Assembly: GCA_910575155.1 (NCBI GenBank) | Contig: CAJTDX010000011.1 | Location: forward strand, 1-64,000 | Direction of reading: 5' to 3' | DNA: 64,000 nt | Origin: Lachnospiraceae bacterium | Lineage (GTDB): Bacteria; Bacillota; Clostridia; Lachnospirales; Lachnospiraceae | Part shown: piece after piece, positions 1 to 64,000 of the stretch | Position numbering within the stretch: the first letter of the stretch is position 1 | Layout: each line of letters begins with the position of its first letter | The notes under the pieces: generated by a model | What the model saw: the letters and a program-made list of their open reading frames with translations, nothing else | Database searches by the model: none | Told to the model about the DNA's origin: nothing | Made by a program: the position numbers and the translations under genes

Positions 1-143
1 CTGACAGCAGCCAGTTTTATGACTGCTTTATTGTGATGCTTCCATGATGGTTGAAAACATTTGTTGTCAAGGTTCAGTTCTTGGCTACGAGCTTTATTTT
101 CGTAGCAAGGTGCATAGCTAAAATCTATGTGCGTAGTTTGAGT

Positions 144-356
144 TTACAAGTTTATTATTCTTTCTAAATGCTTCTCTGGATTTGTTCCTATCGCATAACG
201 TTTCTTTTTTATATTTATTGCCTTATCCCCTATTTCTATCAGGAATGAAGCAGCCAGCGCTGGCATATATTTGCTCCATGGTATCATTATAAAATCCCAG
301 GTAAGACAGAACAAGGGAAGGATGGAAAAATCTTTCATGCCCCTGGGGTTTTTCAT
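144..356 (-). CDS. Unidentified 70-residue ORF, possible fragment
   Basis: A 70-codon reading frame with a basic C-terminal half (IKKKRYAIGTNPEKHLERI) and a hydrophobic centre. I do not recognise a family. The basic tail and its place at the edge of a decayed mobile region suggest the C-terminal remnant of a transposase, but this is inference only. No convincing ribosome binding site precedes the ATG. In frame, the reading extends upstream into a set of 20-nt tandem repeats before meeting a stop. It may not be a gene at all. Confidence 0.2.
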   Translation of the reverse strand: MKNPRGMKDFSILPLFCLTWDFIMIPWSKYMPALAASFLIEIGDKAINIKKKRYAIGTNPEKHLERIINL

Positions 357-372
357 GCCGGAAAGGATAGGG

Positions 373-430
373 ATTGTGTCAGGCGTGCCAAAATTGTGTT
401 AGGTGTGTCAGAATTGTATTGAGGTGTGTA
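373..430. repeat. Three degenerate 20-nt tandem repeats
   Basis: Units at 373-392, 393-412 and 413-430 share the pattern ATTGTGT-AGGYGTG-CA. The exact 20-nt period and degenerate copies suggest a protein-binding array or the end of a mobile element. The rest of 431-609 holds no recognisable gene; the homology to the second secreted-protein locus begins only near 578. Confidence 0.5.
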
Positions 431-609
431 TAAACCATATAGGCTTGTGGGAAATTGTAGCCTTAGGATAAGAAAATAAGATAAAATTATCTGATAACTT
501 ACGAACAAATATATGTTCGGTAAAAAACATGGATTTGGAAGTGCAATAACAGGGGGTGGGTAAGGGTAACAGCAGACATGGCACTTGAAGAAAGGATGGA
601 GGGAATCAT

Positions 610-1062
610 ATGGAAGTGAAATGGAGAATGAAAGGGATTGCCAGGAAAGTTGCGGCGGCAGCCATTGCGGCGGCGGTCGTGTTCGGGAGCGTGCAGGCGG
701 CAGGCTTCACGGCAGAGGCGAACAAGACGGCTTACATGGCGGTAAGGTTCGATGGAAAGTCAAACTGGTCTAAGCTGGTTAAGGTTTCCGGCAAGGCAGG
801 GCAGGTAATCGTGACGTACCATCTGCAATGCCAATGTGGCAAGGAGTGGACGAACCATACTGGGTTTGCGGAGTTATCAGAGCTTTGGGGTCAGCATACA
901 GACGAGATGAGCCAGAAAGCCTATGATGACGCAAGCTGTAATGAGGCAGGTTCTGGTAATGATGGCGAAGTTGTATCTGTAGAAGATTTATTAAATATTG
1001 GTGCAGGTGTAGGTAGACATGCCGGCTACAAAACCTGGTACACAACAGGAACAAGCAATTAA
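610..1062 (+). CDS. Secreted protein, internally deleted paralogue of the 60.5 kb gene
   Basis: A 150-residue secreted protein of unknown function. Residues 8-37 form a signal peptide (basic start, Ala-rich core, likely cleavage after TAEA). The rest is nearly identical to residues 127-239 of the 246-residue protein encoded at 60521-61261 on the other strand, including the QCQCGKEW motif and the HAGYKTWYTT tail. Compared with that copy, 88 residues have been lost in frame, which removes most of a beta-rich FN3-like domain. The final Gln codon of the longer copy (CAA) is TAA here, so the protein stops a few residues early. The start codon ATG at 610 and the upstream AAGGATGGAGGGAATC are shared by both copies. 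Function is unknown; the paired cysteines suggest metal binding or disulfides. Confidence 0.75.
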   Translation: MEVKWRMKGIARKVAAAAIAAAVVFGSVQAAGFTAEANKTAYMAVRFDGKSNWSKLVKVSGKAGQVIVTYHLQCQCGKEWTNHTGFAELSELWGQHTDEMSQKAYDDASCNEAGSGNDGEVVSVEDLLNIGAGVGRHAGYKTWYTTGTSN

Positions 1063-1084
1063 TTGAAAACCAACTCTTTACTTT

Positions 1085-1130
1085 AGGGTATGCAGGACTG
1101 TCCCGGTTTATGCATACCCTGTTTTATTTT
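1085..1130 (+). terminator. Rho-independent terminator of the secreted-protein gene
   Basis: A perfect 10-bp stem (AGGGTATGCA at 1085-1094, TGCATACCCT at 1111-1120) is followed by GTTTTATTTTT. The same hairpin, with one mismatch, follows the paralogue at 60487-60522, where it overlaps the stop codon. Confidence 0.8.
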
Positions 1131-1374
1131 TATGCAGGCAGCCCGGGCGGTGTTTGGCAGCGGGCAGCTTTACACTTTCCCTATAGGGATGTCAGGCAGG
1201 ATAGATTTTTATAACTAAGGGATATTTTAATAGAAGTAAATTGAAATACCCCTTTTTCCATGCTTTGGATTCTGCTGCCGGGATTCCTCCCTGTAAACCC
1301 CCACTTGCCCTGCAAGTGCCATCCGGTAAAGGGGCACGCAGGCTCCTTGGCTTTTGCGGTATGTGAAAATTGGA
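1131..1374. other. Intergenic, no gene recognised
   Basis: About 240 bases between the terminator of the secreted-protein gene and the toxin promoter. For some tens of bases it keeps weak similarity to the sequence downstream of the second secreted-protein copy (TTTTATGC then GGC-GCCC then GTTTGGCAG). A reading frame on the minus strand at 1227-1448 has no recognisable family and overlaps the toxin leader, so I do not count it as a gene. Confidence 0.4.
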
Positions 1375-1403
1375 TTGCCGGATAATGGCTGGTGTGCTAT
1401 AAT
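1375..1403 (+). promoter_or_regulatory. Promoter of the holin-like toxin
   Basis: TTGCCG at 1375-1380, a 17-nt spacer and TATAAT at 1398-1403, with an upstream TG giving an extended -10. Transcription would start near 1410, leaving a leader of about 64 nt before the toxin ATG. Confidence 0.7.
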
Positions 1404-1438
1404 CTGCCTATGGAGCAGTCGCGTTACGAGGTGGTGAG

Positions 1439-1465
1439 CCTCCCTCACTTGGAAAAGACGGGAGG
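1439..1465 (+). promoter_or_regulatory. Anti-Shine-Dalgarno hairpin in the toxin leader
   Basis: CCTCCC at 1439-1444 can pair with GGGAGG at 1460-1465, which is the ribosome binding site of the small toxin ORF. Sequestration of the site by a local hairpin is a known feature of type I toxin mRNAs. This is read directly from the sequence; the folding itself is inferred. Confidence 0.6.
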
Positions 1466-1473
1466 TGGTGCAG

Positions 1474-1575
1474 ATGGAAAGTACATATGATATTTTAAGC
1501 CTGTTATTTTTGGGCGGTAACTTCCTGATTGCATTGCTTGCCTATTTGGATAATAGGAACAACAGGCGAAAATAA
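1474..1575 (+). CDS. Putative holin-like toxin (type I toxin peptide)
   Basis: A 33-residue peptide beginning MESTYDILSLLFLGG, with one hydrophobic segment (residues 7-24), then DNRNNRRK at the C-terminus. This pattern (short acidic head, ...DILSLLFLGG..., membrane helix, charged tail) matches the holin-like toxin family related to TxpA/BsrG of Bacillus, whose members insert in the membrane and are silenced by an antisense RNA. The start is fixed by GGGAGGTGGTG 4-14 nt upstream. The gene lies between a strong promoter and a hairpin, as expected for a self-contained type I unit. The antisense RNA was not identified by sequence; it would lie over the 3' end on the minus strand. Confidence 0.8.
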   Translation: MESTYDILSLLFLGGNFLIALLAYLDNRNNRRK

Positions 1576-1576
1576 A

Positions 1577-1615
1577 TAAGCCTACCTTGTACTTTGCCGA
1601 GGACAGGTAGGCTTA
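1577..1615. terminator. Hairpin at the end of the toxin gene
   Basis: A perfect 10-bp stem (TAAGCCTACC at 1577-1586, GGTAGGCTTA at 1606-1615) begins 1 nt after the toxin stop codon. No long U-run follows on either strand. It may end the toxin mRNA or serve as the target or terminator of an antisense RNA. Confidence 0.55.
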
Positions 1616-1760
1616 CATAGCTATTTGAGGAGGTAAACCACTCTTGTGGGCGGTTGCTCCTTTTCTATAATATAACATTTGTGTATCTGAAAATCAACTG
1701 CATTTTTTGGAATCCGGCGAAATTATTCCCCTTTATTATTTGACACATATCCTAAAAACA

Positions 1761-1784
1761 GACACCATTTTTGACACCGTTTTT
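1761..1784. repeat. Two direct 12-nt repeats in an integration-site-like stretch
   Basis: GACACCATTTTT (1761-1772) is followed directly by GACACCGTTTTT (1773-1784). The stretch from 1616 to 1872 has no gene. Together with the abrupt start of a truncated surface-protein gene downstream, this could mark an old recombination junction, but no integrase or second att copy is visible. Confidence 0.35.
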
Positions 1785-1872
1785 CTGGGATTTTACGGTT
1801 TTTAGTGGGATTGGATGAAAAGAAGAAACGCCGGGAATGCCCATAAATAGGTATTTACAGCGTTCCATATAG

Positions 1873-2897
1873 ATTAGTAAAAGCCATACCATAAAAAGTA
1901 TCAGTTATAGCGCATTTGGGAACTGCAGCAGCTTAACGAGAGTAACGATTCCCGATAGCGTGACGTATATAGAATATAGTGCCTTTTCAGGCTGTAGTGA
2001 AAATCTTATTATATATGGTTACAGAGGTTCGGAGGCAGAGGCGTATGCAAAAAGGTATAACTTAGCTTTCCGCTCGGTTTCAGGTGAAGAACCATCTCAG
2101 GCTGATATTTCCAAAGCAACTGTAACATTGGCAAAAACCAGCTATACCTACGATGGAAAAGCTAAGAAGCCGTCTGTAACTGTAAAACTGGCTGGAAAAA
2201 CCTTAGTCCTTAACACAGATTACACAGTTTCCTATAGTAATAATACCAGCGTAGGAACAGCGAAGGTGACAGTGACAGGTAAAGGCAATTATACTGGGGA
2301 GAAGACTGTAAACTTTACGATTACTAAATCAGGACAAAATTCCTCTATTACCTGTAAGAAAACACTATATAAAGTCACATATGGCGCAAAAGCATTTAAA
2401 ATCAATGCAACATCCAACAATAAGCTGACGTATACAAGTTCCAGTACAAAAGTTGCTTCCGTCGATAAAAATACAGGAAAAGTGACAATTAAAAATACTG
2501 GTGTTGCCACTATAACCGTCAAGGCAGGAAAAGATTCCGTTAAGGTGACCGTCAAGGTAAGCCCGAAGAAGCAGTTGCTAAAATCAGCAAAGGCAGTAAA
2601 AAGCAAAAAGCTGGCTGTAGGATGGGCAAAGGAAAAGATGGCATCAGGGTATCAGGTGCAGGTAAGCACTGCCAAGAATTTCAAGAAGAATGTGAAATCA
2701 AAAAATATCACAAAGACATCTTATACTTTCACAAAGCTGAAAATAGGTAAGAAATACTATGTAAGAATTCGCAGTTATAAGACTGTCAAAGCCAATGGGA
2801 AGCCGTAAAGCTTTATTCTGGCTGGTCCAAAGTGAAGACGCTCAAAACGAAAAACGTATTGAATCTGTTGTTGCATATGAAATATGCGGGGACATGA
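1873..2897 (+). pseudogene. BspA-like cell-surface protein, 5' truncated and frameshifted
   Basis: The reading frame is open from 1873 (just after a TAG) without a proper start or signal peptide. It encodes the end of a BspA-type leucine-rich repeat array (SISYSAFGNCSSLTRVTIP, then SVTYIEYSAFSGCSENLIIY). Two Ig-like domains follow (YDGKAKKPSVTV... and a Big_2-like VASVDKNTGKVTIKNTGVATITVKA region), then an FN3-like domain ending KKYYVRIRSYKT. The open frame stops at 2808, but the expected continuation (KLYSGWSKVKT) lies in another frame just beyond, ending at 2897, so a single-base indel is present near 2805. Intact relatives are secreted adhesin-like proteins. Truncation at one end and a frameshift at the other mark it as dead. 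Confidence 0.75.
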
Positions 2898-2970
2898 ATG
2901 GGAAGGCATTTAGGAGAAATCTTAGATGCTTTTCTTTTATTTTAAGTTACGGCGTCAGGGCAGGAAGGAA

Positions 2971-3140
2971 ATGAAAAAAATGAGCGAAGGTAGACAAAAA
3001 CGCAAAGAAGTGATTGAGGCAGAATTACAGAAAACAAAAGCCGAACTTGCCCTTGCAAAACACAGGCAGGCGAAACTCCATAACCAGATAAAAGGCTTCT
3101 TTTTAGCATTTATCTGCCCGCAAAGTTCACTAGAGGGTAG
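2971..3140 (+). pseudogene. Fragment of a mobilization accessory protein (DUF3847-like)
   Basis: The frame beginning MKKMSEGRQKRKEVIEAELQ is a charged coiled coil (about 40 residues) of the sort encoded just upstream of MobA/MobL relaxases in Firmicute elements. After QIKGF the sequence no longer reads as that protein and runs on through what looks like relaxase-leader DNA, so the gene appears to have lost its 3' part by deletion. The family assignment rests on the helix pattern and location only. Confidence 0.4.
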
Positions 3141-3321
3141 GGCGCAAGCCCATAGGAGAATTGTCGTTTCCCCTTTTATCTGCCGCAAGGCAGACAAAGC
3201 CCCGCAGGGCGCACACACGCGGAGCGTGTATAAGTGCGCCCCTGTCAAACGTAGCACAGCAGCGTTTTCCGTCGGGGATAAAAAAAGCAGAAAAAGGAGG
3301 GGGATACATATAAGCACGAAA

Positions 3322-4139
3322 ATGATACACCTTTATGCACAAATCATCAGCAGGGGCGGAGAAAAACCGCAGTTGGCTGTGGCTTCCGCTGCATACCGGA
3401 GTGGGACAAAGATATATTGCGAATATGACGGGGAGATTAAAGATTATACAAGGAAAGGTCATGTGATATGTTCTAAAATCTTACTGCGGAATATGCACCG
3501 AAAAAATTTGCAGACCGTTCCGTTTTATGGAACGCTGTTGAAAATTTTGAAAAAGGGAGCAGGACGTAGTTTTCAAGGGAAATTGAATTTTTACTTCCCT
3601 GTGAACTTGATGCAGACGAGAGGTTAAAATCTGCCAAGAAACTTGCAGAATTTTTCAGGGATAAGGGAATGGTGGTCGATATGAACCTGCACAGTACTGA
3701 CCATAAGAATCCAAACCCGCACTGCCGCCTTTTGCTTACTATGTGCCTATTTCAAAAAGACGGAACTTTTTAGAAAAGAAATGCTGGCGGGAGTACGAGC
3801 TAGATGAAAACGGGCAGAAAATTTCGACAAAGAAAGGGAACGATTATAAATCGCATAAAGTCTACGCCACCGATTGGGACGATAAGGGAAACGTGAAAAA
3901 AGGAACTTGATGAACTGAAAGCGGAAAGAGCAAGGATAAAACAAGAATTAACAAAAATGATATCATTCTTGGAGAGCTTGCGGAGATTGCAGACAAGGCG
4001 GCAATGGTACAGAGGACAAAAGCAAAACAGAATGAAACACGCTCCAATTTTGGGGCAGAAAAAGCAGAGAGAGGGTGTCCGTACAGAAACGGAAACATCA
4101 AGAAGAAATTTTATAGCGGAAATCGGAAAGGGATTCTAA
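3322..4139 (+). pseudogene. MobA/MobL-family relaxase, multiply frameshifted
   Basis: The frame from ATG 3322 reads MIHLYAQIISRGGEKPQ and LAVASAAYRSG then YDGEIKDYTRKG, the conserved N-terminus of MobA/MobL conjugative relaxases. It leaves frame near 3490. The homology continues in other frames with FADRSVLWNAVE, a stop at EKGSRT, then REIEFLLPCELDADERLK and the degraded metal-binding motif NPNPHCRLLLTM. Next come YELDENGQKISTKKGNDYK and a final piece ending at 4139. At least three frame changes and two stops are needed. The intact protein nicks oriT to start transfer; this copy cannot. Confidence 0.75.
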
Positions 4140-4249
4140 TGGGTTAAGCCGGACTGCATCAGGCATAAACCAACGAGAAATGCTGTTCAATTCTTGAATT
4201 TGCAGCATAAAAATGATATGATAAAGGCATTAAATGAAAGGAATAATGT

Positions 4250-5167
4250 ATGGGTAATATATATGATGGGGCATTCCGAACAATGCTGAATGACTGCCGG
4301 AAGCTGATTATCCCCATAATCAATGAGATTTTCGGGGAAACATATACAGGGGAAGAAGAAATACGTTTTTTTCCAAATGAACATTTTATAGACCAGCAGA
4401 ATGAAGCAGATAAAGAACGGATTACGGATACAAATTTTACAGTTTTTGGGAAGATTCCAAAGAAATACCATGTCGAATGTGAAAGCAGCTTACCGGATGG
4501 GCGAATTACGATAAGACTTTTTGAGTACGATGCGCAGATAGCTCTTGACGAGGGCGAAGTTACAGAGGAAACATTGACTGTGACATTCCCCAATACGGCG
4601 GTTCTGTATCTCCGGACTTACAAAAAGACACCAGATAAAATGAAATATGCTATCATCACGCCGGGCGGAACGGTACAGTATGATGTGCCGATCATGAAAG
4701 TGCAGACTTATTCACTTGATGATATTTTTGATAAAAAGCTGTTGTTTCTAATTCCATTTTATATTTTTTCACATGAGCAAAGTTTTCCAGAGTATAATAG
4801 TAATGAGCAGAAGTTGGAAGAATTAAAAGCTAAGTATCAAGAAATATTAGAAAGGCTTGACGAGCTGGAGCAACAGGAAGTGATCGGGGCATTTGATAAA
4901 CGCACAATTATAGAGCTTTCCCATGATGTGATTAAGGAAATCGCACAGAAATATGAGAATGTGCAGAAAGGTGTAGGTGATATGATGAGAGGCGTGTTGA
5001 TTGAAACAGAAGCGAGGAGAATTTTGAACAAAGGCATGAATGAAGCTCAAAAAGAAACAGCGCTTAGGATGCTGAAAAGAGGGAAAATGACAATTCAGGA
5101 AATTGCGGAAGATACGGGGCTTAATGTGGCGGAAGTAGAACAGCTTGCAGGGCTTCAGACAGTATAA
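4250..5167 (+). CDS. Rpn-family PD-(D/E)XK nuclease/transposase-like protein
   Basis: A 305-residue protein of the Rpn/PDDEXK transposase-like family, which are recombination-promoting nucleases often scattered in many copies. The N-terminus (GAFRTMLNDCRKLIIPIINEIFGETYTG) and the nuclease core (TDTNFTVFGKIPKKYHVECESS, with Asp and Glu at the catalytic positions) fit the family. The C-terminal part carries a coiled coil and a small helix-turn-helix-like tail (GKMTIQEIAEDTGLNVAEVEQLA). ATG at 4250 follows AAAGGAATAATGT. It is only about 20-25% similar by eye to the second member at 53.0-54.0 kb. The gene appears intact, unlike its neighbours. Confidence 0.75.
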   Translation: MGNIYDGAFRTMLNDCRKLIIPIINEIFGETYTGEEEIRFFPNEHFIDQQNEADKERITDTNFTVFGKIPKKYHVECESSLPDGRITIRLFEYDAQIALDEGEVTEETLTVTFPNTAVLYLRTYKKTPDKMKYAIITPGGTVQYDVPIMKVQTYSLDDIFDKKLLFLIPFYIFSHEQSFPEYNSNEQKLEELKAKYQEILERLDELEQQEVIGAFDKRTIIELSHDVIKEIAQKYENVQKGVGDMMRGVLIETEARRILNKGMNEAQKETALRMLKRGKMTIQEIAEDTGLNVAEVEQLAGLQTV

Positions 5168-5205
5168 AACGGCAAAACAGAAAATTTTATATTATGGCTA
5201 TGAAG

Positions 5206-5247
5206 CAGGGAAATAACTGATGATTCAGAGTTGTTTCCCTGTTTTTT
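5206..5247 (+). terminator. Rho-independent terminator of the Rpn-family gene
   Basis: CAGGGAAATAACT (5206-5218) pairs with AGTTGTTTCCCTG (5229-5241), and TTTTTT follows directly. Confidence 0.85.
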
Positions 5248-5340
5248 ATTTACTGTGAAACATTAACTTCCGGGTGGCCCAAAAAGCGCAGACGACCCCT
5301 ATACAAACTTTAATGGTCTTTCTGAACCTAACTGGAAAAC

Positions 5341-5783
5341 TTATGCGGCAACTACAGAGGCTTCCCAGCCAGGTGCTTTTAACTTTTTCAGGTATGCATT
5401 GATTTTACGTTCCCTGTTAAACCAGGTGTAATGATTGGCGCCTAAATCCTTTAAAATAACACCGTCTTTGATGATATGATAAATTGCTATGAACATGGAA
5501 TGGGCCACCGCAGCATATGCCCGCTTTTTTCCACGGTGGGCGCTGATTTCTCCAATTCCTGGTATGTCCTGGATGGACATCACCGCCTGTTTTTCTTCTG
5601 GCTTCATGAAATGGTCAATGTCATCATCCAGTTCCCGGATCTGTCGGTTGAGTTCATAAAGGTGATTCAAAAGAATCCGCATCCTTAACATTGGTCTTCC
5701 TGCCTTTTGCCGTATTTCAAGCAGGCAGCAATAAGTTTTTTATGCACATCAATACCACAACATTTGTCGTAAACTTTTTCCAT
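5341..5783 (-). mobile_element. IS110-family transposase remnant
   Basis: Two pieces of an IS110-type transposase read on the minus strand. MEKVYDKCCGIDVHKKLIAACL (from 5783) is the N-terminus with the DEDD-type Asp. After about 30 residues it jumps to LNRQIRELDDDIDHFM...IQDIPGIGE, part of the C-terminal Transposase_20 domain. A second deletion joins this to HRGKKRAYAAVAHSMFIAIYHI and the usual C-terminal tail ending at 5341. Both deletions remove most of the catalytic and DNA-binding protein, so it is inactive. The N-terminal piece is in frame with the upstream DUF6194 gene. Confidence 0.8.
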
Positions 5784-6194
5784 ACTGGCACCTTGTATAT
5801 ATGGTTTCAGTTCCTCAAATGTCTTTTCAGAGGGGTTCAATGCACATATCCACGTCATCCATGCGTAGACGGGATGGGGGAGTATCTCATTCAATACGGT
5901 AAAGTCATAATTCATATCTACAACGCCGCCTGCTGGCGGACGTTTTGGGACTGCCCCAAACAATTCTGTAAAAGTGCTTTTCCGTATTCCCAGATTCACA
6001 CGGTAGACGTTCTCTCTGTTTAAACCAGAACCTTTGTCATTATCGCCGTCTTTTTCCTTAACCGTCAATATATAAACGCCACGCTTCAGCATATGGTCTG
6101 GGTTATAGAAAATCCCTTTCTCGCCCCAACTCTCAACTAAGACTGTCCCCTCAAGATTTTGAAGGCAGTAATTCAATATTTTATCTGGCGTCAT
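5685..6194 (-). CDS. DUF6194-family protein fused to an IS110 start
   Basis: Residues 1-137 form a DUF6194-type protein (MTPDKILNYCLQNLEGTVLV, then WGEKGIFYNP, then FGAVPKRPPAGG, then LPHPVYAWMTWICALNPS). The function of the family is not known to me. The natural last ten or so residues are replaced, in frame, by the first 32 residues of an IS110 transposase, which suggests the insertion sequence landed near the 3' end. The N-terminal domain looks complete and could still fold. Read through the fusion, the frame ends at 5685. Confidence 0.65.
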   Translation of the reverse strand: MTPDKILNYCLQNLEGTVLVESWGEKGIFYNPDHMLKRGVYILTVKEKDGDNDKGSGLNRENVYRVNLGIRKSTFTELFGAVPKRPPAGGVVDMNYDFTVLNEILPHPVYAWMTWICALNPSEKTFEELKPYIQGASMEKVYDKCCGIDVHKKLIAACLKYGKRQEDQC

Positions 6195-6339
6195 TCTGAC
6201 AGCTCCATTTCTGACTTACTTCTAATTCCCCTATGAGTATTTCGGAATATCATAGCGGCTATATCTGCGTCAAGATTTTGGGCAAATTTTTTAGTATTCC
6301 CTGCGGACAGAAATTTTATTCATATAATTTTAAATTGGA

Positions 6340-6359
6340 TGGGAGAATTATATCTCCCA
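6340..6359. terminator. Hairpin between the sigma-factor and DUF6194 genes
   Basis: A 7-bp stem (TGGGAGA at 6340-6346, TCTCCCA at 6353-6359) with a 6-nt A/T loop lies downstream of the sigma-factor gene on the minus strand. U-runs are poor, so termination is only possible. The rest of 6195-6396 shows nothing recognisable. Confidence 0.35.
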
Positions 6360-6396
6360 CCCAATAGCCCGCCAAAAAGCTGCCTTTATTAGCTGG

Positions 6397-6822
6397 TTAT
6401 AAAATCTTTCGCAGTTTTTTCCGCAGATGCTCTAACCTTGCATAGATAGCACCCGTTGTCAATCCCACAACCGGGGCAATTTCCTTTGTGGAATAGCCCT
6501 GTATTTTCAGTAGGATAATTTGCAGGATACGCCTGTCCACCGTAAGCAATGCCCGATAAAGAGTTTCGTCCTCAATCTCATCCAGTAAATCAGCAACAGT
6601 CTTTAGCTCAATATTCTGTTCCCTGTCTGCCATTCCCTCAAGGTGTTCACCGAAGTTGCTTGTCCAATGGTAAAACCGCCTGTTGGAATTGAAGTCTGTC
6701 CTGTCGTCTATGCGGATTTGTTCAATAGTAATTTCATCAACTCCGTGCTCCCGCAATATTTTTTCCTCGGTTTCTTTCCAGATAAGCCATTTCCTGTTCT
6801 CCCGTCCGTTGTTATATGCCAT
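6397..6822 (-). CDS. Sigma-70-like factor of a mobile element
   Basis: A 141-residue protein starting MAYNNGRENRKWLIWKETEE. The C-terminal third is a sigma region 4 helix-turn-helix (IILLKIQGYSTKEIAPVVGLTTGAIYARLEHLRKKL). No region 2 of usual type is obvious, which is common among the short sigma-like regulators of Tn916/ICE-type elements. The start at 6822 is chosen because TTGGAGG lies 8 nt upstream; a longer frame to 6921 lacks a site. It was probably a regulator of element genes and is now orphaned. Confidence 0.65.
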   Translation of the reverse strand: MAYNNGRENRKWLIWKETEEKILREHGVDEITIEQIRIDDRTDFNSNRRFYHWTSNFGEHLEGMADREQNIELKTVADLLDEIEDETLYRALLTVDRRILQIILLKIQGYSTKEIAPVVGLTTGAIYARLEHLRKKLRKIL

Positions 6823-7093
6823 TCTTTTTTCCTCCAATCTGAAATTTTTAAAAATGTTAAAATTTAGATTGGCAGGGCGGCGAACGACGGCGAAAAACAA
6901 TAAAAATGCCCGACTGAACATAAGTCCAATCGGGCATAAGGATATAGGTATTTTTAGTTCCTCTGGTATGAAATTTTATTTCTGTTTTTAGGACAGGGAA
7001 ATTCCTTACTGACCAACAAAAACGATATTAAATCCTCCCGTAATAATTTTCTGTAAAGACATGGAACTAACATCTCTGAAGTGCTATACTCCT
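6823..7093. other. Intergenic, no gene recognised
   Basis: AT-rich DNA between the sigma-like gene and the terminator of the ilvC operon. Small frames on the plus strand here are shadows without ribosome binding sites. Nothing further can be supported. Confidence 0.4.
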
Positions 7094-7152
7094 AAAATAA
7101 AAACAGAGCCAATGAACAGCGGGTAATCATACCTGCAAATTCATCGGCTCTG
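7094..7152 (-). terminator. Terminator of the ilvC-KTR operon
   Basis: On the minus strand, CAGAGCCGATGAA (7152-7140) pairs with TTCATTGGCTCTG (7116-7104) and is followed by TTTTTATTTT. The first arm overlaps the KTR stop codon. Confidence 0.85.
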
Positions 7153-7323
7153 CGTCTGTGCGTCTGGCTCTCTGATGACAGTCATTTTTAAATTTGTTAC
7201 TTCAATCAAGGTTTCGTGTTTGCATTTTGGACAGAACAGAGGAAAATTTTTTAGTTCTGTATCTTCCCTGATTCTGGTTCTGGTCTTGCTGCTGCAAATA
7301 GGGCAGTATATCCATTTTTCCAT
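7141..7323 (-). CDS. Cysteine-rich KTR-domain protein
   Basis: A 60-residue zinc-ribbon protein (MEKWIYCPICSSKTRTRIRED, then NFPLFCPKCKHETLIEV, ending PDAQTQSR). Two CPxC knuckles and the KTR motif identify the small family carried by many integrative elements of gut Firmicutes; no function is established. A longer frame to 7356 would overlap ilvC, so the internal ATG at 7323, six bases past the ilvC stop, is preferred. It shares a terminator with ilvC. Confidence 0.8.
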   Translation of the reverse strand: MEKWIYCPICSSKTRTRIREDTELKNFPLFCPKCKHETLIEVTNLKMTVIREPDAQTQSR

Positions 7324-7328
7324 AATAT

Positions 7329-8375
<1,047 letters not shown>

Positions 8376-8524
8376 TTACCGTCTTTTTCCGCTTGCCCAA
8401 TGGACAATTCCTGCCACCATTTGTGTTGCAATTCCATATTTGCAACTGCAATTCCGCTTGTTGTAGCCATGAGCGCTATCATCTTACCGCTTAATTTATT
8501 TGATTTTTCAATTTGATGTTCCAT
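8376..8524 (-). pseudogene. MFS transporter reduced to its two ends
   Basis: The first 28 codons (EKSNKLSGKMIALMATTSGI followed by AVAN) are the typical start of a major-facilitator permease entering helix 1. Directly after, and in a different frame, the DNA reads YGIATQMVAGIVHWASGKRR and a stop, which looks like a permease C-terminus. About 1.1 kb has therefore been deleted, with a frame change at the join. The gene lies four bases downstream of the TrmB-type regulator, so the regulator probably controlled this permease. Confidence 0.6.
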
Positions 8525-8528
8525 ACAG

Positions 8529-9338
8529 TTACCAACTTTCCTGCTTTTTTCCCATTTTTGTTAATATATCTTCCATCATTGAGGATAATTTTTCCTCGTT
8601 TTTATATTCTGAAATAAAACGGTTAATTACCATATCGTGCATGATATAATCCTCCAAAAGATAAATGTGGCTTACATCCTCGGTATAAAATGCATCCCTG
8701 TCTGTTTCCGCTGAATATCCATAAAGCAGTTTCCTGCCATCTGCCGAAATAATAAACCAATGAAGTTTTTCGGTCATATCATGGTATTTTCCGCTATGAT
8801 GAATTTCGATGCCATCCATTGGATTTTGAATATTATGGCACACCCCTAAAATCTTGCAGCCCCTATTTTGGCATTCCTCCAATTCGGGCAAAAGCAACTC
8901 ATACATTTCATTCCACATAGAAACCATTACATACTGGCTTGCATCCCTCAACAACTGCCTGCAATATGAAATAATATTTTCCTTTCCTTTGACTGTAAAA
9001 ACATAGATATCCCGTTTATCAGCCTCCATTTCCAATTTGTTAAGGGCATTTGTTACGTCCTCGAAATCATTCTCCCATTCTTTTTTTGTTTTCTCTAAAA
9101 AAACTTTACTGGGAACTGGGGTATAAATTTTTGCATTTTCACTGCTTTCCTCTACCATAGCCAATCCCCGTTTTGTGAGCGTTTCCAACACGTCATAAAT
9201 CCTTGCTCTGGGTATGCCTGATTCCTTACTTACTTTGTATGCATTGGCTGTCCCGACTTTCAATAAGGTTGCATAGGCTTTAGATTCATAGAGGTTCAGC
9301 CCTAATTTCTGCATCTTATCAAATAACACTTCTTCCAT
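8529..9338 (-). CDS. TrmB-family transcriptional regulator
   Basis: A 269-residue regulator. Residues 1-75 form a winged helix (QKLGLNLYESKAYATLLKVG, then YKVSKESGIPRARIYDVLETL). A coiled-coil linker and a phospholipase-D-like effector domain follow (ISYCRQLLRDASQYVMVSMW, then EIHHSGKYHDMTEKLHWFI), as in TrmB proteins that sense sugars or other small ligands. The start at 9338 is set by GAGGAGAAAG 5 nt upstream. The promoter overlaps two palindromes, which suggests autoregulation. The likely targets are the downstream (now broken) MFS gene and ilvC. Confidence 0.8.
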   Translation of the reverse strand: MEEVLFDKMQKLGLNLYESKAYATLLKVGTANAYKVSKESGIPRARIYDVLETLTKRGLAMVEESSENAKIYTPVPSKVFLEKTKKEWENDFEDVTNALNKLEMEADKRDIYVFTVKGKENIISYCRQLLRDASQYVMVSMWNEMYELLLPELEECQNRGCKILGVCHNIQNPMDGIEIHHSGKYHDMTEKLHWFIISADGRKLLYGYSAETDRDAFYTEDVSHIYLLEDYIMHDMVINRFISEYKNEEKLSSMMEDILTKMGKKQESW

Positions 9339-9364
9339 TTTCTTTCTCCTCATTCTTTTTAGTT

Positions 9365-9409
9365 ACCACTATAGTAGTGTGCTATAACACGCTGTAGAAT
9401 AATTGTCAA
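9365..9409 (-). promoter_or_regulatory. Promoter and operator-like palindromes of the TrmB operon
   Basis: On the minus strand TTGACA (9409-9404), 17 nt, then TATAGC (9386-9381). Two inverted repeats overlap or follow the -10: GTGT-N6-ACAC (9377-9390) and AC-C-ACTATAGT-A-GT (9365-9378). Their place suggests repressor binding by the TrmB protein. Confidence 0.65.
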
Positions 9410-9487
9410 ATTTGCATTATCTCTTAGGAAAAAATGTAAAAAATAAAGGCGACAAAGATTTCAATGTTCTCTGCCGCCTTTGCGTGT

Positions 9488-9913
9488 TTATTTATAAATC
9501 ATTTCTTTTACTATAATCTCCCTTGCACAAGCCCTTATATTATTGAGCTTTTGTACCCATATAAGCTGATTTTCAGATTTTAATTGTTCTGTTATCCCAT
9601 GTGCCTGTTTCATATCCTCTATGAGCCGCTCAAAGCATTCCTGTGCTTGCTCATTGATATCAGCAAGGTAAGCGTTCAGTTTGCCACTTGTGAGAAGATT
9701 GGTGTATGTAACTTTGTGGTACTGCTTTAGATAGTCCAGATGCCGCTTTCTCGCCTGTCGGCTCGGTCGGTTCGCAGCTTGAGTGCCACTGGCACTCGCT
9801 CACCCCCATATGCCTACTGACTGTTCTTCTTCGGTAGGTAATCTTAAATCTGGAATCAGATCCCCATTTTCTCCGTGATATGTGCCGCCTAACTGTTCAA
9901 ATAGTGATTTCAT
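9488..9913 (-). pseudogene. tnpV: Transposon-encoded tnpV, disrupted
   Basis: From ATG 9913 (behind AAAAGGAG) the frame reads MKSLFEQLGGTYHGENGDL, then LRLPTEEEQSVGIWG, the start of TnpV of Tn4451-type transposons, and then meets a stop. About 50 bp later the family sequence resumes (RKRHLDYLKQYHKVTYTNLL, then TSGKLNAYLADINEQAQECF), ending KEMIYK at 9488. The extra DNA contains a tight palindrome (GAGTGCCA-G-TGGCACTC). A hairpin with CGCCTTT and a T-rich tail follows on the minus strand (about 9480-9430). Confidence 0.75.
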
Positions 9914-10238
9914 ATGCAAAAACTCCTTTTCTAAATGGTTTGGTCTCTGCGGGGTATCTGCAAGCAATGTATCAGCAGGCTGTATGTATATACTATCTTT
10001 AAGTTAAGTAACCCCCTTGCCTTTCGTATTTGCCACCTAATTTGTCAAAAATTGATTTTTCTATTTTGCAATTCCTCCATATAATTTGAATTTTCCTACA
10101 ACTCAATCATTCTGGCTGTTTACAAAGTCTTTTATTTTAACATCCTTATGAAACGCTGCCCTTATCAAGAGTGTTTCTTATAATGGAGATTAAGAGCTTC
10201 CAGTATTATTCCTGAATGAGCAGTTATCAAAAATTTTC
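9914..10238. other. Intergenic boundary between island and hyd operon
   Basis: No gene is visible in these 325 bases. A stretch reading CCTTATCAAGAG near 10158 resembles the start of a SAM-I riboswitch, but the rest of that motif is missing. This is probably where the decayed island gives way to core chromosome. Confidence 0.4.
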
Positions 10239-10267
10239 TTGAATTATTAAAAAATATGTGCTACGAT
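10239..10267 (+). promoter_or_regulatory. Promoter of the hydE-hydG leader
   Basis: TTGAAT at 10239-10244, 17 nt, TACGAT at 10262-10267, with TG one base before the -10 (extended -10). Expected start of transcription near 10274. Confidence 0.65.
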
Positions 10268-10273
10268 AATTCG

Positions 10274-10464
10274 GAACAGGTGAGCGGGAAGAAGCTCTGA
10301 CGGTGAACCTGATGTATTATAAACAAACAGACCAGACCACAAGGATCTCCTGAAGGGAACGGTGCAGCATATAAATGAGAGAAACGATATCTGATCCATG
10401 GAACCGGGATTGTTTTGCCGGATCTGTGTTAGCTGGCCCTGTACCGAACGGTACGGGGTTTTTT
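10274..10464 (+). ncRNA. Structured leader RNA of hydE-hydG, riboswitch candidate
   Basis: The stretch between promoter and terminator can form several nested helices. CAGGT and ACCTG enclose a GAGC...GCTC hairpin near 10276-10315. TGATCC and GGATCT enclose a CCGG-containing arm near 10392-10425. The next element is an intrinsic terminator more than 100 nt before hydE. This is the layout of a transcription-attenuating riboswitch. The sequence does not match the SAM-I, TPP, cobalamin, ZTP, c-di-GMP or fluoride motifs as I know them, so the class is unassigned. Confidence 0.45.
10437..10464 (+). terminator. Intrinsic terminator inside the hydE leader
   Basis: CCCTGTACCG (10437-10446) pairs with CGGTACGGGG (10449-10458) and TTTTTT follows. 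It lies 112 nt upstream of the hydE start codon, so hydE-hydG transcription must read through it. Confidence 0.85.
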
Positions 10465-10575
10465 ATACATTCGGGCGTTCAAAAAAACTATGTCGGCAGG
10501 CTGACGGACGCCAGGTGCAGACAGGAGAAGATGAATCTTCTCTGCGCGATTTTTTACTAAAACCAGGGAGGATTT

Positions 10576-11646
10576 ATGTATCAGACCATACAATTAATCG
10601 ACAAGCTGGAACACACATCCAGACTTACCAAAGAAGAATGGATTGCCCTGATTGAAGACAGAAATGATAAGACAGCGCAGTATCTCTTTGAACGGGCAAG
10701 GTACTGGCAGCATAAATATTTTGCAAAGCGCATTTATACCAGAGGACTGATTGAATTTACCAATTATTGTAAAAACGATTGCTATTACTGCGGAATCCGA
10801 AGAAGCAACAGACAGGCGTCAAGATATCGTCTTACCAGAGAACAGATTCTGGAATGCTGCAGCAGCGGTTACGGGCTGGGATTTCGGACTTTTGTGCTCC
10901 AGGGGGGCGAAGACGGCTGGTTTACCCAGGAGAAGCTTTTGGAACTTGTGCGGGCAATCAGGAAAGAGTATCCGGACTGTGCGCTGACCCTTTCTCTGGG
11001 AGAACGCTCCAAAGAGAGCTATGCGGAATTGTTCCATGCGGGAGCGGACCGCTATCTGCTGCGCCATGAGACGGCGGATGACCAGCATTACCGAAGCCTT
11101 CATCCGCCGGAACTGTCGGCAGAACGCCGCAGGCAGTGCCTGTGGCATTTAAAGGAAATCGGTTATCAGACAGGTACGGGCTTTATGGTGGGGAGTCCTG
11201 GTCAGACGCCGGAACACCTGGCGGAAGATATGCTGTTTATCCGGGAATTAGAGCCTCACATGGTGGGGATCGGTCCCTTTGTACCGCATCACGAAACCCC
11301 GTTTTTCCAGGAAACAGGGGGGACTGTGGAATTGACCCTGTATATGATTGGGCTGCTGAGGGTTATGCTGCCCGCACTTTTGCTTCCGGCGACAACTGCG
11401 CTGGGCACCATTGACCCGCTGGGCAGGGAAAAAGGCATCCAGGCGGGGGCAAACGTGGTTATGCCCAATCTTTCCCCAACTTCTGTGCGCAAGAAATATG
11501 AATTATACGACAATAAAATCTGTACCGGAGATGAAGCGGCGGAGTGCAGAAATTGCCTGAATCAGAGAATGAAAAATATTGGATACGAACTGGTTATTGA
11601 CCGCGGCGATTATCGCAGTCAGATAAAGGAGGAAAATCATGTATAA
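10576..11646 (+). CDS. hydE: [FeFe]-hydrogenase maturase HydE, radical SAM
   Basis: A 356-residue radical-SAM enzyme of H-cluster assembly, acting in the cytosol with HydG and HydF to build the dithiolate-bridged diiron site. The CKNDCYYC motif (residues 65-72) binds the 4Fe-4S cluster for SAM cleavage. FVLQGGEDG, then FMVGSPGQT and GPFVPHHETPF are typical of the HydE TIM barrel. A good AGGGAGG precedes the ATG. The gene overlaps hydG by 8 nt, so the two are translationally coupled. Neither hydF nor a hydrogenase subunit is in the window. Confidence 0.92.
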   Translation: MYQTIQLIDKLEHTSRLTKEEWIALIEDRNDKTAQYLFERARYWQHKYFAKRIYTRGLIEFTNYCKNDCYYCGIRRSNRQASRYRLTREQILECCSSGYGLGFRTFVLQGGEDGWFTQEKLLELVRAIRKEYPDCALTLSLGERSKESYAELFHAGADRYLLRHETADDQHYRSLHPPELSAERRRQCLWHLKEIGYQTGTGFMVGSPGQTPEHLAEDMLFIRELEPHMVGIGPFVPHHETPFFQETGGTVELTLYMIGLLRVMLPALLLPATTALGTIDPLGREKGIQAGANVVMPNLSPTSVRKKYELYDNKICTGDEAAECRNCLNQRMKNIGYELVIDRGDYRSQIKEENHV

Positions 11647-13057
11647 CGTAATGTCACCCAAAGCAGAGGAGTTTATCAGTCATGAGGAAGTTTTGGCTTC
11701 GCTGGCGTACGCGCAGGAACATAAGAACGACCGGGAGCTGATTGATGAAATCCTGGCAAAAGCGAGGGAGCGCAAAGGACTGTCCCACCGCGAGGCGGCC
11801 GTGCTTCTGGATTGCGAACTGGAGGATAAAAATCAGGAAATATATGCGCTCGCAGAACAGATTAAAAAAGATTTCTACGGAAACCGTATCGTCATGTTTG
11901 CGCCCCTGTATTTATCCAACTATTGTATCAACGGCTGCGAATATTGTCCGTATCATCTGAAAAACAAACATATTGCCAGAAAAAAACTGACGCAGGAGGA
12001 AATTGTCAAAGAGGTTACAGCGTTACAGGATATGGGGCACAAGCGTCTGGCTTTGGAGGCAGGGGAAGACCCGATAAACAATCCCATTGAATATATTCTG
12101 GAATGTATTAAGACCATTTACGGCATCAAACATAAGAATGGAGCGATTCGCCGTGTGAATGTAAACATTGCGGCGACTACCATAGAAAATTACAGGAAGT
12201 TAAAAGAAGCGGGAATCGGTACTTATATTCTGTTTCAGGAAACTTATCATAAAGAATCTTATGAAAAACTGCATCCCACAGGCCCCAAACATGATTATGC
12301 CTACCACACAGAAGCTATGGACCGCGCTATGGACGGCGGTATAGATGATGTGGGTCTGGGCGTGTTGTTTGGATTGAATAATTACCAGTACGACTTTACC
12401 GGAATACTCATGCACGCAGAGCATTTAGAGGCTTACAAGGGAGTGGGTCCCCATACCATCAGCGTGCCCCGTCTGCGCCGGGCGGACGATATCGATCCGG
12501 ACGTATTTGACAACGGTATTTCGGATGAGATTTTTGCTAAAATTGTGGCGTGTATTCGGATTGCAGTGCCTTATACGGGCATGATCGTATCGACCAGAGA
12601 GAGCCAGGCATGTCGGGAAAAAGTGCTTCATCTGGGAATTTCACAGATCAGCGGCGCATCTAAAACCAGCGTGGGCGGGTACGCGCAGCCGGAACCAGAA
12701 GAAGAAAATTCAGCACAGTTTGACGTCAGCGATAACCGTACCCTGGATGAAGTGGTAAAATGGCTGATGGAGATGGACTATGTGCCGAGCTTTTGTACGG
12801 CATGTTACCGGGAAGGCAGAACCGGAGACCGTTTCATGACATTGTTAAAGAGCGGACAGATTGTAAACTGCTGTCATCCCAATGCCCTGATGACTTTGAA
12901 GGAATATCTGGAAGATTATGCATCAGAGCAAACCAGAACCGTGGGCGACAAGCTGATTGAAAAAGAGCTTAATGTCATTACCAACCCTAAGGTAAAAGAG
13001 AAAGTGATCGATTATCTTGCCAATATTCACAAGGGAGAACGTGACTTCCGTTTCTGA
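11639..13057 (+). CDS. hydG: [FeFe]-hydrogenase maturase HydG, tyrosine lyase
   Basis: A 472-residue radical-SAM enzyme that cleaves tyrosine to p-cresol, CO and cyanide for the H-cluster. The N-terminal SAM cluster motif is CINGCEYC (residues 96-103). The C-terminal auxiliary cluster region reads FCTACYREGRTGDRFM then IVNCCHPNALMT, which separates HydG from the related ThiH. Length is normal for HydG. Translated from an ATG inside the end of hydE, with AAGGAGG just upstream, and followed by a terminator. Confidence 0.93.
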   Translation: MYNVMSPKAEEFISHEEVLASLAYAQEHKNDRELIDEILAKARERKGLSHREAAVLLDCELEDKNQEIYALAEQIKKDFYGNRIVMFAPLYLSNYCINGCEYCPYHLKNKHIARKKLTQEEIVKEVTALQDMGHKRLALEAGEDPINNPIEYILECIKTIYGIKHKNGAIRRVNVNIAATTIENYRKLKEAGIGTYILFQETYHKESYEKLHPTGPKHDYAYHTEAMDRAMDGGIDDVGLGVLFGLNNYQYDFTGILMHAEHLEAYKGVGPHTISVPRLRRADDIDPDVFDNGISDEIFAKIVACIRIAVPYTGMIVSTRESQACREKVLHLGISQISGASKTSVGGYAQPEPEEENSAQFDVSDNRTLDEVVKWLMEMDYVPSFCTACYREGRTGDRFMTLLKSGQIVNCCHPNALMTLKEYLEDYASEQTRTVGDKLIEKELNVITNPKVKEKVIDYLANIHKGERDFRF

Positions 13058-13079
13058 TAGATAAAGACTGTAATGAATG

Positions 13080-13118
13080 AAGAACATGATGTCAGATTTT
13101 ACTCTGCATCATGTTCTT
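13080..13118. terminator. Bidirectional terminator between hydG and the PH-domain pair
   Basis: AAGAACATGATG (13080-13091) pairs with CATCATGTTCTT (13107-13118). The convergent PH-domain gene ends in the loop, so the hairpin can serve both directions. Confidence 0.75.
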
Positions 13119-14585
13119 TGTTAATTTCTGCACGTCTTCCGTCTTAAGATAAGGAAAAGAAATCTCTCTGGACAGCATAGAGGCAAGGATATAGACGGAG
13201 CCGCGCTGCAAACGAAGCAGAGAAGAAAGCGGATTCTGTTTCAGGCAAAGGCGCTGGATGTTCCGGTAAGGAATATAAGTTATAGTTTTGCTAAAGCTTC
13301 CGTTGGAAAACAGAACCATAGAATTTCCCAGGCAATAGCCCTGACACAGAAACTTCAGTAAACGGTACAGTAACAAAAACAAAGCGGCTCCGCCGCATAA
13401 CGCAGGTATAAAATGCGCCGTATCTTGAAAGAAATATGGTATAATGCCGGCAGGGATCAGGCAGAAACCACAGAGCTGGCATAAAAAGGCGGCAGAATGC
13501 ATCTTCCATGACTTCCGTGGAGAACGCCTTAACGCGTCTGTGGAGATTGTGGAAAATTCCGGCAGAATTTCGGAAAGCTGTTTATTAAGAGCAGTTTTTT
13601 TACAGCACAATGTCAACTGCGCCAGCTCTTCCTCTCCGTTTCCGACTCCGATACAGACTAACTGCGCCTCATACAAATGCAGCAGCCGGGCAATCGGCGC
13701 CTGAACGATGCGCAATGCATGAATATTTTTTACAGGAATCATATAATCCTGCTTTCGGAAAAATCCATAACGTATGCTCAGCTCATCTTCCACGCGCGAA
13801 ACGCTGAAATGGTAAAATGTGAGGAGCCGCCGGATGATCTGGTAACTGTAACTTATGATAAGAATGCTGACGGCCAGGATTTTCATGGAAAAATCGGCGT
13901 TTTTATGTTCCCACAGCATTTCTTCCAGAGAAATTGTTCCGCCAGAGAGCAGGATGATACCGCATGTCAGCATAAGGACGGAAACGAATAAAAATCCGCC
14001 GGAAAGGCTGCAGACGCAGTGTACCAGAATTTCACGCATGGAAACATAAGTTTGCAGATTGTCTGTTTCTGTAAGATGTTCCGCTGGATTTCGCATGTGG
14101 GAATTTTGACGCAGAGAGAGAAGCAGCGTCTTTAATTCCCGGGCTTTTTTGCAGGAAAGGACAATGGATATATCGGTGGATTCTGCGTCGGCGGCGTTAT
14201 CCAGGTCAATTTTTATCCGGCAGGTATGCAGCAGCAGCTCGAACAGGTTTTGCTCTGTATTGATATTGGCAATATGGGAAATACTGTAAGCCTTCTTTTT
14301 CCGGGTAAACGTATTCCTTTCTATAATAAAAGTATTTTCATCGAGAGAGATCCATGTTTTTTTCCATACCAGAAATTGATATCCGGCAATCAGCCCTGGC
14401 AAAAGCAGCAGAAATACCGGGAGAACGAGGACGGTTTCCAGGGTTATTTCGTTCAGCTTTCCGGAAAAAAGCACGGGCAGAAACTCGTCTGCCTGCGAAA
14501 GTAAAATCAGCAGCCAGGCAATGACAAAGCCCCCGGCTTTTTCGAGAATAATGGAAGGATGGCAGTGAAAGGGTTTTCTATTCAT
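13092..14585 (-). CDS. PH-domain membrane protein, YdbT-like
   Basis: A 497-residue membrane protein with repeated bacterial PH (bPH2) domains. Paired hydrophobic segments (around residues 18-65, 195-255 and 360-410) alternate with PH-type stretches such as SISHIANINTEQNLFELLLHT, VKNIHALRIVQAPIARLLHLY and YIPYRNIQRLCLKQNPLSSL. The layout matches Bacillus YdbT, which together with YdbS has been linked to resistance to membrane-active compounds. The start at 14585 follows TGGAGG and overlaps the upstream YdbS-like gene by 8 nt, so the pair is coupled. Confidence 0.75.
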   Translation of the reverse strand: MNRKPFHCHPSIILEKAGGFVIAWLLILLSQADEFLPVLFSGKLNEITLETVLVLPVFLLLLPGLIAGYQFLVWKKTWISLDENTFIIERNTFTRKKKAYSISHIANINTEQNLFELLLHTCRIKIDLDNAADAESTDISIVLSCKKARELKTLLLSLRQNSHMRNPAEHLTETDNLQTYVSMREILVHCVCSLSGGFLFVSVLMLTCGIILLSGGTISLEEMLWEHKNADFSMKILAVSILIISYSYQIIRRLLTFYHFSVSRVEDELSIRYGFFRKQDYMIPVKNIHALRIVQAPIARLLHLYEAQLVCIGVGNGEEELAQLTLCCKKTALNKQLSEILPEFSTISTDALRRSPRKSWKMHSAAFLCQLCGFCLIPAGIIPYFFQDTAHFIPALCGGAALFLLLYRLLKFLCQGYCLGNSMVLFSNGSFSKTITYIPYRNIQRLCLKQNPLSSLLRLQRGSVYILASMLSREISFPYLKTEDVQKLTKNMMQSKI

Positions 14586-15063
14586 GATGTCCTCCATTCT
14601 GTGAAAGCAAAGCCAGATCATTGATTTTAGCTGTTAAGGCGTCGGCAATCTTCTGCGCCCGCTGGTATTCCAGAAAACGGATCGTCACTTCGCCGCCCGC
14701 GGTGGTAACGACAACCTTGGTTAAACCGTACATACGGTCAATGGGTCCCTGATTCATGGAAATCTGGTGAAGGCGGTTTAAGGGCACAATATGTTCTTCG
14801 GTCCATAGGTAACCTTCCCGGAGGTCAATACAGGTATCATTAATGGCATAGCGGTATCTTTTGTAGCGAAACGGCGGGGAAATAACAGCGTTTGCCGCCA
14901 GCAGAAGCATCGCAAAAAGATAGACGCCGGCAAGCAGCGCGTTGGAAAACAGAGCAAAATACCACATGAGTCCGGTGAGGATTGCCATAGAGATCAGAAC
15001 GCCCGCCCCGGTAGCTGTGTACATGCATTTTAAAGCATTTTTGTTTAGTTTTTCAAAAACCAT
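14578..15063 (-). CDS. PH-domain membrane protein, YdbS-like
   Basis: A 161-residue protein with two membrane helices (about residues 18-60) followed by one bPH2 domain (DTCIDLREGYLWTEEHIVPL, then LHQISMNQGPIDRMYGLTKV and VVTTAGGEVTIRFL). Small YdbS-type proteins pair with YdbT-type partners, and this gene sits directly upstream of one. The ATG at 15063 follows AGAAAGGAC. The biochemical role is not known. Confidence 0.78.
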   Translation of the reverse strand: MVFEKLNKNALKCMYTATGAGVLISMAILTGLMWYFALFSNALLAGVYLFAMLLLAANAVISPPFRYKRYRYAINDTCIDLREGYLWTEEHIVPLNRLHQISMNQGPIDRMYGLTKVVVTTAGGEVTIRFLEYQRAQKIADALTAKINDLALLSQNGGHHE

Positions 15064-15242
15064 ACCATAGTCCTTTCTGTATCTGATTTATTTTGGAAGT
15101 ATCTTACCATATTATGTATTTAGATTGAAGCGCAGACAGGAACATGTAAGTGAATGTAAGGCTGGTGTAAGAAGCTTGCAGGATTCGCGTAAGATCTTTG
15201 CGGTCTGCGCTGTGAATGCCTTTCTCAAAAATTAAAATATTC

Positions 15243-15271
15243 TTGCCATGGCAAGAGGCTTTGGATATAAT
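15243..15271 (+). promoter_or_regulatory. Promoter of the coiled-coil protein gene
   Basis: TTGCCA at 15243-15248, 17 nt, TATAAT at 15266-15271. The -35 lies in a palindrome (TTGCCATGGCAA). The rest of 15064-15364 shows nothing else. Confidence 0.75.
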
Positions 15272-15364
15272 AGAAAGAAATCATCATGAAGAATTTTAGA
15301 TTTATGACATCCATTTTGCATAAGATAGATTAAATGAGAAACAAATCAGAGGAATGAAGAACCT

Positions 15365-16300
15365 ATGAGTGTACAGGATAAAGTAGAACATATTTTAAAG
15401 AACATACATCTTTTGTTCTCTGCCAGCAAGCCTTACGATCAGGCAGGCGAATGGATTATTGTGGAAAAGAATCAGGTGTTTGGTCTGCTGGAACAGTTGA
15501 ATCTGGCGATTTATGAAGTTATGGACCAGTATGAGATGACCAGCCAGAAGCATGAGCTTGCCCAGCGCAGATGTGAGAAACGCGGAGAAGAGATTATCCA
15601 AAAGGCAAACAATCACGCCGATGATATTTACGCTGCTTCCATTATGTATACAGATGATGCCATAAACCGGATTTGCCATATCATGGAAGACGCCAATGAA
15701 TCTGTGCAGAAAATCTTCCGCAGAATGAATACGGAAATGGAGCAGGAACGGGAGCGGGTGCGCCATAATCAATTGGAGCTGACCGGGCAGCTTCAGGATT
15801 TTGCGGATACGAAAAAGTACATAAAAATAATTGAAGAAATTAATAAAAAGCTGGAACGGGAACGTTTGGAAGAAGTGAAAGAGCGCAAAGAGAAGCGCAT
15901 TCAGAATGAAGGAAAATCCTATTCAGCCGTTCAGCCGGAGGTTCGGGTAAATCAGGCATATTTTGAGCGTACAGGCAAGTCTTATGGCCTGACTCAGCCG
16001 GAGATTAATCCGAGGAAGGAAGAAGAAGAGAGCCTGGCAAGGGTTACAGGCAAAGAATTTGCCGAGAGCCTTCGCCGCAGGGCAGCCAGGAACCAGGAGC
16101 AGAATCTGGAGATTGAAGATATGTCCGAGGCGATTGAAAATGTCTTCCGGGAGGAGGCGTCAGCAGAGGAAGCGCCTGAGATCCGGGTGGACCTGGACGC
16201 AGAATATTTTAAATGGAAAGAAGGAGCTGCCGGAGAGACCGCCGGCTCCGGCAAAAAAGAACGAAGATTTCTTTTCGGCAGGAAATCAAACAGTCAATAA
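15365..16300 (+). CDS. Cytoplasmic coiled-coil protein, unknown function
   Basis: A 311-residue soluble protein. Residues 1-60 are a conserved-looking globular head (HILKNIHLLFSASKPYDQAG, then VEKNQVFGLLEQLNLAIYEV). Residues 60-180 are a long charged coiled coil, and the remainder is low complexity with two similar QP segments (YSAVQPEVRVNQAYFERTGK and YGLTQPEINP). It has no signal peptide or membrane helix. The head and coil recall DivIVA-type or ATPase-stalk-like scaffolding proteins, but I cannot assign it. It is transcribed alone and ends in a hairpin (GGGCTGGAAC...GTTCCAGTCC, 16317-16360) that overlaps the convergent dehydrogenase gene. Confidence 0.65.
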   Translation: MSVQDKVEHILKNIHLLFSASKPYDQAGEWIIVEKNQVFGLLEQLNLAIYEVMDQYEMTSQKHELAQRRCEKRGEEIIQKANNHADDIYAASIMYTDDAINRICHIMEDANESVQKIFRRMNTEMEQERERVRHNQLELTGQLQDFADTKKYIKIIEEINKKLERERLEEVKERKEKRIQNEGKSYSAVQPEVRVNQAYFERTGKSYGLTQPEINPRKEEEESLARVTGKEFAESLRRRAARNQEQNLEIEDMSEAIENVFREEASAEEAPEIRVDLDAEYFKWKEGAAGETAGSGKKERRFLFGRKSNSQ

Positions 16301-16337
16301 AGGGAAGACATGTAAGGGCTGGAACGGGCAGATGAGA

Positions 16338-17312
16338 TCAAACCTCATTTACCAGTTCCAGTCCCTTTTCCAGTGCGCGCGCATTTTCCATCGTTTCAAT
16401 GGCGATGGCCTGCATGGCCTCTGAGGTAAAAAATCCCATATGAGAGGTAACGAGCACGTTGGGGAAGGTCATCAGTCTTGCCAGAGTATTGTCCTGAATG
16501 ATTTTATCAGAAAGATCCTCATAAAATACGCCGCTTTCTTCCTCATAGACGTCCAGTCCCACCCCGGCAATTTTCTTTTCCAGCAGGCCGTCGATAAGCG
16601 CATTGGTATCAATGAGGGCGCCTCTGGAGGTATTGATCAGGTAGACGCCTTGCTGCATGGCGCGGATGGCGTCCTTGTCAATAATGTGGTGAGTTTCCTT
16701 TGTAAGCGGACAGTGTAAAGAGATCACATGGGATTTTTCAAAAAGCTCTTTTAGATCCACATATTCCACATCCAGGTTCTGATTGGGATAGAGATCGTAA
16801 GCGTATACTTTCATGCGAAAGCCTTTGAGAATGCGGATCATGGACTGCCCGATCTTTCCGGTGCCGATGATTCCGGCTGTTTTCTGATGCAGGTCTGTTC
16901 CCATTAATCCATTGATGCTCATGTTAAAATCTCTGGTGCGGGTGTAAGCGCGGTGCGTAAAACGGTTTACAGTCAGCAGCATGGCTGTTGCGTATTCCGC
17001 CACTGCCTCCGGGGAATAGCTGGGAACCCGCAGTACGTGAAGTTTCCCGCGCGCAGCTTCTATATCCACATGGTTAAATCCGGCGGAGCGCAGCAGAATG
17101 GCTTTGACCTTCATTTCGCAGAGTCTGTCAATCATTTGCGCGCTGATCTGATCGTTAATAAAAATGCAGACGGCGTCGCAGCCGGAGGCAAGATCCAGCG
17201 TATTCGGTCGGCAGGGAGCCTCCAGAAAGAGAATGTCCATGTGATATTGTTCTGCCATTGGTTCAAACCAGATTCGGTCATAGGGTTTTGTGGTGTAAAA
17301 TGCAATTTTCAT
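16338..17312 (-). CDS. D-2-hydroxyacid dehydrogenase, D-lactate type
   Basis: A 324-residue NAD-dependent D-hydroxyacid dehydrogenase, probably converting pyruvate to D-lactate in fermentation. The nucleotide-binding motif is GIIGTGKIGQS (about residue 147). The catalytic Arg is in NTSRGALIDT, the Glu in VGLDVYEEESG, and the His in VTSHMGFFTSEAM. Fermentative D-lactate dehydrogenases (LdhA) share the YEEESGVFYEDLS segment. The ATG at 17312 follows AAAGGAG. Substrate specificity cannot be read from sequence with certainty. Confidence 0.87.
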   Translation of the reverse strand: MKIAFYTTKPYDRIWFEPMAEQYHMDILFLEAPCRPNTLDLASGCDAVCIFINDQISAQMIDRLCEMKVKAILLRSAGFNHVDIEAARGKLHVLRVPSYSPEAVAEYATAMLLTVNRFTHRAYTRTRDFNMSINGLMGTDLHQKTAGIIGTGKIGQSMIRILKGFRMKVYAYDLYPNQNLDVEYVDLKELFEKSHVISLHCPLTKETHHIIDKDAIRAMQQGVYLINTSRGALIDTNALIDGLLEKKIAGVGLDVYEEESGVFYEDLSDKIIQDNTLARLMTFPNVLVTSHMGFFTSEAMQAIAIETMENARALEKGLELVNEV

Positions 17313-17573
17313 ATGATTTGTCTCCTTTTTTCTCAGTGTGCCCCGAATCTGAGAAAATATAACAGTGAAAGAGCGTTTTGCTTTTCGGGACTGCGAAACG
17401 GACGAAGCGTTATTTTTAATAAATCTTAATAAAATACCTCTCAGATACTTAAGAAGCGCCTGATATAATAAAAAATATCAATCATACAGAGTATATGAAA
17501 AAATGGCTTTTGCACACTGTCTGGTTTCATGTATAATAAAAGAATCCTGATAGGAAAGAGAGAGGTGAAGAAA

Positions 17574-18272
17574 ATGAAAAGTATTCTGGTTTGTGACGAT
17601 GACAGGGAGATTGTAGACGCCATAGAGATTTATTTGCAGCAGGAAGGCTATCATATACTGAAAGCGTACGATGGAGAACAGGCGCTGCAGGTATTGAAAG
17701 AACAGGAAATTCATCTTCTGATCATTGATGTGATGATGCCTAAAATGGATGGAATCCGCGCCACTTTGAAAATTCGGGAGGACAGCAGCATTCCCATAAT
17801 TATCCTCTCGGCAAAATCAGAGGATGCAGATAAAATTCTGGGATTGAATATTGGAGCAGACGATTATGTTACGAAGCCTTTTAATCCTCTGGAACTGGTG
17901 GCAAGGGTGAAGTCCCAGCTCCGGCGTTATACCCAGCTTGGAAATGTGGCGGAGAACAGTAAACGTATTTACCAGGTAGGAGGGCTGGTTATCAATGATG
18001 ATTTGAAGGAAGTGGTGGTGGATGATGAACAGGTGAAACTGACGCCGATCGAATATAATATTTTACTGCTTCTGGTAAAGAACCAGGGTAAAGTATTTTC
18101 CATCAATCAGATTTATGAAAGTATCTGGAATGAAGACGCCATTGGCGCAGATAATACGGTTGCCGTACATATCCGGCATATCCGGGAAAAAATTGAGATT
18201 AACCCCAAGGAGCCGCGTTACTTAAAAGTGGTCTGGGGAGTGGGTTACAAAATAGAAAAATCAGCGAAATAA
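17574..18272 (+). CDS. OmpR-family response regulator
   Basis: A 232-residue regulator. The receiver domain has DDD near residue 9, the phospho-acceptor Asp in LLIIDVMMPKMDG, and the Lys in DDYVTKPFNP. A winged-helix DNA-binding domain follows (VKLTPIEYNILLLLVKNQGK, then IWNEDAIGADNTVAVHIRHI). The internal ATG at 17574, behind GAGAGGTG, is preferred over the upstream in-frame ATG. The sensor kinase follows 13 nt later, so both form one operon. Confidence 0.92.
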   Translation: MKSILVCDDDREIVDAIEIYLQQEGYHILKAYDGEQALQVLKEQEIHLLIIDVMMPKMDGIRATLKIREDSSIPIIILSAKSEDADKILGLNIGADDYVTKPFNPLELVARVKSQLRRYTQLGNVAENSKRIYQVGGLVINDDLKEVVVDDEQVKLTPIEYNILLLLVKNQGKVFSINQIYESIWNEDAIGADNTVAVHIRHIREKIEINPKEPRYLKVVWGVGYKIEKSAK

Positions 18273-18285
18273 AGGCGGTGGTTGA

Positions 18286-20985
18286 GTGAAAAAATGGAGG
18301 TATTCTATTGGTCTGAAGGCGGTGATGGTGGCGGCGAGCCAGATCTTGGCCGTGATATTTGTGATCTGCCTCATGGTTCTGACGATATTGTTTCAAAAAA
18401 ATATCCTGAATTTCCGAGAGAAGAGGAATCTGCCTTTTGAATCCTCCGGTTATTTTACAGATCAGTTCGAGGGGACGTCGAAGGGGCTTCTGGAATTTAT
18501 AGAGCTTCGCAAAAAATTTGAGACGGATGGAAACTATGATCCGGAAAAAATAGTAGATATTCACCAGTATTATGAACAGCAGGAAATATCCGGCAAAAAG
18601 CACAGAAAAAATGCGATTACCTATAAACTGGGAGATCTGGCAGAGTGGTCAAGGTTCTATTCTACGTCGCTCTTTGAGTTTATGCTTGAATATGAAGTTC
18701 AGGACAGCATCCAGCAGAGACTGACAATTTTTCAGAATGGCGAAAGCATATACAGCGAAGAAAAGCCTGTTACGAACATCCGTGAGATGGCTCCTGAACT
18801 GCGTGACAGTGTGATTGAGCAGGTGGAGCATTATTATGGAGGTTCGTACAGCGTTTCGCAGAGCGGGTCTCTGGAGCAGGAAACGGCTTACCAGGAGCAG
18901 GTTTCGGAAGCGTCTGTTGAGGTATTGGAAGATGTTTCTCAAGAGGAAGAGGAACATCAGGAAGTAATCCAGAAAGTCATTCATGGGCAGCTCTATGAAT
19001 TGACGGAGCAGGAGCTGAAGTGGCTTCTGAAAAGTATGGACAGCATGGCATATGTGAGCATGTCGTCGGCGTATGATTTTGTGAACGAAGATTATCTTCC
19101 CCTGGAGGGCAAGGGAATCTGGCAGATGTATATAAACGGAGACTGCACGTTGGAATATATGTACAATTCTTTTCAGGCGCTGAACTATGCCCTGGAACAA
19201 TTGGGCAGGGAGCTCAGAGAATACCGTAGATGTCTGAATATATATCAGAAAGTTTCTCAGGGAACCAATGTATATTACTGGATCAGTGAGGGCAGAAAAA
19301 ATACGGTTTATACCAACACGGAGATCAGTAAGGCTTCGGAACTTCCGGCTTTTGGGAAAAGACTTGGCAAATATGTATATTATCTGGAGAGCAATATGCA
19401 TTTGGAAACCAATGTTACAGGCATGGAAGATTATTTTTACCAGCATATTGAACCGGTATACGGCAGTAAAGGAAATGTGATTTTTGTAGGAGTAGACACA
19501 GATTTTCCCCATGCGGATATGTTCCGGGAAGCAAAACAGGAATATACCCAGATGTATCCCTGGCTGCGGGTTTGCCTGTGGGGAGGGGTGATCAGCATCC
19601 TTTTGTGGCTGACCTGTGTGATCTATCTGAGTATTGTGGCGGGAAAACGGGATGATTCGGGAGAGGTACATTTAAATCTCCTGGACCGGATTCCCACGGA
19701 AATTCTGTTTTTTGCAGCCATGACAGGAATACTCATGTTCCTTTGGGCGACCGGAATGGTATTGGTTCGATATAACAGCGCCGAATTTACTGCTCTGCTG
19801 ATGGCGGCAGGCGCATTGACCTTTGCGGGAGAGGCGTTTTTGCAGATCTTTTATTTAAGCTTTGTGCGGCGCATTCGTGCGGGGGTATTATGGTCCGGCA
19901 GTATTTTAAGCTGGTTTTTTCAGGGAATCGGACTGTTATTTACCAGCCGCAGGCCGCATACAAAAATGCTGATCTGGTTTGGTCTGCACCTTCTTTCGTG
20001 TGTGCTGATTCTGCCGATGATTGCCATGTATTATGATCAGGATGTATTTGTCACAGGCGTTGCAATGTTCAGTATATTATGCGGCGTGGAAGCGGTTTTG
20101 ATTATCAGGGAAGGCACGCAGCGCAATAAGGTGCTGGAGGGAATCAGCAAGATTGCCAGCGGAGATCTGGAATATAAAATAGATGAGAAAGGCTTAAAAG
20201 GCGATAACCGCAGACTTGCCCATGCTGTCAATGATATCGGGGAAGGGCTGCAGCGTGCAGCGGACAACAGTGTGAAAAATGAACGGCTGCAGGCAGACCT
20301 TATTACCAATGTGTCCCATGACATTAAGACGCCCCTTACGTCGATAATCAATTACGTGGATTTGCTGAAGCGGGAAAAGCTTGAAAATGAACGTGCGCGC
20401 ACCTATATTGGCGTGCTGGACAGCAAATCTCAAAGGCTGAAACAGCTTGCCGAGGATCTGGTGGAAGCTTCCCGTATCAGTTCAGGCAATATTAAGCTGG
20501 AACTGGAGCGGATTAATCTGGTAGAGCTGGTATATCAGACTGAAGGGGAATTTGCAGAGCGTTTTGAGGAACGGGGACTCAATGTAATTTCTGACCTGCC
20601 CAGAGAGTCGGTAGTGATTCTTGCCGACGGAAGGCGGATCTGGCGGGTGCTGGAAAATTTATTCAATAATGTGGCAAAATATGCCATGGAGCATACCAGA
20701 GTCTATGTAGATATGTATGCAGACGGGGAACAGGTATTTTTTTCCATTAAAAATATTTCGGAAAATCCTTTGAATATTGAGGCAGAGGAACTGACGGAAC
20801 GTTTTATCCGGGGAGATATTTCCAGAAGCACCGAAGGAAGCGGACTGGGGCTGTCTATTGCCAAGAATCTTATGAACCTGATGGGAGGTACGTTTCAGAT
20901 TTATCTGGACGGCGATTTGTTTAAAGTGATGATTGGTTTTAAACAGCAGCCCCAGCTGCTAAAAGAGCCGAATGATGAAAATTGA
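18286..20985 (+). CDS. Large membrane sensor histidine kinase
   Basis: An 899-residue kinase from a GTG start behind AAAGGCGGTGGTT. One helix (residues 12-36) precedes an extracytoplasmic region of about 390 residues. Five more helices follow (about 427-451, 469-494, 498-524, 555-580, 583-607), then a HAMP-like linker. The HisKA domain (NVSHDIKTPLTSIINYVD, His near 678) and an ATPase domain ending GSGLGLSIAKNLMN complete it. The upstream regulator is its partner. The size of the external domain and the multi-helix membrane unit are unusual for this class. The signal is unknown. Confidence 0.9.
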   Translation: MKKWRYSIGLKAVMVAASQILAVIFVICLMVLTILFQKNILNFREKRNLPFESSGYFTDQFEGTSKGLLEFIELRKKFETDGNYDPEKIVDIHQYYEQQEISGKKHRKNAITYKLGDLAEWSRFYSTSLFEFMLEYEVQDSIQQRLTIFQNGESIYSEEKPVTNIREMAPELRDSVIEQVEHYYGGSYSVSQSGSLEQETAYQEQVSEASVEVLEDVSQEEEEHQEVIQKVIHGQLYELTEQELKWLLKSMDSMAYVSMSSAYDFVNEDYLPLEGKGIWQMYINGDCTLEYMYNSFQALNYALEQLGRELREYRRCLNIYQKVSQGTNVYYWISEGRKNTVYTNTEISKASELPAFGKRLGKYVYYLESNMHLETNVTGMEDYFYQHIEPVYGSKGNVIFVGVDTDFPHADMFREAKQEYTQMYPWLRVCLWGGVISILLWLTCVIYLSIVAGKRDDSGEVHLNLLDRIPTEILFFAAMTGILMFLWATGMVLVRYNSAEFTALLMAAGALTFAGEAFLQIFYLSFVRRIRAGVLWSGSILSWFFQGIGLLFTSRRPHTKMLIWFGLHLLSCVLILPMIAMYYDQDVFVTGVAMFSILCGVEAVLIIREGTQRNKVLEGISKIASGDLEYKIDEKGLKGDNRRLAHAVNDIGEGLQRAADNSVKNERLQADLITNVSHDIKTPLTSIINYVDLLKREKLENERARTYIGVLDSKSQRLKQLAEDLVEASRISSGNIKLELERINLVELVYQTEGEFAERFEERGLNVISDLPRESVVILADGRRIWRVLENLFNNVAKYAMEHTRVYVDMYADGEQVFFSIKNISENPLNIEAEELTERFIRGDISRSTEGSGLGLSIAKNLMNLMGGTFQIYLDGDLFKVMIGFKQQPQLLKEPNDEN

Positions 20986-21052
20986 TGGAAGTTTCCTATT
21001 TTAGCCTTGCATTTCCCACGCTTGCATCTTATAATATTTGGATAGGGAAAAG

Positions 21053-21080
21053 TAAGCCGATGGAGGTTTCCATTGGCTTA
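21053..21080 (+). terminator. Terminator of the two-component operon
   Basis: TAAGCCGATGGA (21053-21064) pairs with TCCATTGGCTTA (21069-21080) through one G-U pair, and TTTTACC follows. It also separates the kinase from the hydratase gene. Confidence 0.75.
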
Positions 21081-21144
21081 TTTTACCTATATAAAGAGCG
21101 TCAAAAGGGCATGGCCCTATCAACTTAAATCAGGAGGACAGATT

Positions 21145-23451
21145 ATGATAAAATTGCATGACGGCGGTGTGTATTTGATAAATGGACAGACCCTGATCCC
21201 AGACGATGGACAGGCGGCGGCCGCCATCGAGAAGGAGACGGGAACTGCAGTTACCAGAGAAGAAGCGGCGCGCAGTACGATCACTTATGAGATTCTTTCA
21301 GAGCATAACACCTCTGGAACAATGGACAAATTAAAAATTAAATTTGATAAACTTACCTCCCATGATATTACTTTTGTGGGAATCATTCAGACGGCGAGGG
21401 CTTCCGGACTGGAGAAGTTTCCGGTTCCCTACGTGCTTACCAACTGCCACAATTCGCTGTGCGCGGTAGGAGGGACGATCAACGAGGACGATCATATGTT
21501 TGGGCTGAGCTGCGCCAAGAGATATGGAGGCGTTTATGTGCCTCCTCACCAGGCAGTCATCCACCAGTATGCGAGAGAAATGCTTGCAGGAGGCGGTAAG
21601 ATGATTCTCGGTTCCGATTCTCATACCCGTTACGGCGCGCTGGGTACCATGGCCATGGGTGAAGGCGGGCCGGAGCTGGTAAAACAGCTTCTCAATAAAA
21701 CTTATGATATCAATATGCCTGAGGTGGTAGGCGTTTATTTCACAGGGAAACCGGAAAAGGGAGTAGGGCCTCAGGATGTGGCGCTCGCCATAATCGGAGC
21801 CGTATTTGCCAATGGATATGTCAATAATAAGGTTATGGAATTTGTAGGACCGGGAGTGTCCGGCTTAAGCGCGGATTTCCGTATCGGAATTGACGTTATG
21901 ACTACGGAAACCACCTGTTTGTCTTCCATCTGGAGAACGGATGAAGCAATTCAGGAGTTCTATAAGATTCATGGAAGAAGAGGCGATTATAAAGAGCTGA
22001 ATCCGGGACAGGTCGCATATTATGACGGCATGATAGAAGTGGATTTGAGCAAGGTGAAGCCTATGATCGCCATGCCGTTCCATCCCAGCAATACGTATAC
22101 CATTGAGGAACTGAACGCCAATCTTATGGACATCCTTGACGATTGTGAGAAAAAGGCGAAAGTCAGCCTGGACGGGGCGGTTGATTTCACACTGAAGGAT
22201 AAAGTGAGAGACGGCAGGCTTTATGTCGACCAGGGGATTATCGCCGGCTGTGCAGGCGGCGGTTTTGAAAATATCAGCGCGGCGGCGGATATTATGGAGG
22301 GCGCCAGCATTGGTTCCGATGAATTTACGCTGAGCGTTTATCCTGCGAGTATGCCTGTCTATATGGAACTGATGAAAACAGGCGCGGCAGAGACGCTTAT
22401 GGAGACGGGGGCCATTCTCAAGACGGCATTCTGCGGTCCCTGTTTTGGAGCAGGAGATACGCCGAGTAATAATGGATTTTCCATCCGTCATTCTACCAGA
22501 AACTTCCCCAACCGGGAGGGAAGCAAGCTGCAAAGCGGCCAGATTGCTTCTGTGGCGCTGATGGACGCCCGCTCCATAGCGGCTACTGCGGCAAATAAAG
22601 GATATCTGACGCCTGCTACGGATATGGATGTGTATTACACGAATCCCAAATATCATTTTGACGGCAGAATTTATGCGAACCGGGTATTTGACAGCAAGGG
22701 CGTGGCAGATCCTTCTCAGGAAATCAAGTTTGGTCCCAATATCAAGGACTGGCCGGCGATGAGTGAACTGCCGCAAAATATGGTGTTAAAAGTGGTTTCT
22801 GAAATTCATGATCCGGTTACTACCACAGATGAGCTGATTCCTTCCGGCGAGACTTCTTCTTATCGCTCGAATCCTCTGGGGCTTGCAGAGTTTACGCTGT
22901 CCAGAAAGGATCCCGCCTATGTGGGACGCGCCAAGGAGATACAGAAGGCGCAGAAGGCAGTGGAAGCAGGAACCTGCCCGTTAGAGGTTGTGGAGGAATT
23001 AAAACCGGTGATGGCGGCTGTCAATCAGGCGTTTCCGGACAAAGATTTCTCGGAGAATAAGGGCGCGGATGTTCTGGGATTCGGAAGCACAATCTTTGCA
23101 GTGAAGCCGGGAGACGGTTCTGCCAGAGAGCAGGCTGCTTCCTGTCAGAAAGTGCTGGGAGGCTGGGCAAATATTGCTAATGAATACGCCACCAAGCGTT
23201 ACCGTTCGAATCTGATCAACTGGGGAATGCTGCCGTTCCTGATTCCGGAAGGCGAACTTCCCTTTACAAACGGTGATTATATTTTTATTCCTGATATCCG
23301 CAAAGCAGTGGAAGAACGTAAGACAGAGATTGCGGCTTATGTGGTGAAAGACGGAGGCTTAAAAGAGTTCACCTTAATGATGGGAGAGCTGACAGAGGAT
23401 GAACGCACAATTATATTAAAAGGCTGCCTGATTAATTATTATAAAGGTTAG
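21145..23451 (+). CDS. Aconitase-family hydratase
   Basis: A 768-residue protein of the aconitase superfamily. Cluster-type cysteines lie in [15 protein letters not shown] (residues 432-446), with an earlier [12 protein letters not shown] segment. Substrate-site motifs such as [20 protein letters not shown] and NFPNREGS are present, and the C-terminal swivel domain ends with [10 protein letters not shown]. It is closer to the YbhJ-type hydratases than to the citrate-cycle AcnA/AcnB forms, so the true substrate is uncertain. The start at 21145 follows CAGGAGG; a longer frame overlaps the terminator and is less likely. Confidence 0.85.
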
Positions 23452-23543
23452 TCTGTAAAAATCAGAATGAGACAGGGTATTGCGGAATGTACAAACGTGC
23501 GGTCTGCAATGCCCTGAATCAGCAGTAGGAGGTTGCGTTAATT

Positions 23544-24902
23544 TTGGATGAACAAAAAAACAAGCAGATAAATGAAAAAACAGACTGGAATATCAGGCCG
23601 TATCTGGCAATGGGATTAATTTCCTTTCTGGTAATTATAGGATCCATTTCCTTTTTTTTCCTGATCTACCGTTATCACGGATTTACCAGGATTATGGAAA
23701 AATTCCTGGTGATTCTGCAGCCTATTACCATAGGACTGGTGCTCGCCTATCTGGTGAATCCGGTGGTGAATTTTGAGGAACATTTTTTGCTGCCTTTTTT
23801 GCGGCAGAGGATGAAGGAGCAAGAGAAGGCCAGAAAGGCAGCGAGGGGTTTAAGCGTGGCGGGAGCCTTGCTGTTTGTTTCGCTGGTGATTGGGGTCTTG
23901 CTGCAGATGGTAATCCCGGAGCTGTATAAGAGCATCAATGGTATGATTGGAACAATGCCCAGGCAGGTGAACAGTTTTATGGACTGGATCAGCGATTACG
24001 TGGACAATGACAGTGAGGTTTCCGGTTATCTCGAAATTGGACTGACCAAAGGAACGGAATTTTTTGAGCACTGGGCGAGGACGGAATTTCTTCCGCAGAC
24101 GAAAAATATTGTGGCAGGTTTGACCACCGGGGTCATAGGCGCAGTGAGGATTCTGTTCAATGTGGTAATCGGTATTATTATCTCGATTTATGTGCTGATG
24201 AGCAAAGAAATTTTTATCGGCCAGAGCAAAAAAGTAGTTTATGCATTGTTTTCCGGAGAGAAAGCAAATGCTGTGATTCATACGGTTCATAAGAGCAATG
24301 AAATTTTTGGAGGATTTATTTCCGGAAAAATTCTCGATTCTCTGATTATTGGAATTTTGTGTTTTATCTGCCTGTATTTTATGAAAATGCCTTATTCTGT
24401 ATTAGTCAGCGTCATTGTGGGCGTTACCAATGTGATTCCGTTTTTTGGTCCTTATCTGGGAGCTGTGCCGAGTACGATTCTCATTATGCTGGCAAATCCT
24501 GTTCAGGGCCTGTATTTTGTAATATTCATTCTGGTATTGCAGCAGGTTGACGGAAATATCATTGGTCCCAAGATTCTGGGAGATTCTACCGGTTTATCTT
24601 CATTCTGGGTGGTGTTTGCGATCCTTGTGGGAGGAGGGATCTTTGGAATACCGGGTATGATCATCGGAGTTCCCCTGTTTGCTGTGATTTTTTATATTCT
24701 GCGCAGGGCGTTGAATTATACGATGCGCAAGAAACAGCTTCCGCTGGACAGTGAAAATTACATACACGCGGAAAGACTGGATCTGGAGCACAATGAGCTG
24801 GTGAATTATCAGGAGGAAGAAGTGAAAGCAAGGCCAGAATCCCAAAAAAAGAGAAACATGAAACTGCCAAAGAAACGCATCAAAAATCAAAAGAAAAAAT
24901 AG
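23544..24902 (+). CDS. AI-2E/PerM-family membrane permease
   Basis: A 452-residue polytopic protein of the AI-2E/PerM (YtvI-like) family. It has about eight helices, an early pair around residues 17-70, and the conserved C-terminal core GFISGKILDSLIIGILCFI, then VTNVIPFFGPYLGAVPS and GPKILGDSTGLSSFWVVFAI. The C-terminus is a long basic tail (KKRNMKLPKKRIKNQKKK). The start is a TTG with AGGAGG 11 nt upstream. Family members export small molecules or ions; the substrate here is unknown. Confidence 0.85.
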   Translation: MDEQKNKQINEKTDWNIRPYLAMGLISFLVIIGSISFFFLIYRYHGFTRIMEKFLVILQPITIGLVLAYLVNPVVNFEEHFLLPFLRQRMKEQEKARKAARGLSVAGALLFVSLVIGVLLQMVIPELYKSINGMIGTMPRQVNSFMDWISDYVDNDSEVSGYLEIGLTKGTEFFEHWARTEFLPQTKNIVAGLTTGVIGAVRILFNVVIGIIISIYVLMSKEIFIGQSKKVVYALFSGEKANAVIHTVHKSNEIFGGFISGKILDSLIIGILCFICLYFMKMPYSVLVSVIVGVTNVIPFFGPYLGAVPSTILIMLANPVQGLYFVIFILVLQQVDGNIIGPKILGDSTGLSSFWVVFAILVGGGIFGIPGMIIGVPLFAVIFYILRRALNYTMRKKQLPLDSENYIHAERLDLEHNELVNYQEEEVKARPESQKKRNMKLPKKRIKNQKKK

Positions 24903-24907
24903 ATTTT

Positions 24908-24937
24908 TTGACATCTGCAGGGAGAATATGTTAAACT
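24908..24937 (+). promoter_or_regulatory. Promoter of the TPR/P-loop protein gene
   Basis: TTGACA at 24908-24913, an 18-nt spacer and TAAACT at 24932-24937, with TG placed as an extended -10. It overlaps the stop codon region of the permease gene. Confidence 0.65.
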
Positions 24938-25000
24938 ATGGGTAATATGGACGATAATCGGGGGTAATATACCGTTTAACATAATTCTGAGGTGAAACAG

Positions 25001-28000
25001 TTGGATAGATACGAATATAAGCTAAAACTGGAACAGTTAAAGAATCTGGTGGAAGAAAAAGACTATGAGAAAGCGGCAGAAATTGCAGATTCTGTTAACT
25101 GGAGGAAAGTAAAGAGTTCAGCAACGCTGTGTATGGTGGGAGAGATTTATGACAGAGTAAAACGATATGAGGACAGCCATGAAATCCTTTTAATGGCATA
25201 TGACCGTGCGGCAGTGGGGAGAAATATACTGTACCGTCTGACGCTGGTTGCTCTGAAAATGGGAAATCTTGATGAAGCAAAAGAATATTATGAGGAGTTT
25301 CTTGAGGTTGCGCCCTACGATAATCAGAAATATATACTTCGGTACCAGATTGCCAAACTGGGCGGCGCAGGCATAGAGGAGCTCATTACGATTCTGGAAG
25401 AATTTAAGGATCGGGAATATATTGAAGAGTGGGCGTTTGAGCTTGCTTATCTGTATCATCGTTCCGGCAATGGCGAGCGGTGCGTGGAGGTTTGCGACGA
25501 ACTGGTCCTTTGGTTTGGGGATGGTAAATATGTGGAAAAAGCGCTGGAGCTGAAAATGCTGTATCAGCCTTTAAACAGAGAGCAGGAAGAGAAATACCGG
25601 CAGTTTAAGCAGTTTCGGGACGGCGTGGTAGAAGTTCGCCCCACGGATCTGCTGGAATCCGGAGAAATTATTCAGGAAACTGTGAAGATTCCTGATATTG
25701 CCGCCGGAAGCGCACGGTTTAATACCTCTAACCTGCAGGCGGAAATTGCCAAGAGTATGCAGCAGATTATGGATGCCAATACCAAAGAGCTTGTAAGCGA
25801 TACCATGGATAACATCAAGAAGATGGTAGAAGAGATCCCATATCTGCAGGTGCCGCCGGAGGAGGAAGTTCCTGCCCCAGAGGAAGAGCAGTTCGGTTAC
25901 ATTGAGACAGAGGAAGAGATCGACGGTTCTCTGAAAAATGATTTTGAGGAGTTGCTGGCAGAAGACTGGGACGGACAGGTTCGTATGTCGGTGCAGGGAG
26001 GAACCGTCCAGGAATCTCAGGTAAATGGACAAATGGATATTGAAGATGTGCTGGCAGAGTGGGAGAGGACCAGACAGGCGGCGGAAGTGGCAATGGCCAC
26101 GGCTCAGGAGAGAAGACTGGTATCTGCCAAGGCGCGCGCCCTGCAGGAAGCACAGGAACTGCTGAAGCGGCTTAATGAGATTATTCCTAAGCTGGAGGCG
26201 GGAGTTACGCCTCAGGAACTGCTGGCAGAACGTTATCTGCATCATCTGCCATTTGAAGAAGAGGAAGCATTGCTGCAACAGACAGAGGGCACGATCTATC
26301 CGGAAGAAGGGTATCAGCCGGAGGATGCAGGGGCAATGGAAGTAAGTCCTATGGAACACGGCGTTATACCGGAACATATACCAATGCCGGAGGGAATTGA
26401 ATTTCCGGAGGGAGCGCAGGCGCCTTTGCAGGACATGGAGCTTTTGCAAAGGGCGCAGACATCACCGCAGTATGAGCCGCCGGAAGGCGTTGAATTGCCG
26501 CAGGGAACGCCAATGGCAGATGGCATGGAAATGCCGGAAGAAATGCCAATACCAGAGGGTACAGGAACGCCGGAACAAAGCTATCTGCCAGAGGAAGCGC
26601 CAATCGCGGAAGGAATGCCAATACCAGAGGGTACAGGAATGCCGGAGCAAAGCTATCTGCCAGAGGGTACGGGAATGCCGGGACAAAGCTATCTGCCAGA
26701 GGAAATGCCAATCGCGGAAGCAATGCAGTTTCCGCAGCAGGCGTCCATGCCGCAGAATATACAGCTTCCAAAAGAAGTACCAATGCCGGAAGATCTGCGG
26801 TTTCCGGAAGAAGTACCAATGCCGGAAGATTTGCGGTTTCCGGAAGAAGTACCAATACCAGAAGATCTACGGCATCCGGAAGAAGCGCCAATACCGGAAG
26901 TACGGCATCCGGAAGAAGCGCCAATGCCGGGAAATATACAGCTTCCGGAAGAAGTACCAATGCCGGAAGATCTGCGGCATCCAGAAGAAGCGCCAATGCC
27001 GGGAAATATACAGCTTCCAGAAGAAGCGGCAGTGCCAAAAGATCAACAGTTTCCGCAAGGAGTACAGGCAGTGGAAAAGGAGAAGAGGTCTGCGGATCTC
27101 AGGACAGCGGAAGATATCAGTCAGACAGGGATGGTTTCTGATCATATTTCCAGTTGGGAAGAGGCTGCCAGAATTTTAGGAGAACCAATTCCAGAGGAAT
27201 ATCTGGAACAAATGAAACGTGAGAGTGCAGGCAGGAACGCGAAGGATTTGGAAGAAGCAGCTCAGGAACGTACAAAAGTGCCTTTGCAGAAACTGCCGGA
27301 AGCAGATGAGCCGGGGATTCCTTTGGAGAAACTTATTGAGCAGGAAGCAGAGAGAGGCGGCCAGGAGGATGAAAAGGACGCCGGCAATTATCTGCGTTCC
27401 GTATTTCAGGCGGCTCGCGAGTCCCGGGAAGAGAAAGTCAGCGTTCCTAAGATTGAGCTGGAAGAGCCGGAGGAACACATTCGGAAATTGAGTAAGGAGC
27501 AGAAAGAAATATTTTCTTATTTTGTTCCGATTACCGGTATGGAACAGCAGCTCTGCCAGGCATTGGAAGGCGCGCTGCACAGAAAAGGCAGGGATAACAC
27601 ATCTTCCAGCGGTAATATTCTGATTACTGGCGGAAGAGGAAGCGGTAAAACAGTGCTGGCAACAGATTTTATAAAGGCAATCCAAAAAAGCGGCGGACGT
27701 CCGGGAGGAAAGGTTGGGAAAATTACCGGAGAATCTTTGAATCAGAAGGATCTTCCCCAATTGCTCCGTAAGATTGCCGGAGGATATTTAATTATAGAAA
27801 AGGCCGGCGATATTTCTAAAAAAACGGCTACGGGCTTATCTCTTTTGATGGAACAGAACACAGACGGGCTTCTGGTAATTATGGAAGATACCAGAAAAGG
27901 AATTGACAAGGCTTTAAGCCAGGATGTAAATTTTGCCCGTAAGTTTACAGAGCGCGTCAGAATACCGGTGTTTACCAGTGATGAACTGGTAGAATTTGCC

Positions 28001-28237
28001 AAGGCATATGCGGCGGAACAGGAATGTGAGATTGATGATATGGGAATATTGGCGCTTTATAACCGTATCAGCAATATCCAGAAGCTGGATGAGGCCACCA
28101 CCTTAACGGAAGTCAAGGAAATACTGGATGAGGCGATCAGCAGAGCAGAGCGCGGCGGTTTGAAAAAATTTTTTGGCGGGAAGAAATTCAGTCCCGAAGG
28201 GTATCTGTATTTAAGGGAAAAGGATTTTGAAGATTAA
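25001..28237 (+). CDS. TPR-like, repeat-rich protein with C-terminal P-loop ATPase
   Basis: About 1,078 residues. Residues 1-200 form TPR-like helical hairpins (YEKAAEIADSV, then LDEAKEYYEEFLEVAPYDNQ). A helical region follows, then about 230 residues of Pro/Glu-rich tandem repeats, and finally an AAA-type P-loop domain (ITGGRGSGKTVLATDF near residue 877; LIIEKAGDISKK; LLVIMEDTRKGIDKAL as the Walker B-like strand). The TTG at 25001 is chosen because GAGGTG lies 6 nt upstream; the GTG at 24992 inside that site is an alternative. No signal peptide is seen. Family members seem confined to related Clostridia. A scaffold or partner-loading ATPase is possible, but the function is unknown. Confidence 0.75.
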   Translation: MDRYEYKLKLEQLKNLVEEKDYEKAAEIADSVNWRKVKSSATLCMVGEIYDRVKRYEDSHEILLMAYDRAAVGRNILYRLTLVALKMGNLDEAKEYYEEFLEVAPYDNQKYILRYQIAKLGGAGIEELITILEEFKDREYIEEWAFELAYLYHRSGNGERCVEVCDELVLWFGDGKYVEKALELKMLYQPLNREQEEKYRQFKQFRDGVVEVRPTDLLESGEIIQETVKIPDIAAGSARFNTSNLQAEIAKSMQQIMDANTKELVSDTMDNIKKMVEEIPYLQVPPEEEVPAPEEEQFGYIETEEEIDGSLKNDFEELLAEDWDGQVRMSVQGGTVQESQVNGQMDIEDVLAEWERTRQAAEVAMATAQERRLVSAKARALQEAQELLKRLNEIIPKLEAGVTPQELLAERYLHHLPFEEEEALLQQTEGTIYPEEGYQPEDAGAMEVSPMEHGVIPEHIPMPEGIEFPEGAQAPLQDMELLQRAQTSPQYEPPEGVELPQGTPMADGMEMPEEMPIPEGTGTPEQSYLPEEAPIAEGMPIPEGTGMPEQSYLPEGTGMPGQSYLPEEMPIAEAMQFPQQASMPQNIQLPKEVPMPEDLRFPEEVPMPEDLRFPEEVPIPEDLRHPEEAPIPEVRHPEEAPMPGNIQLPEEVPMPEDLRHPEEAPMPGNIQLPEEAAVPKDQQFPQGVQAVEKEKRSADLRTAEDISQTGMVSDHISSWEEAARILGEPIPEEYLEQMKRESAGRNAKDLEEAAQERTKVPLQKLPEADEPGIPLEKLIEQEAERGGQEDEKDAGNYLRSVFQAARESREEKVSVPKIELEEPEEHIRKLSKEQKEIFSYFVPITGMEQQLCQALEGALHRKGRDNTSSSGNILITGGRGSGKTVLATDFIKAIQKSGGRPGGKVGKITGESLNQKDLPQLLRKIAGGYLIIEKAGDISKKTATGLSLLMEQNTDGLLVIMEDTRKGIDKALSQDVNFARKFTERVRIPVFTSDELVEFAKAYAAEQECEIDDMGILALYNRISNIQKLDEATTLTEVKEILDEAISRAERGGLKKFFGGKKFSPEGYLYLREKDFED
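26380..27060 (+). repeat. Tandem Pro/Glu repeats within the P-loop protein gene
   Basis: Roughly 36-nt units encode variants of PMPEDLRFPEEV, PMPGNIQLPEEA and PIPEGTGMPEQSYLPE, in blocks that differ by a few bases. The near-identical units make this stretch liable to expansion and contraction, and they create long false reading frames in the other frames. Confidence 0.85.
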
Positions 28238-28255
28238 GGAAACAGGAGTGAGACT

Positions 28256-30148
28256 ATGGAACATTTTTCAGATTTGGATATGTACTATCTGGGTCAGGGG
28301 ACCCATTATGATATTTATAAGAAACTAGGAGCGCATCCCGCAAAAGAAAAAGGCAAGGCTGGAGTGTATTTTGCAGTATGGGCGCCCAACGCCCGAAAAG
28401 TGTCGGTAATTGGAACGTTTAATGACTGGAAAGAAGATGCTGACGAGATGGAGCGGCTTGAGCCAATGGGAATTTTTGAACTTTTTGTACCAGGCGCCGC
28501 AGTGGGGGATTTGTACAAGTTTTACATTGAAACAGCGGAGGGGCAGCAGCTTTATAAGGCTGATCCTTATGCAAATTATGCGGAACTCAGGCCAGGTACT
28601 GCTTCCAGAGTAGCGGATATTAGTAATTTTGAATGGACTGACACGAAGTGGATGGAGAAACGCCAGGCATGTGCAGATGTCCATAGTCAGCCGATGGCAA
28701 TTTATGAAGTGCATCCGGGTTCCTGGATGCGTCATCCCGGAAGAGACGACGAAGGATTTTATACGTATCGGGAGTTTGCTGAGAGACTTGCCGAATATGT
28801 CAGGGAAATGGGTTATACGCATGTGGAATTAATGGGAATCTCAGAATATCCCTTTGACGGTTCCTGGGGCTATCAGGTAACAGGCTATTATGCCCCCACT
28901 TCAAGGTATGGAACACCGGAGGATTTTGCCTATTTGGTAGATTATCTGCACAAAAACAATATAGGTGTGATTCTCGACTGGGTTCCGGCACATTTTCCAA
29001 GAGATGCCCATGGACTTGCAGAGTTTGACGGAAGCTGCCTGTATGAATATGCAGATCCCAAGAAAGGAGAACATCCGGACTGGGGTACGAAGATTTTTGA
29101 TTATGGCAAAACCGAGGTGAAAAATTTCCTGATCGGCAGCGCGCTGATGTGGATTGAGCATTATCATATTGACGGTCTGCGGGTCGACGCCGTCGCTTCC
29201 ATGCTCTATCTGGATTATGGAAAACAGGATGGTCAGTGGATTGCCAATAAATACGGCGGCAATAAAAATCTGGAGGCCATTGAGTTCTTCAAGCATATCA
29301 ATACGCTGATCCTGGGAAGGAATCCCGGAGCGGTAATGATCGCCGAGGAGTCTACGGCGTGGCCGAAGGTTACTGGCAAAGTAGAAGAAGACGGACTGAA
29401 TTTCAGTTACAAATGGAATATGGGCTGGATGCATGATTTCCTGGATTATATGAAGCTTGATCCTTATTTCCGTAAGGATAACCATAACAGAATGACGTTT
29501 GCTATGAGCTACAACAGCAGCGAGCAGTATATTTTGGTGTTATCCCATGACGAGGTAGTGCATTTAAAATGTTCTATGGTTAATAAGATGCCCGGAGAAG
29601 GCAGGGAGAAGTTTTCAAATCTGAAAGCGGCCTATGGATTTATGATGGGACATCCCGGCAAAAAACTCTTATTTATGGGGCAGGAGTTTGGACAGCTTCG
29701 GGAGTGGAGCGAGGAGCGGGAGCTGGACTGGTTCCTTTTGCAGGAACCGGAGCATCTGCAGCTTCAGACGTATTTCAAGGATTTACTGCATTTGTATAGA
29801 AAATACCCGGCGATGTATGAGGCGGACAGTGACTGGAATAATTTTGAATGGATTAATGCGGATGATAATTACCGCAGTGTCTTCAGTTTTACACGTAAGA
29901 GTAAAAATGGCAAGAATAATCTTTTATTTGTCTGTAACTTTACCCCGATGGAATGGGAAGACTACCGGGTTGGAGTTCCTTTAAAGAAACAGTATAAGCT
30001 GATTTTTAACAGCGATGAAAAGAAATATGGAGGAGAAGGCAAGAAACGTCCGTTGATTTATAAAGCGGTGAAGAAAGAATGCGACAACCGTCCATTTTCC
30101 TTTGCATATCCGATTCCGGCTTATGGAGTGGCAGTATTCCAGTATTAG
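28256..30148 (+). CDS. glgB: 1,4-alpha-glucan branching enzyme
   Basis: A 630-residue GH13 enzyme that makes alpha-1,6 branches in glycogen. An N-terminal CBM48 module (GVYFAVWAPNARKVSVIGTF then NDW) leads to the catalytic barrel: GSWGYQVTGYYAPTSRYG, the nucleophile region DGLRVDAVASMLY, the acid Glu in MIAEESTAWP and the Asp in VLSHDEVVH. The C-terminal beta domain ends PIPAYGVAVFQY. It starts 19 nt after the P-loop gene, with AACAGGAGTG upstream. No other glycogen gene is in the window. Confidence 0.94.
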   Translation: MEHFSDLDMYYLGQGTHYDIYKKLGAHPAKEKGKAGVYFAVWAPNARKVSVIGTFNDWKEDADEMERLEPMGIFELFVPGAAVGDLYKFYIETAEGQQLYKADPYANYAELRPGTASRVADISNFEWTDTKWMEKRQACADVHSQPMAIYEVHPGSWMRHPGRDDEGFYTYREFAERLAEYVREMGYTHVELMGISEYPFDGSWGYQVTGYYAPTSRYGTPEDFAYLVDYLHKNNIGVILDWVPAHFPRDAHGLAEFDGSCLYEYADPKKGEHPDWGTKIFDYGKTEVKNFLIGSALMWIEHYHIDGLRVDAVASMLYLDYGKQDGQWIANKYGGNKNLEAIEFFKHINTLILGRNPGAVMIAEESTAWPKVTGKVEEDGLNFSYKWNMGWMHDFLDYMKLDPYFRKDNHNRMTFAMSYNSSEQYILVLSHDEVVHLKCSMVNKMPGEGREKFSNLKAAYGFMMGHPGKKLLFMGQEFGQLREWSEERELDWFLLQEPEHLQLQTYFKDLLHLYRKYPAMYEADSDWNNFEWINADDNYRSVFSFTRKSKNGKNNLLFVCNFTPMEWEDYRVGVPLKKQYKLIFNSDEKKYGGEGKKRPLIYKAVKKECDNRPFSFAYPIPAYGVAVFQY

Positions 30149-30189
30149 AAAAATAACAGCGTATTTTTTGAACATACGCTGAAATAAGA

Positions 30190-30221
30190 AGAGCAGCGGC
30201 AGGTTAATTTGCCGCTGCTCT
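30190..30221. terminator. Convergent terminator between glgB and cbiK
   Basis: AGAGCAGCGGCA (30190-30201) pairs with TGCCGCTGCTCT (30210-30221), followed by GTTT on the plus strand. A second hairpin (CAGCGTAT...ATACGCTG, about 30161-30182) precedes it. The larger stem overlaps the last codons of cbiK. Confidence 0.75.
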
Positions 30222-30989
30222 GTTTAAATGTTCCAGGTAGATGTTTCGGATGCCCGCGTATTCGCCAAGCCCTTTGAGGTGGCAGATGACCTCGTAGCCG
30301 GAAGCTTCAAAAAGAGATTTCCAGGAGCTTTTCTGATCTCCGGCCATATCGTTATTGGCATGGTCTCCGGCTACCAGCATGAAGGGACAGAGATGTACCC
30401 GCTTCGCCGGAGTTTTTTTCACCTGAGCGATTAACGTCTGCAAATCCGGGTAAGCTTCTACAGTACCCATAAAAATATTGGGATATCCCATTTCTTTGAG
30501 CATATAGTCAAGGGCCGCATAAACCGCGTTGGCATGGTGCGAGGTGCCATGTCCCATAAGTACAAGGGCTTCGTCTGCAGGCAGAGCCGGATATTCTGAC
30601 AAGAGGCATGCCAGTGCGGTTCGGTGGTCTTCGGTGGTCGTGAGCAAGGGATCTCCGAACGTAACCTGCAGTCCGGGGGATGTATGTTTTAGAATCGTGC
30701 GTATCATGACCTCATTTTCCAGCCCGTTGATCAGATGGGTGGGCTGAACAATAAGCTCTTCGATGCCATGGGACGTGATTTCTGCCATAGCTTCTTCCAG
30801 AGAGGGAATGTGAAGGTTGTCCCGCGTCTGTAACAGGGAGAGAATCATTTTACTGGTCCATGCCTGGTAGAGCGTATACTCAGGGAAGGCGTCTCTGACA
30901 TCGGCCGCGATCCGGTCAATAGTTTTCTTTTTACTTTCCAGGTAACTGGTGCCGAAGCTGACAAGCAGTATGGCTTTTTTTCGTTTCAT
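30204..30989 (-). CDS. cbiK: Sirohydrochlorin cobaltochelatase, CbiK type
   Basis: A 261-residue class II chelatase that inserts cobalt into sirohydrochlorin in anaerobic B12 synthesis. It begins MKRKKAILLVSFGTSYLESK, and contains VQPTHLINGLENEVM, LVLMGHGTSHHANAVYAAL (metal-binding His) and LCPFMLVAGDHANNDMAGD (second metal-binding His), the signature of CbiK. The start at 30989 is supported by AAAGGAA upstream; an in-frame ATG at 31097 would extend past the promoter. No other cobalamin genes and no cobalamin riboswitch are seen here. Confidence 0.9.
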   Translation of the reverse strand: MKRKKAILLVSFGTSYLESKKKTIDRIAADVRDAFPEYTLYQAWTSKMILSLLQTRDNLHIPSLEEAMAEITSHGIEELIVQPTHLINGLENEVMIRTILKHTSPGLQVTFGDPLLTTTEDHRTALACLLSEYPALPADEALVLMGHGTSHHANAVYAALDYMLKEMGYPNIFMGTVEAYPDLQTLIAQVKKTPAKRVHLCPFMLVAGDHANNDMAGDQKSSWKSLFEASGYEVICHLKGLGEYAGIRNIYLEHLNRAAAN

Positions 30990-31044
30990 TTTAGGGATTC
31001 CTTTCTGAAGAAATACGTAGCAATGTTGAGCGGTATCCGGAAAA

Positions 31045-31073
31045 ATAGTAACATAGTTTACGGTCTTTATCAA
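31045..31073 (-). promoter_or_regulatory. Promoter of cbiK
   Basis: On the minus strand TTGATA (31073-31068), 17 nt, TACTAT (31050-31045), with TG one base before the -10. It supports the internal start at 30989. Confidence 0.65.
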
Positions 31074-31268
31074 TGACAATATGGTCTCAGAAGGCATTTT
31101 TCAAACACGCTCTGGAAAACCCCGGCAGAGTATGCTATACTGAGACACAATGAGATTCTGGAAAATTTTTGAACACAGCGGCCTGCCATTGGCGCGGCGC
31201 GGTTTCCATGAGTAGCACAACCGGAAATCAGGCATATAGTATAGGGATAGAAAAAATGGAGAGAGACT

Positions 31269-31946
31269 GTGGACTATAAACAGGAAATTTTTTACAAAAC
31301 CCCTCAGCAAAATATGTCTAAAGTGCCTTTTTATATGGCATATCCTATGCAGACCGTTTATATGGAAGAGTTGGAATATGCCAGGGATTTGGAAAAATTA
31401 AAGGGTATGTATCCCAAAGAAGTCCGTTCCATCCAGGAAATGGTAGAGGATGAATGTGATAAAATGGAATACGAAGGAAGCCTGATGTTTGATGAATATC
31501 CCGATCGTGTGATGGTGAACAGGATTGTAAACCGTATTTATGATTCTGCCGCGGACAGCCAGCCAGATCTTAACAGAACGGAAGTCGCGCAGTGCGATAT
31601 GGGACAGTATGAACGAGAGCAGTACGAAGAAGGTGCGTATGAGGAGCTTCAGGAACAGGATATGGAAGCAGAAGAGCTGCCATTAGAAGGAACACTGATT
31701 GCACAGCGCGGCCCTGGAGGTCCGGGATGGGGACCGGGAAGACCGCCGGGACCGCCGCCAGGAGGCCCGGGATGGGGACCGGGAAGACCGCCGGGACCGC
31801 CGCCAGGAGGTCCGGGATGGGGACCAGGAAGACCGCCGGGACCGCCGCCCAGAAATCCGGGACTGCATAACCTGATAGAAGTATTGCTGTTTAACGAGAT
31901 GTATCAGCGCAGATGCAGACATAAGAGATGCCGCCGCTGGTGGTAA
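31269..31946 (+). CDS. Gly/Pro-repeat protein with Arg/Cys tail, unknown function
   Basis: A 225-residue protein from a GTG start behind GGAGAGACT. Residues 1-90 are helical and conserved-looking (YMAYPMQTVYMEELEYARDL, then VRSIQEMVEDECDKMEYEGS). An acidic stretch follows, then three near-perfect copies of GGPGWGPGRPPGPPP, and a tail LFNEMYQRRCRHKRCRRWW. The N-terminal part resembles short proteins attached to spore or envelope structures, but no known domain is evident. The methyltransferase gene follows after 42 nt. Confidence 0.6.
   Translation: MDYKQEIFYKTPQQNMSKVPFYMAYPMQTVYMEELEYARDLEKLKGMYPKEVRSIQEMVEDECDKMEYEGSLMFDEYPDRVMVNRIVNRIYDSAADSQPDLNRTEVAQCDMGQYEREQYEEGAYEELQEQDMEAEELPLEGTLIAQRGPGGPGWGPGRPPGPPPGGPGWGPGRPPGPPPGGPGWGPGRPPGPPPRNPGLHNLIEVLLFNEMYQRRCRHKRCRRWW
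31712..31853 (+). repeat. Three 45-nt tandem repeats coding for GGPGWGPGRPPGPPP
   Basis: Three units of 45 nt differ by only a few bases. The unit is GC-rich compared with the surroundings. Confidence 0.85.
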
Positions 31947-31988
31947 CAGGCTTTGATGATATTCCAAAGAAAATGAGAAAGGGTTACT

Positions 31989-33221
31989 ATGGAAAAAATA
32001 GAGGAAATATTATATAAATATTTGAATGAGATGCTGGTACGGCTTATTATCAGTAATCCAAGAACCAGGACGGAGACTGTAAAAATCAGTCTCCGTCCCG
32101 TACTGATTAGAAAGAAACTGGTATTCCAGGCAAGCATTCAGCAGGAAAAACAGGTGTTTCACAAAAATCTTTCCGTACAGGAAGCCGTGGAGGAGATTCT
32201 TAAGTGGATGAAAAACTTCCGCCAGATGCAAATTTTTTCCACAAGCGGACAGGCGTCTGTTCTGGTGAGTAAAAAAGGAACGGTAACGATGAAAGAGAAA
32301 AAGACGTCTTCCTGTGTAAAAAAACAGGATTTATCCCATAATAGAAAGAAAAGATATATTTTGGATCCGGAACAGAAGGTGGATTTTCTTGTAGATCTGG
32401 GAGTACAGACAGGCGAAGGAAAGATTGTTCATGCAAAATATGATAAATTCAGGCAGATTAACCGTTTTCTTGAATTTATTGAAGATATTCTTCCGGAGCT
32501 TCCCAGGGACAGAGAAATTACGATTCTTGATTTCGGCTGCGGGAAATCGTATCTGACTTTTGCCATGTACCACTATCTGAAAAAACTGAAAGGATACCAG
32601 GTACATATTATCGGCCTGGATTTGAAAGAGGATGTCATCGCCAGATGCCGGATGCTGGCAGCATCATATGGTTATGAGGGTCTGGATTTTTTCGTGGGGG
32701 ATATTGCCGGTTATCAGGGCGTGCAGCAGGTGGATATGGTGGTGACGCTTCATGCCTGCGACACCGCTACAGATTACGCATTGGATAAGGCAATTCGCTG
32801 GGGCGCGAACGTGATTTTGTCCGTTCCCTGCTGTCAGCATGAATTAAACGGCCAGATGAAAAATGAGCTTCTGGGGCCGGTATGGAAGTACGGACTGATC
32901 AAAGAGCGGATGGCGGCGCTGTTTACAGACGCGCTCCGCGCCGGGATTCTGGAGAGCAAAGGGTATCAGGTACAGATTCTTGAATTTATAGATATGGAAC
33001 ATACTCCGAAAAATATACTGATTCGGGGGATAAAGCGGGGAACGGAAACAGGCAGCCAGGATTACCGCAGGATCATGGAGTTTTTGCAGGTCAATCCCAC
33101 ATTGGCGGCGCTGCAGGAAGGAACCGGCGAAGGGACAGGCGGTTCTTTTGCAGAACCTTTGGCACAGAAAGATACAGAGGATAGAGAAGAAGGAGACAGG
33201 GCAGAATGCGTAAAGGCATAA
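31989..33221 (+). CDS. SAM-dependent methyltransferase
   Basis: A 410-residue protein. The C-terminal two-thirds is a class I methyltransferase of the Methyltransf_32 type: motif I ILDFGCGKSYLTFAMYHYL (about residues 179-197), acidic motif II IIGLDLKEDVI, and VVTLHACDTATDYALDKAI with its HACD motif, then ILSVPCCQHELNGQ. The N-terminal 110 residues have no clear family. Related proteins are predicted RNA or protein methyltransferases; the substrate is unknown. The stop overlaps the start of the next gene by 16 nt. Confidence 0.8.
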   Translation: MEKIEEILYKYLNEMLVRLIISNPRTRTETVKISLRPVLIRKKLVFQASIQQEKQVFHKNLSVQEAVEEILKWMKNFRQMQIFSTSGQASVLVSKKGTVTMKEKKTSSCVKKQDLSHNRKKRYILDPEQKVDFLVDLGVQTGEGKIVHAKYDKFRQINRFLEFIEDILPELPRDREITILDFGCGKSYLTFAMYHYLKKLKGYQVHIIGLDLKEDVIARCRMLAASYGYEGLDFFVGDIAGYQGVQQVDMVVTLHACDTATDYALDKAIRWGANVILSVPCCQHELNGQMKNELLGPVWKYGLIKERMAALFTDALRAGILESKGYQVQILEFIDMEHTPKNILIRGIKRGTETGSQDYRRIMEFLQVNPTLAALQEGTGEGTGGSFAEPLAQKDTEDREEGDRAECVKA

Positions 33222-35731
33222 TTAAGATAGCAGTATTGCTGCTGGTATCTGCGGCAACCGTAGTTTGTATGGGTCTTTTTAATCAGCAGAGCCAGGTGGA
33301 TTTAACTTCAAAGATGGCGTCGGCGACGCTGCCGATGGTCTATTTAGAGCGGGATAATAGGAGAATCAACGAACTGTACGGGTATCGTCAGGAGATGGAC
33401 GGCACGGCGATGCGCGATACCATTACGCCTCTTCGTGAGGATTTGACGCTTCCGGTGATCATCAGGACCTTTCAGAACCAGATTGAGGGGATTTCGTATG
33501 AGGTGCGGTCTATGGACATGCAGCGCCTTATTGAAAATGGTGAAATCAGCGCTTTTTCTCAAAAAAACGGGGAAGTTAAGGTGGAACTGCAATTTGAAAA
33601 TATTCTGGAACAGGATACGGAATATGTGCTGATTTTTCAGGTGGTCAGTGATGGAAAGCCTGTGTATTATTATACCAGAATTATCCGCGAAAAAGATTAT
33701 TATACCAGGGAATCTCTGGATTTTGTAATGAAATTTCACACGCAGACCTTTGACAAGGCGCAGGCGGAAAACCTTGCAACTTATCTGGAACCCGACGGCA
33801 AGGCGGACAATACAACCTTGCAGAAAGTAACGATTCATTCCAGTCTCTCACAGGTGAGCTGGGGAGATTTTGCAGGGAAGCGTTTGGAGGAGCCGGTTCC
33901 TTCCATTAAGGAGATGGGAAGTTCCTATAATACCATTGTGCTCCGCTATGTGGTAACTGCGGCGGGAGACAAGGGGGAGGTTGAGTACTACAATGTGGAA
34001 GAGTATTACCGCGTGCGCTATAACAGTATCAACAGCCGCATGTATCTGCTGAATTATGAACGTAACATGAATCAGATTTTCCGCGGAGAAAACGGTATTG
34101 TGGACAACAACCGTCTCCTGCTGGGTATCGCGTCCGCAAATGTAAAATATAAGGCAAATGAAAAGGGAAATATTATTTCTTTTGTGCAGGAAGGGGAGCT
34201 GTGGCTTTATAACAGTGACAGCCATGAGCTTTCTCAGGTATTCAGTTTCCTTGACCCTGAAGGAATATCTGAAAGAGAAAACAATGGGCAGCATGAGATA
34301 CAAATTATGCGCATTGATGAGACTGGAAGTATGGATTTTGTAGTATACGGCTATATGAACCGGGGACATCATGAAGGCCAGACTGGAATTGGAGTTTATC
34401 ATTATGACAGTTTGGGAAATACGGTGGAGGAGGAATTATTTCTGCCCTCCAATCGCTCCTATGAGATGCTGAAGGCAGACTGGGGACAGATTTTTTATGC
34501 CAGCGACGGAAATATGTTCTATCTGCTGGCGGATGGAAAACTTTATAAGATTGATCTTTCTTCACGCAAGGCGGAAATTGTGATTTCGGAATTAAGTTCC
34601 GGAAGCTATGCGGTTTCTCAGGATGGAAGGTATATAGCCTGGCAGAAGGGGGGAGAAAACCTTACCAATACGCTGAAAATTATGGATCTGGAAGGGGAAG
34701 AGGTGCGTACCATAAAAGGGAAAGGCGCAGAGTATTTAAAACCTGTGGGATTTGTGGAAAGCGATTTTGTTTATGGAACGGTAAGAGCCAAAGATGTTGC
34801 GGCGGACCATGCGGGAAATTCCAGATTCCCCATGTATAAAGTTACCATTGCAGATAAAAATTCTAAAATCATTAAGGAATATCAGAAGGAAGGATATTAT
34901 GTGTCCAACGCCTATGTGGAGCAGGATACGATTTTCCTCAACAGGGAAACCAGGACGGAATATGGATGGACGCCCGCGGAGCAGGATACGATTAAGAATC
35001 AGCAGCTTGCCACCAACCGTCTGATTTCAGTGGACACCATGGTGACGGAGAAAAAACAGACCCAGGTTTTGCTGGCGCTTCCGGACCAGGAAGCGGAACT
35101 GGCAAGAAATCCTCAGGTAAAGGTTCCGCGTGAAGTGGTGTTGGAAGAAGAACGCGAAGTAGAACTTCAGACGGACAGGCAGGAGGAAAATTACTATATC
35201 TACAGCGGGGGAAAGATCCTGATGTCGACCTCTTCTGTCACAGACGCGGTTCAGCGTGCGGATGAAAACATGGGCGTAGTGGTTGGCGCCAGGCAGAAAT
35301 ATATCTGGCGCCGGGGAAGAAACACCAGTCAGCCTATGATCGGCCCGGGCACGGTGGATGCGCAGGTGCTCAGTGAAAATTCGGTAGCCCGCTGTCTGAC
35401 CTACCTGTTAAAGACGGAAGAACTGAGTATTGATGTGGAAGACCTGCTTGCCAGAGGAGAGACGCCCAGAGAAATTTTAACAGAGGCGCTTGCCGACCAG
35501 AAGGTGCTCGATCTTTCGGGATGCAGCGTAAACCAGGTGCTGTATTATGTGAGTCTTGGAACCCCTGTATTTGCCATGGTGGGACAGGAGGCGGTTCTCA
35601 TTGTGGGGTACGATGAGCATAATACCATTCTCTACCGTTCCGGTGAAAATGAAGCCAGAAAAATGGGACTGCAGGACAGCGACGCGTTTTTTGGAGGCGC
35701 CGGAAATATATTTTTGGGATATATCGAGTAA
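33206..35731 (+). CDS. Anchored beta-propeller protein with degenerate C39-like domain
   Basis: An 841-residue exported protein. Residues 5-25 are a signal anchor. Residues 300-540 show repeated strands of TolB-like propeller type (QEGELWLYNSDSHELSQVFS, then ADGKLYKIDLSSRKAEIV and VSQDGRYIAWQKGGENL). The last 120 residues resemble a C39-type papain fold: a Cys in VARCLTYLLK and the strand pair GTPVFAMVGQEAVLIVGYDE. In active C39-like domains a His stands where this protein has Glu (QEAVLIVGYD), so peptidase activity is doubtful. It is coupled to the methyltransferase gene and precedes the flagellar group. Confidence 0.7.
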   Translation: MRKGIIKIAVLLLVSAATVVCMGLFNQQSQVDLTSKMASATLPMVYLERDNRRINELYGYRQEMDGTAMRDTITPLREDLTLPVIIRTFQNQIEGISYEVRSMDMQRLIENGEISAFSQKNGEVKVELQFENILEQDTEYVLIFQVVSDGKPVYYYTRIIREKDYYTRESLDFVMKFHTQTFDKAQAENLATYLEPDGKADNTTLQKVTIHSSLSQVSWGDFAGKRLEEPVPSIKEMGSSYNTIVLRYVVTAAGDKGEVEYYNVEEYYRVRYNSINSRMYLLNYERNMNQIFRGENGIVDNNRLLLGIASANVKYKANEKGNIISFVQEGELWLYNSDSHELSQVFSFLDPEGISERENNGQHEIQIMRIDETGSMDFVVYGYMNRGHHEGQTGIGVYHYDSLGNTVEEELFLPSNRSYEMLKADWGQIFYASDGNMFYLLADGKLYKIDLSSRKAEIVISELSSGSYAVSQDGRYIAWQKGGENLTNTLKIMDLEGEEVRTIKGKGAEYLKPVGFVESDFVYGTVRAKDVAADHAGNSRFPMYKVTIADKNSKIIKEYQKEGYYVSNAYVEQDTIFLNRETRTEYGWTPAEQDTIKNQQLATNRLISVDTMVTEKKQTQVLLALPDQEAELARNPQVKVPREVVLEEEREVELQTDRQEENYYIYSGGKILMSTSSVTDAVQRADENMGVVVGARQKYIWRRGRNTSQPMIGPGTVDAQVLSENSVARCLTYLLKTEELSIDVEDLLARGETPREILTEALADQKVLDLSGCSVNQVLYYVSLGTPVFAMVGQEAVLIVGYDEHNTILYRSGENEARKMGLQDSDAFFGGAGNIFLGYIE

Positions 35732-35756
35732 AGTTTTTGCCTTTTGTTACCGAAAT
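35729..35756 (+). promoter_or_regulatory. Possible sigma-28 (SigD-type) promoter of the flagellar group
   Basis: TAAA at 35729-35732 (overlapping the previous stop codon), 16 nt, ACCGAAAT at 35749-35756; the SigD consensus is TAAA-N15-GCCGATAT. Six of eight -10 positions match. It lies 84 nt upstream of the DUF6240 gene. Confidence 0.45.
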
Positions 35757-35839
35757 ACTTAAAGACAGAAGCAGCATTTCATGATACAAAAATGCTTCTT
35801 CAAAAGATCAATGAGGATAGAGGATAACGAGGCGCGGAT

Positions 35840-38800
35840 ATGAGAGTAGATAACAGTAATTTAGCAGAAATTACCAATTCAGCCAATAGAGTGGAGATTA
35901 AAGGGAATGTTTCCATTCTCACAGAGGAAGAGACTGTCCGTAAGACTGAGCAGGATACGGGAAGAGTCGTCTCTGTGCAGCAGACGACGGTAGACAAACC
36001 CTTCTTTTCCGGGGATTCCCAATTGGAACAGATCCGCCAGGAGGCGGAACAGATGGAAACACAGCTTCTGCAGGATAAAATGCAGGTGGTATCGAACACC
36101 GTGACTGCAGCCGATTGCGGTAAGATGGAAGAGGAAGGATATTCGCTCAGCGATTCGGATGTGGACACAATTATTACAGTAACGGATAAAATAAAGATGG
36201 AGCTTGCAAAGGCAGGCGCAGATATCAGTGTGTTTGGCGATACGCCGGATGCGAAACAGCTCGAGAAGATGGCAGGAAGCGCAGGGGAGGCAAGGCAGTT
36301 AGAGGCAGCCATTGAGAATGCCGATCTTCCGGCTACGGAGGAAAATCTTGCCGATTGTCAGGACGCCATGCAGCAGGCAGAATCTCTTACATCCTGCAGC
36401 GATGAAGCGGTAAAATATATGCTGGACAACGACCTTGCCCCAACTGTGGAGAACCTGTATATGGCGCAGCACAGTACGGGCGGGACGTCCAGTCAGTCTC
36501 CTTCTGCGATTGAAATGGACGAAGGAATGAAAGCGCAGATCAGCCAGGTAATTACCGGGGCGGGGCGTGAGGTAAACGATACGACACTTTCCTGCAGCCA
36601 GTGGATGATTGAACAGCAGATTCCCCTGACGGCAGAAAATCTTAATTATGTTTTAGACTTGAAAAGCGCGGAATTTCCGCCGGCCGAAGATCAGGTGATT
36701 GGAGCTATGGCGGAGGCTATGGCGGAAGGGCAGCGTCCCCAGGATGCGGTGATTCTTGACGGTTACAGCAATACAGACCGTGCGCGGCAGGCAGCAGAGA
36801 CGATTGAACGCGCTGCAGACGCCGATCTTTGGACGGTGGTGGAGAAGGGCGCTCCTCTTACGATAGAGAGTCTTAAGGAAGCGCAGAACAGCGCCGGGGA
36901 TTTATCAGGGAAGGGACAACAGGCTGCGCACAGGAACCGTGAGATTCCGGATTATGCAAAAGAGGATAAATCTTTTCTTAAGGCAAAACGCCAGCTTGAG
37001 GAAATTCGCCTGATCATGACGGCACAGGCAAATTACAGTTTGCTGAGACAGGGAATTTCCATTGAGACGCAGCCTTTGCAGGAATTGGTAGATCAGCTCA
37101 AAGCACAGGAACATGCCTATTACGCCAGTCTGCTGAACCAGAACAATATCGAGGCGACGCAGGAACATACGGAGATTTTTGCTGATACTATGGCGAAAAC
37201 CCGGGAATTGCAGAATGTTCCTGCTTATGTTCTGGGAGAAGTACATACAGACCAGGACAGCGTGGATGAGATTCATGGGAAAGGGATTGCCAGACAGGCG
37301 CAGATGGAGCGCGCCGGGGAAGCCTATGAGACGCTGCAGACGCAGCCCAGGGCAGATCTGGGAGACTCTATACAGAAGGCGTTTCAGAATGTCGATGATA
37401 TATTAGAGGACCTTAATATGGAGACTTCTGAGGCGAACCGCAGAGCGGTAAGGATTCTTGCGTATAATCAGATGGCAGTCAATCCGGAGTCCGTGATGGA
37501 AATGAAAGCGGCAGACCAGAAGGTGCAGAACCTGTTCCAGAATCTTACCCCGTCTGTGGTGATGGAGATGATTCGGGAGGGTGTGAACCCCCTGGAGCTG
37601 AATGTGGAAGAACTGAATGTTAAGGCGGAAGAGATTAAGCATAAGCTGGACGCCGGAGGCGAGGAGAAGTTCAGCAAGTATCTGTGGAAATTAGAGCAGC
37701 GCCATGAACTTACACAGGAAGAGCGGGACAGCTATATCGGTATTTACCGGATGCTGAATCAGATTGATAAGACGGACGGAGCGGTAATTGGAGCGCTGGT
37801 GCAGCAGGGGGCGGAACTTTCCATGAAAAACCTTCTAACAGCAGTGCGTACAAACCGCAATTCTGGAATTAATGTGTCGGTAGACGAACATTTTGGCGGG
37901 GCAGAGACGGTGAATACCCAGGAGCTTAGCATTTCTCAGCAGATAGAAGCCGCGTATCAGACAGACTGCGCCAAGGAAGCTTTAAAATTTGCCACGCCGG
38001 AGGGAATGCAGCAGGCGCAGAAATCTGTGGAAGAGATGACGCCGGAAGAGCTGTTGTGGCAGCTTCGGCAGGCAGAAAAAGACACCAAGTCAGAAGAAGC
38101 ATATTATGAACATGAGATGGAAGAATTTTCTCAGGCGAAAAAAGCGGAAGCCCAGATTTTAAATATACTTTCCAGCCATGATCTGCCGGTGACAGCCTAT
38201 AATATTCTGGCGGCAAACCGGATGCTGCATCCGCGGGGAGGAATCTTTAAATCTCTGTTTGAGCCGCAGAATCAGGAAGAGGATACAGATATAGATTTAG
38301 AGCAGGTAAAGGAAGATATCCTTGAAAAGTTCGGGGAAGCGGTCAAGACGCCGGAAGAGATGGCAAAAGCGCATAAGAAACTTGCGGAGACGGCGGAGAA
38401 CGTTATGAAGACGATGGCGGATTCAGAGACCGTTACCAGCAGGGACCTGCGCGACATGAAAATTCTCCGTCAGCAGATCGCCCTCGGAAGCAGACTGGCG
38501 AAGGAAGAGCATTATGCCATCCCGGTACTGGTAGCGGATGAGCTTACCAATGTACAGCTTAAGATTGTGAGGGGCAAAGAAGAAAAGGGCAGAGTGGATG
38601 TACTCTTTGAAACGCCCAGGTTAGGAAAAGTTGCGGCGAGATTTCAGGTGCAGGGCGATGCGGCGAAGGGCTACATTGTTTCTGATTCAGAGCGTACAGT
38701 TCAGGCGCTTAAGAGTCAGGAGAATAATCTGAAAGAACAGTTAAGTTCAGAGGATCAATCATGGAATATGGATTTTGTCCACAGTGAAAGCCTGGATTTG

Positions 38801-38944
38801 AACCGCTTTACGGAAACCGGCGCCGGCAATTCGAATGATTTGGATACGGAGTCTGATTCTTATCAGGTACAGACGAAAACTCTGTATGGGATTGCAAGAG
38901 GATTTCTGGAGGAGATTAAGAAGATGGGACAGGACTTGTCCTGA
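35840..38944 (+). CDS. DUF6240-domain protein next to flagellin
   Basis: A 1,034-residue, mostly alpha-helical, Gln/Glu-rich soluble protein with no signal peptide or membrane helix. Several segments repeat a pattern of the type LPATEENLADCQDAM, then LAPTVENLYMAQHS, IPLTAENLNYVLDL and APLTIESLKEAQN, at intervals of 50-80 residues, and these are the clearest internal repeats. The C-terminal 150 residues include a beta-rich part (VRGKEEKGRVDVLFETPRLG, KVAARFQVQGD) that resembles hook-length-control C-terminal domains. Proteins with this layout occur beside flagellin in Lachnospiraceae. A flagellar role, perhaps secretion or length control, is likely but unproven. Confidence 0.7.
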   Translation: MRVDNSNLAEITNSANRVEIKGNVSILTEEETVRKTEQDTGRVVSVQQTTVDKPFFSGDSQLEQIRQEAEQMETQLLQDKMQVVSNTVTAADCGKMEEEGYSLSDSDVDTIITVTDKIKMELAKAGADISVFGDTPDAKQLEKMAGSAGEARQLEAAIENADLPATEENLADCQDAMQQAESLTSCSDEAVKYMLDNDLAPTVENLYMAQHSTGGTSSQSPSAIEMDEGMKAQISQVITGAGREVNDTTLSCSQWMIEQQIPLTAENLNYVLDLKSAEFPPAEDQVIGAMAEAMAEGQRPQDAVILDGYSNTDRARQAAETIERAADADLWTVVEKGAPLTIESLKEAQNSAGDLSGKGQQAAHRNREIPDYAKEDKSFLKAKRQLEEIRLIMTAQANYSLLRQGISIETQPLQELVDQLKAQEHAYYASLLNQNNIEATQEHTEIFADTMAKTRELQNVPAYVLGEVHTDQDSVDEIHGKGIARQAQMERAGEAYETLQTQPRADLGDSIQKAFQNVDDILEDLNMETSEANRRAVRILAYNQMAVNPESVMEMKAADQKVQNLFQNLTPSVVMEMIREGVNPLELNVEELNVKAEEIKHKLDAGGEEKFSKYLWKLEQRHELTQEERDSYIGIYRMLNQIDKTDGAVIGALVQQGAELSMKNLLTAVRTNRNSGINVSVDEHFGGAETVNTQELSISQQIEAAYQTDCAKEALKFATPEGMQQAQKSVEEMTPEELLWQLRQAEKDTKSEEAYYEHEMEEFSQAKKAEAQILNILSSHDLPVTAYNILAANRMLHPRGGIFKSLFEPQNQEEDTDIDLEQVKEDILEKFGEAVKTPEEMAKAHKKLAETAENVMKTMADSETVTSRDLRDMKILRQQIALGSRLAKEEHYAIPVLVADELTNVQLKIVRGKEEKGRVDVLFETPRLGKVAARFQVQGDAAKGYIVSDSERTVQALKSQENNLKEQLSSEDQSWNMDFVHSESLDLNRFTETGAGNSNDLDTESDSYQVQTKTLYGIARGFLEEIKKMGQDLS

Positions 38945-38971
38945 GCATAAAGCAGAAAAGAGGTAAACAGC

Positions 38972-40429
38972 ATGAAAATTAATCACAATATGTCAGCAAT
39001 TGTCGCCAACAAAAAACTCTTAAGAACAGAGAACACCCTGTCCAATTCCATTGAGCGTTTATCTACAGGGCTGCGCATTAACCGTGCCTCAGACGATGCG
39101 GCGGGAATGGCGATCGCCAGTAAAATGACAGCGCAGATCAAGGGACTGGGGCAGGCGTCCAGAAATGCATCGGACGGCGTTTCTGTACTTGAGACCACAG
39201 ACGGGGCTTTGAATGAAGTGCATAATATGCTTCAGAGAATGCGCGAGCTGTCCGTACAGGCGGCAAACGGCACCAATACGCCTGACGACCTTAAGGCAAT
39301 ACAGTTGGAAATCGGTTCTTTGAGAGATGAGATTGACCGTGTGTCAAAGGATACAGAATTTAACACGAAGCCTCTGTTGGATGGCACTTTGGATCAGCGT
39401 GTTTATCCGGATAACCGGGGAGTTACCAGAATAGATATTTCGGACGCCGTTTCGGAAAATACTTATTCCGTCCAGATAAATGCAGATGCAACACATGCGG
39501 TAATCCGGGGCGGAGCCAATTTAACGGAAACTTCTGTCGTACCCGCCGGAGCAGCCGGGAGCGTAATAATCAATGGCGTTGAGGTAAAAATCGAAGAGGG
39601 AGAAACATTTGACGCCGTTTATGAAAAGCTGCGTGCCGGAGCTGAGCTGGGAGAAGTGAACCTTATGGTGGTAAGGAATCTGAACGATACTTCCGGTACC
39701 CCTGAAAATGGATTTTTTGTTCCCAGCGATTTGGCTACGGGAGGTAATCTTGTATTTGTTTCCGATGAATATGGCCAGAGTGCGGAAATGAATGTCAAAT
39801 GCGACAATCCAACGCTGGCGGCATTTCTGGGGATTCAGTCCGAGAGCCAGGCTAATGGAACGGATGTCCAGGTTGATATTGCGGCTGATGACGAGGGATT
39901 TGGCACACAGGCTACTATTTTAACAGATGGAAATTATGTGACCATTACAGACAGAGGCGGTTTTGAGATGAAATTCGAGGTCATACCAGGAGAAATAACC
40001 CCTGGCGATACGGTGAATCTGGATGTAACAGGCGTGGGGCCTATGACTTTGCAGATTGGAGCCAACGAAAATCAGACTATGGATGTGCGGATTCAGGAGA
40101 TTTCTTCTCAGACATTGTATATTGATAAAGTAAACGTATGTACGGTGACAGGCGCCAGCCGCGCTATTACCAGCTTTGACGGAGCGATTGCCAAGGTCAG
40201 CGAAGTCCGCTCCAGCATCGGCGCATATATGAACCGTCTGGATTACGCCGTAAACAGTCTGGACTTAACGGAAGAAAATATGACCCAGGCATTGTCCAGA
40301 ATTGAGGATGTGGACATGGCGGAAGAAATGACGGAGTATACGAAATACAATATTCTCTCCCAGGCGGCAACTTCAGTGCTTGCCCAGGCAAACGACCTTC
40401 CTCAGCAGGTATTGCAGCTTCTGCAATAG
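38972..40429 (+). CDS. fliC: Flagellin
   Basis: A 485-residue flagellin. The N-terminal D0/D1 helices (MKINHNMSAIVANKKLLRTE, then SSxIERLSTGLRIN-type NSIERLSTGLRINRA) and the C-terminal helix (EVRSSIGAYMNRLDYAVNSL, ending NDLPQQVLQLLQ) are canonical. The region of residues 150-400 is the variable surface domain. GAGGT lies 9 nt before the ATG. It follows the DUF6240 gene by 28 nt and precedes fliS, so it is probably co-transcribed with both. Some Lachnospiraceae flagellins are TLR5 ligands; residues MQRMRELSVQAANGT belong to that conserved surface. Confidence 0.95.
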   Translation: MKINHNMSAIVANKKLLRTENTLSNSIERLSTGLRINRASDDAAGMAIASKMTAQIKGLGQASRNASDGVSVLETTDGALNEVHNMLQRMRELSVQAANGTNTPDDLKAIQLEIGSLRDEIDRVSKDTEFNTKPLLDGTLDQRVYPDNRGVTRIDISDAVSENTYSVQINADATHAVIRGGANLTETSVVPAGAAGSVIINGVEVKIEEGETFDAVYEKLRAGAELGEVNLMVVRNLNDTSGTPENGFFVPSDLATGGNLVFVSDEYGQSAEMNVKCDNPTLAAFLGIQSESQANGTDVQVDIAADDEGFGTQATILTDGNYVTITDRGGFEMKFEVIPGEITPGDTVNLDVTGVGPMTLQIGANENQTMDVRIQEISSQTLYIDKVNVCTVTGASRAITSFDGAIAKVSEVRSSIGAYMNRLDYAVNSLDLTEENMTQALSRIEDVDMAEEMTEYTKYNILSQAATSVLAQANDLPQQVLQLLQ

Positions 40430-40462
40430 AACAATCAGGTTTTGCGCAGATAGGAGGAAAGG

Positions 40463-40939
40463 ATGACACAGGAAAAGAAACAGGAATTTACCCGCAGACT
40501 TTCTTGCTGTAATAAGGGTGAAATGATTGTAATTATGTATGATATCCTGTTTGCTTATCTGGAAGAGGGCATTCAGGCCAGCGGGCAGCAGGATTATCAG
40601 GGATTTAAGACGGCGGTGGGAAAAGCCTCGCAGGTGGTGGCCAGATTGATGGAGGATCTGGATTTCAGTTATGAGATCTCCGGGAATCTGTATGCAGAAT
40701 ATCAGTTTGTTAAGAAACTGCTGGCAATGGCGGTATGTAAAAATACAGCGCAGAACCTTCGGGATGCACATCAGGTTCTGAAGAACCTCTATGACGCCTT
40801 TCAGGAGGCGGCACAGCAGGATACTTCAGAACCGTTAATGCAGCACGCACAGCAGGTAGTGGCAGGCATAACCTATCAGAAAGGCAGTCTCACAGAAACG
40901 CTTCAGGGTTCAGAAAGTTCCAGAGGATTCCTTGCATAG
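40463..40939 (+). CDS. fliS: Flagellar export chaperone FliS-like
   Basis: A 158-residue helical protein in the FliS position directly after flagellin. It carries a FliS-like MIVIMYDILFAYLEEGIQAS segment, then a second half (YEISGNLYAEYQFVKKLLAM) consistent with the four-helix chaperone that caps the flagellin C-terminus. It is somewhat longer than typical FliS (about 125-135) owing to a C-terminal tail. Its 3' end overlaps the convergent DUF2508 gene by 37 nt. Confidence 0.8.
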   Translation: MTQEKKQEFTRRLSCCNKGEMIVIMYDILFAYLEEGIQASGQQDYQGFKTAVGKASQVVARLMEDLDFSYEISGNLYAEYQFVKKLLAMAVCKNTAQNLRDAHQVLKNLYDAFQEAAQQDTSEPLMQHAQQVVAGITYQKGSLTETLQGSESSRGFLA

Positions 40940-41157
40940 GAATCCTCATTAAATTGTTTGACTTTTGTCAGCAGGAACTTATAGCGCATCTGCAGCGCGT
41001 TTACCTGATAAATACAGCAGTCGATCAGATCTGGTTCCATAGCGTTTTCAAAGTTATCATAGGCAAGGGCAAGGTCATATCTGGCTCTTTCCAGGTCATC
41101 TAAAAGTAAAGAGTAAGCAGTTGTCTTAGGTTCTTCTTTTCTTGCAATCTGAAACAT
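40903..41157 (-). CDS. DUF2508 (YaaL-like) protein
   Basis: An 84-residue helical protein (YSLLLDDLERARYDLALAYD then NFENAMEPDLIDCCIYQVNA) of the YaaL/DUF2508 family, small proteins encoded near recombination or sporulation genes in Firmicutes. The ATG at 41157 is preferred because AAAGG lies 7 nt upstream; ATGs at 41163 and 41181 are possible. A bofA gene follows divergently, the same pairing as yaaL-bofA in Bacillus, which supports both calls. Confidence 0.75.
   Translation of the reverse strand: MFQIARKEEPKTTAYSLLLDDLERARYDLALAYDNFENAMEPDLIDCCIYQVNALQMRYKFLLTKVKQFNEDSYARNPLELSEP
40923..40947. terminator. Hairpin at the fliS/DUF2508 convergence
   Basis: GAGGATTCC (40923-40931) pairs perfectly with GGAATCCTC (40939-40947), with a 7-nt loop. 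It overlaps the end of both genes. The U-runs on both sides are weak. Confidence 0.6.
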
Positions 41158-41340
41158 ATGCATCCCTTTCCTTTTCTGCAATTATGTTTGCATGTCTTTT
41201 ATTTAAAGTATAAGCAGAAACTTCCAAATCTATACAAAAAAGTCATAATTTTTTCCAAAAAGTATATATATCAGAAGAGAGAATAATTTTGTTTCCGTAT
41301 ACTTTGCCTGCAAAGTATGCCTGAAACGTGTGGAGGAAAA

Positions 41341-41613
41341 ATGGACTTGTATTATGGTATTGGAGCCATTGCCGGAATTTGCGTTCTTATATTGATGATG
41401 GGAATGGTAAAGCAGAAAACGCAATGGATTTTTACGTTTGTTCTTCGCTGCATCGCGGGGATCGTGGGAATCAGCGTAGTAAACGAGCTGCTTAAGAGCC
41501 AGGGGATCGCTGTGTCTGCAGGAATTAATCCGCTCAGTGTTTTGACAATCGGAAGCCTTGGTATCTGCGGGTTTGCGCTGGTTTACGGGATCTTACTGTA
41601 TAAATTTTTGTGA
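41341..41613 (+). CDS. bofA: BofA-family pro-sigma-K processing inhibitor
   Basis: A 90-residue membrane protein with three hydrophobic segments and the conserved end NPLSVLTIGSLGICGFALVY then GILLYKFL, matching BofA, which holds back SpoIVFB-dependent pro-sigma-K cleavage during sporulation. The start at 41341 follows TGGAGGAAAA. Its presence, with divergent YaaL, points to a spore-forming ancestry. Confidence 0.8.
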   Translation: MDLYYGIGAIAGICVLILMMGMVKQKTQWIFTFVLRCIAGIVGISVVNELLKSQGIAVSAGINPLSVLTIGSLGICGFALVYGILLYKFL

Positions 41614-41649
41614 GATATATACAAAATTAAATAAAACTTGCAAACCTAC

Positions 41650-41678
41650 TTTACAAGTGGAGAAACATGTTTTATAAT
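41650..41678 (+). promoter_or_regulatory. Promoter of the Tad pilus operon
   Basis: TTTACA at 41650-41655, 17 nt, TATAAT at 41673-41678. The -35 lies within an imperfect inverted repeat (ACTTG...CAAGT, 41637-41659). Leader of about 65 nt to the first gene. Confidence 0.75.
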
Positions 41679-41748
41679 TCAAAACAATCACTGCTTCGCG
41701 AACAGGAGATAATAATCCAGAGAGAGGTGATGAGTTGGGGAGATTAAG

Positions 41749-42249
41749 ATGTTCTTTTGCCTGATGCTGCTGAGCATTGGAGCGGTGATGGACATACAGA
41801 GTTTTCGAATCAGCAACCGTTTGATCGTAAGCGGTTTGGTTCTGGGGTTAATCTTTCAGATCCTGGAATCGGGAGTAAAGGGCGCTGGTGTTTTTCTTCT
41901 GAACATTTCTATACCAGTGATCTTATGTTATCTGTTATTTCTAATACATGCCCTTGGGGCAGGTGATATCAAATTATTTTCCATGATTGGCGGTATTTGG
42001 GGTTTTCAGGTTCTTTATAAAACGATAGTAATTTCATTTCTTACAGGAGCAGCTATGTCATTGATTAAGCTTCTCTGTCATCGAAATCTCAGTTTACGTC
42101 TGCTGGTATTTAAGGGATATGTCCGCCGGATTTTGCATACGGGCAGATTATCGGAATATCCGCAGGAATTTCAGGGAAATCAGCATGTCATTCATTTTTC
42201 AATCGCTATTTTAATTGGTTACGCAATCGCTATGGAGGTGTCTTATTGA
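41749..42249 (+). CDS. Prepilin peptidase, A24 family (CpaA/TadV-like)
   Basis: A 166-residue polytopic aspartyl protease that trims Flp prepilins. The two catalytic aspartates are in GAVMDIQSFRISN (near residue 14) and HALGAGDIKLFSM (near residue 73), the second in the GxGD motif. Minimal length fits the CpaA/TadV type that lacks the methylase domain. The first gene of the pilus operon; its stop overlaps the start of the next gene. A tiny frame (MSWGD) lies between the ribosome binding site GAGAGGTG and this ATG. Confidence 0.85.
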   Translation: MFFCLMLLSIGAVMDIQSFRISNRLIVSGLVLGLIFQILESGVKGAGVFLLNISIPVILCYLLFLIHALGAGDIKLFSMIGGIWGFQVLYKTIVISFLTGAAMSLIKLLCHRNLSLRLLVFKGYVRRILHTGRLSEYPQEFQGNQHVIHFSIAILIGYAIAMEVSY

Positions 42250-43316
42250 GAAAAATTATGATTGCAGTCTGCGAAACGGACGCAGCATATGGAGAACGGC
42301 TGGGAGAGTGGATTTCCCTGGAATATCAGGATAAATCTTTTGGGGTTTCGTTCTCTTCCGTGGAATGTTTCCGGGAAAGCTGCCAGAGCCGGGTCCCCGA
42401 GATCATATTGGCGGGGAAGGATTTTCTGGAGGATTCCAGGATTAGAGAAGATCTTCTCAAACAGAACACAGGAACAGGAGCGCATATTCAGGATCAGCAG
42501 GATCAGCCTATGTGGATCTATCTTTGTGAGCGGGAGGGGCAGATTCCATCTTCTGCGCAGGACATGGCTGCTGTGGACAAGTATCAGCCTGCATCCAGAA
42601 TACTGCGCCAGGTATTTTTCCACTATCAGAATTGGGGAAACAGGAAAGAGTCAGAGAATACTGCAGAAAAAGAAATCATCGGAATTTATTCGCCGGGGCA
42701 CAGTATCTGGCAGACGCCCTTTGCGCTGACCTTTGCCCAGGCATTGGGACAGAGAGAAAAACTGCTGTATGTGAATCTCAAAGAGTGCGCGGGGTTTTCA
42801 GGCTGGTTTGAGGAGGAATATGAGAAAGATCTTCTTGATGTGATCTATCTGTGCCTGAGCAATGAAGTAAATGTTTCAGACTGTGTCAGCAGCGCCCTGT
42901 ACCGTGTGGAAGGAATCCATTATATTCCTCCGGCAGAGGATGGAGGCTGTCTGGGAGAGATTTCTGCCGAAGATTATATTACTTTTGTAAATCTGCTTGC
43001 CGCAAGAAGCGGCTACGATGTGATTTTGCTTGATTTTGGCATGATGATTCCTGGTTTTTACCGGATATTGAGGCAGTGTACAAGGGTGTACATAGCCACG
43101 GAGCCGGGAGAACTGCAGGAGGCTCCGCTTGAGCAGTTCCGGCAGATGACGCAGAGACAGGGAGATTTGCAATTGGAGGAAAAACTGGTATATGTATCTC
43201 TTCCGGCCATGCATCAGGAACTCTGTCCGGGAACGGCAAAGTTCCAGCAATGGCTGTGGGGGACGATGGGAGATTTCAGCCGCAGGCTGGCGGGGGTACA
43301 AGGTGGAACAGATTAG
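42246..43316 (+). CDS. CpaE/TadZ-like pilus localization protein
   Basis: A 356-residue protein. Residues 1-100 are receiver-like (MIAVCETDAAYGERLGEWIS) but lack the normal acidic pocket. Residues 140-340 are a ParA/MinD-like domain (EIIGIYSPGHSIWQTPFALT, then YDVILLDFGMMIPGFYRI), in which the Walker A lysine motif (KGGxGKT) is replaced by SPGHSIWQT. That agrees with the ATPase-degenerate TadZ/CpaE proteins that place the pilus machine at a cell pole. It starts at TTG 42246, overlapping the previous stop. Confidence 0.8.
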   Translation: MRKIMIAVCETDAAYGERLGEWISLEYQDKSFGVSFSSVECFRESCQSRVPEIILAGKDFLEDSRIREDLLKQNTGTGAHIQDQQDQPMWIYLCEREGQIPSSAQDMAAVDKYQPASRILRQVFFHYQNWGNRKESENTAEKEIIGIYSPGHSIWQTPFALTFAQALGQREKLLYVNLKECAGFSGWFEEEYEKDLLDVIYLCLSNEVNVSDCVSSALYRVEGIHYIPPAEDGGCLGEISAEDYITFVNLLAARSGYDVILLDFGMMIPGFYRILRQCTRVYIATEPGELQEAPLEQFRQMTQRQGDLQLEEKLVYVSLPAMHQELCPGTAKFQQWLWGTMGDFSRRLAGVQGGTD

Positions 43317-44526
43317 GAAAAATGTGCTGGCGCAGCTTGATATGACGAGAGAGCATGATGAGGATGAATTGCTGGCCGTCATAGATGAAGAAATCTGCCG
43401 GGAGGCGAAGGAACGTGTGATACCCTTAAACTGGCGGCGGGAACTGAGAATGCAGGTTTTTCATTCTTTGAGGAAACTTGATGTACTTCAGGAACTTCTG
43501 AACCAGGATGATATTACAGAAATTATGGTAAATGGGGCGGATCATGTATTCTATGAACGAAAGGGAGAGATTCAGGCTTGGGATAAGTCCTTTTCTTCCA
43601 AAGAAAAGCTGGAGGATATTATTCAGCAGATGGTGGGAAACAATAACCGGGTGATCAATGAGGCGGAACCAATTGCAGATACAAGGCTGTCAGACGGTTC
43701 CAGAGTCAATGTGGTGCTCCCTCCGGTGGCGCTGAATGGTCCGGCAGTATCTATTCGTAAATTTCCCAAACATCCGATTCTTATGGAACAGATGATTGCG
43801 GGAGAGTCTGTGAGCAGGGAGTGCGCAGAATTTTTAAAACTGCTGGTAAAGGCAGGGTATAATATCTTTATTTCCGGTGGAACCGGATCTGGAAAAACAA
43901 CATTTCTCAATGCTTTATCTGAATTTATTCCCAAAGACCAACGTGTGATTACAATTGAAGATTCAGCCGAACTGCAGATTCAGGGGATTTCCAATCTGGT
44001 GCAGATGGAAACCCGTAGCGCGGGACCGGAAGGCGCGCTTGCCATTACCATAAGGGATCTGATACGAACGGCGCTGCGTATGAGGCCAGACCGCATTGTA
44101 GTGGGAGAAATCCGGGGCGCGGAATGTCTGGATATGCTGCAGGCGATGAATACCGGGCACGACGGCTCTTTAAGCACCGGACATGCCAATAGCTGTCAGG
44201 ATATGGTGAGCCGCATGGAAACTATGGTGCTGATGGGAATGGAACTGCCGCTGCTTGCTATTCGCGCTCAAATTGTGGCGGGCGTGGATATACTGGTTCA
44301 TTTGGGAAGGCTCAGGGACCGCAGCAGACGGCTTCTTTCCATCGTAGAGGTCGACCGTTTATCGGAGGGGGAAATTTGCCTGAATCCTCTGTATGAGTTT
44401 GTGGAAATGGGAGAGCGGGATGGAAAACTGACAGGAATCTGGAAAAAAACAGGGGATCTGATTCACAAAGGCAAGCTGTATGCGGCAGGAATGGAACTGG
44501 AGGCGGTAAAAAATGAAGGATTATAA
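43303..44526 (+). CDS. Pilus assembly ATPase CpaF/TadA
   Basis: A 407-residue secretion ATPase that powers Flp pilus extension. N-terminal VLQELLNQDDITEIMVNGAD leads to Walker A GGTGSGKTT (residues 192-200), an Asp box and Walker B-type RMRPDRIVVGEIRGAE, and the His box TGHDGSLSTGHANS. The GTG at 43303 is preferred because it overlaps the CpaE end by 14 nt; the longer frame runs through cpaE. The stop overlaps tadB by 14 nt. Confidence 0.92.
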   Translation: MEQIRKNVLAQLDMTREHDEDELLAVIDEEICREAKERVIPLNWRRELRMQVFHSLRKLDVLQELLNQDDITEIMVNGADHVFYERKGEIQAWDKSFSSKEKLEDIIQQMVGNNNRVINEAEPIADTRLSDGSRVNVVLPPVALNGPAVSIRKFPKHPILMEQMIAGESVSRECAEFLKLLVKAGYNIFISGGTGSGKTTFLNALSEFIPKDQRVITIEDSAELQIQGISNLVQMETRSAGPEGALAITIRDLIRTALRMRPDRIVVGEIRGAECLDMLQAMNTGHDGSLSTGHANSCQDMVSRMETMVLMGMELPLLAIRAQIVAGVDILVHLGRLRDRSRRLLSIVEVDRLSEGEICLNPLYEFVEMGERDGKLTGIWKKTGDLIHKGKLYAAGMELEAVKNEGL

Positions 44527-45253
44527 GGAGTACAGATTGAGCTGGCGCGAAAAATGCCTGTGCCTCCTGTTTACCCTGGGGATGAACGCGCTGATTTCCT
44601 GGCTGTTTTACCGCAGTATTTATGGCATGGCTGCGCTGCTGCCGTTGTTGATTCTGGTAAGAAGACTTTACAAAGATTATCTTTATAAAAAACAGAGCAG
44701 GGAAATGCTGTTTCAGTTCCGGGAGATGCTGCAGTTTATAGCCGGCGCGCTGAAAGCCGGATATTCTATGGAAAATGCTTTTTTGCAGGGATGGCAGGAA
44801 TATGTTGAATTGTATGGAGAGAAAACCATAATGGCACAGGAGTTTTGCAATATGATTAATCAAATGAGATTGAATATGCCTCTGGAGCAATTGATGGAAC
44901 ATCTGGCGCAGCGCAGCGGCATAGAGGAGATTGACAGTTTTACGCAGGTGTTTGCATTCGCCAAGCGGGGCGGCGGGGACATGATGAAGATCTTTCAGGA
45001 TACCGCGGAGAAAATCCGCCAGAAAGCGGATGTAGAGCGGGAGATTGAAACTGTTCTGGCAGCAAAAAAGACAGAACAGCGCATTATGGATTTGGTTCCA
45101 TTTGCAATTTTGCTTTATGTGGGACTGACGTCCCCGGAGCTTCTGTCTCCTCTGTATGGAAATCCCGCGGGAGTTTTTATAATGACATTGTGTCTTTTGG
45201 GATATGGCGGCGCATTTCTGCTGGCGGAAAAGATTCTGGATATCCGCATATAG
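44513..45253 (+). CDS. Pilus platform protein TadB-like
   Basis: A 246-residue inner-membrane platform protein of type II secretion F (T2SSF) type. An N-terminal hydrophobic pair lies at residues 15-50, then the cytoplasmic helical bundle with MLQFIAGALKAGYSMENAFL and FAFAKRGGGDMMKIFQDTAE, then a C-terminal pair. TadB and TadC form the membrane base that the ATPase drives. Overlaps the ATPase gene, so it is coupled. Confidence 0.85.
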   Translation: MKDYKEYRLSWREKCLCLLFTLGMNALISWLFYRSIYGMAALLPLLILVRRLYKDYLYKKQSREMLFQFREMLQFIAGALKAGYSMENAFLQGWQEYVELYGEKTIMAQEFCNMINQMRLNMPLEQLMEHLAQRSGIEEIDSFTQVFAFAKRGGGDMMKIFQDTAEKIRQKADVEREIETVLAAKKTEQRIMDLVPFAILLYVGLTSPELLSPLYGNPAGVFIMTLCLLGYGGAFLLAEKILDIRI

Positions 45254-45267
45254 GGAGGAAGACAGTT

Positions 45268-46545
45268 ATGTATTGGTATTTTGCCGGGGCAGTTTTTTGC
45301 CTCGCTGGAGCAGCAAAGTTAAAATTAAAAAATACAGATCAGAAGAAAATCCGTCAGACGGCAGTGATTCTGGCAGTTGGGTTTTTACTGGCGGGCTTAT
45401 CGGAAGTAATGAATCAATCTGAAACCGCAAAGGATAAAATCGCCAGAAATAAAGCGGGTGAGGGAAGCAGAGAGGTAGAACTGCTGGTGGATGCGGGAGA
45501 AGAGCTTGCGGACTATCCGATCAATCTGGAAATCGAAGAAAAGAGGCTGACAAAAATTCAGAAACAGGACTGTCTCAAAAAGGCAAAGCAGGAGCTTAGC
45601 CGGATGATTCCGGGAGAGAACCCTTCGCTGGAACAAGTGACAGAATCGCTGGTTCTTCCACAGTACCTTCAGGACGGCGCAGTGGAAGCCGCCTATCGTT
45701 TTTCCGATTATGAGGTGTTCGCGGCAGACGGAAGTCTGCAGCAGGAGGTAAAGAAACCCGTTTTGGTGGAAGTTACGGCGGAACTCACCTGCCAGCAGGA
45801 AATCTGTCTTTATCAGTTTTATGTGAGGGTGGTTCCAAAAGAGAAATCTTCTCAGGAACAGTTTGCAGAAAAACTGACAGATCTGGTGTCAAAAGAGAAC
45901 CAGAAGGAAGATGCTGATTATGTGAATCTTCCGGGAGAAGAGGAAGGAAAAAAGATTGTCTGGAAAGAGAACAATGGAAATCAGGGATTTGCGATGGTCG
46001 TTTTGTCTGTGGTATTTGCAGCGGGCCTGCATCTGCGTGAAAAAGAAAATGACAAACGCAAAGAAGCAGAGCGCAGACGGCAAATGCTGTTTGACTATGC
46101 CGGTATTGTCAGTAAGCTGTCTTTGCTGTTAGGCGCGGGAATGAATATTTCTCTTGCCTGGGAAAAGATTGCCCTGACGTACCGGAGGAAACGGGAAAAC
46201 GGAGAGATAAAGCTGCGCTATGCCTACGAAGAGATGCTTTCTGCATGGTATGAGATACAGGAAGGGACGGGCGAGCTGCGGGCTTATGAACATTTTGGCG
46301 TTCGCTGCCAGCTTGGCGTGTACCGGAAACTGTCCTCTTTGATAGCGCAGAATGTGCGCAGAGGGGCGAAAGGCATGCAGAAATTGCTGGAACAGGAAGA
46401 ATGGGAGGCGTATGAACAGCGCAAGGCACAGGCAAAACAGGCGGGTGAAGAAGCGGGAACAAAGCTGCTGCTGCCCATGGGAATTATGCTGGTGATTGTG
46501 CTTGCAATTTTGGTGATTCCGGCAGGAATGACCCTGAACTTATAA
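45268..46545 (+). CDS. Pilus platform protein TadC-like with long N-terminal insert
   Basis: A 425-residue protein. The C-terminal 170 residues match a TadC-like T2SSF domain (VSKLSLLLGAGMNISLAWEK, then LSSLIAQNVRRGAKGMQKLL and a final helix GIMLVIVLAILVIPAGMTL). The N-terminal part has two helices around residues 1-50 and a soluble, Lys/Glu-rich segment of about 180 residues not usual in TadC. The start at 45268 follows GGGAGGAAG; a longer frame overlaps tadB. Confidence 0.8.
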   Translation: MYWYFAGAVFCLAGAAKLKLKNTDQKKIRQTAVILAVGFLLAGLSEVMNQSETAKDKIARNKAGEGSREVELLVDAGEELADYPINLEIEEKRLTKIQKQDCLKKAKQELSRMIPGENPSLEQVTESLVLPQYLQDGAVEAAYRFSDYEVFAADGSLQQEVKKPVLVEVTAELTCQQEICLYQFYVRVVPKEKSSQEQFAEKLTDLVSKENQKEDADYVNLPGEEEGKKIVWKENNGNQGFAMVVLSVVFAAGLHLREKENDKRKEAERRRQMLFDYAGIVSKLSLLLGAGMNISLAWEKIALTYRRKRENGEIKLRYAYEEMLSAWYEIQEGTGELRAYEHFGVRCQLGVYRKLSSLIAQNVRRGAKGMQKLLEQEEWEAYEQRKAQAKQAGEEAGTKLLLPMGIMLVIVLAILVIPAGMTLNL

Positions 46546-46594
46546 AAAATAATTTGATTTCCGGCGGTTGCCGGAAAGGATCAGGAGGAAGCGT

Positions 46595-46762
46595 ATGAAG
46601 AGTTTTAAAGATTTTTTAATGGAAGAAGAAGGTATGGGAGTTGTGGAAGTGATATTGATTATTGTCATTCTTATCAGTCTGGCGGCAATATTTAAAAACC
46701 AGATTACCAGTCTGGTAAATAAAGTTTTGAAAAAAATTTCCACGCAGGCAGATAAGATCTGA
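46595..46762 (+). CDS. Flp1-family pilin
   Basis: A 55-residue pilin: short basic-acidic leader (MKSFKDFLMEEEG), then MGVVEVILIIVILISLAAIF and a charged tail. The Gly before Met and the Glu five residues into the hydrophobic stretch fit type IV-like prepilin cleavage by the A24 peptidases of this operon. The start at 46595 follows CAGGAGGAAG. This is the likely major subunit. Confidence 0.85.
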   Translation: MKSFKDFLMEEEGMGVVEVILIIVILISLAAIFKNQITSLVNKVLKKISTQADKI

Positions 46763-46789
46763 TAAAAAGCGCGCCAAATGGAGGAGACG

Positions 46790-48337
46790 ATGAAGAAAAA
46801 AGAGACAGGATGCCGCTGCGCAAAGCCAAAGCAGAGTGGCAGTATTACGCTTTTTCTGACGCTTATCCTGTTACTGGTTTTATCCCTGTTCTTTTCGCTG
46901 CTGGAAGCGGCGAGAGTACAGGGGCTTAACAACATTGCCCGGCGAAATATTCTGCTGGAGCTGGAATCTGCATTCGGGGAATATCAGCCGCAGCTTTGGG
47001 AGAATTACCGTCTGTTGTTTCTGGATGGAGGGAATGACAAAGCGGAGCTGGATCTTGCTTTGCTGGAAGGACACCGGATGGAGGAAGCCAGCCTGCAGCA
47101 GAAAGGGACTGGATTTTTTCAAATTGCTTTGCAAAGCCTGGAAATCACTTCATATTCTCTGGCCACCGATTTTAACGGAGCAGCCTTTAAAAGCCAGGCA
47201 TGTAAAGCGATTAAAGACGAGCTGGCGGCAGGAGCGGCAAACGCGCTGAAACAAAAGCTGCAGGAAGGAGAAAAAATCGCAGAGAAAAGCCAGGGCGTGG
47301 AGCGTCAATGGGAGTCTGCCAAAGACGCCATGACGGAGGCGGAGGATCTAAAACAGAATCCAGAAGGGACAAATTCACATCAGAAGGCGGACAAAGTACA
47401 GATCCCGCAAAAGAAACGGGAAACCGCCGCGCCTGTCAAAGATTTACCGGAAAATCCGCTGGAATCGGTGGATTTGTTGAAAAAGTCCGGGATTTTGGCG
47501 CTGGCTGTGGAAAATCCCGCAGAGATTTCAGCAAAAACGATAAACTTATCAGATACTTTGAGATTTCGTAAGATTTCCAAGGGAAACTTAAAGCAGCCGT
47601 CCGGCGGGATTCTGGATAAGGTGTGGATTTTGCAGTATCTGAACCATTATTTTTCCTGTAAAACGGGAGAAGGAAATGCAAAGTTCACAGAGCGCGCCCT
47701 GGATTATGAACTGGAATATTGTATCGCCGGAACATCTTCAGATCAGAAAAATCTGGAAAAAACGGTGAAAAAGCTTCTTTTGATTCGCGAAGCGGGAAAT
47801 TTTGCAACCATTATGCAGGATGGAAAGAAACAGGCGCTTGCCATGGAGATTGCCGCGGCGGCAGTGGGTTTTACGGGTCTCCCCCCTTTGATACAGGCTG
47901 TGCAGATTGGAATTTTACTGGCATGGAGTTATATAGAAAGCATTCTCGATGTGCGGTGCCTTTTAGCGGGAGGAAGTATTCCGCTGGTAAAGAAGATTTC
48001 GGACTGGAAAAGCGATGTGTCTGTGGGGGAGGAGGTTCTTAAAGAGAAAAAAGAACAGGCGCAGAGCCAGAAAGACGGCCTGGATTACAGGGAGTATTTG
48101 CAGATTTTACTGCTGTTGGTGAAAGAAAAAACGTTACTACAACGCGCCATGGACGTCATAGAGCAGAATATAAGAAAAGAGGAGCCGGCGTTTCGCATGA
48201 ACTATCAGCTTCACGGAATGCAGATCGAAGGGCTTTACAGCGCCCGTCCGCTGTTTTTGGGGTTTGTCAGAGGAGGAAAGGACAGTCAGGGAAATTATCA
48301 TTTTCGGGAAAGCCATGTGGATTTCTATCAGGAGTAG
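46790..48337 (+). CDS. DUF5702-family pilus-associated protein
   Basis: A 515-residue protein anchored by one N-terminal helix (GSITLFLTLILLLVLSLFFS then LLEAARVQGLNN), the DUF5702 signature found in Firmicute Tad operons. The rest is a large extracytoplasmic, mostly helical domain. A role as a minor pilin or assembly factor is inferred from the TadG-like layout and location. ATG 46790 is preferred over 46778 because the GGAGGA between them is the ribosome binding site. Confidence 0.8.
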   Translation: MKKKETGCRCAKPKQSGSITLFLTLILLLVLSLFFSLLEAARVQGLNNIARRNILLELESAFGEYQPQLWENYRLLFLDGGNDKAELDLALLEGHRMEEASLQQKGTGFFQIALQSLEITSYSLATDFNGAAFKSQACKAIKDELAAGAANALKQKLQEGEKIAEKSQGVERQWESAKDAMTEAEDLKQNPEGTNSHQKADKVQIPQKKRETAAPVKDLPENPLESVDLLKKSGILALAVENPAEISAKTINLSDTLRFRKISKGNLKQPSGGILDKVWILQYLNHYFSCKTGEGNAKFTERALDYELEYCIAGTSSDQKNLEKTVKKLLLIREAGNFATIMQDGKKQALAMEIAAAAVGFTGLPPLIQAVQIGILLAWSYIESILDVRCLLAGGSIPLVKKISDWKSDVSVGEEVLKEKKEQAQSQKDGLDYREYLQILLLLVKEKTLLQRAMDVIEQNIRKEEPAFRMNYQLHGMQIEGLYSARPLFLGFVRGGKDSQGNYHFRESHVDFYQE

Positions 48338-48359
48338 GGAGCTGGTAAGCTCAGGGAAG

Positions 48360-48478
48360 GAGGGTATAAAAAAGTGCCTCATATTATAAAAAAAGAAAGG
48401 AAAAAAATCTCTCTCAGGCAGTATCAAGGAAAAGTTACAGGGAAATCTTCCCTGTCAGAGGCACTTTTTTATACCCTC
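48360..48478. repeat. Perfect 21-bp inverted repeat around the TadE-like start
   Basis: The 21 bases at 48360-48380 are the exact reverse complement of 48458-48478, with 77 bases between. The left arm contains the ribosome binding site (GGAGG) and the GTG start of the next gene; the right arm lies in its codons 29-35. An inner hairpin (CAGGGAA...TTCCCTG, 48438-48454) sits inside the loop. The right arm followed by its T-run also resembles an intrinsic terminator. Confidence 0.85.
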
Positions 48479-49204
48479 TGTAAAGGAAGTTTTACGCTGG
48501 AGGCGGCATTAATACTTCCCTTATTCCTGTTTGCTGTCGGGATGATATTATCATTGTTTTTGACGATGCAGGTACAGTATACGGTAAAAAATGCCCTGGA
48601 CCGGGCGGTGGCTGATGCTGCGCTGCTGGGTGATATATCAGATAAGAAGGCGGAGAATCTTGCAAAAGCAGCGTTTTATAAAGAGCTTGTAAAACAGAAC
48701 TGCCAGTTGTCTCTGGTACAGGGACAGATTGCAGGATTTTCCTGGAAGGGAACTGTGGTTGACCAAACGCATATGGATGTACTGCTCACATACCGTCTGA
48801 AATTTCCAATTAAATATTTTGCCAGACAATCGATGAAAGTTTGCGAGGGACGCAGAATACATCGGTGGACGGGCGGTCAGCGGCAGGGAAATGACAGTGA
48901 TCAGCAGGCGTGGGTGTTTGTAACGCCAAATCAGAGCGTGTATCATAATCGCCGCGACTGTTCTCATCTAAAGCTGTCGATAAAAACCCGAAACAGCTCT
49001 CAGCTGAATATTATTAAAAAATCCTATAGCCCCTGCGGGCACTGTACCAGGACACAGAAAAAAGGTTCGGTTGTTTATGTTACAAATGAAGGAAGCTGTT
49101 ACCATTACAGGATTGACTGCAGCGGACTGAAACGGACCATTTACATGATAAAGAAAAAAGAAGCAGGAAATAAAAGGCCATGTTCCCGATGCGGCGGGGG
49201 TTAG
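48374..49204 (+). CDS. TadE-like pilus protein with C-terminal Cys/His modules
   Basis: A 276-residue protein. Residues 37-70 are the TadE-type prepilin segment (GSFTLEAALILPLFLFAVGM). A periplasm-facing domain follows, then two copies of a Cys/His module: VYHNRRDCSHLKL...SPCGHC and CYHYRIDCSGLKR...RPCSRC. Each pairs Y-H-x(3)-D-C with P-C-x-x-C, as in small Zn- or redox-type knuckles. The GTG start at 48374 lies in a 21-bp inverted repeat, and the N-terminus is about 30 residues longer than usual, so the true start may be further downstream. Confidence 0.75.
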   Translation: MPHIIKKERKKISLRQYQGKVTGKSSLSEALFYTLCKGSFTLEAALILPLFLFAVGMILSLFLTMQVQYTVKNALDRAVADAALLGDISDKKAENLAKAAFYKELVKQNCQLSLVQGQIAGFSWKGTVVDQTHMDVLLTYRLKFPIKYFARQSMKVCEGRRIHRWTGGQRQGNDSDQQAWVFVTPNQSVYHNRRDCSHLKLSIKTRNSSQLNIIKKSYSPCGHCTRTQKKGSVVYVTNEGSCYHYRIDCSGLKRTIYMIKKKEAGNKRPCSRCGGG

Positions 49205-49283
49205 AGGTTATGCTGTGCGTAAATGCACATCGTTTGAGAAATTTGAACAGGGAATGTCTAGTTTTGAAATAAGGAGAAATGTA

Positions 49284-49703
49284 ATGCAAAAGATTATGGT
49301 ATTAGGATTGTTAGGTTTATGTACCCTGGAGGATCTGAAACGCAGGGAATTGACAGTTATCTATATCTTATTATTTGGAATCGGAGGCGTTCTGCTTCAT
49401 TTGTTTGCTCCGGTTTGTTCTATTTACAGTGTGCTATGGGGGATGATGCTGGGAATAGCCATGGTATTTATGAGCCTTGTTACCAGAGGGAGCGTGGGTA
49501 TGGGAGATGGGATTCTGCTGATGGTTACAGGCGTGTATCTGGGGGCGGATGGAAATCTGGAGCTGTTTATGACAGGGCTTTTCCTTGCAGCTTTATGGGC
49601 GTTGGCGCTGCTGGTCTTAAAAAAGAAAAAAGGAAAAGAAGAAATTGCCTTCGTACCATTTTTACTGATTTCTTATTTTACGATGCTGCTTCGGGGGATC
49701 TGA
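49284..49703 (+). CDS. Second A24-type prepilin peptidase
   Basis: A 139-residue polytopic protein. LCTLEDLKRRELTVI holds the first catalytic Asp, and GSVGMGDGILLMVTG the GxGD motif, so both active-site residues are present. It is shorter than and divergent from the peptidase at the start of the operon. The start at 49284 follows TAAGGAG; an upstream frame reaches into the TadE-like gene without a site. It may be dedicated to a TadE-type pseudopilin. Confidence 0.8.
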   Translation: MQKIMVLGLLGLCTLEDLKRRELTVIYILLFGIGGVLLHLFAPVCSIYSVLWGMMLGIAMVFMSLVTRGSVGMGDGILLMVTGVYLGADGNLELFMTGLFLAALWALALLVLKKKKGKEEIAFVPFLLISYFTMLLRGI

Positions 49704-49704
49704 T

Positions 49705-49935
49705 ATGGAAAAAGAAGTCAAAAGTGCAGCAGGCGGTAAAAGGTTAAAAGGGAGCTTTACGGTAGAAGCCGCGATTGTTCTGCCTGTGGTGTTGTTCTGC
49801 ATATGTCTGATGATGAAAAGAGGAATCATTTTGTACACCGCCACGGTGCAGGTCATCAACCGTCAGGAAATCTGGCAGGAGTTTCATCCGGCAAAAGAGT
49901 TTCGGAAGCTGGAATTGCTGAAAGAATTATTGTAA
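49705..49935 (+). CDS. Short TadE-like protein
   Basis: A 76-residue protein with the TadE-type segment GSFTVEAAIVLPVVLFCICL (residues 16-35) and a short helical tail. It is shorter than most TadE proteins, which usually have a periplasmic domain of 100 or more residues; no clear frameshift restoring one was found. It begins 1 nt after the peptidase stop and is probably coupled to it. Confidence 0.7.
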   Translation: MEKEVKSAAGGKRLKGSFTVEAAIVLPVVLFCICLMMKRGIILYTATVQVINRQEIWQEFHPAKEFRKLELLKELL

Positions 49936-49971
49936 ATACAGAGATTGCGGCGCTAAAGGGTATTGGAGACA

Positions 49972-51228
49972 ATGGAAGGGAGAAACAGGATTGTGGAGGT
50001 AAGTTATCGAAAAAATCTCAATAAAAGTTATATGTGTGTGGAAACAAAGAGGCAGGTATTGGAAGCTTATGAACTTCAAATGCTGGAACATTGCAGGATC
50101 GCAGAGCTTTTACACATGCAGGTTATGTCGTCAGACCAAAACAGCAGATATTTATATGATATCAGCGGAAAGCAGCAGATTTCAGATTATTTGTCCGGGC
50201 AGAAAATGGGATGCGCGATGCTGAAAAAATGGCTGTTTTCCATACAGAAGGTATGCGCCGCTCTGCCGGAATATCTGCTGCGGGAAAGCGGCATTTGTCT
50301 GGAATGGGAATTTATCTATATTAATCTGGAAGACGGCAGTTTTCAGTATACATATCTTCCTTTTTATGAGAAGAATCTGCCGGAGGCGTTCCGGGGATGT
50401 ATGGAGCAGTTGTTAAGGAAAATTGACCATCAGGACCATGAGGCTGTGGAATTGGGCTATCAAATTTACCAGCTCTGCATTCAGGATCATGCGAGTATCA
50501 GAAAAATACTGGAAACAGTTCTCAGCGGTCAGAATTCTGTAAAGGAAAAAGAATTTATGCAGTCATGGAATCAGGAAGCACAAGAGCACAGAGGCGGCAA
50601 ATCAGAAAAAAATGACAGACAGGAGAGCAATAATCCGCAGCCGGAATCGGAGGACAGGAAATTTTTCATGGACTGGAAAGAAACACTGCGCAGTTTTTCG
50701 GAACATATAGAAAAATATTTTTCAGGATTTTTAAAACCGCATAAAGATTTTAGCAAAGAGGGTAGAAAAAAGGAGCGGCTGTTTTCGCAAAAGAGAGAAT
50801 TTTGTCCGAAAGGGAAGAAATGGACGCAAAAAGAGTCCGCAAAAGAACAGAGAAATCTGGCGTATCAGGTCAGTGATGCAGAAGAACCAGCCGTGGCGCA
50901 TCCGACGGAGCTTTTGGCAGTACAGGAAAGTATCCTTATAGGAAAACTGGAATATCAGGGGGTTCATAAGTGTGAAGATATTTTTATTGAAGGAGAAAGT
51001 TTTCTGCTGGGAAAGAACGAATCCCAGGTAGACGGCGTAATTTTGGCAGACGGAGTCAGCCGTCTCCATGCGAGAATTATCAGACAGGAACAGCGGTATT
51101 TTATAGAGGATTTAAATTCAACCAACGGGACGTTTTTAAACGATACAGAATTGGAATACCATCAGCCGCAGGAATTGAGCAAAAACGACAGGGTGCGTTT
51201 TGGAGTGGAAGAGTACGTGTTTATCTGA
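49972..51228 (+). CDS. DUF6382 protein with C-terminal FHA domain
   Basis: A 418-residue cytoplasmic protein. The N-terminal half is a DUF6382 domain (ELQMLEHCRIAELLHMQVMS, then EWEFIYINLEDGSFQYTYLP). A charged linker follows, then a complete FHA domain (LLGKNESQVDGVILADGVSR, LHARIIR, DLNSTNGTFLN) that would bind phosphothreonine. In Firmicutes such proteins end Tad operons and may link the machine to Ser/Thr kinase signalling. The start is uncertain: ATG 49972, TTG 49963 or GTG 49993. Confidence 0.8.
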   Translation: MEGRNRIVEVSYRKNLNKSYMCVETKRQVLEAYELQMLEHCRIAELLHMQVMSSDQNSRYLYDISGKQQISDYLSGQKMGCAMLKKWLFSIQKVCAALPEYLLRESGICLEWEFIYINLEDGSFQYTYLPFYEKNLPEAFRGCMEQLLRKIDHQDHEAVELGYQIYQLCIQDHASIRKILETVLSGQNSVKEKEFMQSWNQEAQEHRGGKSEKNDRQESNNPQPESEDRKFFMDWKETLRSFSEHIEKYFSGFLKPHKDFSKEGRKKERLFSQKREFCPKGKKWTQKESAKEQRNLAYQVSDAEEPAVAHPTELLAVQESILIGKLEYQGVHKCEDIFIEGESFLLGKNESQVDGVILADGVSRLHARIIRQEQRYFIEDLNSTNGTFLNDTELEYHQPQELSKNDRVRFGVEEYVFI

Positions 51229-51265
51229 ACGAAGTTTTATGGAATCTTTTTCATTCGCAAGATAT

Positions 51266-51294
51266 TTGACTTTATCTCAAAAAATTTATATACT
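51266..51294 (+). promoter_or_regulatory. Promoter of the flavodoxin/SCP2 gene
   Basis: TTGACT at 51266-51271, 17 nt, TATACT at 51289-51294. Transcription would begin near 51301, 25 nt before the ATG. Confidence 0.75.
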
Positions 51295-51325
51295 ATGAGT
51301 ATTGAATAATTTGGAGGCTTTGGGA

Positions 51326-52321
51326 ATGAAAGTAAATATTTATTATGGAGGGCGTGGACTGCTGGATGATCCCACCCTGTATGTAGTCAATAAAATGCAG
51401 GAAGTTTTGACAGAGCTTCGGGTAGATGTGGAGCGTTATAATATCTATGAACATAAGAGCAGTATTACGACGCTTCCGCAGACCATTAAAGATGCTGACG
51501 GCATTATTCTGGCAACAACCGTAGAATGGCTTGGAATTGGCGGATATATGCAGCAGTTCCTGGATGCCTGCTGGCTTTATGGAGATAAGGAAAAGATTGC
51601 CGCGACCTATATGCAGCCAATCGTTATGTCTACCACGTACGGCGAACGGGAAGGCGAGATCGCTCTTGCCAACGCATGGGAGATTCTGGGGGGACTTCCC
51701 TGCAGCGGGCTTTGCGGATATGTGGAAGATTTGGTCTCTTTTGAAATGAATCATGATTATACAGTGATTATTGAGAAGAAAGCGGAAAATTTATACCGGA
51801 CAATTTCACAGAAACAGAAAAGCCTTCCCAGCAGTAACCAGGCAGTAAAGCAGTCTGTGCTGCGGACGCAGCAGCTTGAACTGACTCCGCAGGAGAGCGA
51901 GCAGTTATCCAAATATGTGTCGGACGACCTCTATGTGAAGAAGCAGAAGCAGGATATTGAGGAATTAAGCAGTATGTTTAAAGATATGCTGGGGCAGAGT
52001 GAAGAAGATGAAGATCTGGCATATCTGATGGAACTGGAAGCACATTTTGTGCCCCAGGAGGATTTTGCGGCCAATTATCTGTTTATGATTGAAGGAAAGA
52101 AGAAGCCTCTGTCAGTGGAAATCAACAATGATGAGATTCAGATTCACTATGGGCAGAATGAAAAAGTTGATGTTTATACGAAGCTGACGACCGGAGTGAT
52201 GGACAGTATTATTCAGGGCAGAATGACATTCCAGAGAGCCTTTATGACAGGGGAGATGACGGCAAAGGGGAACTTTAAGACATTGAAGATGTTAGACCAG
52301 ATCTTTATTTTTAATGGATAA
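51326..52321 (+). CDS. Flavodoxin-like and SCP2-domain protein
   Basis: A 331-residue two-domain protein. Residues 1-160 are a flavodoxin-like NAD(P)H-FMN reductase fold (VNIYYGGRGLLDDPTLYVVN, then GIILATTVEWLGIGGYMQQF). Residues 235-331 are an SCP2 sterol-carrier-type domain (EGKKKPLSVEINNDEIQIHY, then MTFQRAFMTGEMTAKGNFKT). The combination suggests reduction or transport of a hydrophobic ligand, but the substrate is unknown. ATG 51326 has GGAGG 9 nt upstream; the TTG 24 nt earlier is unlikely since it coincides with the start of transcription. Confidence 0.8.
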   Translation: MKVNIYYGGRGLLDDPTLYVVNKMQEVLTELRVDVERYNIYEHKSSITTLPQTIKDADGIILATTVEWLGIGGYMQQFLDACWLYGDKEKIAATYMQPIVMSTTYGEREGEIALANAWEILGGLPCSGLCGYVEDLVSFEMNHDYTVIIEKKAENLYRTISQKQKSLPSSNQAVKQSVLRTQQLELTPQESEQLSKYVSDDLYVKKQKQDIEELSSMFKDMLGQSEEDEDLAYLMELEAHFVPQEDFAANYLFMIEGKKKPLSVEINNDEIQIHYGQNEKVDVYTKLTTGVMDSIIQGRMTFQRAFMTGEMTAKGNFKTLKMLDQIFIFNG

Positions 52322-52336
52322 GCAAGGAGGAGGAAG

Positions 52337-52753
52337 ATGAGAGATTCTAATTGTATTTTCTGTAAGATTTCCGGAGGAGAAATTCCTTCAAAGACGATAT
52401 ATGAGGATGATGAGTTTCGGGTAATTCTGGACATTAGTCCGGCGACAAGAGGACATGCTCTGATTATTCCCAGGGAACATTATGCCAATCTGTATGAGAT
52501 GCCGGAGGATGTGGCGGGACGTGTGATGATTCTTGCTAAAAAGATGGCGGGGCATATGACAGAACTGTTACAGTGCGATGGATTTAATATTGTGCAGAAT
52601 AATGGGGAAGCTGCCGGGCAGACGGTATTCCATTTTCATATGCATTTGATCCCGAGATATGCAGGAGACGGCAACGAAGAGAAACTGTGCTGGAATCATC
52701 TCGAATTATCTGCAGAAGAACTGGAAGATATTTTCAGGAAGCTGAAACAGTAA
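52337..52753 (+). CDS. HIT-family nucleotide hydrolase
   Basis: A 138-residue HIT protein. It begins CIFCKISGGEIPS with the zinc-type Cys pair, and the active site reads QTVFHFHMHLIPR (HxHxH). Family members cleave AMP-linked substrates such as adenosine phosphoramidates. AGGAGGAGG precedes the ATG, 15 nt after the previous gene, so both likely share an mRNA. Confidence 0.93.
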   Translation: MRDSNCIFCKISGGEIPSKTIYEDDEFRVILDISPATRGHALIIPREHYANLYEMPEDVAGRVMILAKKMAGHMTELLQCDGFNIVQNNGEAAGQTVFHFHMHLIPRYAGDGNEEKLCWNHLELSAEELEDIFRKLKQ

Positions 52754-52860
52754 CACCGTTGAATTTCATATGAATATGGTTCCATACACGTTTTTTCGCT
52801 TACGAAAACAACTGATCTGCTGGTAATTGGCGTTGAAAATTTTTGATTTGAAGAAAGAGG

Positions 52861-52939
52861 CTGTCAATAGGTTGTCATGAACAGGAGGCATGTGACTTGT
52901 CGAGTCACATGCCTCCCTGTAATTATCCCTAATAAAAAG
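52861..52939. repeat. Dispersed palindromic repeat, copy A
   Basis: A 79-nt element whose core is a 14-bp stem (GGAGGCATGTGACT at 52884-52897 with its complement at 52903-52916). A second copy lies at 60237-60315 with a 17-bp stem and matching flanks on both sides. It has no U-run and follows the HIT gene. It could be a REP-like element or a transcript-end stabiliser. Confidence 0.75.
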
Positions 52940-52971
52940 AAATGTGTTTTTAATCTTTTGATGAATTTATT

Positions 52972-53008
52972 TTACCGGGGATTGCGGAACTTCCAGAATC
53001 CCCGGTAA
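52972..53008. terminator. Hairpin between HIT and Rpn genes
   Basis: An 11-bp stem, TACCGGGGATT...AATCCCCGGTA, lies downstream of the convergent Rpn-family gene. U-runs are short, so termination is only probable. Confidence 0.5.
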
Positions 53009-53033
53009 TGTGTTTAAGATCTAATTTACAGGT

Positions 53034-53996
53034 CTATGCAGGCTGCCGGCCATAATTTTCCAGATAGGCGGCTGCCTGATCCAATGAAAGTCCTGCCTTA
53101 TCCTGCAGCTTCTTTAAAATGGCCGTATCGTCAAGTCCGGCGTCCTGGCTCATTTCAATAATCATCTGTACCCGGCCCTGATATATACCCTCTTGTACAC
53201 CCTGTTGCATTCCCTGCCGTATCAGTTTTTCCGATTCTGTCTCAATTACTGTCCCGCCCATGATATTCACCAGCCTTTCTTCATTTTTGTTTCCGTTGGT
53301 AATATGAGTAACGATTGTGTTCACAAACCCCATCAGATCTACAATTTCACCATCTGACAGAGCGCCTTCTTTATGCAGTCTCAGCATTTCATCCCGGAAA
53401 TATTCCAGATCCTTTACGGCATCTTCTATACTGCCCTCAGATGTTATCTCCTTTTCATATCTTGCAATATAGAAGGGGATATAAGGAAACAGTCGTTTTT
53501 CTATAATATATTCCTTTGTGAACTCTTCCAGGATTACATTTGCAGATTCATAATCGATACGTTTCCCATCTGGGAAGGTAAAAGTAATCTTTGTCATTGT
53601 TGGCGTCCTGTCCGTCTTTTTAACACAGATTACTGAAAATCTTGGCATAGGGATAACCGCATGACCATTATCCCATGATGCAGACTGTCTGGCGGCAATA
53701 AAAGCATACTCGGCAATCCTTACTGCCATGGAACCGTCATCGTAACTCTGACATTCCAGCAGGTATACCTCGCCGCCAATTTTCATCAGGAAATCCGAAA
53801 TCTGTTCTTCTATATGTTTGCTTCCGTCTGCGGTTTCGTTTTCCGTCAGATATCCTTCAGAAGGCAGGACTTCCACTTCCGTATCCGTGGAATAGTCTGT
53901 CCCGAACATATCATTAATAACGGAAATAAAAAGCCTTCTGCGCTTGCATTTCATAGTTTTGAACACATTGTCGTAGTCCGGCGTCTTTTTCTGCAT
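53034..53996 (-). CDS. Rpn-family PD-(D/E)XK nuclease/transposase-like protein
   Basis: A 320-residue protein of the Rpn family: NVFKTMKCKRRRLFISVIND, then EEQISDFLMKIGGEVYLLEC with the catalytic Asp and Glu (ECQSYDDGSMAVRIAEYAF), the sheet region FTFPDGKRIDYES, and the tail GMQQGVQEGIYQGRVQMIIE followed by a small helical domain. Such proteins are thought to nick DNA and promote recombination, and many genomes carry several. It appears intact and is transcribed alone from its own promoter. Confidence 0.85.
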   Translation of the reverse strand: MQKKTPDYDNVFKTMKCKRRRLFISVINDMFGTDYSTDTEVEVLPSEGYLTENETADGSKHIEEQISDFLMKIGGEVYLLECQSYDDGSMAVRIAEYAFIAARQSASWDNGHAVIPMPRFSVICVKKTDRTPTMTKITFTFPDGKRIDYESANVILEEFTKEYIIEKRLFPYIPFYIARYEKEITSEGSIEDAVKDLEYFRDEMLRLHKEGALSDGEIVDLMGFVNTIVTHITNGNKNEERLVNIMGGTVIETESEKLIRQGMQQGVQEGIYQGRVQMIIEMSQDAGLDDTAILKKLQDKAGLSLDQAAAYLENYGRQPA

Positions 53997-54050
53997 GTAT
54001 TCTCCCTTCCACAGATATTCTCTTTATGATAGAACATAGAATATACTATT

Positions 54051-54079
54051 ATTATATCGGCAACCTCCAGCTAATGCAA
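54051..54079 (-). promoter_or_regulatory. Promoter of the second Rpn-family gene
   Basis: On the minus strand TTGCAT (54079-54074), 17 nt, TATAAT (54056-54051). Confidence 0.7.
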
Positions 54080-54416
54080 TAAAAAATAAAAGAGCGGCTT
54101 ATGTTTTGTGAAATGATATCGTCTGTTTTGGTATCTGCGGATTACAAAATGGAGCGATGGGAATTACAAATGAAAATCAGAAAATGGCGCGGATATCGCG
54201 GTAAAGATGAAAAAAGACAGCAAAAGGGGGGAAGCTGCATTAAGCGGGGAGTGAACAATAGATCGCGTAATGATTGCAAAACAGGCTATAACGATCCTTC
54301 ATGCGGCAGTCCTATGATCGATCTGACGTATATCTTAATGACAGCTCTGTTTATAAGATGCTCCCCAAAGTCCTTTTGCGTGTTGAAAAAAGAGGTTTGA
54401 AAATTAAGTTTTCGTA
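54080..54416. other. Intergenic with possible gene debris
   Basis: A 99-codon plus-strand frame (54101-54400) has no family and no good start. In another frame, 54308-54420 reads YDRSDVYLNDSSVYKMLPKV then [15 protein letters not shown] and a stop, which looks like the end of a real protein but cannot be identified. It is probably a gene remnant. Confidence 0.3.
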
Positions 54417-55484
54417 TTAGTTTCCGGCAGTCTGCTCAATCAGCTGTACGACCGTTTCTACAGAATTGAGCAGTTCACTTTTTTCCATAGCATGAATGTA
54501 TTGGCTGCGGTCTTTCGATAATTTGCGGATGGCGTCCAAAAGAACGGTATCGTTTAATTGTTCTTCTTCGATAACCATACTGTATCCCTGGCGTTCAAAG
54601 GAACGTGCGTTTAAAATCTGGTCCCCCCGGCTGGCGTTGGCGGAAAGCGGTATGAGAATATTGGGTTTGCGAAGCGCCAGCAGTTCACAGATTGCATTTG
54701 CTCCGGCCCTGGATACCACAAGATCAGCGGCGGCGAACAGATCGCTTAATTCCTGGTTGGCATATTCCATCTGCGCATATCCTTCCTTATTGTTCAAAGA
54801 AGCGTCCAGATTGCCCTTTCCGCACAAGTGCAGTACCTGGAACGTTTTTAAAAGCTCCGGCAGAATAGTTCGTACAAGCTCGTTAATAAATTGAGAACCG
54901 CTGCTTCCGCCCATAATCAAAATCACAGGTTTGTCGGATTTAAAATGGCAGCAGTCAAGTCCTTTGAGGCGGTTGCCGGACAAAAGTTCTTTACGGATCG
55001 GCGAGCCGGTAAGCACGGCTTTTTCCTGCGGAAGATATTTTAAAGTTTCCGGGAAATTACAGCATACTTTAGAGGCATGGGGAATAGCAAGCTTGTTGGC
55101 GAGGCCGGGGGTGAGATCTGATTCATGTATGATGGCGGGAATTTTACGGTGTTTTGCAGCCATCACCACAGGAACCGAGACAAAGCCTCCTTTGGAAAAC
55201 ACGATATCCGGTTTTAGTTTTTTGAGGAGGGAGCGTGCCTGTCCGTAGCCTTTCAGAACTTTGAAAGGATCTGAAAAGTTTTTCCAGTCAAAATATCTGC
55301 GCAGCTTGCCGGAAGAAATTCCGTGATAGGGAATGTGATACTGTTCCATCAATTTGCGTTCAATACCATCGTAGGAACCTATGTAATGTATCTCATAACC
55401 CAGTTCCTTTAACCGGGGGAGCAGGGCAATATTTGGTGTGACATGACCGGCGGTTCCGCCGCCTGTTAAGACGATTCGCTTCAT
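54417..55484 (-). CDS. murG: Lipid II synthase, MurG-type glycosyltransferase
   Basis: A 355-residue GT28 enzyme that adds GlcNAc to lipid I on the inner face of the membrane to form lipid II. It begins [20 protein letters not shown] (the G-loop), has [15 protein letters not shown], the UDP-binding loop [17 protein letters not shown], and [20 protein letters not shown] then NILIPL. ATG 55484 is preferred, with TGGAGG 6 nt upstream. It is not in a dcw cluster here; Lachnospiraceae often carry a stand-alone copy. Confidence 0.92.
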
Positions 55485-55806
55485 ATTTTCCTCCATTCTC
55501 TCAAATGTATTCTCGGAGTCTCTTTGCGCCTGATTTTGCAAAAAGATTTTTTGTAAAATGTGCATAAATTTATGAGGCGTACCTGGATGGTACGTTGATT
55601 AAATTTGTGTGCATTTGGCGGAAAATCAGCTGCAAAAGCAGGTAATAAGAGAGATTCCGAGAGTACATTCAAAACAAATTACGCTATCTCTATCTTATAC
55701 TGTTCCCCAAAAAAGTCAAGGGCTATACGCGGTATAAGCCGCGCAAAAGATACGGGGCTTCGTCGAATACAGGCGAAACATGCGACGAAAAAAGGGGGCT
55801 TCCTAC
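55485..55806. other. Divergent intergenic region upstream of murG
   Basis: About 320 bases without a gene. An imperfect palindrome (GGCTATACGCGGTATAAGCC, 55731-55750) is the only structured element I see. Short frames here lack ribosome binding sites. Confidence 0.4.
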
Positions 55807-55835
55807 TTCACAGGACAGGAAATAATATTTATAAT
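55807..55835 (+). promoter_or_regulatory. Promoter of the small membrane protein gene
   Basis: TTCACA at 55807-55812, 17 nt, TATAAT at 55830-55835; the ATG follows 27 nt later behind AAAGGAGG. Confidence 0.75.
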
Positions 55836-55861
55836 AGCAGATAGAAAGGAGGACATGCTAT

Positions 55862-56197
55862 ATGGAAAAAATAGTAAGTATTTTACAAAATTACAATGAG
55901 ATCCTGACAGAAGCGTTTGTGGCGCTGATGAGCCTTATACTTATCATTTTTCTGGCAAGGATTTTAAGACAGATAAAAAGGCTGAATTTCAGTCTTACAA
56001 GTATTACAAATAATATACAGGCATATTTTGACGTGATTTTGCAGGATGAGCCTCAGAAGACTGAGGAACAGACCGTGCAGCAGGAGCCGGTACAGAGCAA
56101 AAGTGCGGTACAGGAAAAAGACTTTGAAGATCAGGAACGCAGAAAGCAGGAAGAGGAGGTGTTTAACGCAGTATTACAGGAATATTTTCCGGGATAG
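55862..56197 (+). CDS. Small membrane-anchored coiled-coil protein, unknown
   Basis: A 111-residue protein with one helix (FVALMSLILIIFLARILRQI, residues 19-38) and a Gln/Glu-rich cytoplasmic tail (EEQTVQQEPVQSKSAVQEKD) ending EEVFNAVLQEYFPG. No family is recognised. It lies upstream of pgi but probably has its own transcript. Confidence 0.6.
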   Translation: MEKIVSILQNYNEILTEAFVALMSLILIIFLARILRQIKRLNFSLTSITNNIQAYFDVILQDEPQKTEEQTVQQEPVQSKSAVQEKDFEDQERRKQEEEVFNAVLQEYFPG

Positions 56198-56342
56198 CAT
56201 AGATGGAAGCGTTTTCAAAAGTCGTTTCATCAGATACATTTATCAAACACGCTCCAGAGTGATTGACTAAATGCCGGAGATTTGCTACACTTATCCTGTA
56301 AAGGAAAATCGTGACAATTATATCGACAAAGGAGTGGAAATC

Positions 56343-57689
56343 ATGGAAAAAGTAACGTTTGATTACGGAAAAAGCGCCGGTTTTATCAGTCAGGAAGAAA
56401 TCTCTTATATGACAAAATTAGTGGAAGACGCTAAGGACCTGCTGGTTTCAAAAAAAGGAGCCGGAAATGATTTTTTGGGATGGCTGGATTTGCCGGTGGA
56501 TTATGATAAAGAGGAGTTTGAGCGGATCAAAAAAGCATCGGCTAAGATTCAGAGCGATTCTGAAGTGCTGGTAGTAATCGGTATTGGAGGATCTTATCTG
56601 GGAGCAAGAGCTGCGATTGAATTTTTGAGACATGCATTTTATAACAACGTGTCAAAAGAGATCCGCAAGACGCCGGAGATCTATTATGCCGGTAACAGTA
56701 TCAGCAGCAATTATCTGGCAGGACTGATAGAGGTAATCGGCGACCGTGATTTCTCAGTAAATATTATTTCCAAATCAGGAACCACGACAGAGCCGGCGAT
56801 TGCATTCCGTGTATTTAAGGAACTGCTGGAGAAGAAATACGGCAAGGAAGAAGCCGCTAAGAGAATTTATGCGACCACAGACAGAGCAAGAGGAGCGTTA
56901 AAAAATCTTGCGACAGAAGAAGGCTACGAGAGTTTTGTAGTGCCCGATGACGTAGGAGGACGATTCTCTGTACTGACTGCCGTAGGACTTCTTCCAATTG
57001 CGGTAAGCGGAGCAGACATTGATAAACTGATGGAAGGCGCGGCGTCCGGAAGAGAGCTGGCATTAAATAAATCTTTTGCAGACAACGACGCTATGCAGTA
57101 TGCGGCTGTCCGCAATATTTTGCTGAGAAAGGGCAAAGTCGCAGAGGTTATGGCAAATTATGAACCGGGCCTTCACTATATTTCAGAGTGGTGGAAACAG
57201 CTTTACGGAGAGAGTGAAGGAAAGGATCAGAAAGGAATTTTCCCTGCTTCTGTAGATTTGACAACAGATCTCCATTCTATGGGACAGTTTATTCAGGACG
57301 GCGCGCGTATTATGTTTGAAACCGTGCTGAATGTGGAAAAATCCCGTAGTAAAATAGAGCTTAAGGAAGAGCCTGTGGATTTGGACGGTCTGAATTATCT
57401 TGCAGGAAAAGATATGGATTTTGTAAATAAAAGCGCGATGAATGGCACCATTCTGGCGCATACCGATGGAAACGTGCCAAACCTTATGGTGAAGATTCCG
57501 GAGCAGAATGAGTATTATCTGGGCCAGTTGTTTTATTTCTTTGAGTTTGCCTGCGGAGTAAGCGGCTATCTTCTGGGTGTAAATCCATTTAACCAGCCGG
57601 GGGTAGAGAGCTATAAACGCAATATGTTTGCATTGCTTGGCAAGCCTGGTTTTGAGTCAGAAAGAGAAGAATTATTAAAGAGGATTTAA
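56343..57689 (+). CDS. pgi: Glucose-6-phosphate isomerase
   Basis: A 448-residue enzyme of glycolysis that interconverts glucose-6-P and fructose-6-P. Motifs: [19 protein letters not shown], the phosphate loop [19 protein letters not shown], the catalytic region [20 protein letters not shown], and [20 protein letters not shown] with the C-terminal Lys. ATG 56343 is chosen because AAAGGAG lies 8 nt upstream; the frame extends further upstream without a site. Confidence 0.95.
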
Positions 57690-57704
57690 TAATAAATTCA
57701 GACG

Positions 57705-57751
57705 GAGGGTATCGTTTTATCATCAGATTCAGGTGATAGAGCGGTACCCTC
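57705..57751 (+). terminator. Hairpin downstream of pgi
   Basis: GAGGGTATCG (57705-57714) pairs with CGGTACCCTC (57742-57751), an inner TATCA...TGATA helix lies in the loop, and CAGAC/GTCTG closes the base. No U-run follows, so it may stabilise the 3' end rather than terminate. Confidence 0.45.
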
Positions 57752-57939
57752 GCTTTGTCTGCAGAAAGCAGGAATGAATGCCAGACAGATTCTGAATCAA
57801 AGTTTCACAGAATGTTTCGTCTGTTGATGTTATTATAAATATTTATAATGATATTTCGGTTGAAATTATTGTGAAAAAGAGTGATAATAAAAAGGACTTT
57901 TGTGTGAACCAGTTTATGCGAAAAAGAAAGGAGAAAACA

Positions 57940-59088
57940 ATGGCAAACAGATTTGTATTAAATGAGACATCTTATCACGGGGCGGGAGCGATTCAGGAGA
58001 TTACCGCGGAAGCAAAAGGGAGAAAGTTCCAAAAGGCTTTTGTATGCTCAGATCCGGATTTAATTAAATTTGGCGTGACAAAAAAAGTATTGGATGTTTT
58101 GGATCAGGATGGTTTGAAATATGAAGTTTATTCCGAGATCAAGCCTAATCCCACCATTGAAAACGTTCAGGATGGCGTAGAGGCTTATAAGAAATCAGGC
58201 GCAGATTATCTGATTGCAATTGGAGGAGGTTCCTCCATGGATACGGCGAAAGCAATCGGTATCATAATTAATAACCCTCAATTTGCAGATGTGGTCAGCC
58301 TGGAAGGAGTGGCTCCTACCACCGAGAAGTCCGTTCCTATTTTTGCAGTGCCGACGACTGCGGGAACGGCTGCAGAAGTGACGATCAATTATGTAATTAC
58401 GGACGCCGCCAAGAATCGAAAGATGGTGTGCGTAGATCCGAAAGATATTCCGGTGGTGGCATTTGTGGATCCGGAAATGATGTCCTCCATGCCCAAAGGA
58501 CTGACGGCGGCAACCGGAATGGACGCGCTGACACATGCCATAGAAGGATATATCACGGCAGGGGCATGGGAATTATCGGATATGTTCCATTTGAAAGCCA
58601 TTGAGATTATTGCAAGAAGCCTGCGCGGAGCCGTTGAGAATACGCCGGAAGGCAGAGAAGACATGGCGCTGGGACAGTATGTGGCAGGCATGGGATTTTC
58701 CAATGTGGGGCTTGGAATTGTACATTCCATGGCGCATCCTCTGGGCGCGCTCTATGATACGCCTCATGGAGTGGCAAACGCTATTATTCTCCCCACAGTC
58801 ATGGAATACAATGCGGAAGCCACCGGTGAAAAATATCGTGAGATAGCCAGGGCAATGGGAGTGGAAGGCGTGGATTCCATGTCTCAGGAGGAATACCGCA
58901 AGGCAGCAATCGACGCTGTGAAGAAATTGTCTCAGGATGTTGGAATCCCTGCGGATTTAAAAGAAATTGTCAAAAAAGAGGATATCGCGTTTCTGGCGCA
59001 GTCCGCTTATGATGATGCATGCAGACCTGGAAATCCAAAGGAAACCAGTGTGGAAGACCTTACCAGGCTGTATGAATCTTTAATTTAG
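57940..59088 (+). CDS. fucO: Iron-containing alcohol dehydrogenase, lactaldehyde-reductase type
   Basis: A 382-residue group III alcohol dehydrogenase, most like FucO, which reduces lactaldehyde to 1,2-propanediol. NAD site GGGSSMDTAKAIGI; metal ligands in ATGMDALTHAIEGY (Asp and His) and HSMAHPLGALYDTPHG (two His). ATG 57940 follows AAAGGAG; an in-frame ATG at 57871 has no site. With no fucose genes nearby, a general aldehyde role is also possible. Confidence 0.87.
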   Translation: MANRFVLNETSYHGAGAIQEITAEAKGRKFQKAFVCSDPDLIKFGVTKKVLDVLDQDGLKYEVYSEIKPNPTIENVQDGVEAYKKSGADYLIAIGGGSSMDTAKAIGIIINNPQFADVVSLEGVAPTTEKSVPIFAVPTTAGTAAEVTINYVITDAAKNRKMVCVDPKDIPVVAFVDPEMMSSMPKGLTAATGMDALTHAIEGYITAGAWELSDMFHLKAIEIIARSLRGAVENTPEGREDMALGQYVAGMGFSNVGLGIVHSMAHPLGALYDTPHGVANAIILPTVMEYNAEATGEKYREIARAMGVEGVDSMSQEEYRKAAIDAVKKLSQDVGIPADLKEIVKKEDIAFLAQSAYDDACRPGNPKETSVEDLTRLYESLI

Positions 59089-59115
59089 TATTAAGAAGTT
59101 TCGGGAGGATGAGAA

Positions 59116-59469
59116 ATGCAGAACGATGATGTGAGAGCACAGTTAATCCGGGCGTTTCCAGCCGAGGTCATTGAGGCGCGCGGTACCAGGAATGAGATGT
59201 ATTATGCCTGCCCCACCTGCGGAAGGGCGGTCGCACAGGGGATGGATAAGTGTACGGGGTGCAGTCAGGTTTTGAGCTGGAAAAACATCAACGAAATGAT
59301 GTCTGCCAATGGGATGCGTAAAGCGGTGCTGGAATTTGAAGTTGCCTCTGATTTTACAAACGGAAACTGCAGAAAATGTCCGCTTTCCTATATCGGGAAG
59401 GGCGATACAGGAAATGTGTACGAATGTCCTTTGGACATGCGCAGCGCCTGTCCAATAAAGCTGTGTTAA
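59116..59469 (+). CDS. Cysteine-rich zinc-ribbon-like protein, unknown
   Basis: A 117-residue protein with an N-terminal zinc-ribbon (YYACPTCGRAVAQGMDKCTG then CSQVLSW) and a second Cys set (NGNCRKCPLS, YECPLDMRSACPIKLC), ten cysteines in all. The spacing suits two metal sites, Zn or Fe-S. It starts 27 nt after the alcohol dehydrogenase, with GGGAGGATG upstream, and stands before rubrerythrin. No family is recognised. Confidence 0.65.
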   Translation: MQNDDVRAQLIRAFPAEVIEARGTRNEMYYACPTCGRAVAQGMDKCTGCSQVLSWKNINEMMSANGMRKAVLEFEVASDFTNGNCRKCPLSYIGKGDTGNVYECPLDMRSACPIKLC

Positions 59470-59587
59470 CCTGAGTAAGACAGGGGCTTAGAGTAAAGAG
59501 GTCTGATTAATTGTTTTGTTTTTTTGTATAAAATTTCCATATCTGCACATGCTATTTCTGTACAATGATAGAAAGGCAGGAACAGTG

Positions 59588-60211
59588 ATGGCAATGGATT
59601 TTAAACAGAGCGAGACAATGAAGAATCTGATGCGTGCATTTGCAGGGGAAAGTCAGGCAAGAAACCGTTATACCTTTGCGGCGACCCAGGCGAATAATCA
59701 GGGGTTATATGTGATTGAACACATTTTCAAATTCACGGCGGATCAGGAAAAGGAACATGCAGAGGTATTTTACAATCAGTTAAAAGAACTGGCGGGAGAA
59801 ACCATTCATATTGACGGCGGTTATCCGGTAGATTTAAGTCCAAACATTTCGGATTTATTGGACAAAGCGCAGCACAATGAGTATGAGGAGCATGACGACG
59901 TTTATAAGAATTTTGCAGATAAGGCGCAGGAAGAAGGCTTTGGAAAAGCGGCGGCTAAATTCCGTGCGATTGCAGAAATTGAAAAGCTTCACGGGGACCG
60001 GTTTGGAGCATTTGCCCAATTGCTGAAAGATAACCAGTTGTTTGTCTCAAAGGTAGAGACGAAATGGATGTGCTTAAACTGCGGTCATGTGCAGGAAGGG
60101 ACACAAGCGCCCCAGAAATGCCCGGTATGCGACCATGAACAGGGCTGGTTTATCCGGATGGAGCTGGCTCCCTATTGCAGAGAAGGAAACTTTGAAAAAT
60201 TTCCTTCTTAG
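59588..60211 (+). CDS. Rubrerythrin
   Basis: A 207-residue peroxide-reducing diiron protein. The ferritin-like part carries FAGESQARNRY, DQEKEHAEVFY and AEIEKLHGDRF (Glu/His ligands). The rubredoxin tail is CLNCGHVQEGTQAPQKCPVC. It protects anaerobes from hydrogen peroxide. ATG 59588 starts MAMDFKQSETMKNLMRAFAG; a longer frame from 59516 begins with an unlikely hydrophobic stretch. Followed by dispersed hairpin repeats. Confidence 0.93.
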   Translation: MAMDFKQSETMKNLMRAFAGESQARNRYTFAATQANNQGLYVIEHIFKFTADQEKEHAEVFYNQLKELAGETIHIDGGYPVDLSPNISDLLDKAQHNEYEEHDDVYKNFADKAQEEGFGKAAAKFRAIAEIEKLHGDRFGAFAQLLKDNQLFVSKVETKWMCLNCGHVQEGTQAPQKCPVCDHEQGWFIRMELAPYCREGNFEKFPS

Positions 60212-60236
60212 AAAAGAGTTATACAGAGGGGGCGGT

Positions 60237-60315
60237 CTGTTAATAGATCGTCGTAAACAGGGAGGCATGTGACCCGGCGAGTCACATGCCTCCCTGTAAT
60301 TACTCCGATAAAAAG
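60237..60315. repeat. Dispersed palindromic repeat, copy B
   Basis: The same element as 52861-52939. Here the stem is 17 bp and perfect (ACAGGGAGGCATGTGAC at 60257-60273 with 60281-60297), and similar flanks (CTGTTAATAG, TAATTACTCC, GATAAAAAG) surround it. The stem differs by compensating or matching changes, which suggests structure matters. Confidence 0.75.
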
Positions 60316-60340
60316 ATGGCTGTTACACATTATAAATAAT

Positions 60341-60398
60341 AAAGATCCCCCACAGAATATACCGTGCCGAATGGCACGCATTTGTGCGGGATATCTTT
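60341..60398. ncRNA. Long imperfect hairpin downstream of rubrerythrin
   Basis: AAAGAT-CCCCC-ACA (60341-60354) pairs with TGT-GCGGG-AT-ATCTTT (60383-60398), and the loop contains a second helix (CGTGCC-GAAT-GGCACG, 60363-60378). It may be a bidirectional terminator, a small RNA or part of a repeat; no coding potential is seen. Confidence 0.4.
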
Positions 60399-60486
60399 AT
60401 TTATCTTTAAAATCTGAAGAAACCGGAATTAGCGATTTCCTCGTCTCTGCCAAAGACCGCTGGGGCAGCCCGCATAAAAACAGAAC

Positions 60487-60522
60487 AGGGTATGCGTAAA
60501 CCGGGACAGTCCTGCATACCCT
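60487..60522 (-). terminator. Terminator of the full-length secreted paralogue
   Basis: On the minus strand AGGGTATGCA (60522-60513) pairs with the arm at 60496-60487 (one mismatch at the top); GTTCTGTTTTT follows. The first arm includes the TAG stop codon. Confidence 0.7.
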
Positions 60523-61261
60523 AAAGTAAAGAGTTGGTTTTCAATTGATTGCTTGTTTCTGTTGTGTACCAGGTTTTGTAGCCAGCATGTTTACCTGAAC
60601 CTGCACCAATATTTAATATATCATCTACAGAAACTACTTCGCCATTTTCACCAGAGACGGCAGGAACAAAACCAGCGTCCTCGTAAGCCTTTTTATCTAT
60701 CTCATCAACATGCTTACCCCACAATTCAGATAACGCCGCAAACCCAGTATGGTTCGTCCACTCCTTGCCACATTGGCATTGCAGATGGTACGTCACGATT
60801 ACCTGCCCTGCCTTGCCGGAAACCTTAGCCAGCTTAGACCAGTTTGACTTTCCATCAAACCTTACCGCCATGTAAGCTGTCTTGTAACTGTTTAGTTTCT
60901 TGCTGTTTAATGAGAATGTGTACTGGTTCTTACCCTTCCTGGTGACCTTTGCGGTTGCCCTGGCAGCCTGGAACTTCCTGCTGTCCTTGGTAGAACCGTA
61001 GGAAACGGTAATCTTCTTTACTTTGCCCAGTTTTTTAACCTTGCTGGCAGGGACTGTAACGGTTACATTTACCTTACCGTTAGACCGCTTAGCGGATTTG
61101 ATTGTCGGGGTGACGCTGCTGATCTTCTTGTTGATGAACGCGGTCCCCTTCGCCTCTGCCGTGAAGCCTGCCGCCTGCACGCTTCCGAACACGATCGCCG
61201 CTGCAATGGCTGCCGCCGCAACTTTCCTGGCAATCCTTTTCATTTTCCATTTCACTTCCAT
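60521..61261 (-). CDS. Secreted protein with FN3-like domain, full-length paralogue
   Basis: A 246-residue secreted protein. Signal peptide residues 8-37 (RIARKVAAAAIAAAIVFGSV; cleavage after TAEA), then a beta-rich FN3-like domain (residues 44-147: SSVTPTIKSAKRSNGKVNVT, KKITVSYGSTKDSRKFQAAR, YMAVRFDGKSNWSKL), then a conserved unknown domain with QCQCGKEWTNHTGF and a Tyr/Trp-rich end. The gene at 610-1062 lacks residues 39-126 but is otherwise close to identical, so they are recent paralogues 60 kb apart and inverted. Function is unknown; cell-surface or toxin-like secretion are both possible. Confidence 0.75.
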   Translation of the reverse strand: MEVKWKMKRIARKVAAAAIAAAIVFGSVQAAGFTAEAKGTAFINKKISSVTPTIKSAKRSNGKVNVTVTVPASKVKKLGKVKKITVSYGSTKDSRKFQAARATAKVTRKGKNQYTFSLNSKKLNSYKTAYMAVRFDGKSNWSKLAKVSGKAGQVIVTYHLQCQCGKEWTNHTGFAALSELWGKHVDEIDKKAYEDAGFVPAVSGENGEVVSVDDILNIGAGSGKHAGYKTWYTTETSNQLKTNSLL

Positions 61262-61360
61262 ATGATTCCTTCCATCCGTTCTTCAAGTGCCATACCGGGT
61301 TTCCTCTTATATCCCTTATGATATGCACCTGGTATTTTTTAGTCCACTTCCATATCTAAA

Positions 61361-61389
61361 ATTATAGAACGCAGTAAATGATTTATTAA
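61361..61389 (-). promoter_or_regulatory. Promoter of the secreted paralogue
   Basis: On the minus strand TTAATA (61389-61384), 17 nt, TATAAT (61366-61361). The leader is about 90 nt. The shared sequence with the copy at 610 starts only near the ribosome binding site, so each copy has its own promoter region. Confidence 0.6.
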
Positions 61390-61543
61390 TTTATATTTTC
61401 GACACCGTTCGACAGGAACTCGCCCTTTGGCAATGAGAACACAAATTTTTCAAACTCTTATCAAATTTATTTCAAAAAAGCCTGTCAAAATGTATGCGAT
61501 AATGTTAATATGAAAAAGTACAAATGGAAACAGGAGGTTAAGA

Positions 61544-62677
61544 ATGAAAAAACGTAATTATATTCTGACAGTGATTTTAGCGGCGGCGGTGCTAATGACA
61601 GGCTGCGGAGAAAAAAGTGATAAAAAAGCAGAAAGTGCAGCAGATCAAAATAGTACGGGAGACGTTCTGGATTTTGATGCAGAAGAGTATGTAAAACTTG
61701 GAGATTACAAAGGTTTGGACGTTACCTATCCATCCGTGCAGGAGATCACGGATCAAGATGTGGAGCAGTATATTCAGGAACAGTTGGAAGAGAACATAGA
61801 ATACAAAGAAGTAGACCGCGCGTCAAAGGAAGGGGATACCGTCAATATCGACTATACGGGAACGATTAACGGCGAGGAGTTTGAAGGAGGGAGCGATACA
61901 GAGTACGATCTTGAGCTTGGGTCGCAGGATTTCCTTCCTGAGTTTGAGGAGAGCCTGGTGGGGAAGAAGGCTGGTGAAACAGCCGTGTTTACCCTTACGT
62001 TTCCCTCGGAGGATTATGATGAATCAGTTGCGGGCCAGGAGGCTGAATTTACGGTAAAGATAAATTCTGTCAGTGAAACGGTAACGCCGGAATATAATCT
62101 GGATTTTGTGAAAAGTATATCAGATTATGAAACCCTTGAGGAATACGAGGCTTCTGTAAAAGAAGAATTAATTACGTATGCAGAAGATGAATCCGAGACA
62201 GAGAAAGGGGAACATGCTTTAAGGCTTGTAATGAATGAGGCGGAACTGAAAGGATTTCCGCAGACATTATATGATTTCTTTTACGAGGATACGGTATCCG
62301 GATATAAGTCTTTTGCAGAAATGCAGGGAATGGAATACGAAGAATTTCTGGAATCCTTTATGAGTGAGGAAGATATCAAAGAGGTGGTGGAAGAGCAGGT
62401 AAACGACCATCTGATCAGCCAGGCAATTTTACAAAAAGAAGGCGTTGCGCTTACCGATGAAGAGTATGCCAAAACAGGGGAAGAACTGGCGGTCTCAGAG
62501 GGATATGGAAGCCTGGAAGAGTATGAGGAGGATTACGGCAAAATCAGTGTTACAGCCCAGATGGTAAGAGAAAAAGCCATAGATATTTTGAAAGAATCCG
62601 TTAATCTGCAGGAAGTTCCCTGGGATGAATACGATGAATATGGGGAAGATCTGGACTCTGAGGATGAAGAATCCTGA
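61544..62677 (+). CDS. Exported trigger-factor-like peptidyl-prolyl isomerase lipoprotein
   Basis: A 377-residue lipoprotein. Residues 1-21 are a type II signal ending LMTGC, so it is anchored outside the membrane. Residues 85-180 are an FKBP-type domain (EGDTVNIDYTGTINGEEFEG, then DFLPEFEESLVGKKAGETAV). The rest is a trigger-factor C-terminal chaperone region (VNDHLISQAILQKEGVALTD). The ribosome-binding N-domain of true trigger factor is replaced by the signal. A role in folding exported proteins is likely. CAGGAGG precedes the ATG. Confidence 0.85.
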   Translation: MKKRNYILTVILAAAVLMTGCGEKSDKKAESAADQNSTGDVLDFDAEEYVKLGDYKGLDVTYPSVQEITDQDVEQYIQEQLEENIEYKEVDRASKEGDTVNIDYTGTINGEEFEGGSDTEYDLELGSQDFLPEFEESLVGKKAGETAVFTLTFPSEDYDESVAGQEAEFTVKINSVSETVTPEYNLDFVKSISDYETLEEYEASVKEELITYAEDESETEKGEHALRLVMNEAELKGFPQTLYDFFYEDTVSGYKSFAEMQGMEYEEFLESFMSEEDIKEVVEEQVNDHLISQAILQKEGVALTDEEYAKTGEELAVSEGYGSLEEYEEDYGKISVTAQMVREKAIDILKESVNLQEVPWDEYDEYGEDLDSEDEES

Positions 62678-62702
62678 ATGTAAATGTCTCAGGAATCAGG
62701 CT

Positions 62703-62746
62703 GGGATGGCAAGCGTTTTCACACGTTGCCATTCCGGTCTTTTTTT
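62703..62746 (+). terminator. Terminator of the lipoprotein gene
   Basis: GGATGGCAA...TTGCCATTCC hairpin (62704-62735) followed by GGTCTTTTTTT. Confidence 0.75.
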
Positions 62747-62800
62747 GCGTACCTGTGCAGCCGCACGCGGCGCGCCAAAGCGTGCAGTAGCCAAAGGACT

Positions 62801-62838
62801 GAGGGTTCAGGGGATTTGAAGCGGGCCTGTCCGCTCTG
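62801..62838 (+). repeat. 38-nt dispersed repeat, copy 1
   Basis: GAGGGTTCAGGGGATTTGAA followed by a GCGG-N6-CCGC-type hairpin. It recurs at 63950-63988 in the same orientation with four differences, two of which fall in the loop. Both copies lie outside genes, on either side of the HAD phosphatase gene. Confidence 0.7.
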
Positions 62839-62848
62839 CTTGCTGTGG

Positions 62849-63511
62849 TTATGTAAGGGAGAAGATATATTGTTCCATATCTTCTGTGGTATCTGCGATG
62901 ACGGAGGCGCCGTGCTGTTCAAGAAATTTGCGGGAACGGAACCCCCAGCTTACACTGAGACAGGGAATGTCTGCGTTTCTGGCAGTAGAAATGTCCACGT
63001 CAGAATCACCGACATAAATGCATTGTCCGGGGAGAACATGCAGTTCTTCCATGGCTTTAAATACAGTATCAGGAGATGGTTTGGGAGCGATCCGGGAAGA
63101 TTCTCCAATTGCAGTGGTAATATAAGGAGAGAAAAAATCATGACACAGTCCCTTAACAGCCAAATCAAATTTATTGGAGACTACAGCCAGTTTATAGCCG
63201 GCGTCATCCGCTTTCTTTAAGAAATCTATGATACCGGGAAAGGGGCGGGTATTATCTTTTTTATGAATTTCATAATGCTCTTTAAAGGTATGCAGACAGT
63301 TTTGAAACTTGTCAAAGGCCTGTCCGCCCGGAATGGCGCGCTCCATGAGTGCCGTAACGCCGTTTCCCACCATTTGCCGCACTTCTTCCTCAGAATATGT
63401 GGGAAGTTCAAAGCTTGCCAGCGCGTAATTTACGCTGTTTGTCAGATCAGTCAAAGTGTTCAGCAAAGTACCGTCCAAATCAAAAATAATCGTATTTATA
63501 GTATCAGGCAT
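62849..63511 (-). CDS. HAD-family phosphatase, phosphoglycolate phosphatase-like
   Basis: A 220-residue HAD hydrolase. Motif I TIIFDLDGTLLNTLTDL (nucleophile Asp), motif II LAVVSNKFD, the Lys in GESSRIAPKPSPD and motif IV YVGDSDVDISTA are complete, with an alpha-helical cap of Gph type (VRQMVGNGVTALMERAIPGG). ATG 63511 is preferred because AAAGGAGG lies 7 nt upstream. The substrate is most likely 2-phosphoglycolate or a similar phosphate ester. Confidence 0.88.
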   Translation of the reverse strand: MPDTINTIIFDLDGTLLNTLTDLTNSVNYALASFELPTYSEEEVRQMVGNGVTALMERAIPGGQAFDKFQNCLHTFKEHYEIHKKDNTRPFPGIIDFLKKADDAGYKLAVVSNKFDLAVKGLCHDFFSPYITTAIGESSRIAPKPSPDTVFKAMEELHVLPGQCIYVGDSDVDISTARNADIPCLSVSWGFRSRKFLEQHGASVIADTTEDMEQYIFSLT

Positions 63512-63949
63512 ATTACTGCCTCCTTTCTGTGAAAACAAATTTCTCAGTCATGCGCCGGATCCGGAAGGTTACTGTCCGTACATGAGCTTCATATTTCATA
63601 TCGTTAAATTCTAATTTAGATTATCATAAGTGTTTCCGTAGTTCAAGACTGAATAAAGTGATTCTGAAGTCGTGCGTTTGATTTTTTGCCAGTTGTATAA
63701 GTTTTAGCAAAATAAAGAATTTACGTTTACCCTGATATTAGTACTTTGGTATAATTAATAAAGCATAATTTACAATAAATTGGTCTTTTTGTTTAGCAAA
63801 AGAATATGATACTGCAATTAAAGCAGTGCATAATGTCTCACTTGTATTCAAACATTCATCAGACAGGCAGGGCTTTTGCTGCTTTCGGGAAACTTGTCAG
63901 ATCCTCTGTTATCAGTAATCGCAATTGAATATCCAATTCCCTCAGGATG
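63512..63949. other. Intergenic, no gene recognised
   Basis: About 440 AT-rich bases from the HAD phosphatase start to the second 38-nt repeat. No ORF with a ribosome binding site is seen. Part of it must hold the phosphatase promoter. Confidence 0.4.
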
Positions 63950-63988
63950 GAGGGTTCAGGGGATTTGAAGCGGACTTGTCCGCTTTGT
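63950..63988 (+). repeat. 38-nt dispersed repeat, copy 2
   Basis: Matches 62801-62838 (GAGGGTTCAGGGGATTTGAA, then an AGCGGACTTGTCCGCT hairpin and TTGTTTT). The hairpin with its T-rich tail resembles a terminator in this copy. The window ends 12 bases later. Confidence 0.7.
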
Positions 63989-64000
63989 TTTAAGAGACAG

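Follow-up and report, generated by a model that had tools for sequence, protein, structure and literature searches.

In the window (the whole stretch of 64,000 nucleotides of Lachnospiraceae DNA that was analysed), hydE and hydG are preceded by a leader RNA that recurs upstream of H-cluster assembly genes in many Clostridia. We consider, with a probability of roughly 0.72, that this leader belongs to a class of structured, cis-acting regulatory RNA absent from Rfam 15 and that it acts as an OFF switch for these genes. The RNA probably turns the hyd genes off when some product of the H-cluster pathway is plentiful, and its ligand would be a product or an intermediate of [2Fe] assembly. The conservation of the RNA, its covariation, its association with hyd genes and the complementarity of two of its strands were observed directly.

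The promoter of the leader (10239-10267, plus strand) consists of a -35-like TTGAAT (10239-10244), a 17-nt spacer and the extended -10 element TGCTACGAT (TG-C-TACGAT, 10259-10267). Since it carries 8 of the 12 consensus bases and the threshold was 9 of 12, it was missing from the list of the consensus scan; a comparable extended -10 element was seen by eye just 5' of arm 1 in several relatives. The leader between the -10 box and the terminator is ca. 170 nt long and contains two conserved hairpins on the plus strand. Arm 1 (10279-10309), delimited from the alignments A1 and A4 and from a scan against shuffled sequences, is composed of P1 (GGT/ACC), P2 (GCGG/CGGT, with one G-G mismatch), a tandem GA internal loop and P3 (AGA/TCT). 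Arm 2 (10331-10363), which is the core of the RNA and was delimited from a covariance model match, pair counts and the minimum free energy (MFE) fold, is composed of an outer stem (ACC/GGT), an internal loop, a CC/GG stem and an apical stem (AGG/CCT). A further hairpin in the spacer that separates arm 2 from the terminator (10397-10428, plus strand) was predicted from the MFE fold, and its sequence was not the same in the relatives shown. The intrinsic terminator reads GCCCTGTACC GAAC GGTACGGGGT followed by a T run (10436-10464, plus strand); its stem (10435-10460) has 11 pairs and a loop of 4 nt, the T run ends at 10464, and the stem shows paired changes in relatives, such as CCCCTGCGCC/GGCGCAGGGG in L013. 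In a 5-kb scan, 7 terminator-like sites were found versus 4.7 expected, so that the terminator pattern by itself is weak evidence; the terminator of the window had the longest stem among the 7. The hydE start lies 112 nt beyond the terminator end and is preceded by the putative ribosome-binding site AGGGAGG (10565-10571, plus strand), as judged by reading the sequence. Both radical SAM maturase genes, hydE (10576-11646; TIGR03956, 5e-179) and hydG (11639-13057; TIGR03955, 1e-281), are on the plus strand, exceed their curated cut-offs and overlap at the hydE end. Besides, a second hairpin (GAGAAGA/TCTTCTC) was seen between the terminator and hydE at 10523-10557, with a T run ca. 10 nt after it.

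The MFE of the leader was -57.8 kcal/mol versus -49.1 ± 4.5 kcal/mol for 200 dinucleotide shuffles (z = -1.95), and 7 of the 200 shuffles equalled it. The stability of the fold is thus only modestly above that of shuffles, and it is conservation that lifts the leader above chance. The preliminary description of this DNA had claimed an extended -10 promoter, nested helices and a strong intrinsic terminator 112 nt before hydE. The promoter and the terminator were both confirmed by the reading given above, and the helices were upheld in that, despite the modest z-score, the leader DNA was matched (E ≤ 2.1e-4) in 21 of the 29 same-genus genomes, counting that of the window. These 29 genomes were among the 61 covered by the DNA search with the leader. 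HydE was found downstream of the leader in 19 of the 21; the other two (L010 and L012) lacked it because the contig ends before HydE could be reached.

As a second route to the leader, the best 80 of 573 hydE loci by protein similarity were taken, which lie partly on the same contigs as the genus matches. Two conserved blocks were seen when the regions upstream of hydE were compared among relatives. A model built from A1, an alignment of twenty leaders (R1), matched the 80 loci 42 times at E ≤ 1, and 38 of these matches were on the coding strand and upstream of hydE. A model of arm 2 was built from 37 sequences, including that of the window (R2; match in the window at 10324-10371, 39.2 bits). 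The preliminary description implied that other hydE genes should also be preceded by conserved structure, and arm 2, with its covarying pairs, was indeed found by R2 at E ≤ 0.01 in 62 of the 80 loci, always on the coding strand. No further R2 match at this threshold was present on either strand of the 658 kb of those loci. The distance from arm 2 to the HydE match was 125 to 574 nt in 61 loci and 2,664 nt in L108, in which a transporter lies between them. By name, 29 of the 62 positive loci were outside the training set, and 26 were left after removal of L033, L045 and L090, which are copies of training sequences. No R2 match at E ≤ 0.01 was obtained in 18 of the 80 loci. Among these, L042 matched R1 well and L052 weakly, and L036 and L083 offered only 313 and 429 nt of upstream sequence, respectively; 13 of the remaining 14 (L086 to L107 and others) were rescanned and showed no convincing match.

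RNAalifold proposed four helices for the twenty leaders of A1. Against shuffle controls, which can be exceeded by related sequences, the covariation score of both arms in A1 was 0.198 versus 0.120 (0 of 500 shuffles as high), and that of arm 2 in an alignment of 90 rows fitted to the R2 structure (A3) was 0.361 versus 0.164 ± 0.009, with slid registers reaching at most 0.138. Changes on both sides of a pair numbered 16 versus 4.5 in the shuffles of A1 and 182 versus 77 in those of A3. Two other counts were not outstanding, namely the further pair types in A1 (13 versus 11.0; 50 of 500 shuffles as high) and the pairs with a both-side change in A3 (11 versus 9.9; 54 of 500 shuffles as high). In A3, 75.1% of the cells pair and one C-G pair is invariant. 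In arm 1, the pairs of P1 (GGT/ACC, GCT/AGC and GAT/ATC) and of P2 (GCAG/CTGC, GTCA/TGAC, GCCG/CGGC and others) change jointly across leaders. When 148 leaders were scanned for arm 1 with a scoring rule of our own design, made after the genus sequences had been seen, 32 reached a score of at least 9.5 versus 0.6 expected in shuffles, and arm 1 was unrecognised in most of the 148. The pair counts of A4 are biased upward, since most of its 30 sequences were picked by this pairing-based scan. Arm 1 as an obligatory part of the RNA is unsupported; in L087 and L088, a TATAAT box precedes arm 2 so closely that arm 1 would not fit. An apparent internal insertion repeating part of arm 1 was seen on the minus strand in the arm 1 region of L017.

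The RNA is outside every Rfam 15 family tested. There were no matches at curated cut-offs in the whole window, and at E ≤ 10 the leader gave only three, all far below cut-off and at chance level. In the loci of 21 relatives, no Rfam 15 match lay over arms 1 and 2, and a weak rli42 match in L216 touched the terminator and the final 2 nt covered by R2. The best weak match in the leader, the trpB ncRNA motif (RF04312), likewise spans the terminator, but at 20 bits versus a cut-off of 59, with an E-value of 2.5 and several non-pairs in the stem, it is attributed to chance. The preliminary description knew of no riboswitch class that fits the leader and had proposed an Rfam search in which a known class might emerge; with no confident match at the motif, that assessment stands, and a known riboswitch class is ruled out to this extent. 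Beyond the Rfam scans, T-box, SAM, THF, glycine and other riboswitches are not known to resemble the RNA.

Several known systems share features with the leader. Like the molybdenum cofactor (Moco) riboswitch, it is a leader RNA above genes that build a labile metal cofactor, but the Moco riboswitch controls other genes, and its model was absent both among the leader matches listed at E ≤ 10 and at the motif of the relatives. The cobalamin riboswitch resembles it in that one RNA stands over biosynthesis genes and an importer. Unlike the cobalamin riboswitch, whose covariance model was also not among the leader matches listed at E ≤ 10, the RNA has a core of two short hairpins and no Rfam match, and the genes behind it are hydE, hydG, TM1266 and aspA. 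Protein-dependent antiterminator hairpins of the RAT/ANTAR kind compete with a terminator, as is proposed for this RNA, but are known with another consensus and gene context; Rfam supplied the models for this comparison. Among the open-access PMC papers listed in searches for the RNA, none describes it as judged by title and abstract. As the preliminary description had put it, the element is riboswitch-like in kind: the leader RNA is conserved and its helices covary, as in riboswitches. Judged from sequence, it would work like a riboswitch and is a candidate member of that class, with small-molecule binding predicted.

At the class level, R2 found 71 sites in 68 of 391 genomes, and the context of 70 of them was examined (G704 left out). 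The nearest hyd gene was TM1266 in 48, hydG in 10 and hydE in 2 (60 of 70); of the others, 2 were in front of aspA, 1 was in front of an ABC transporter (G052) and 7 were inside unrelated reading frames. The last 7 (L159, L226, L228, L235, L240, L242 and L244) lie within long reading frames and were judged false. The nearest gene started 0 to 268 nt downstream in 59 of the 62 hyd or aspA cases and 429 to 708 nt downstream in three. At 63 of the 70 class sites, the genes behind the RNA are consistently linked in function, as expected of a riboswitch regulon. In G642 the RNA occurs before TM1266-hydE-hydG and again before aspA, and in G073 before TM1266-hydE and again before hydG. The two aspA genes exceed the NF008909 cut-off and not the stricter TIGR00839 one. 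A published study ties AspA to the hyd operon and states that the enzyme can provide the nitrogen of the dithiomethylamine bridge (PMC11736057). Since the same RNA stands before hydE, hydG, TM1266 and aspA across Clostridia, the link to [FeFe]-hydrogenase maturation that was first proposed for the leader is strong.

At the family level, R1 found 53 sites; among the 16 new sites examined together with those of the window and G021, hyd genes were behind the RNA in L113-L119, L122, L124 and L141 and were not in L120, L121, L123, L125, L126 and L142. At the order level, R2 found 52 sites, with matches in 46 of 246 genomes, and the 34 sites examined comprised 18 with hyd genes (the window included), 2 with ABC transporters, 13 with neither and 1 cut. 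The 13 (L149, L159, L163, L164, L166, L167, L169, L171, L172, L175, L177, L178 and L295) were judged false, and all except L149 and L169 lie within frames of at least 100 codons. L169 scored 25.3 bits with R2. The strongest match against the hyd-regulon reading is L149 (1501-1556; 34.6 bits with R2), which is A-rich, intergenic and ahead of an unrelated gene, and which is either a chance match or a member outside the hyd regulon. At the phylum level, 16 of 299 genomes had R2 matches and 15 of the 16 sites were examined (G1034 left out); the 13 new loci comprised 8 with hyd genes, 1 cut and 4 (L257, L258, L259 and L261) that lie inside frames and were judged false. L170 and L256, which are cut by contig ends, were left unclassified. 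L160 is also cut, and hyd genes are present there.

The two complementary strands suggest how the RNA may act. GGTGCAG (10361-10367, plus strand), a candidate antiterminator strand formed by the 3' strand of arm 2 and the bases just beyond, is complementary to CTGTACC (10439-10445) in the 5' arm of the terminator, and the duplex has a predicted energy of -13.6 kcal/mol. With a lenient terminator finder, used without a shuffled control, 129 of the 148 leaders had a terminator no more than 260 nt from arm 2; at least one hairpin that the finder picked lies within a gene (L151). In these 129 leaders, the 3' strand of arm 2 paired with the 5' arm of its own terminator at a mean of -12.0 kcal/mol versus -10.2 kcal/mol with the terminators of other leaders (P = 9e-7, ignoring the relatedness of leaders), while the 5' half of arm 2 reached only -6.7 kcal/mol with the terminator (P = 3e-17, again ignoring relatedness). 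The pairing with the own terminator had a median rank of 0.26 among the mismatched ones and beat the mismatched mean in 94 of the 129. In 10 of the 148 leaders, all before hydG, the ribosome site is in the 3' strand of arm 2 and the start codon is at most 6 nt after arm 2. Since folding of arm 2 locks a strand that is complementary to the terminator or carries the ribosome site, folded arm 2 predicts the OFF state.

Based on these observations, the following mechanism may be envisaged. Transcription would start a few nt past the -10 box, with arm 1 made first and then arm 2. If both arms fold, presumably stabilised by a small molecule of H-cluster assembly, the 3' strand of arm 2 would be locked, the terminator would form freely and hydE-hydG would be left untranscribed. 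When the ligand is scarce, GGTGCAG would pair with CTGTACC, no terminator would form and the operon would be read. In other species, in which the 3' strand of arm 2 is the hydG Shine-Dalgarno sequence, the same OFF logic would work at the level of translation. In the predicted ensemble of the window, the pairing probability of the antiterminator was only 0.15, at 10446, where pairing of arm 1 competes, and the terminator was favoured (ca. 1.0) in the full leader; given these values, control would have to be kinetic or to involve factors outside the model.

The opposite direction, in which ligand binding favours readthrough, appears improbable. Such an ON switch would agree with the predicted fold of the window, in which arm 1 competes for pairing with the terminator at 10446, and direction is unmeasurable from sequence, but both forms of the strand locked in arm 2 predict OFF when folded. 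That the leader is an ordinary leader-peptide attenuator or a conserved terminator not coupled to a specific sensor is very improbable: an ATG frame (10398-10655) does overlap the terminator ahead of the gene, but arms 1 and 2 carry compensatory changes, no conserved leader peptide was seen by eye in the leaders shown, and the form with the ribosome site in arm 2 is free of a terminator.

The RNA might be the binding site of a protein, such as TM1266 or an autorepressing maturase, and contain no small-molecule aptamer, which we regard as rather unlikely. TM1266 (TIGR03959), a putative hydrogenase regulator, was the closest gene downstream of the RNA in 48 of the 62 class cases, and its gene was present in 28 of the 29 genus genomes. 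However, in the 20 genus genomes in which both could be located, the RNA was at hydE and TM1266 was either hundreds of kb from it or on a different contig, and R2 matched the window's genome only once at E ≤ 0.05, at hydE, with no match ahead of TM1266. This distance shows only that cis-linkage is needless, and TM1266 as a binding partner is still compatible with it. In the window's genome, TM1266 is at 23293-23532 of contig C17, far from hydE; elsewhere it is the first gene of the hyd operon. A general signal (Fe2+, SAM or redox state) would fit HydE and HydG, which are SAM- and iron-dependent enzymes, yet appears quite improbable as the signal sensed: what follows the real-looking members at the examined sites is an H-cluster gene, aspA or a transporter of one kind, and no SAM or metal riboswitch was matched in the Rfam scans. 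Since no SAM, tyrosine or iron-uptake gene was noticed by eye behind the RNA among the genes shown, SAM, tyrosine and iron appear less likely than a pathway-specific compound.

The transporters offer a hint as to the ligand of the proposed OFF switch. In Sedimentibacter acidaminivorans DSM 24004 (L108, 1459-6282), the RNA (24.5 bits) heads an apparent operon of a permease, an ATPase, a substrate-binding protein, hydE and hydF. The transporter is of the SsuABC/TauABC type (SsuA family, 1e-47, just below cut-off), HydF exceeds its cut-off and no hydG is within the 9-kb locus. In G052 (L173, 5087-7569), a transporter of this type stands behind the RNA (37.5 bits), and the two substrate-binding proteins are 44% identical. 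HydA and TM1266-hydE-hydF are present in G052 (L276 and L296) and no HydG was detected; its best HydG-like protein, encoded in a thi-type cluster, passes the ThiH cut-off but not that of HydG and is a ThiH. R2 found no RNA at its own TM1266-hydE-hydF cluster. In G241, a genome of 99% completeness (L174, 4992-7696), the RNA (27.6 bits) extends into the region where the gene of a more distantly related substrate-binding protein starts, and this gene is followed by a permease-ATPase fusion and TM1266. The HydA of G241 exceeds the TIGR02512 cut-off and has all three H-cluster motifs; neither HydE nor HydG was found in G241 at E ≤ 1e-5, and no protein passed the HydF cut-off. In G622, HydA, two HydE and HydF are present, no HydG was detected, and a substrate-binding protein 33% identical to that of G241 is encoded directly behind hydA (L298, 1905-2975); the RNA match at this transporter is weak (14.5 bits with R2). 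The transporter occurs together with the full set of three maturases in G577, G621 and G668, where R2 found no RNA at the transporter; in G577 (L274), the same type of transporter directly follows hydE, with hydF and aspA nearby. The search for the substrate-binding protein itself was positive in 6 of 196 class genomes. G707 was set aside as a maturase-less case, its transporter being at a contig edge and its maturase genes possibly in a gap.

The RNA precedes sulfonate-type transporters, also in genomes with a hydrogenase in which HydG, or HydE, HydF and HydG alike, went undetected; this hints at an importable H-cluster precursor as the ligand. These cases, few in number and in genomes that may be incomplete, suggest that a compound normally provided by HydG is taken up by the transporter and sensed by the RNA. 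In a published survey, typical HydG was confined to three of eight acetogenic Clostridium species, and atypical homologues are offered as one answer (PMC9431212). As a tentative proposal, which we hold to be rather doubtful, the compound sensed would be a diffusible precursor of the H-cluster, such as a diiron precursor or the iron-carbonyl-cyanide that HydG produces, and some anaerobes would import it instead of making it. If true, the RNA would be a sensor for an organometallic intermediate and its place before transporters a sign of H-cluster scavenging.

Gut and other anaerobic communities make and use hydrogen through [FeFe]-hydrogenases. How the assembly of their H-cluster is regulated is little known. 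An RNA ahead of hydE, hydG and aspA provides a direct handle on this control. Its ligand can be searched for by probing with intermediates of the pathway, and the RNA could serve to report an unstable metallo-intermediate in living cells. The link with transporters, moreover, makes the uptake of parts of the H-cluster from outside the cell testable.
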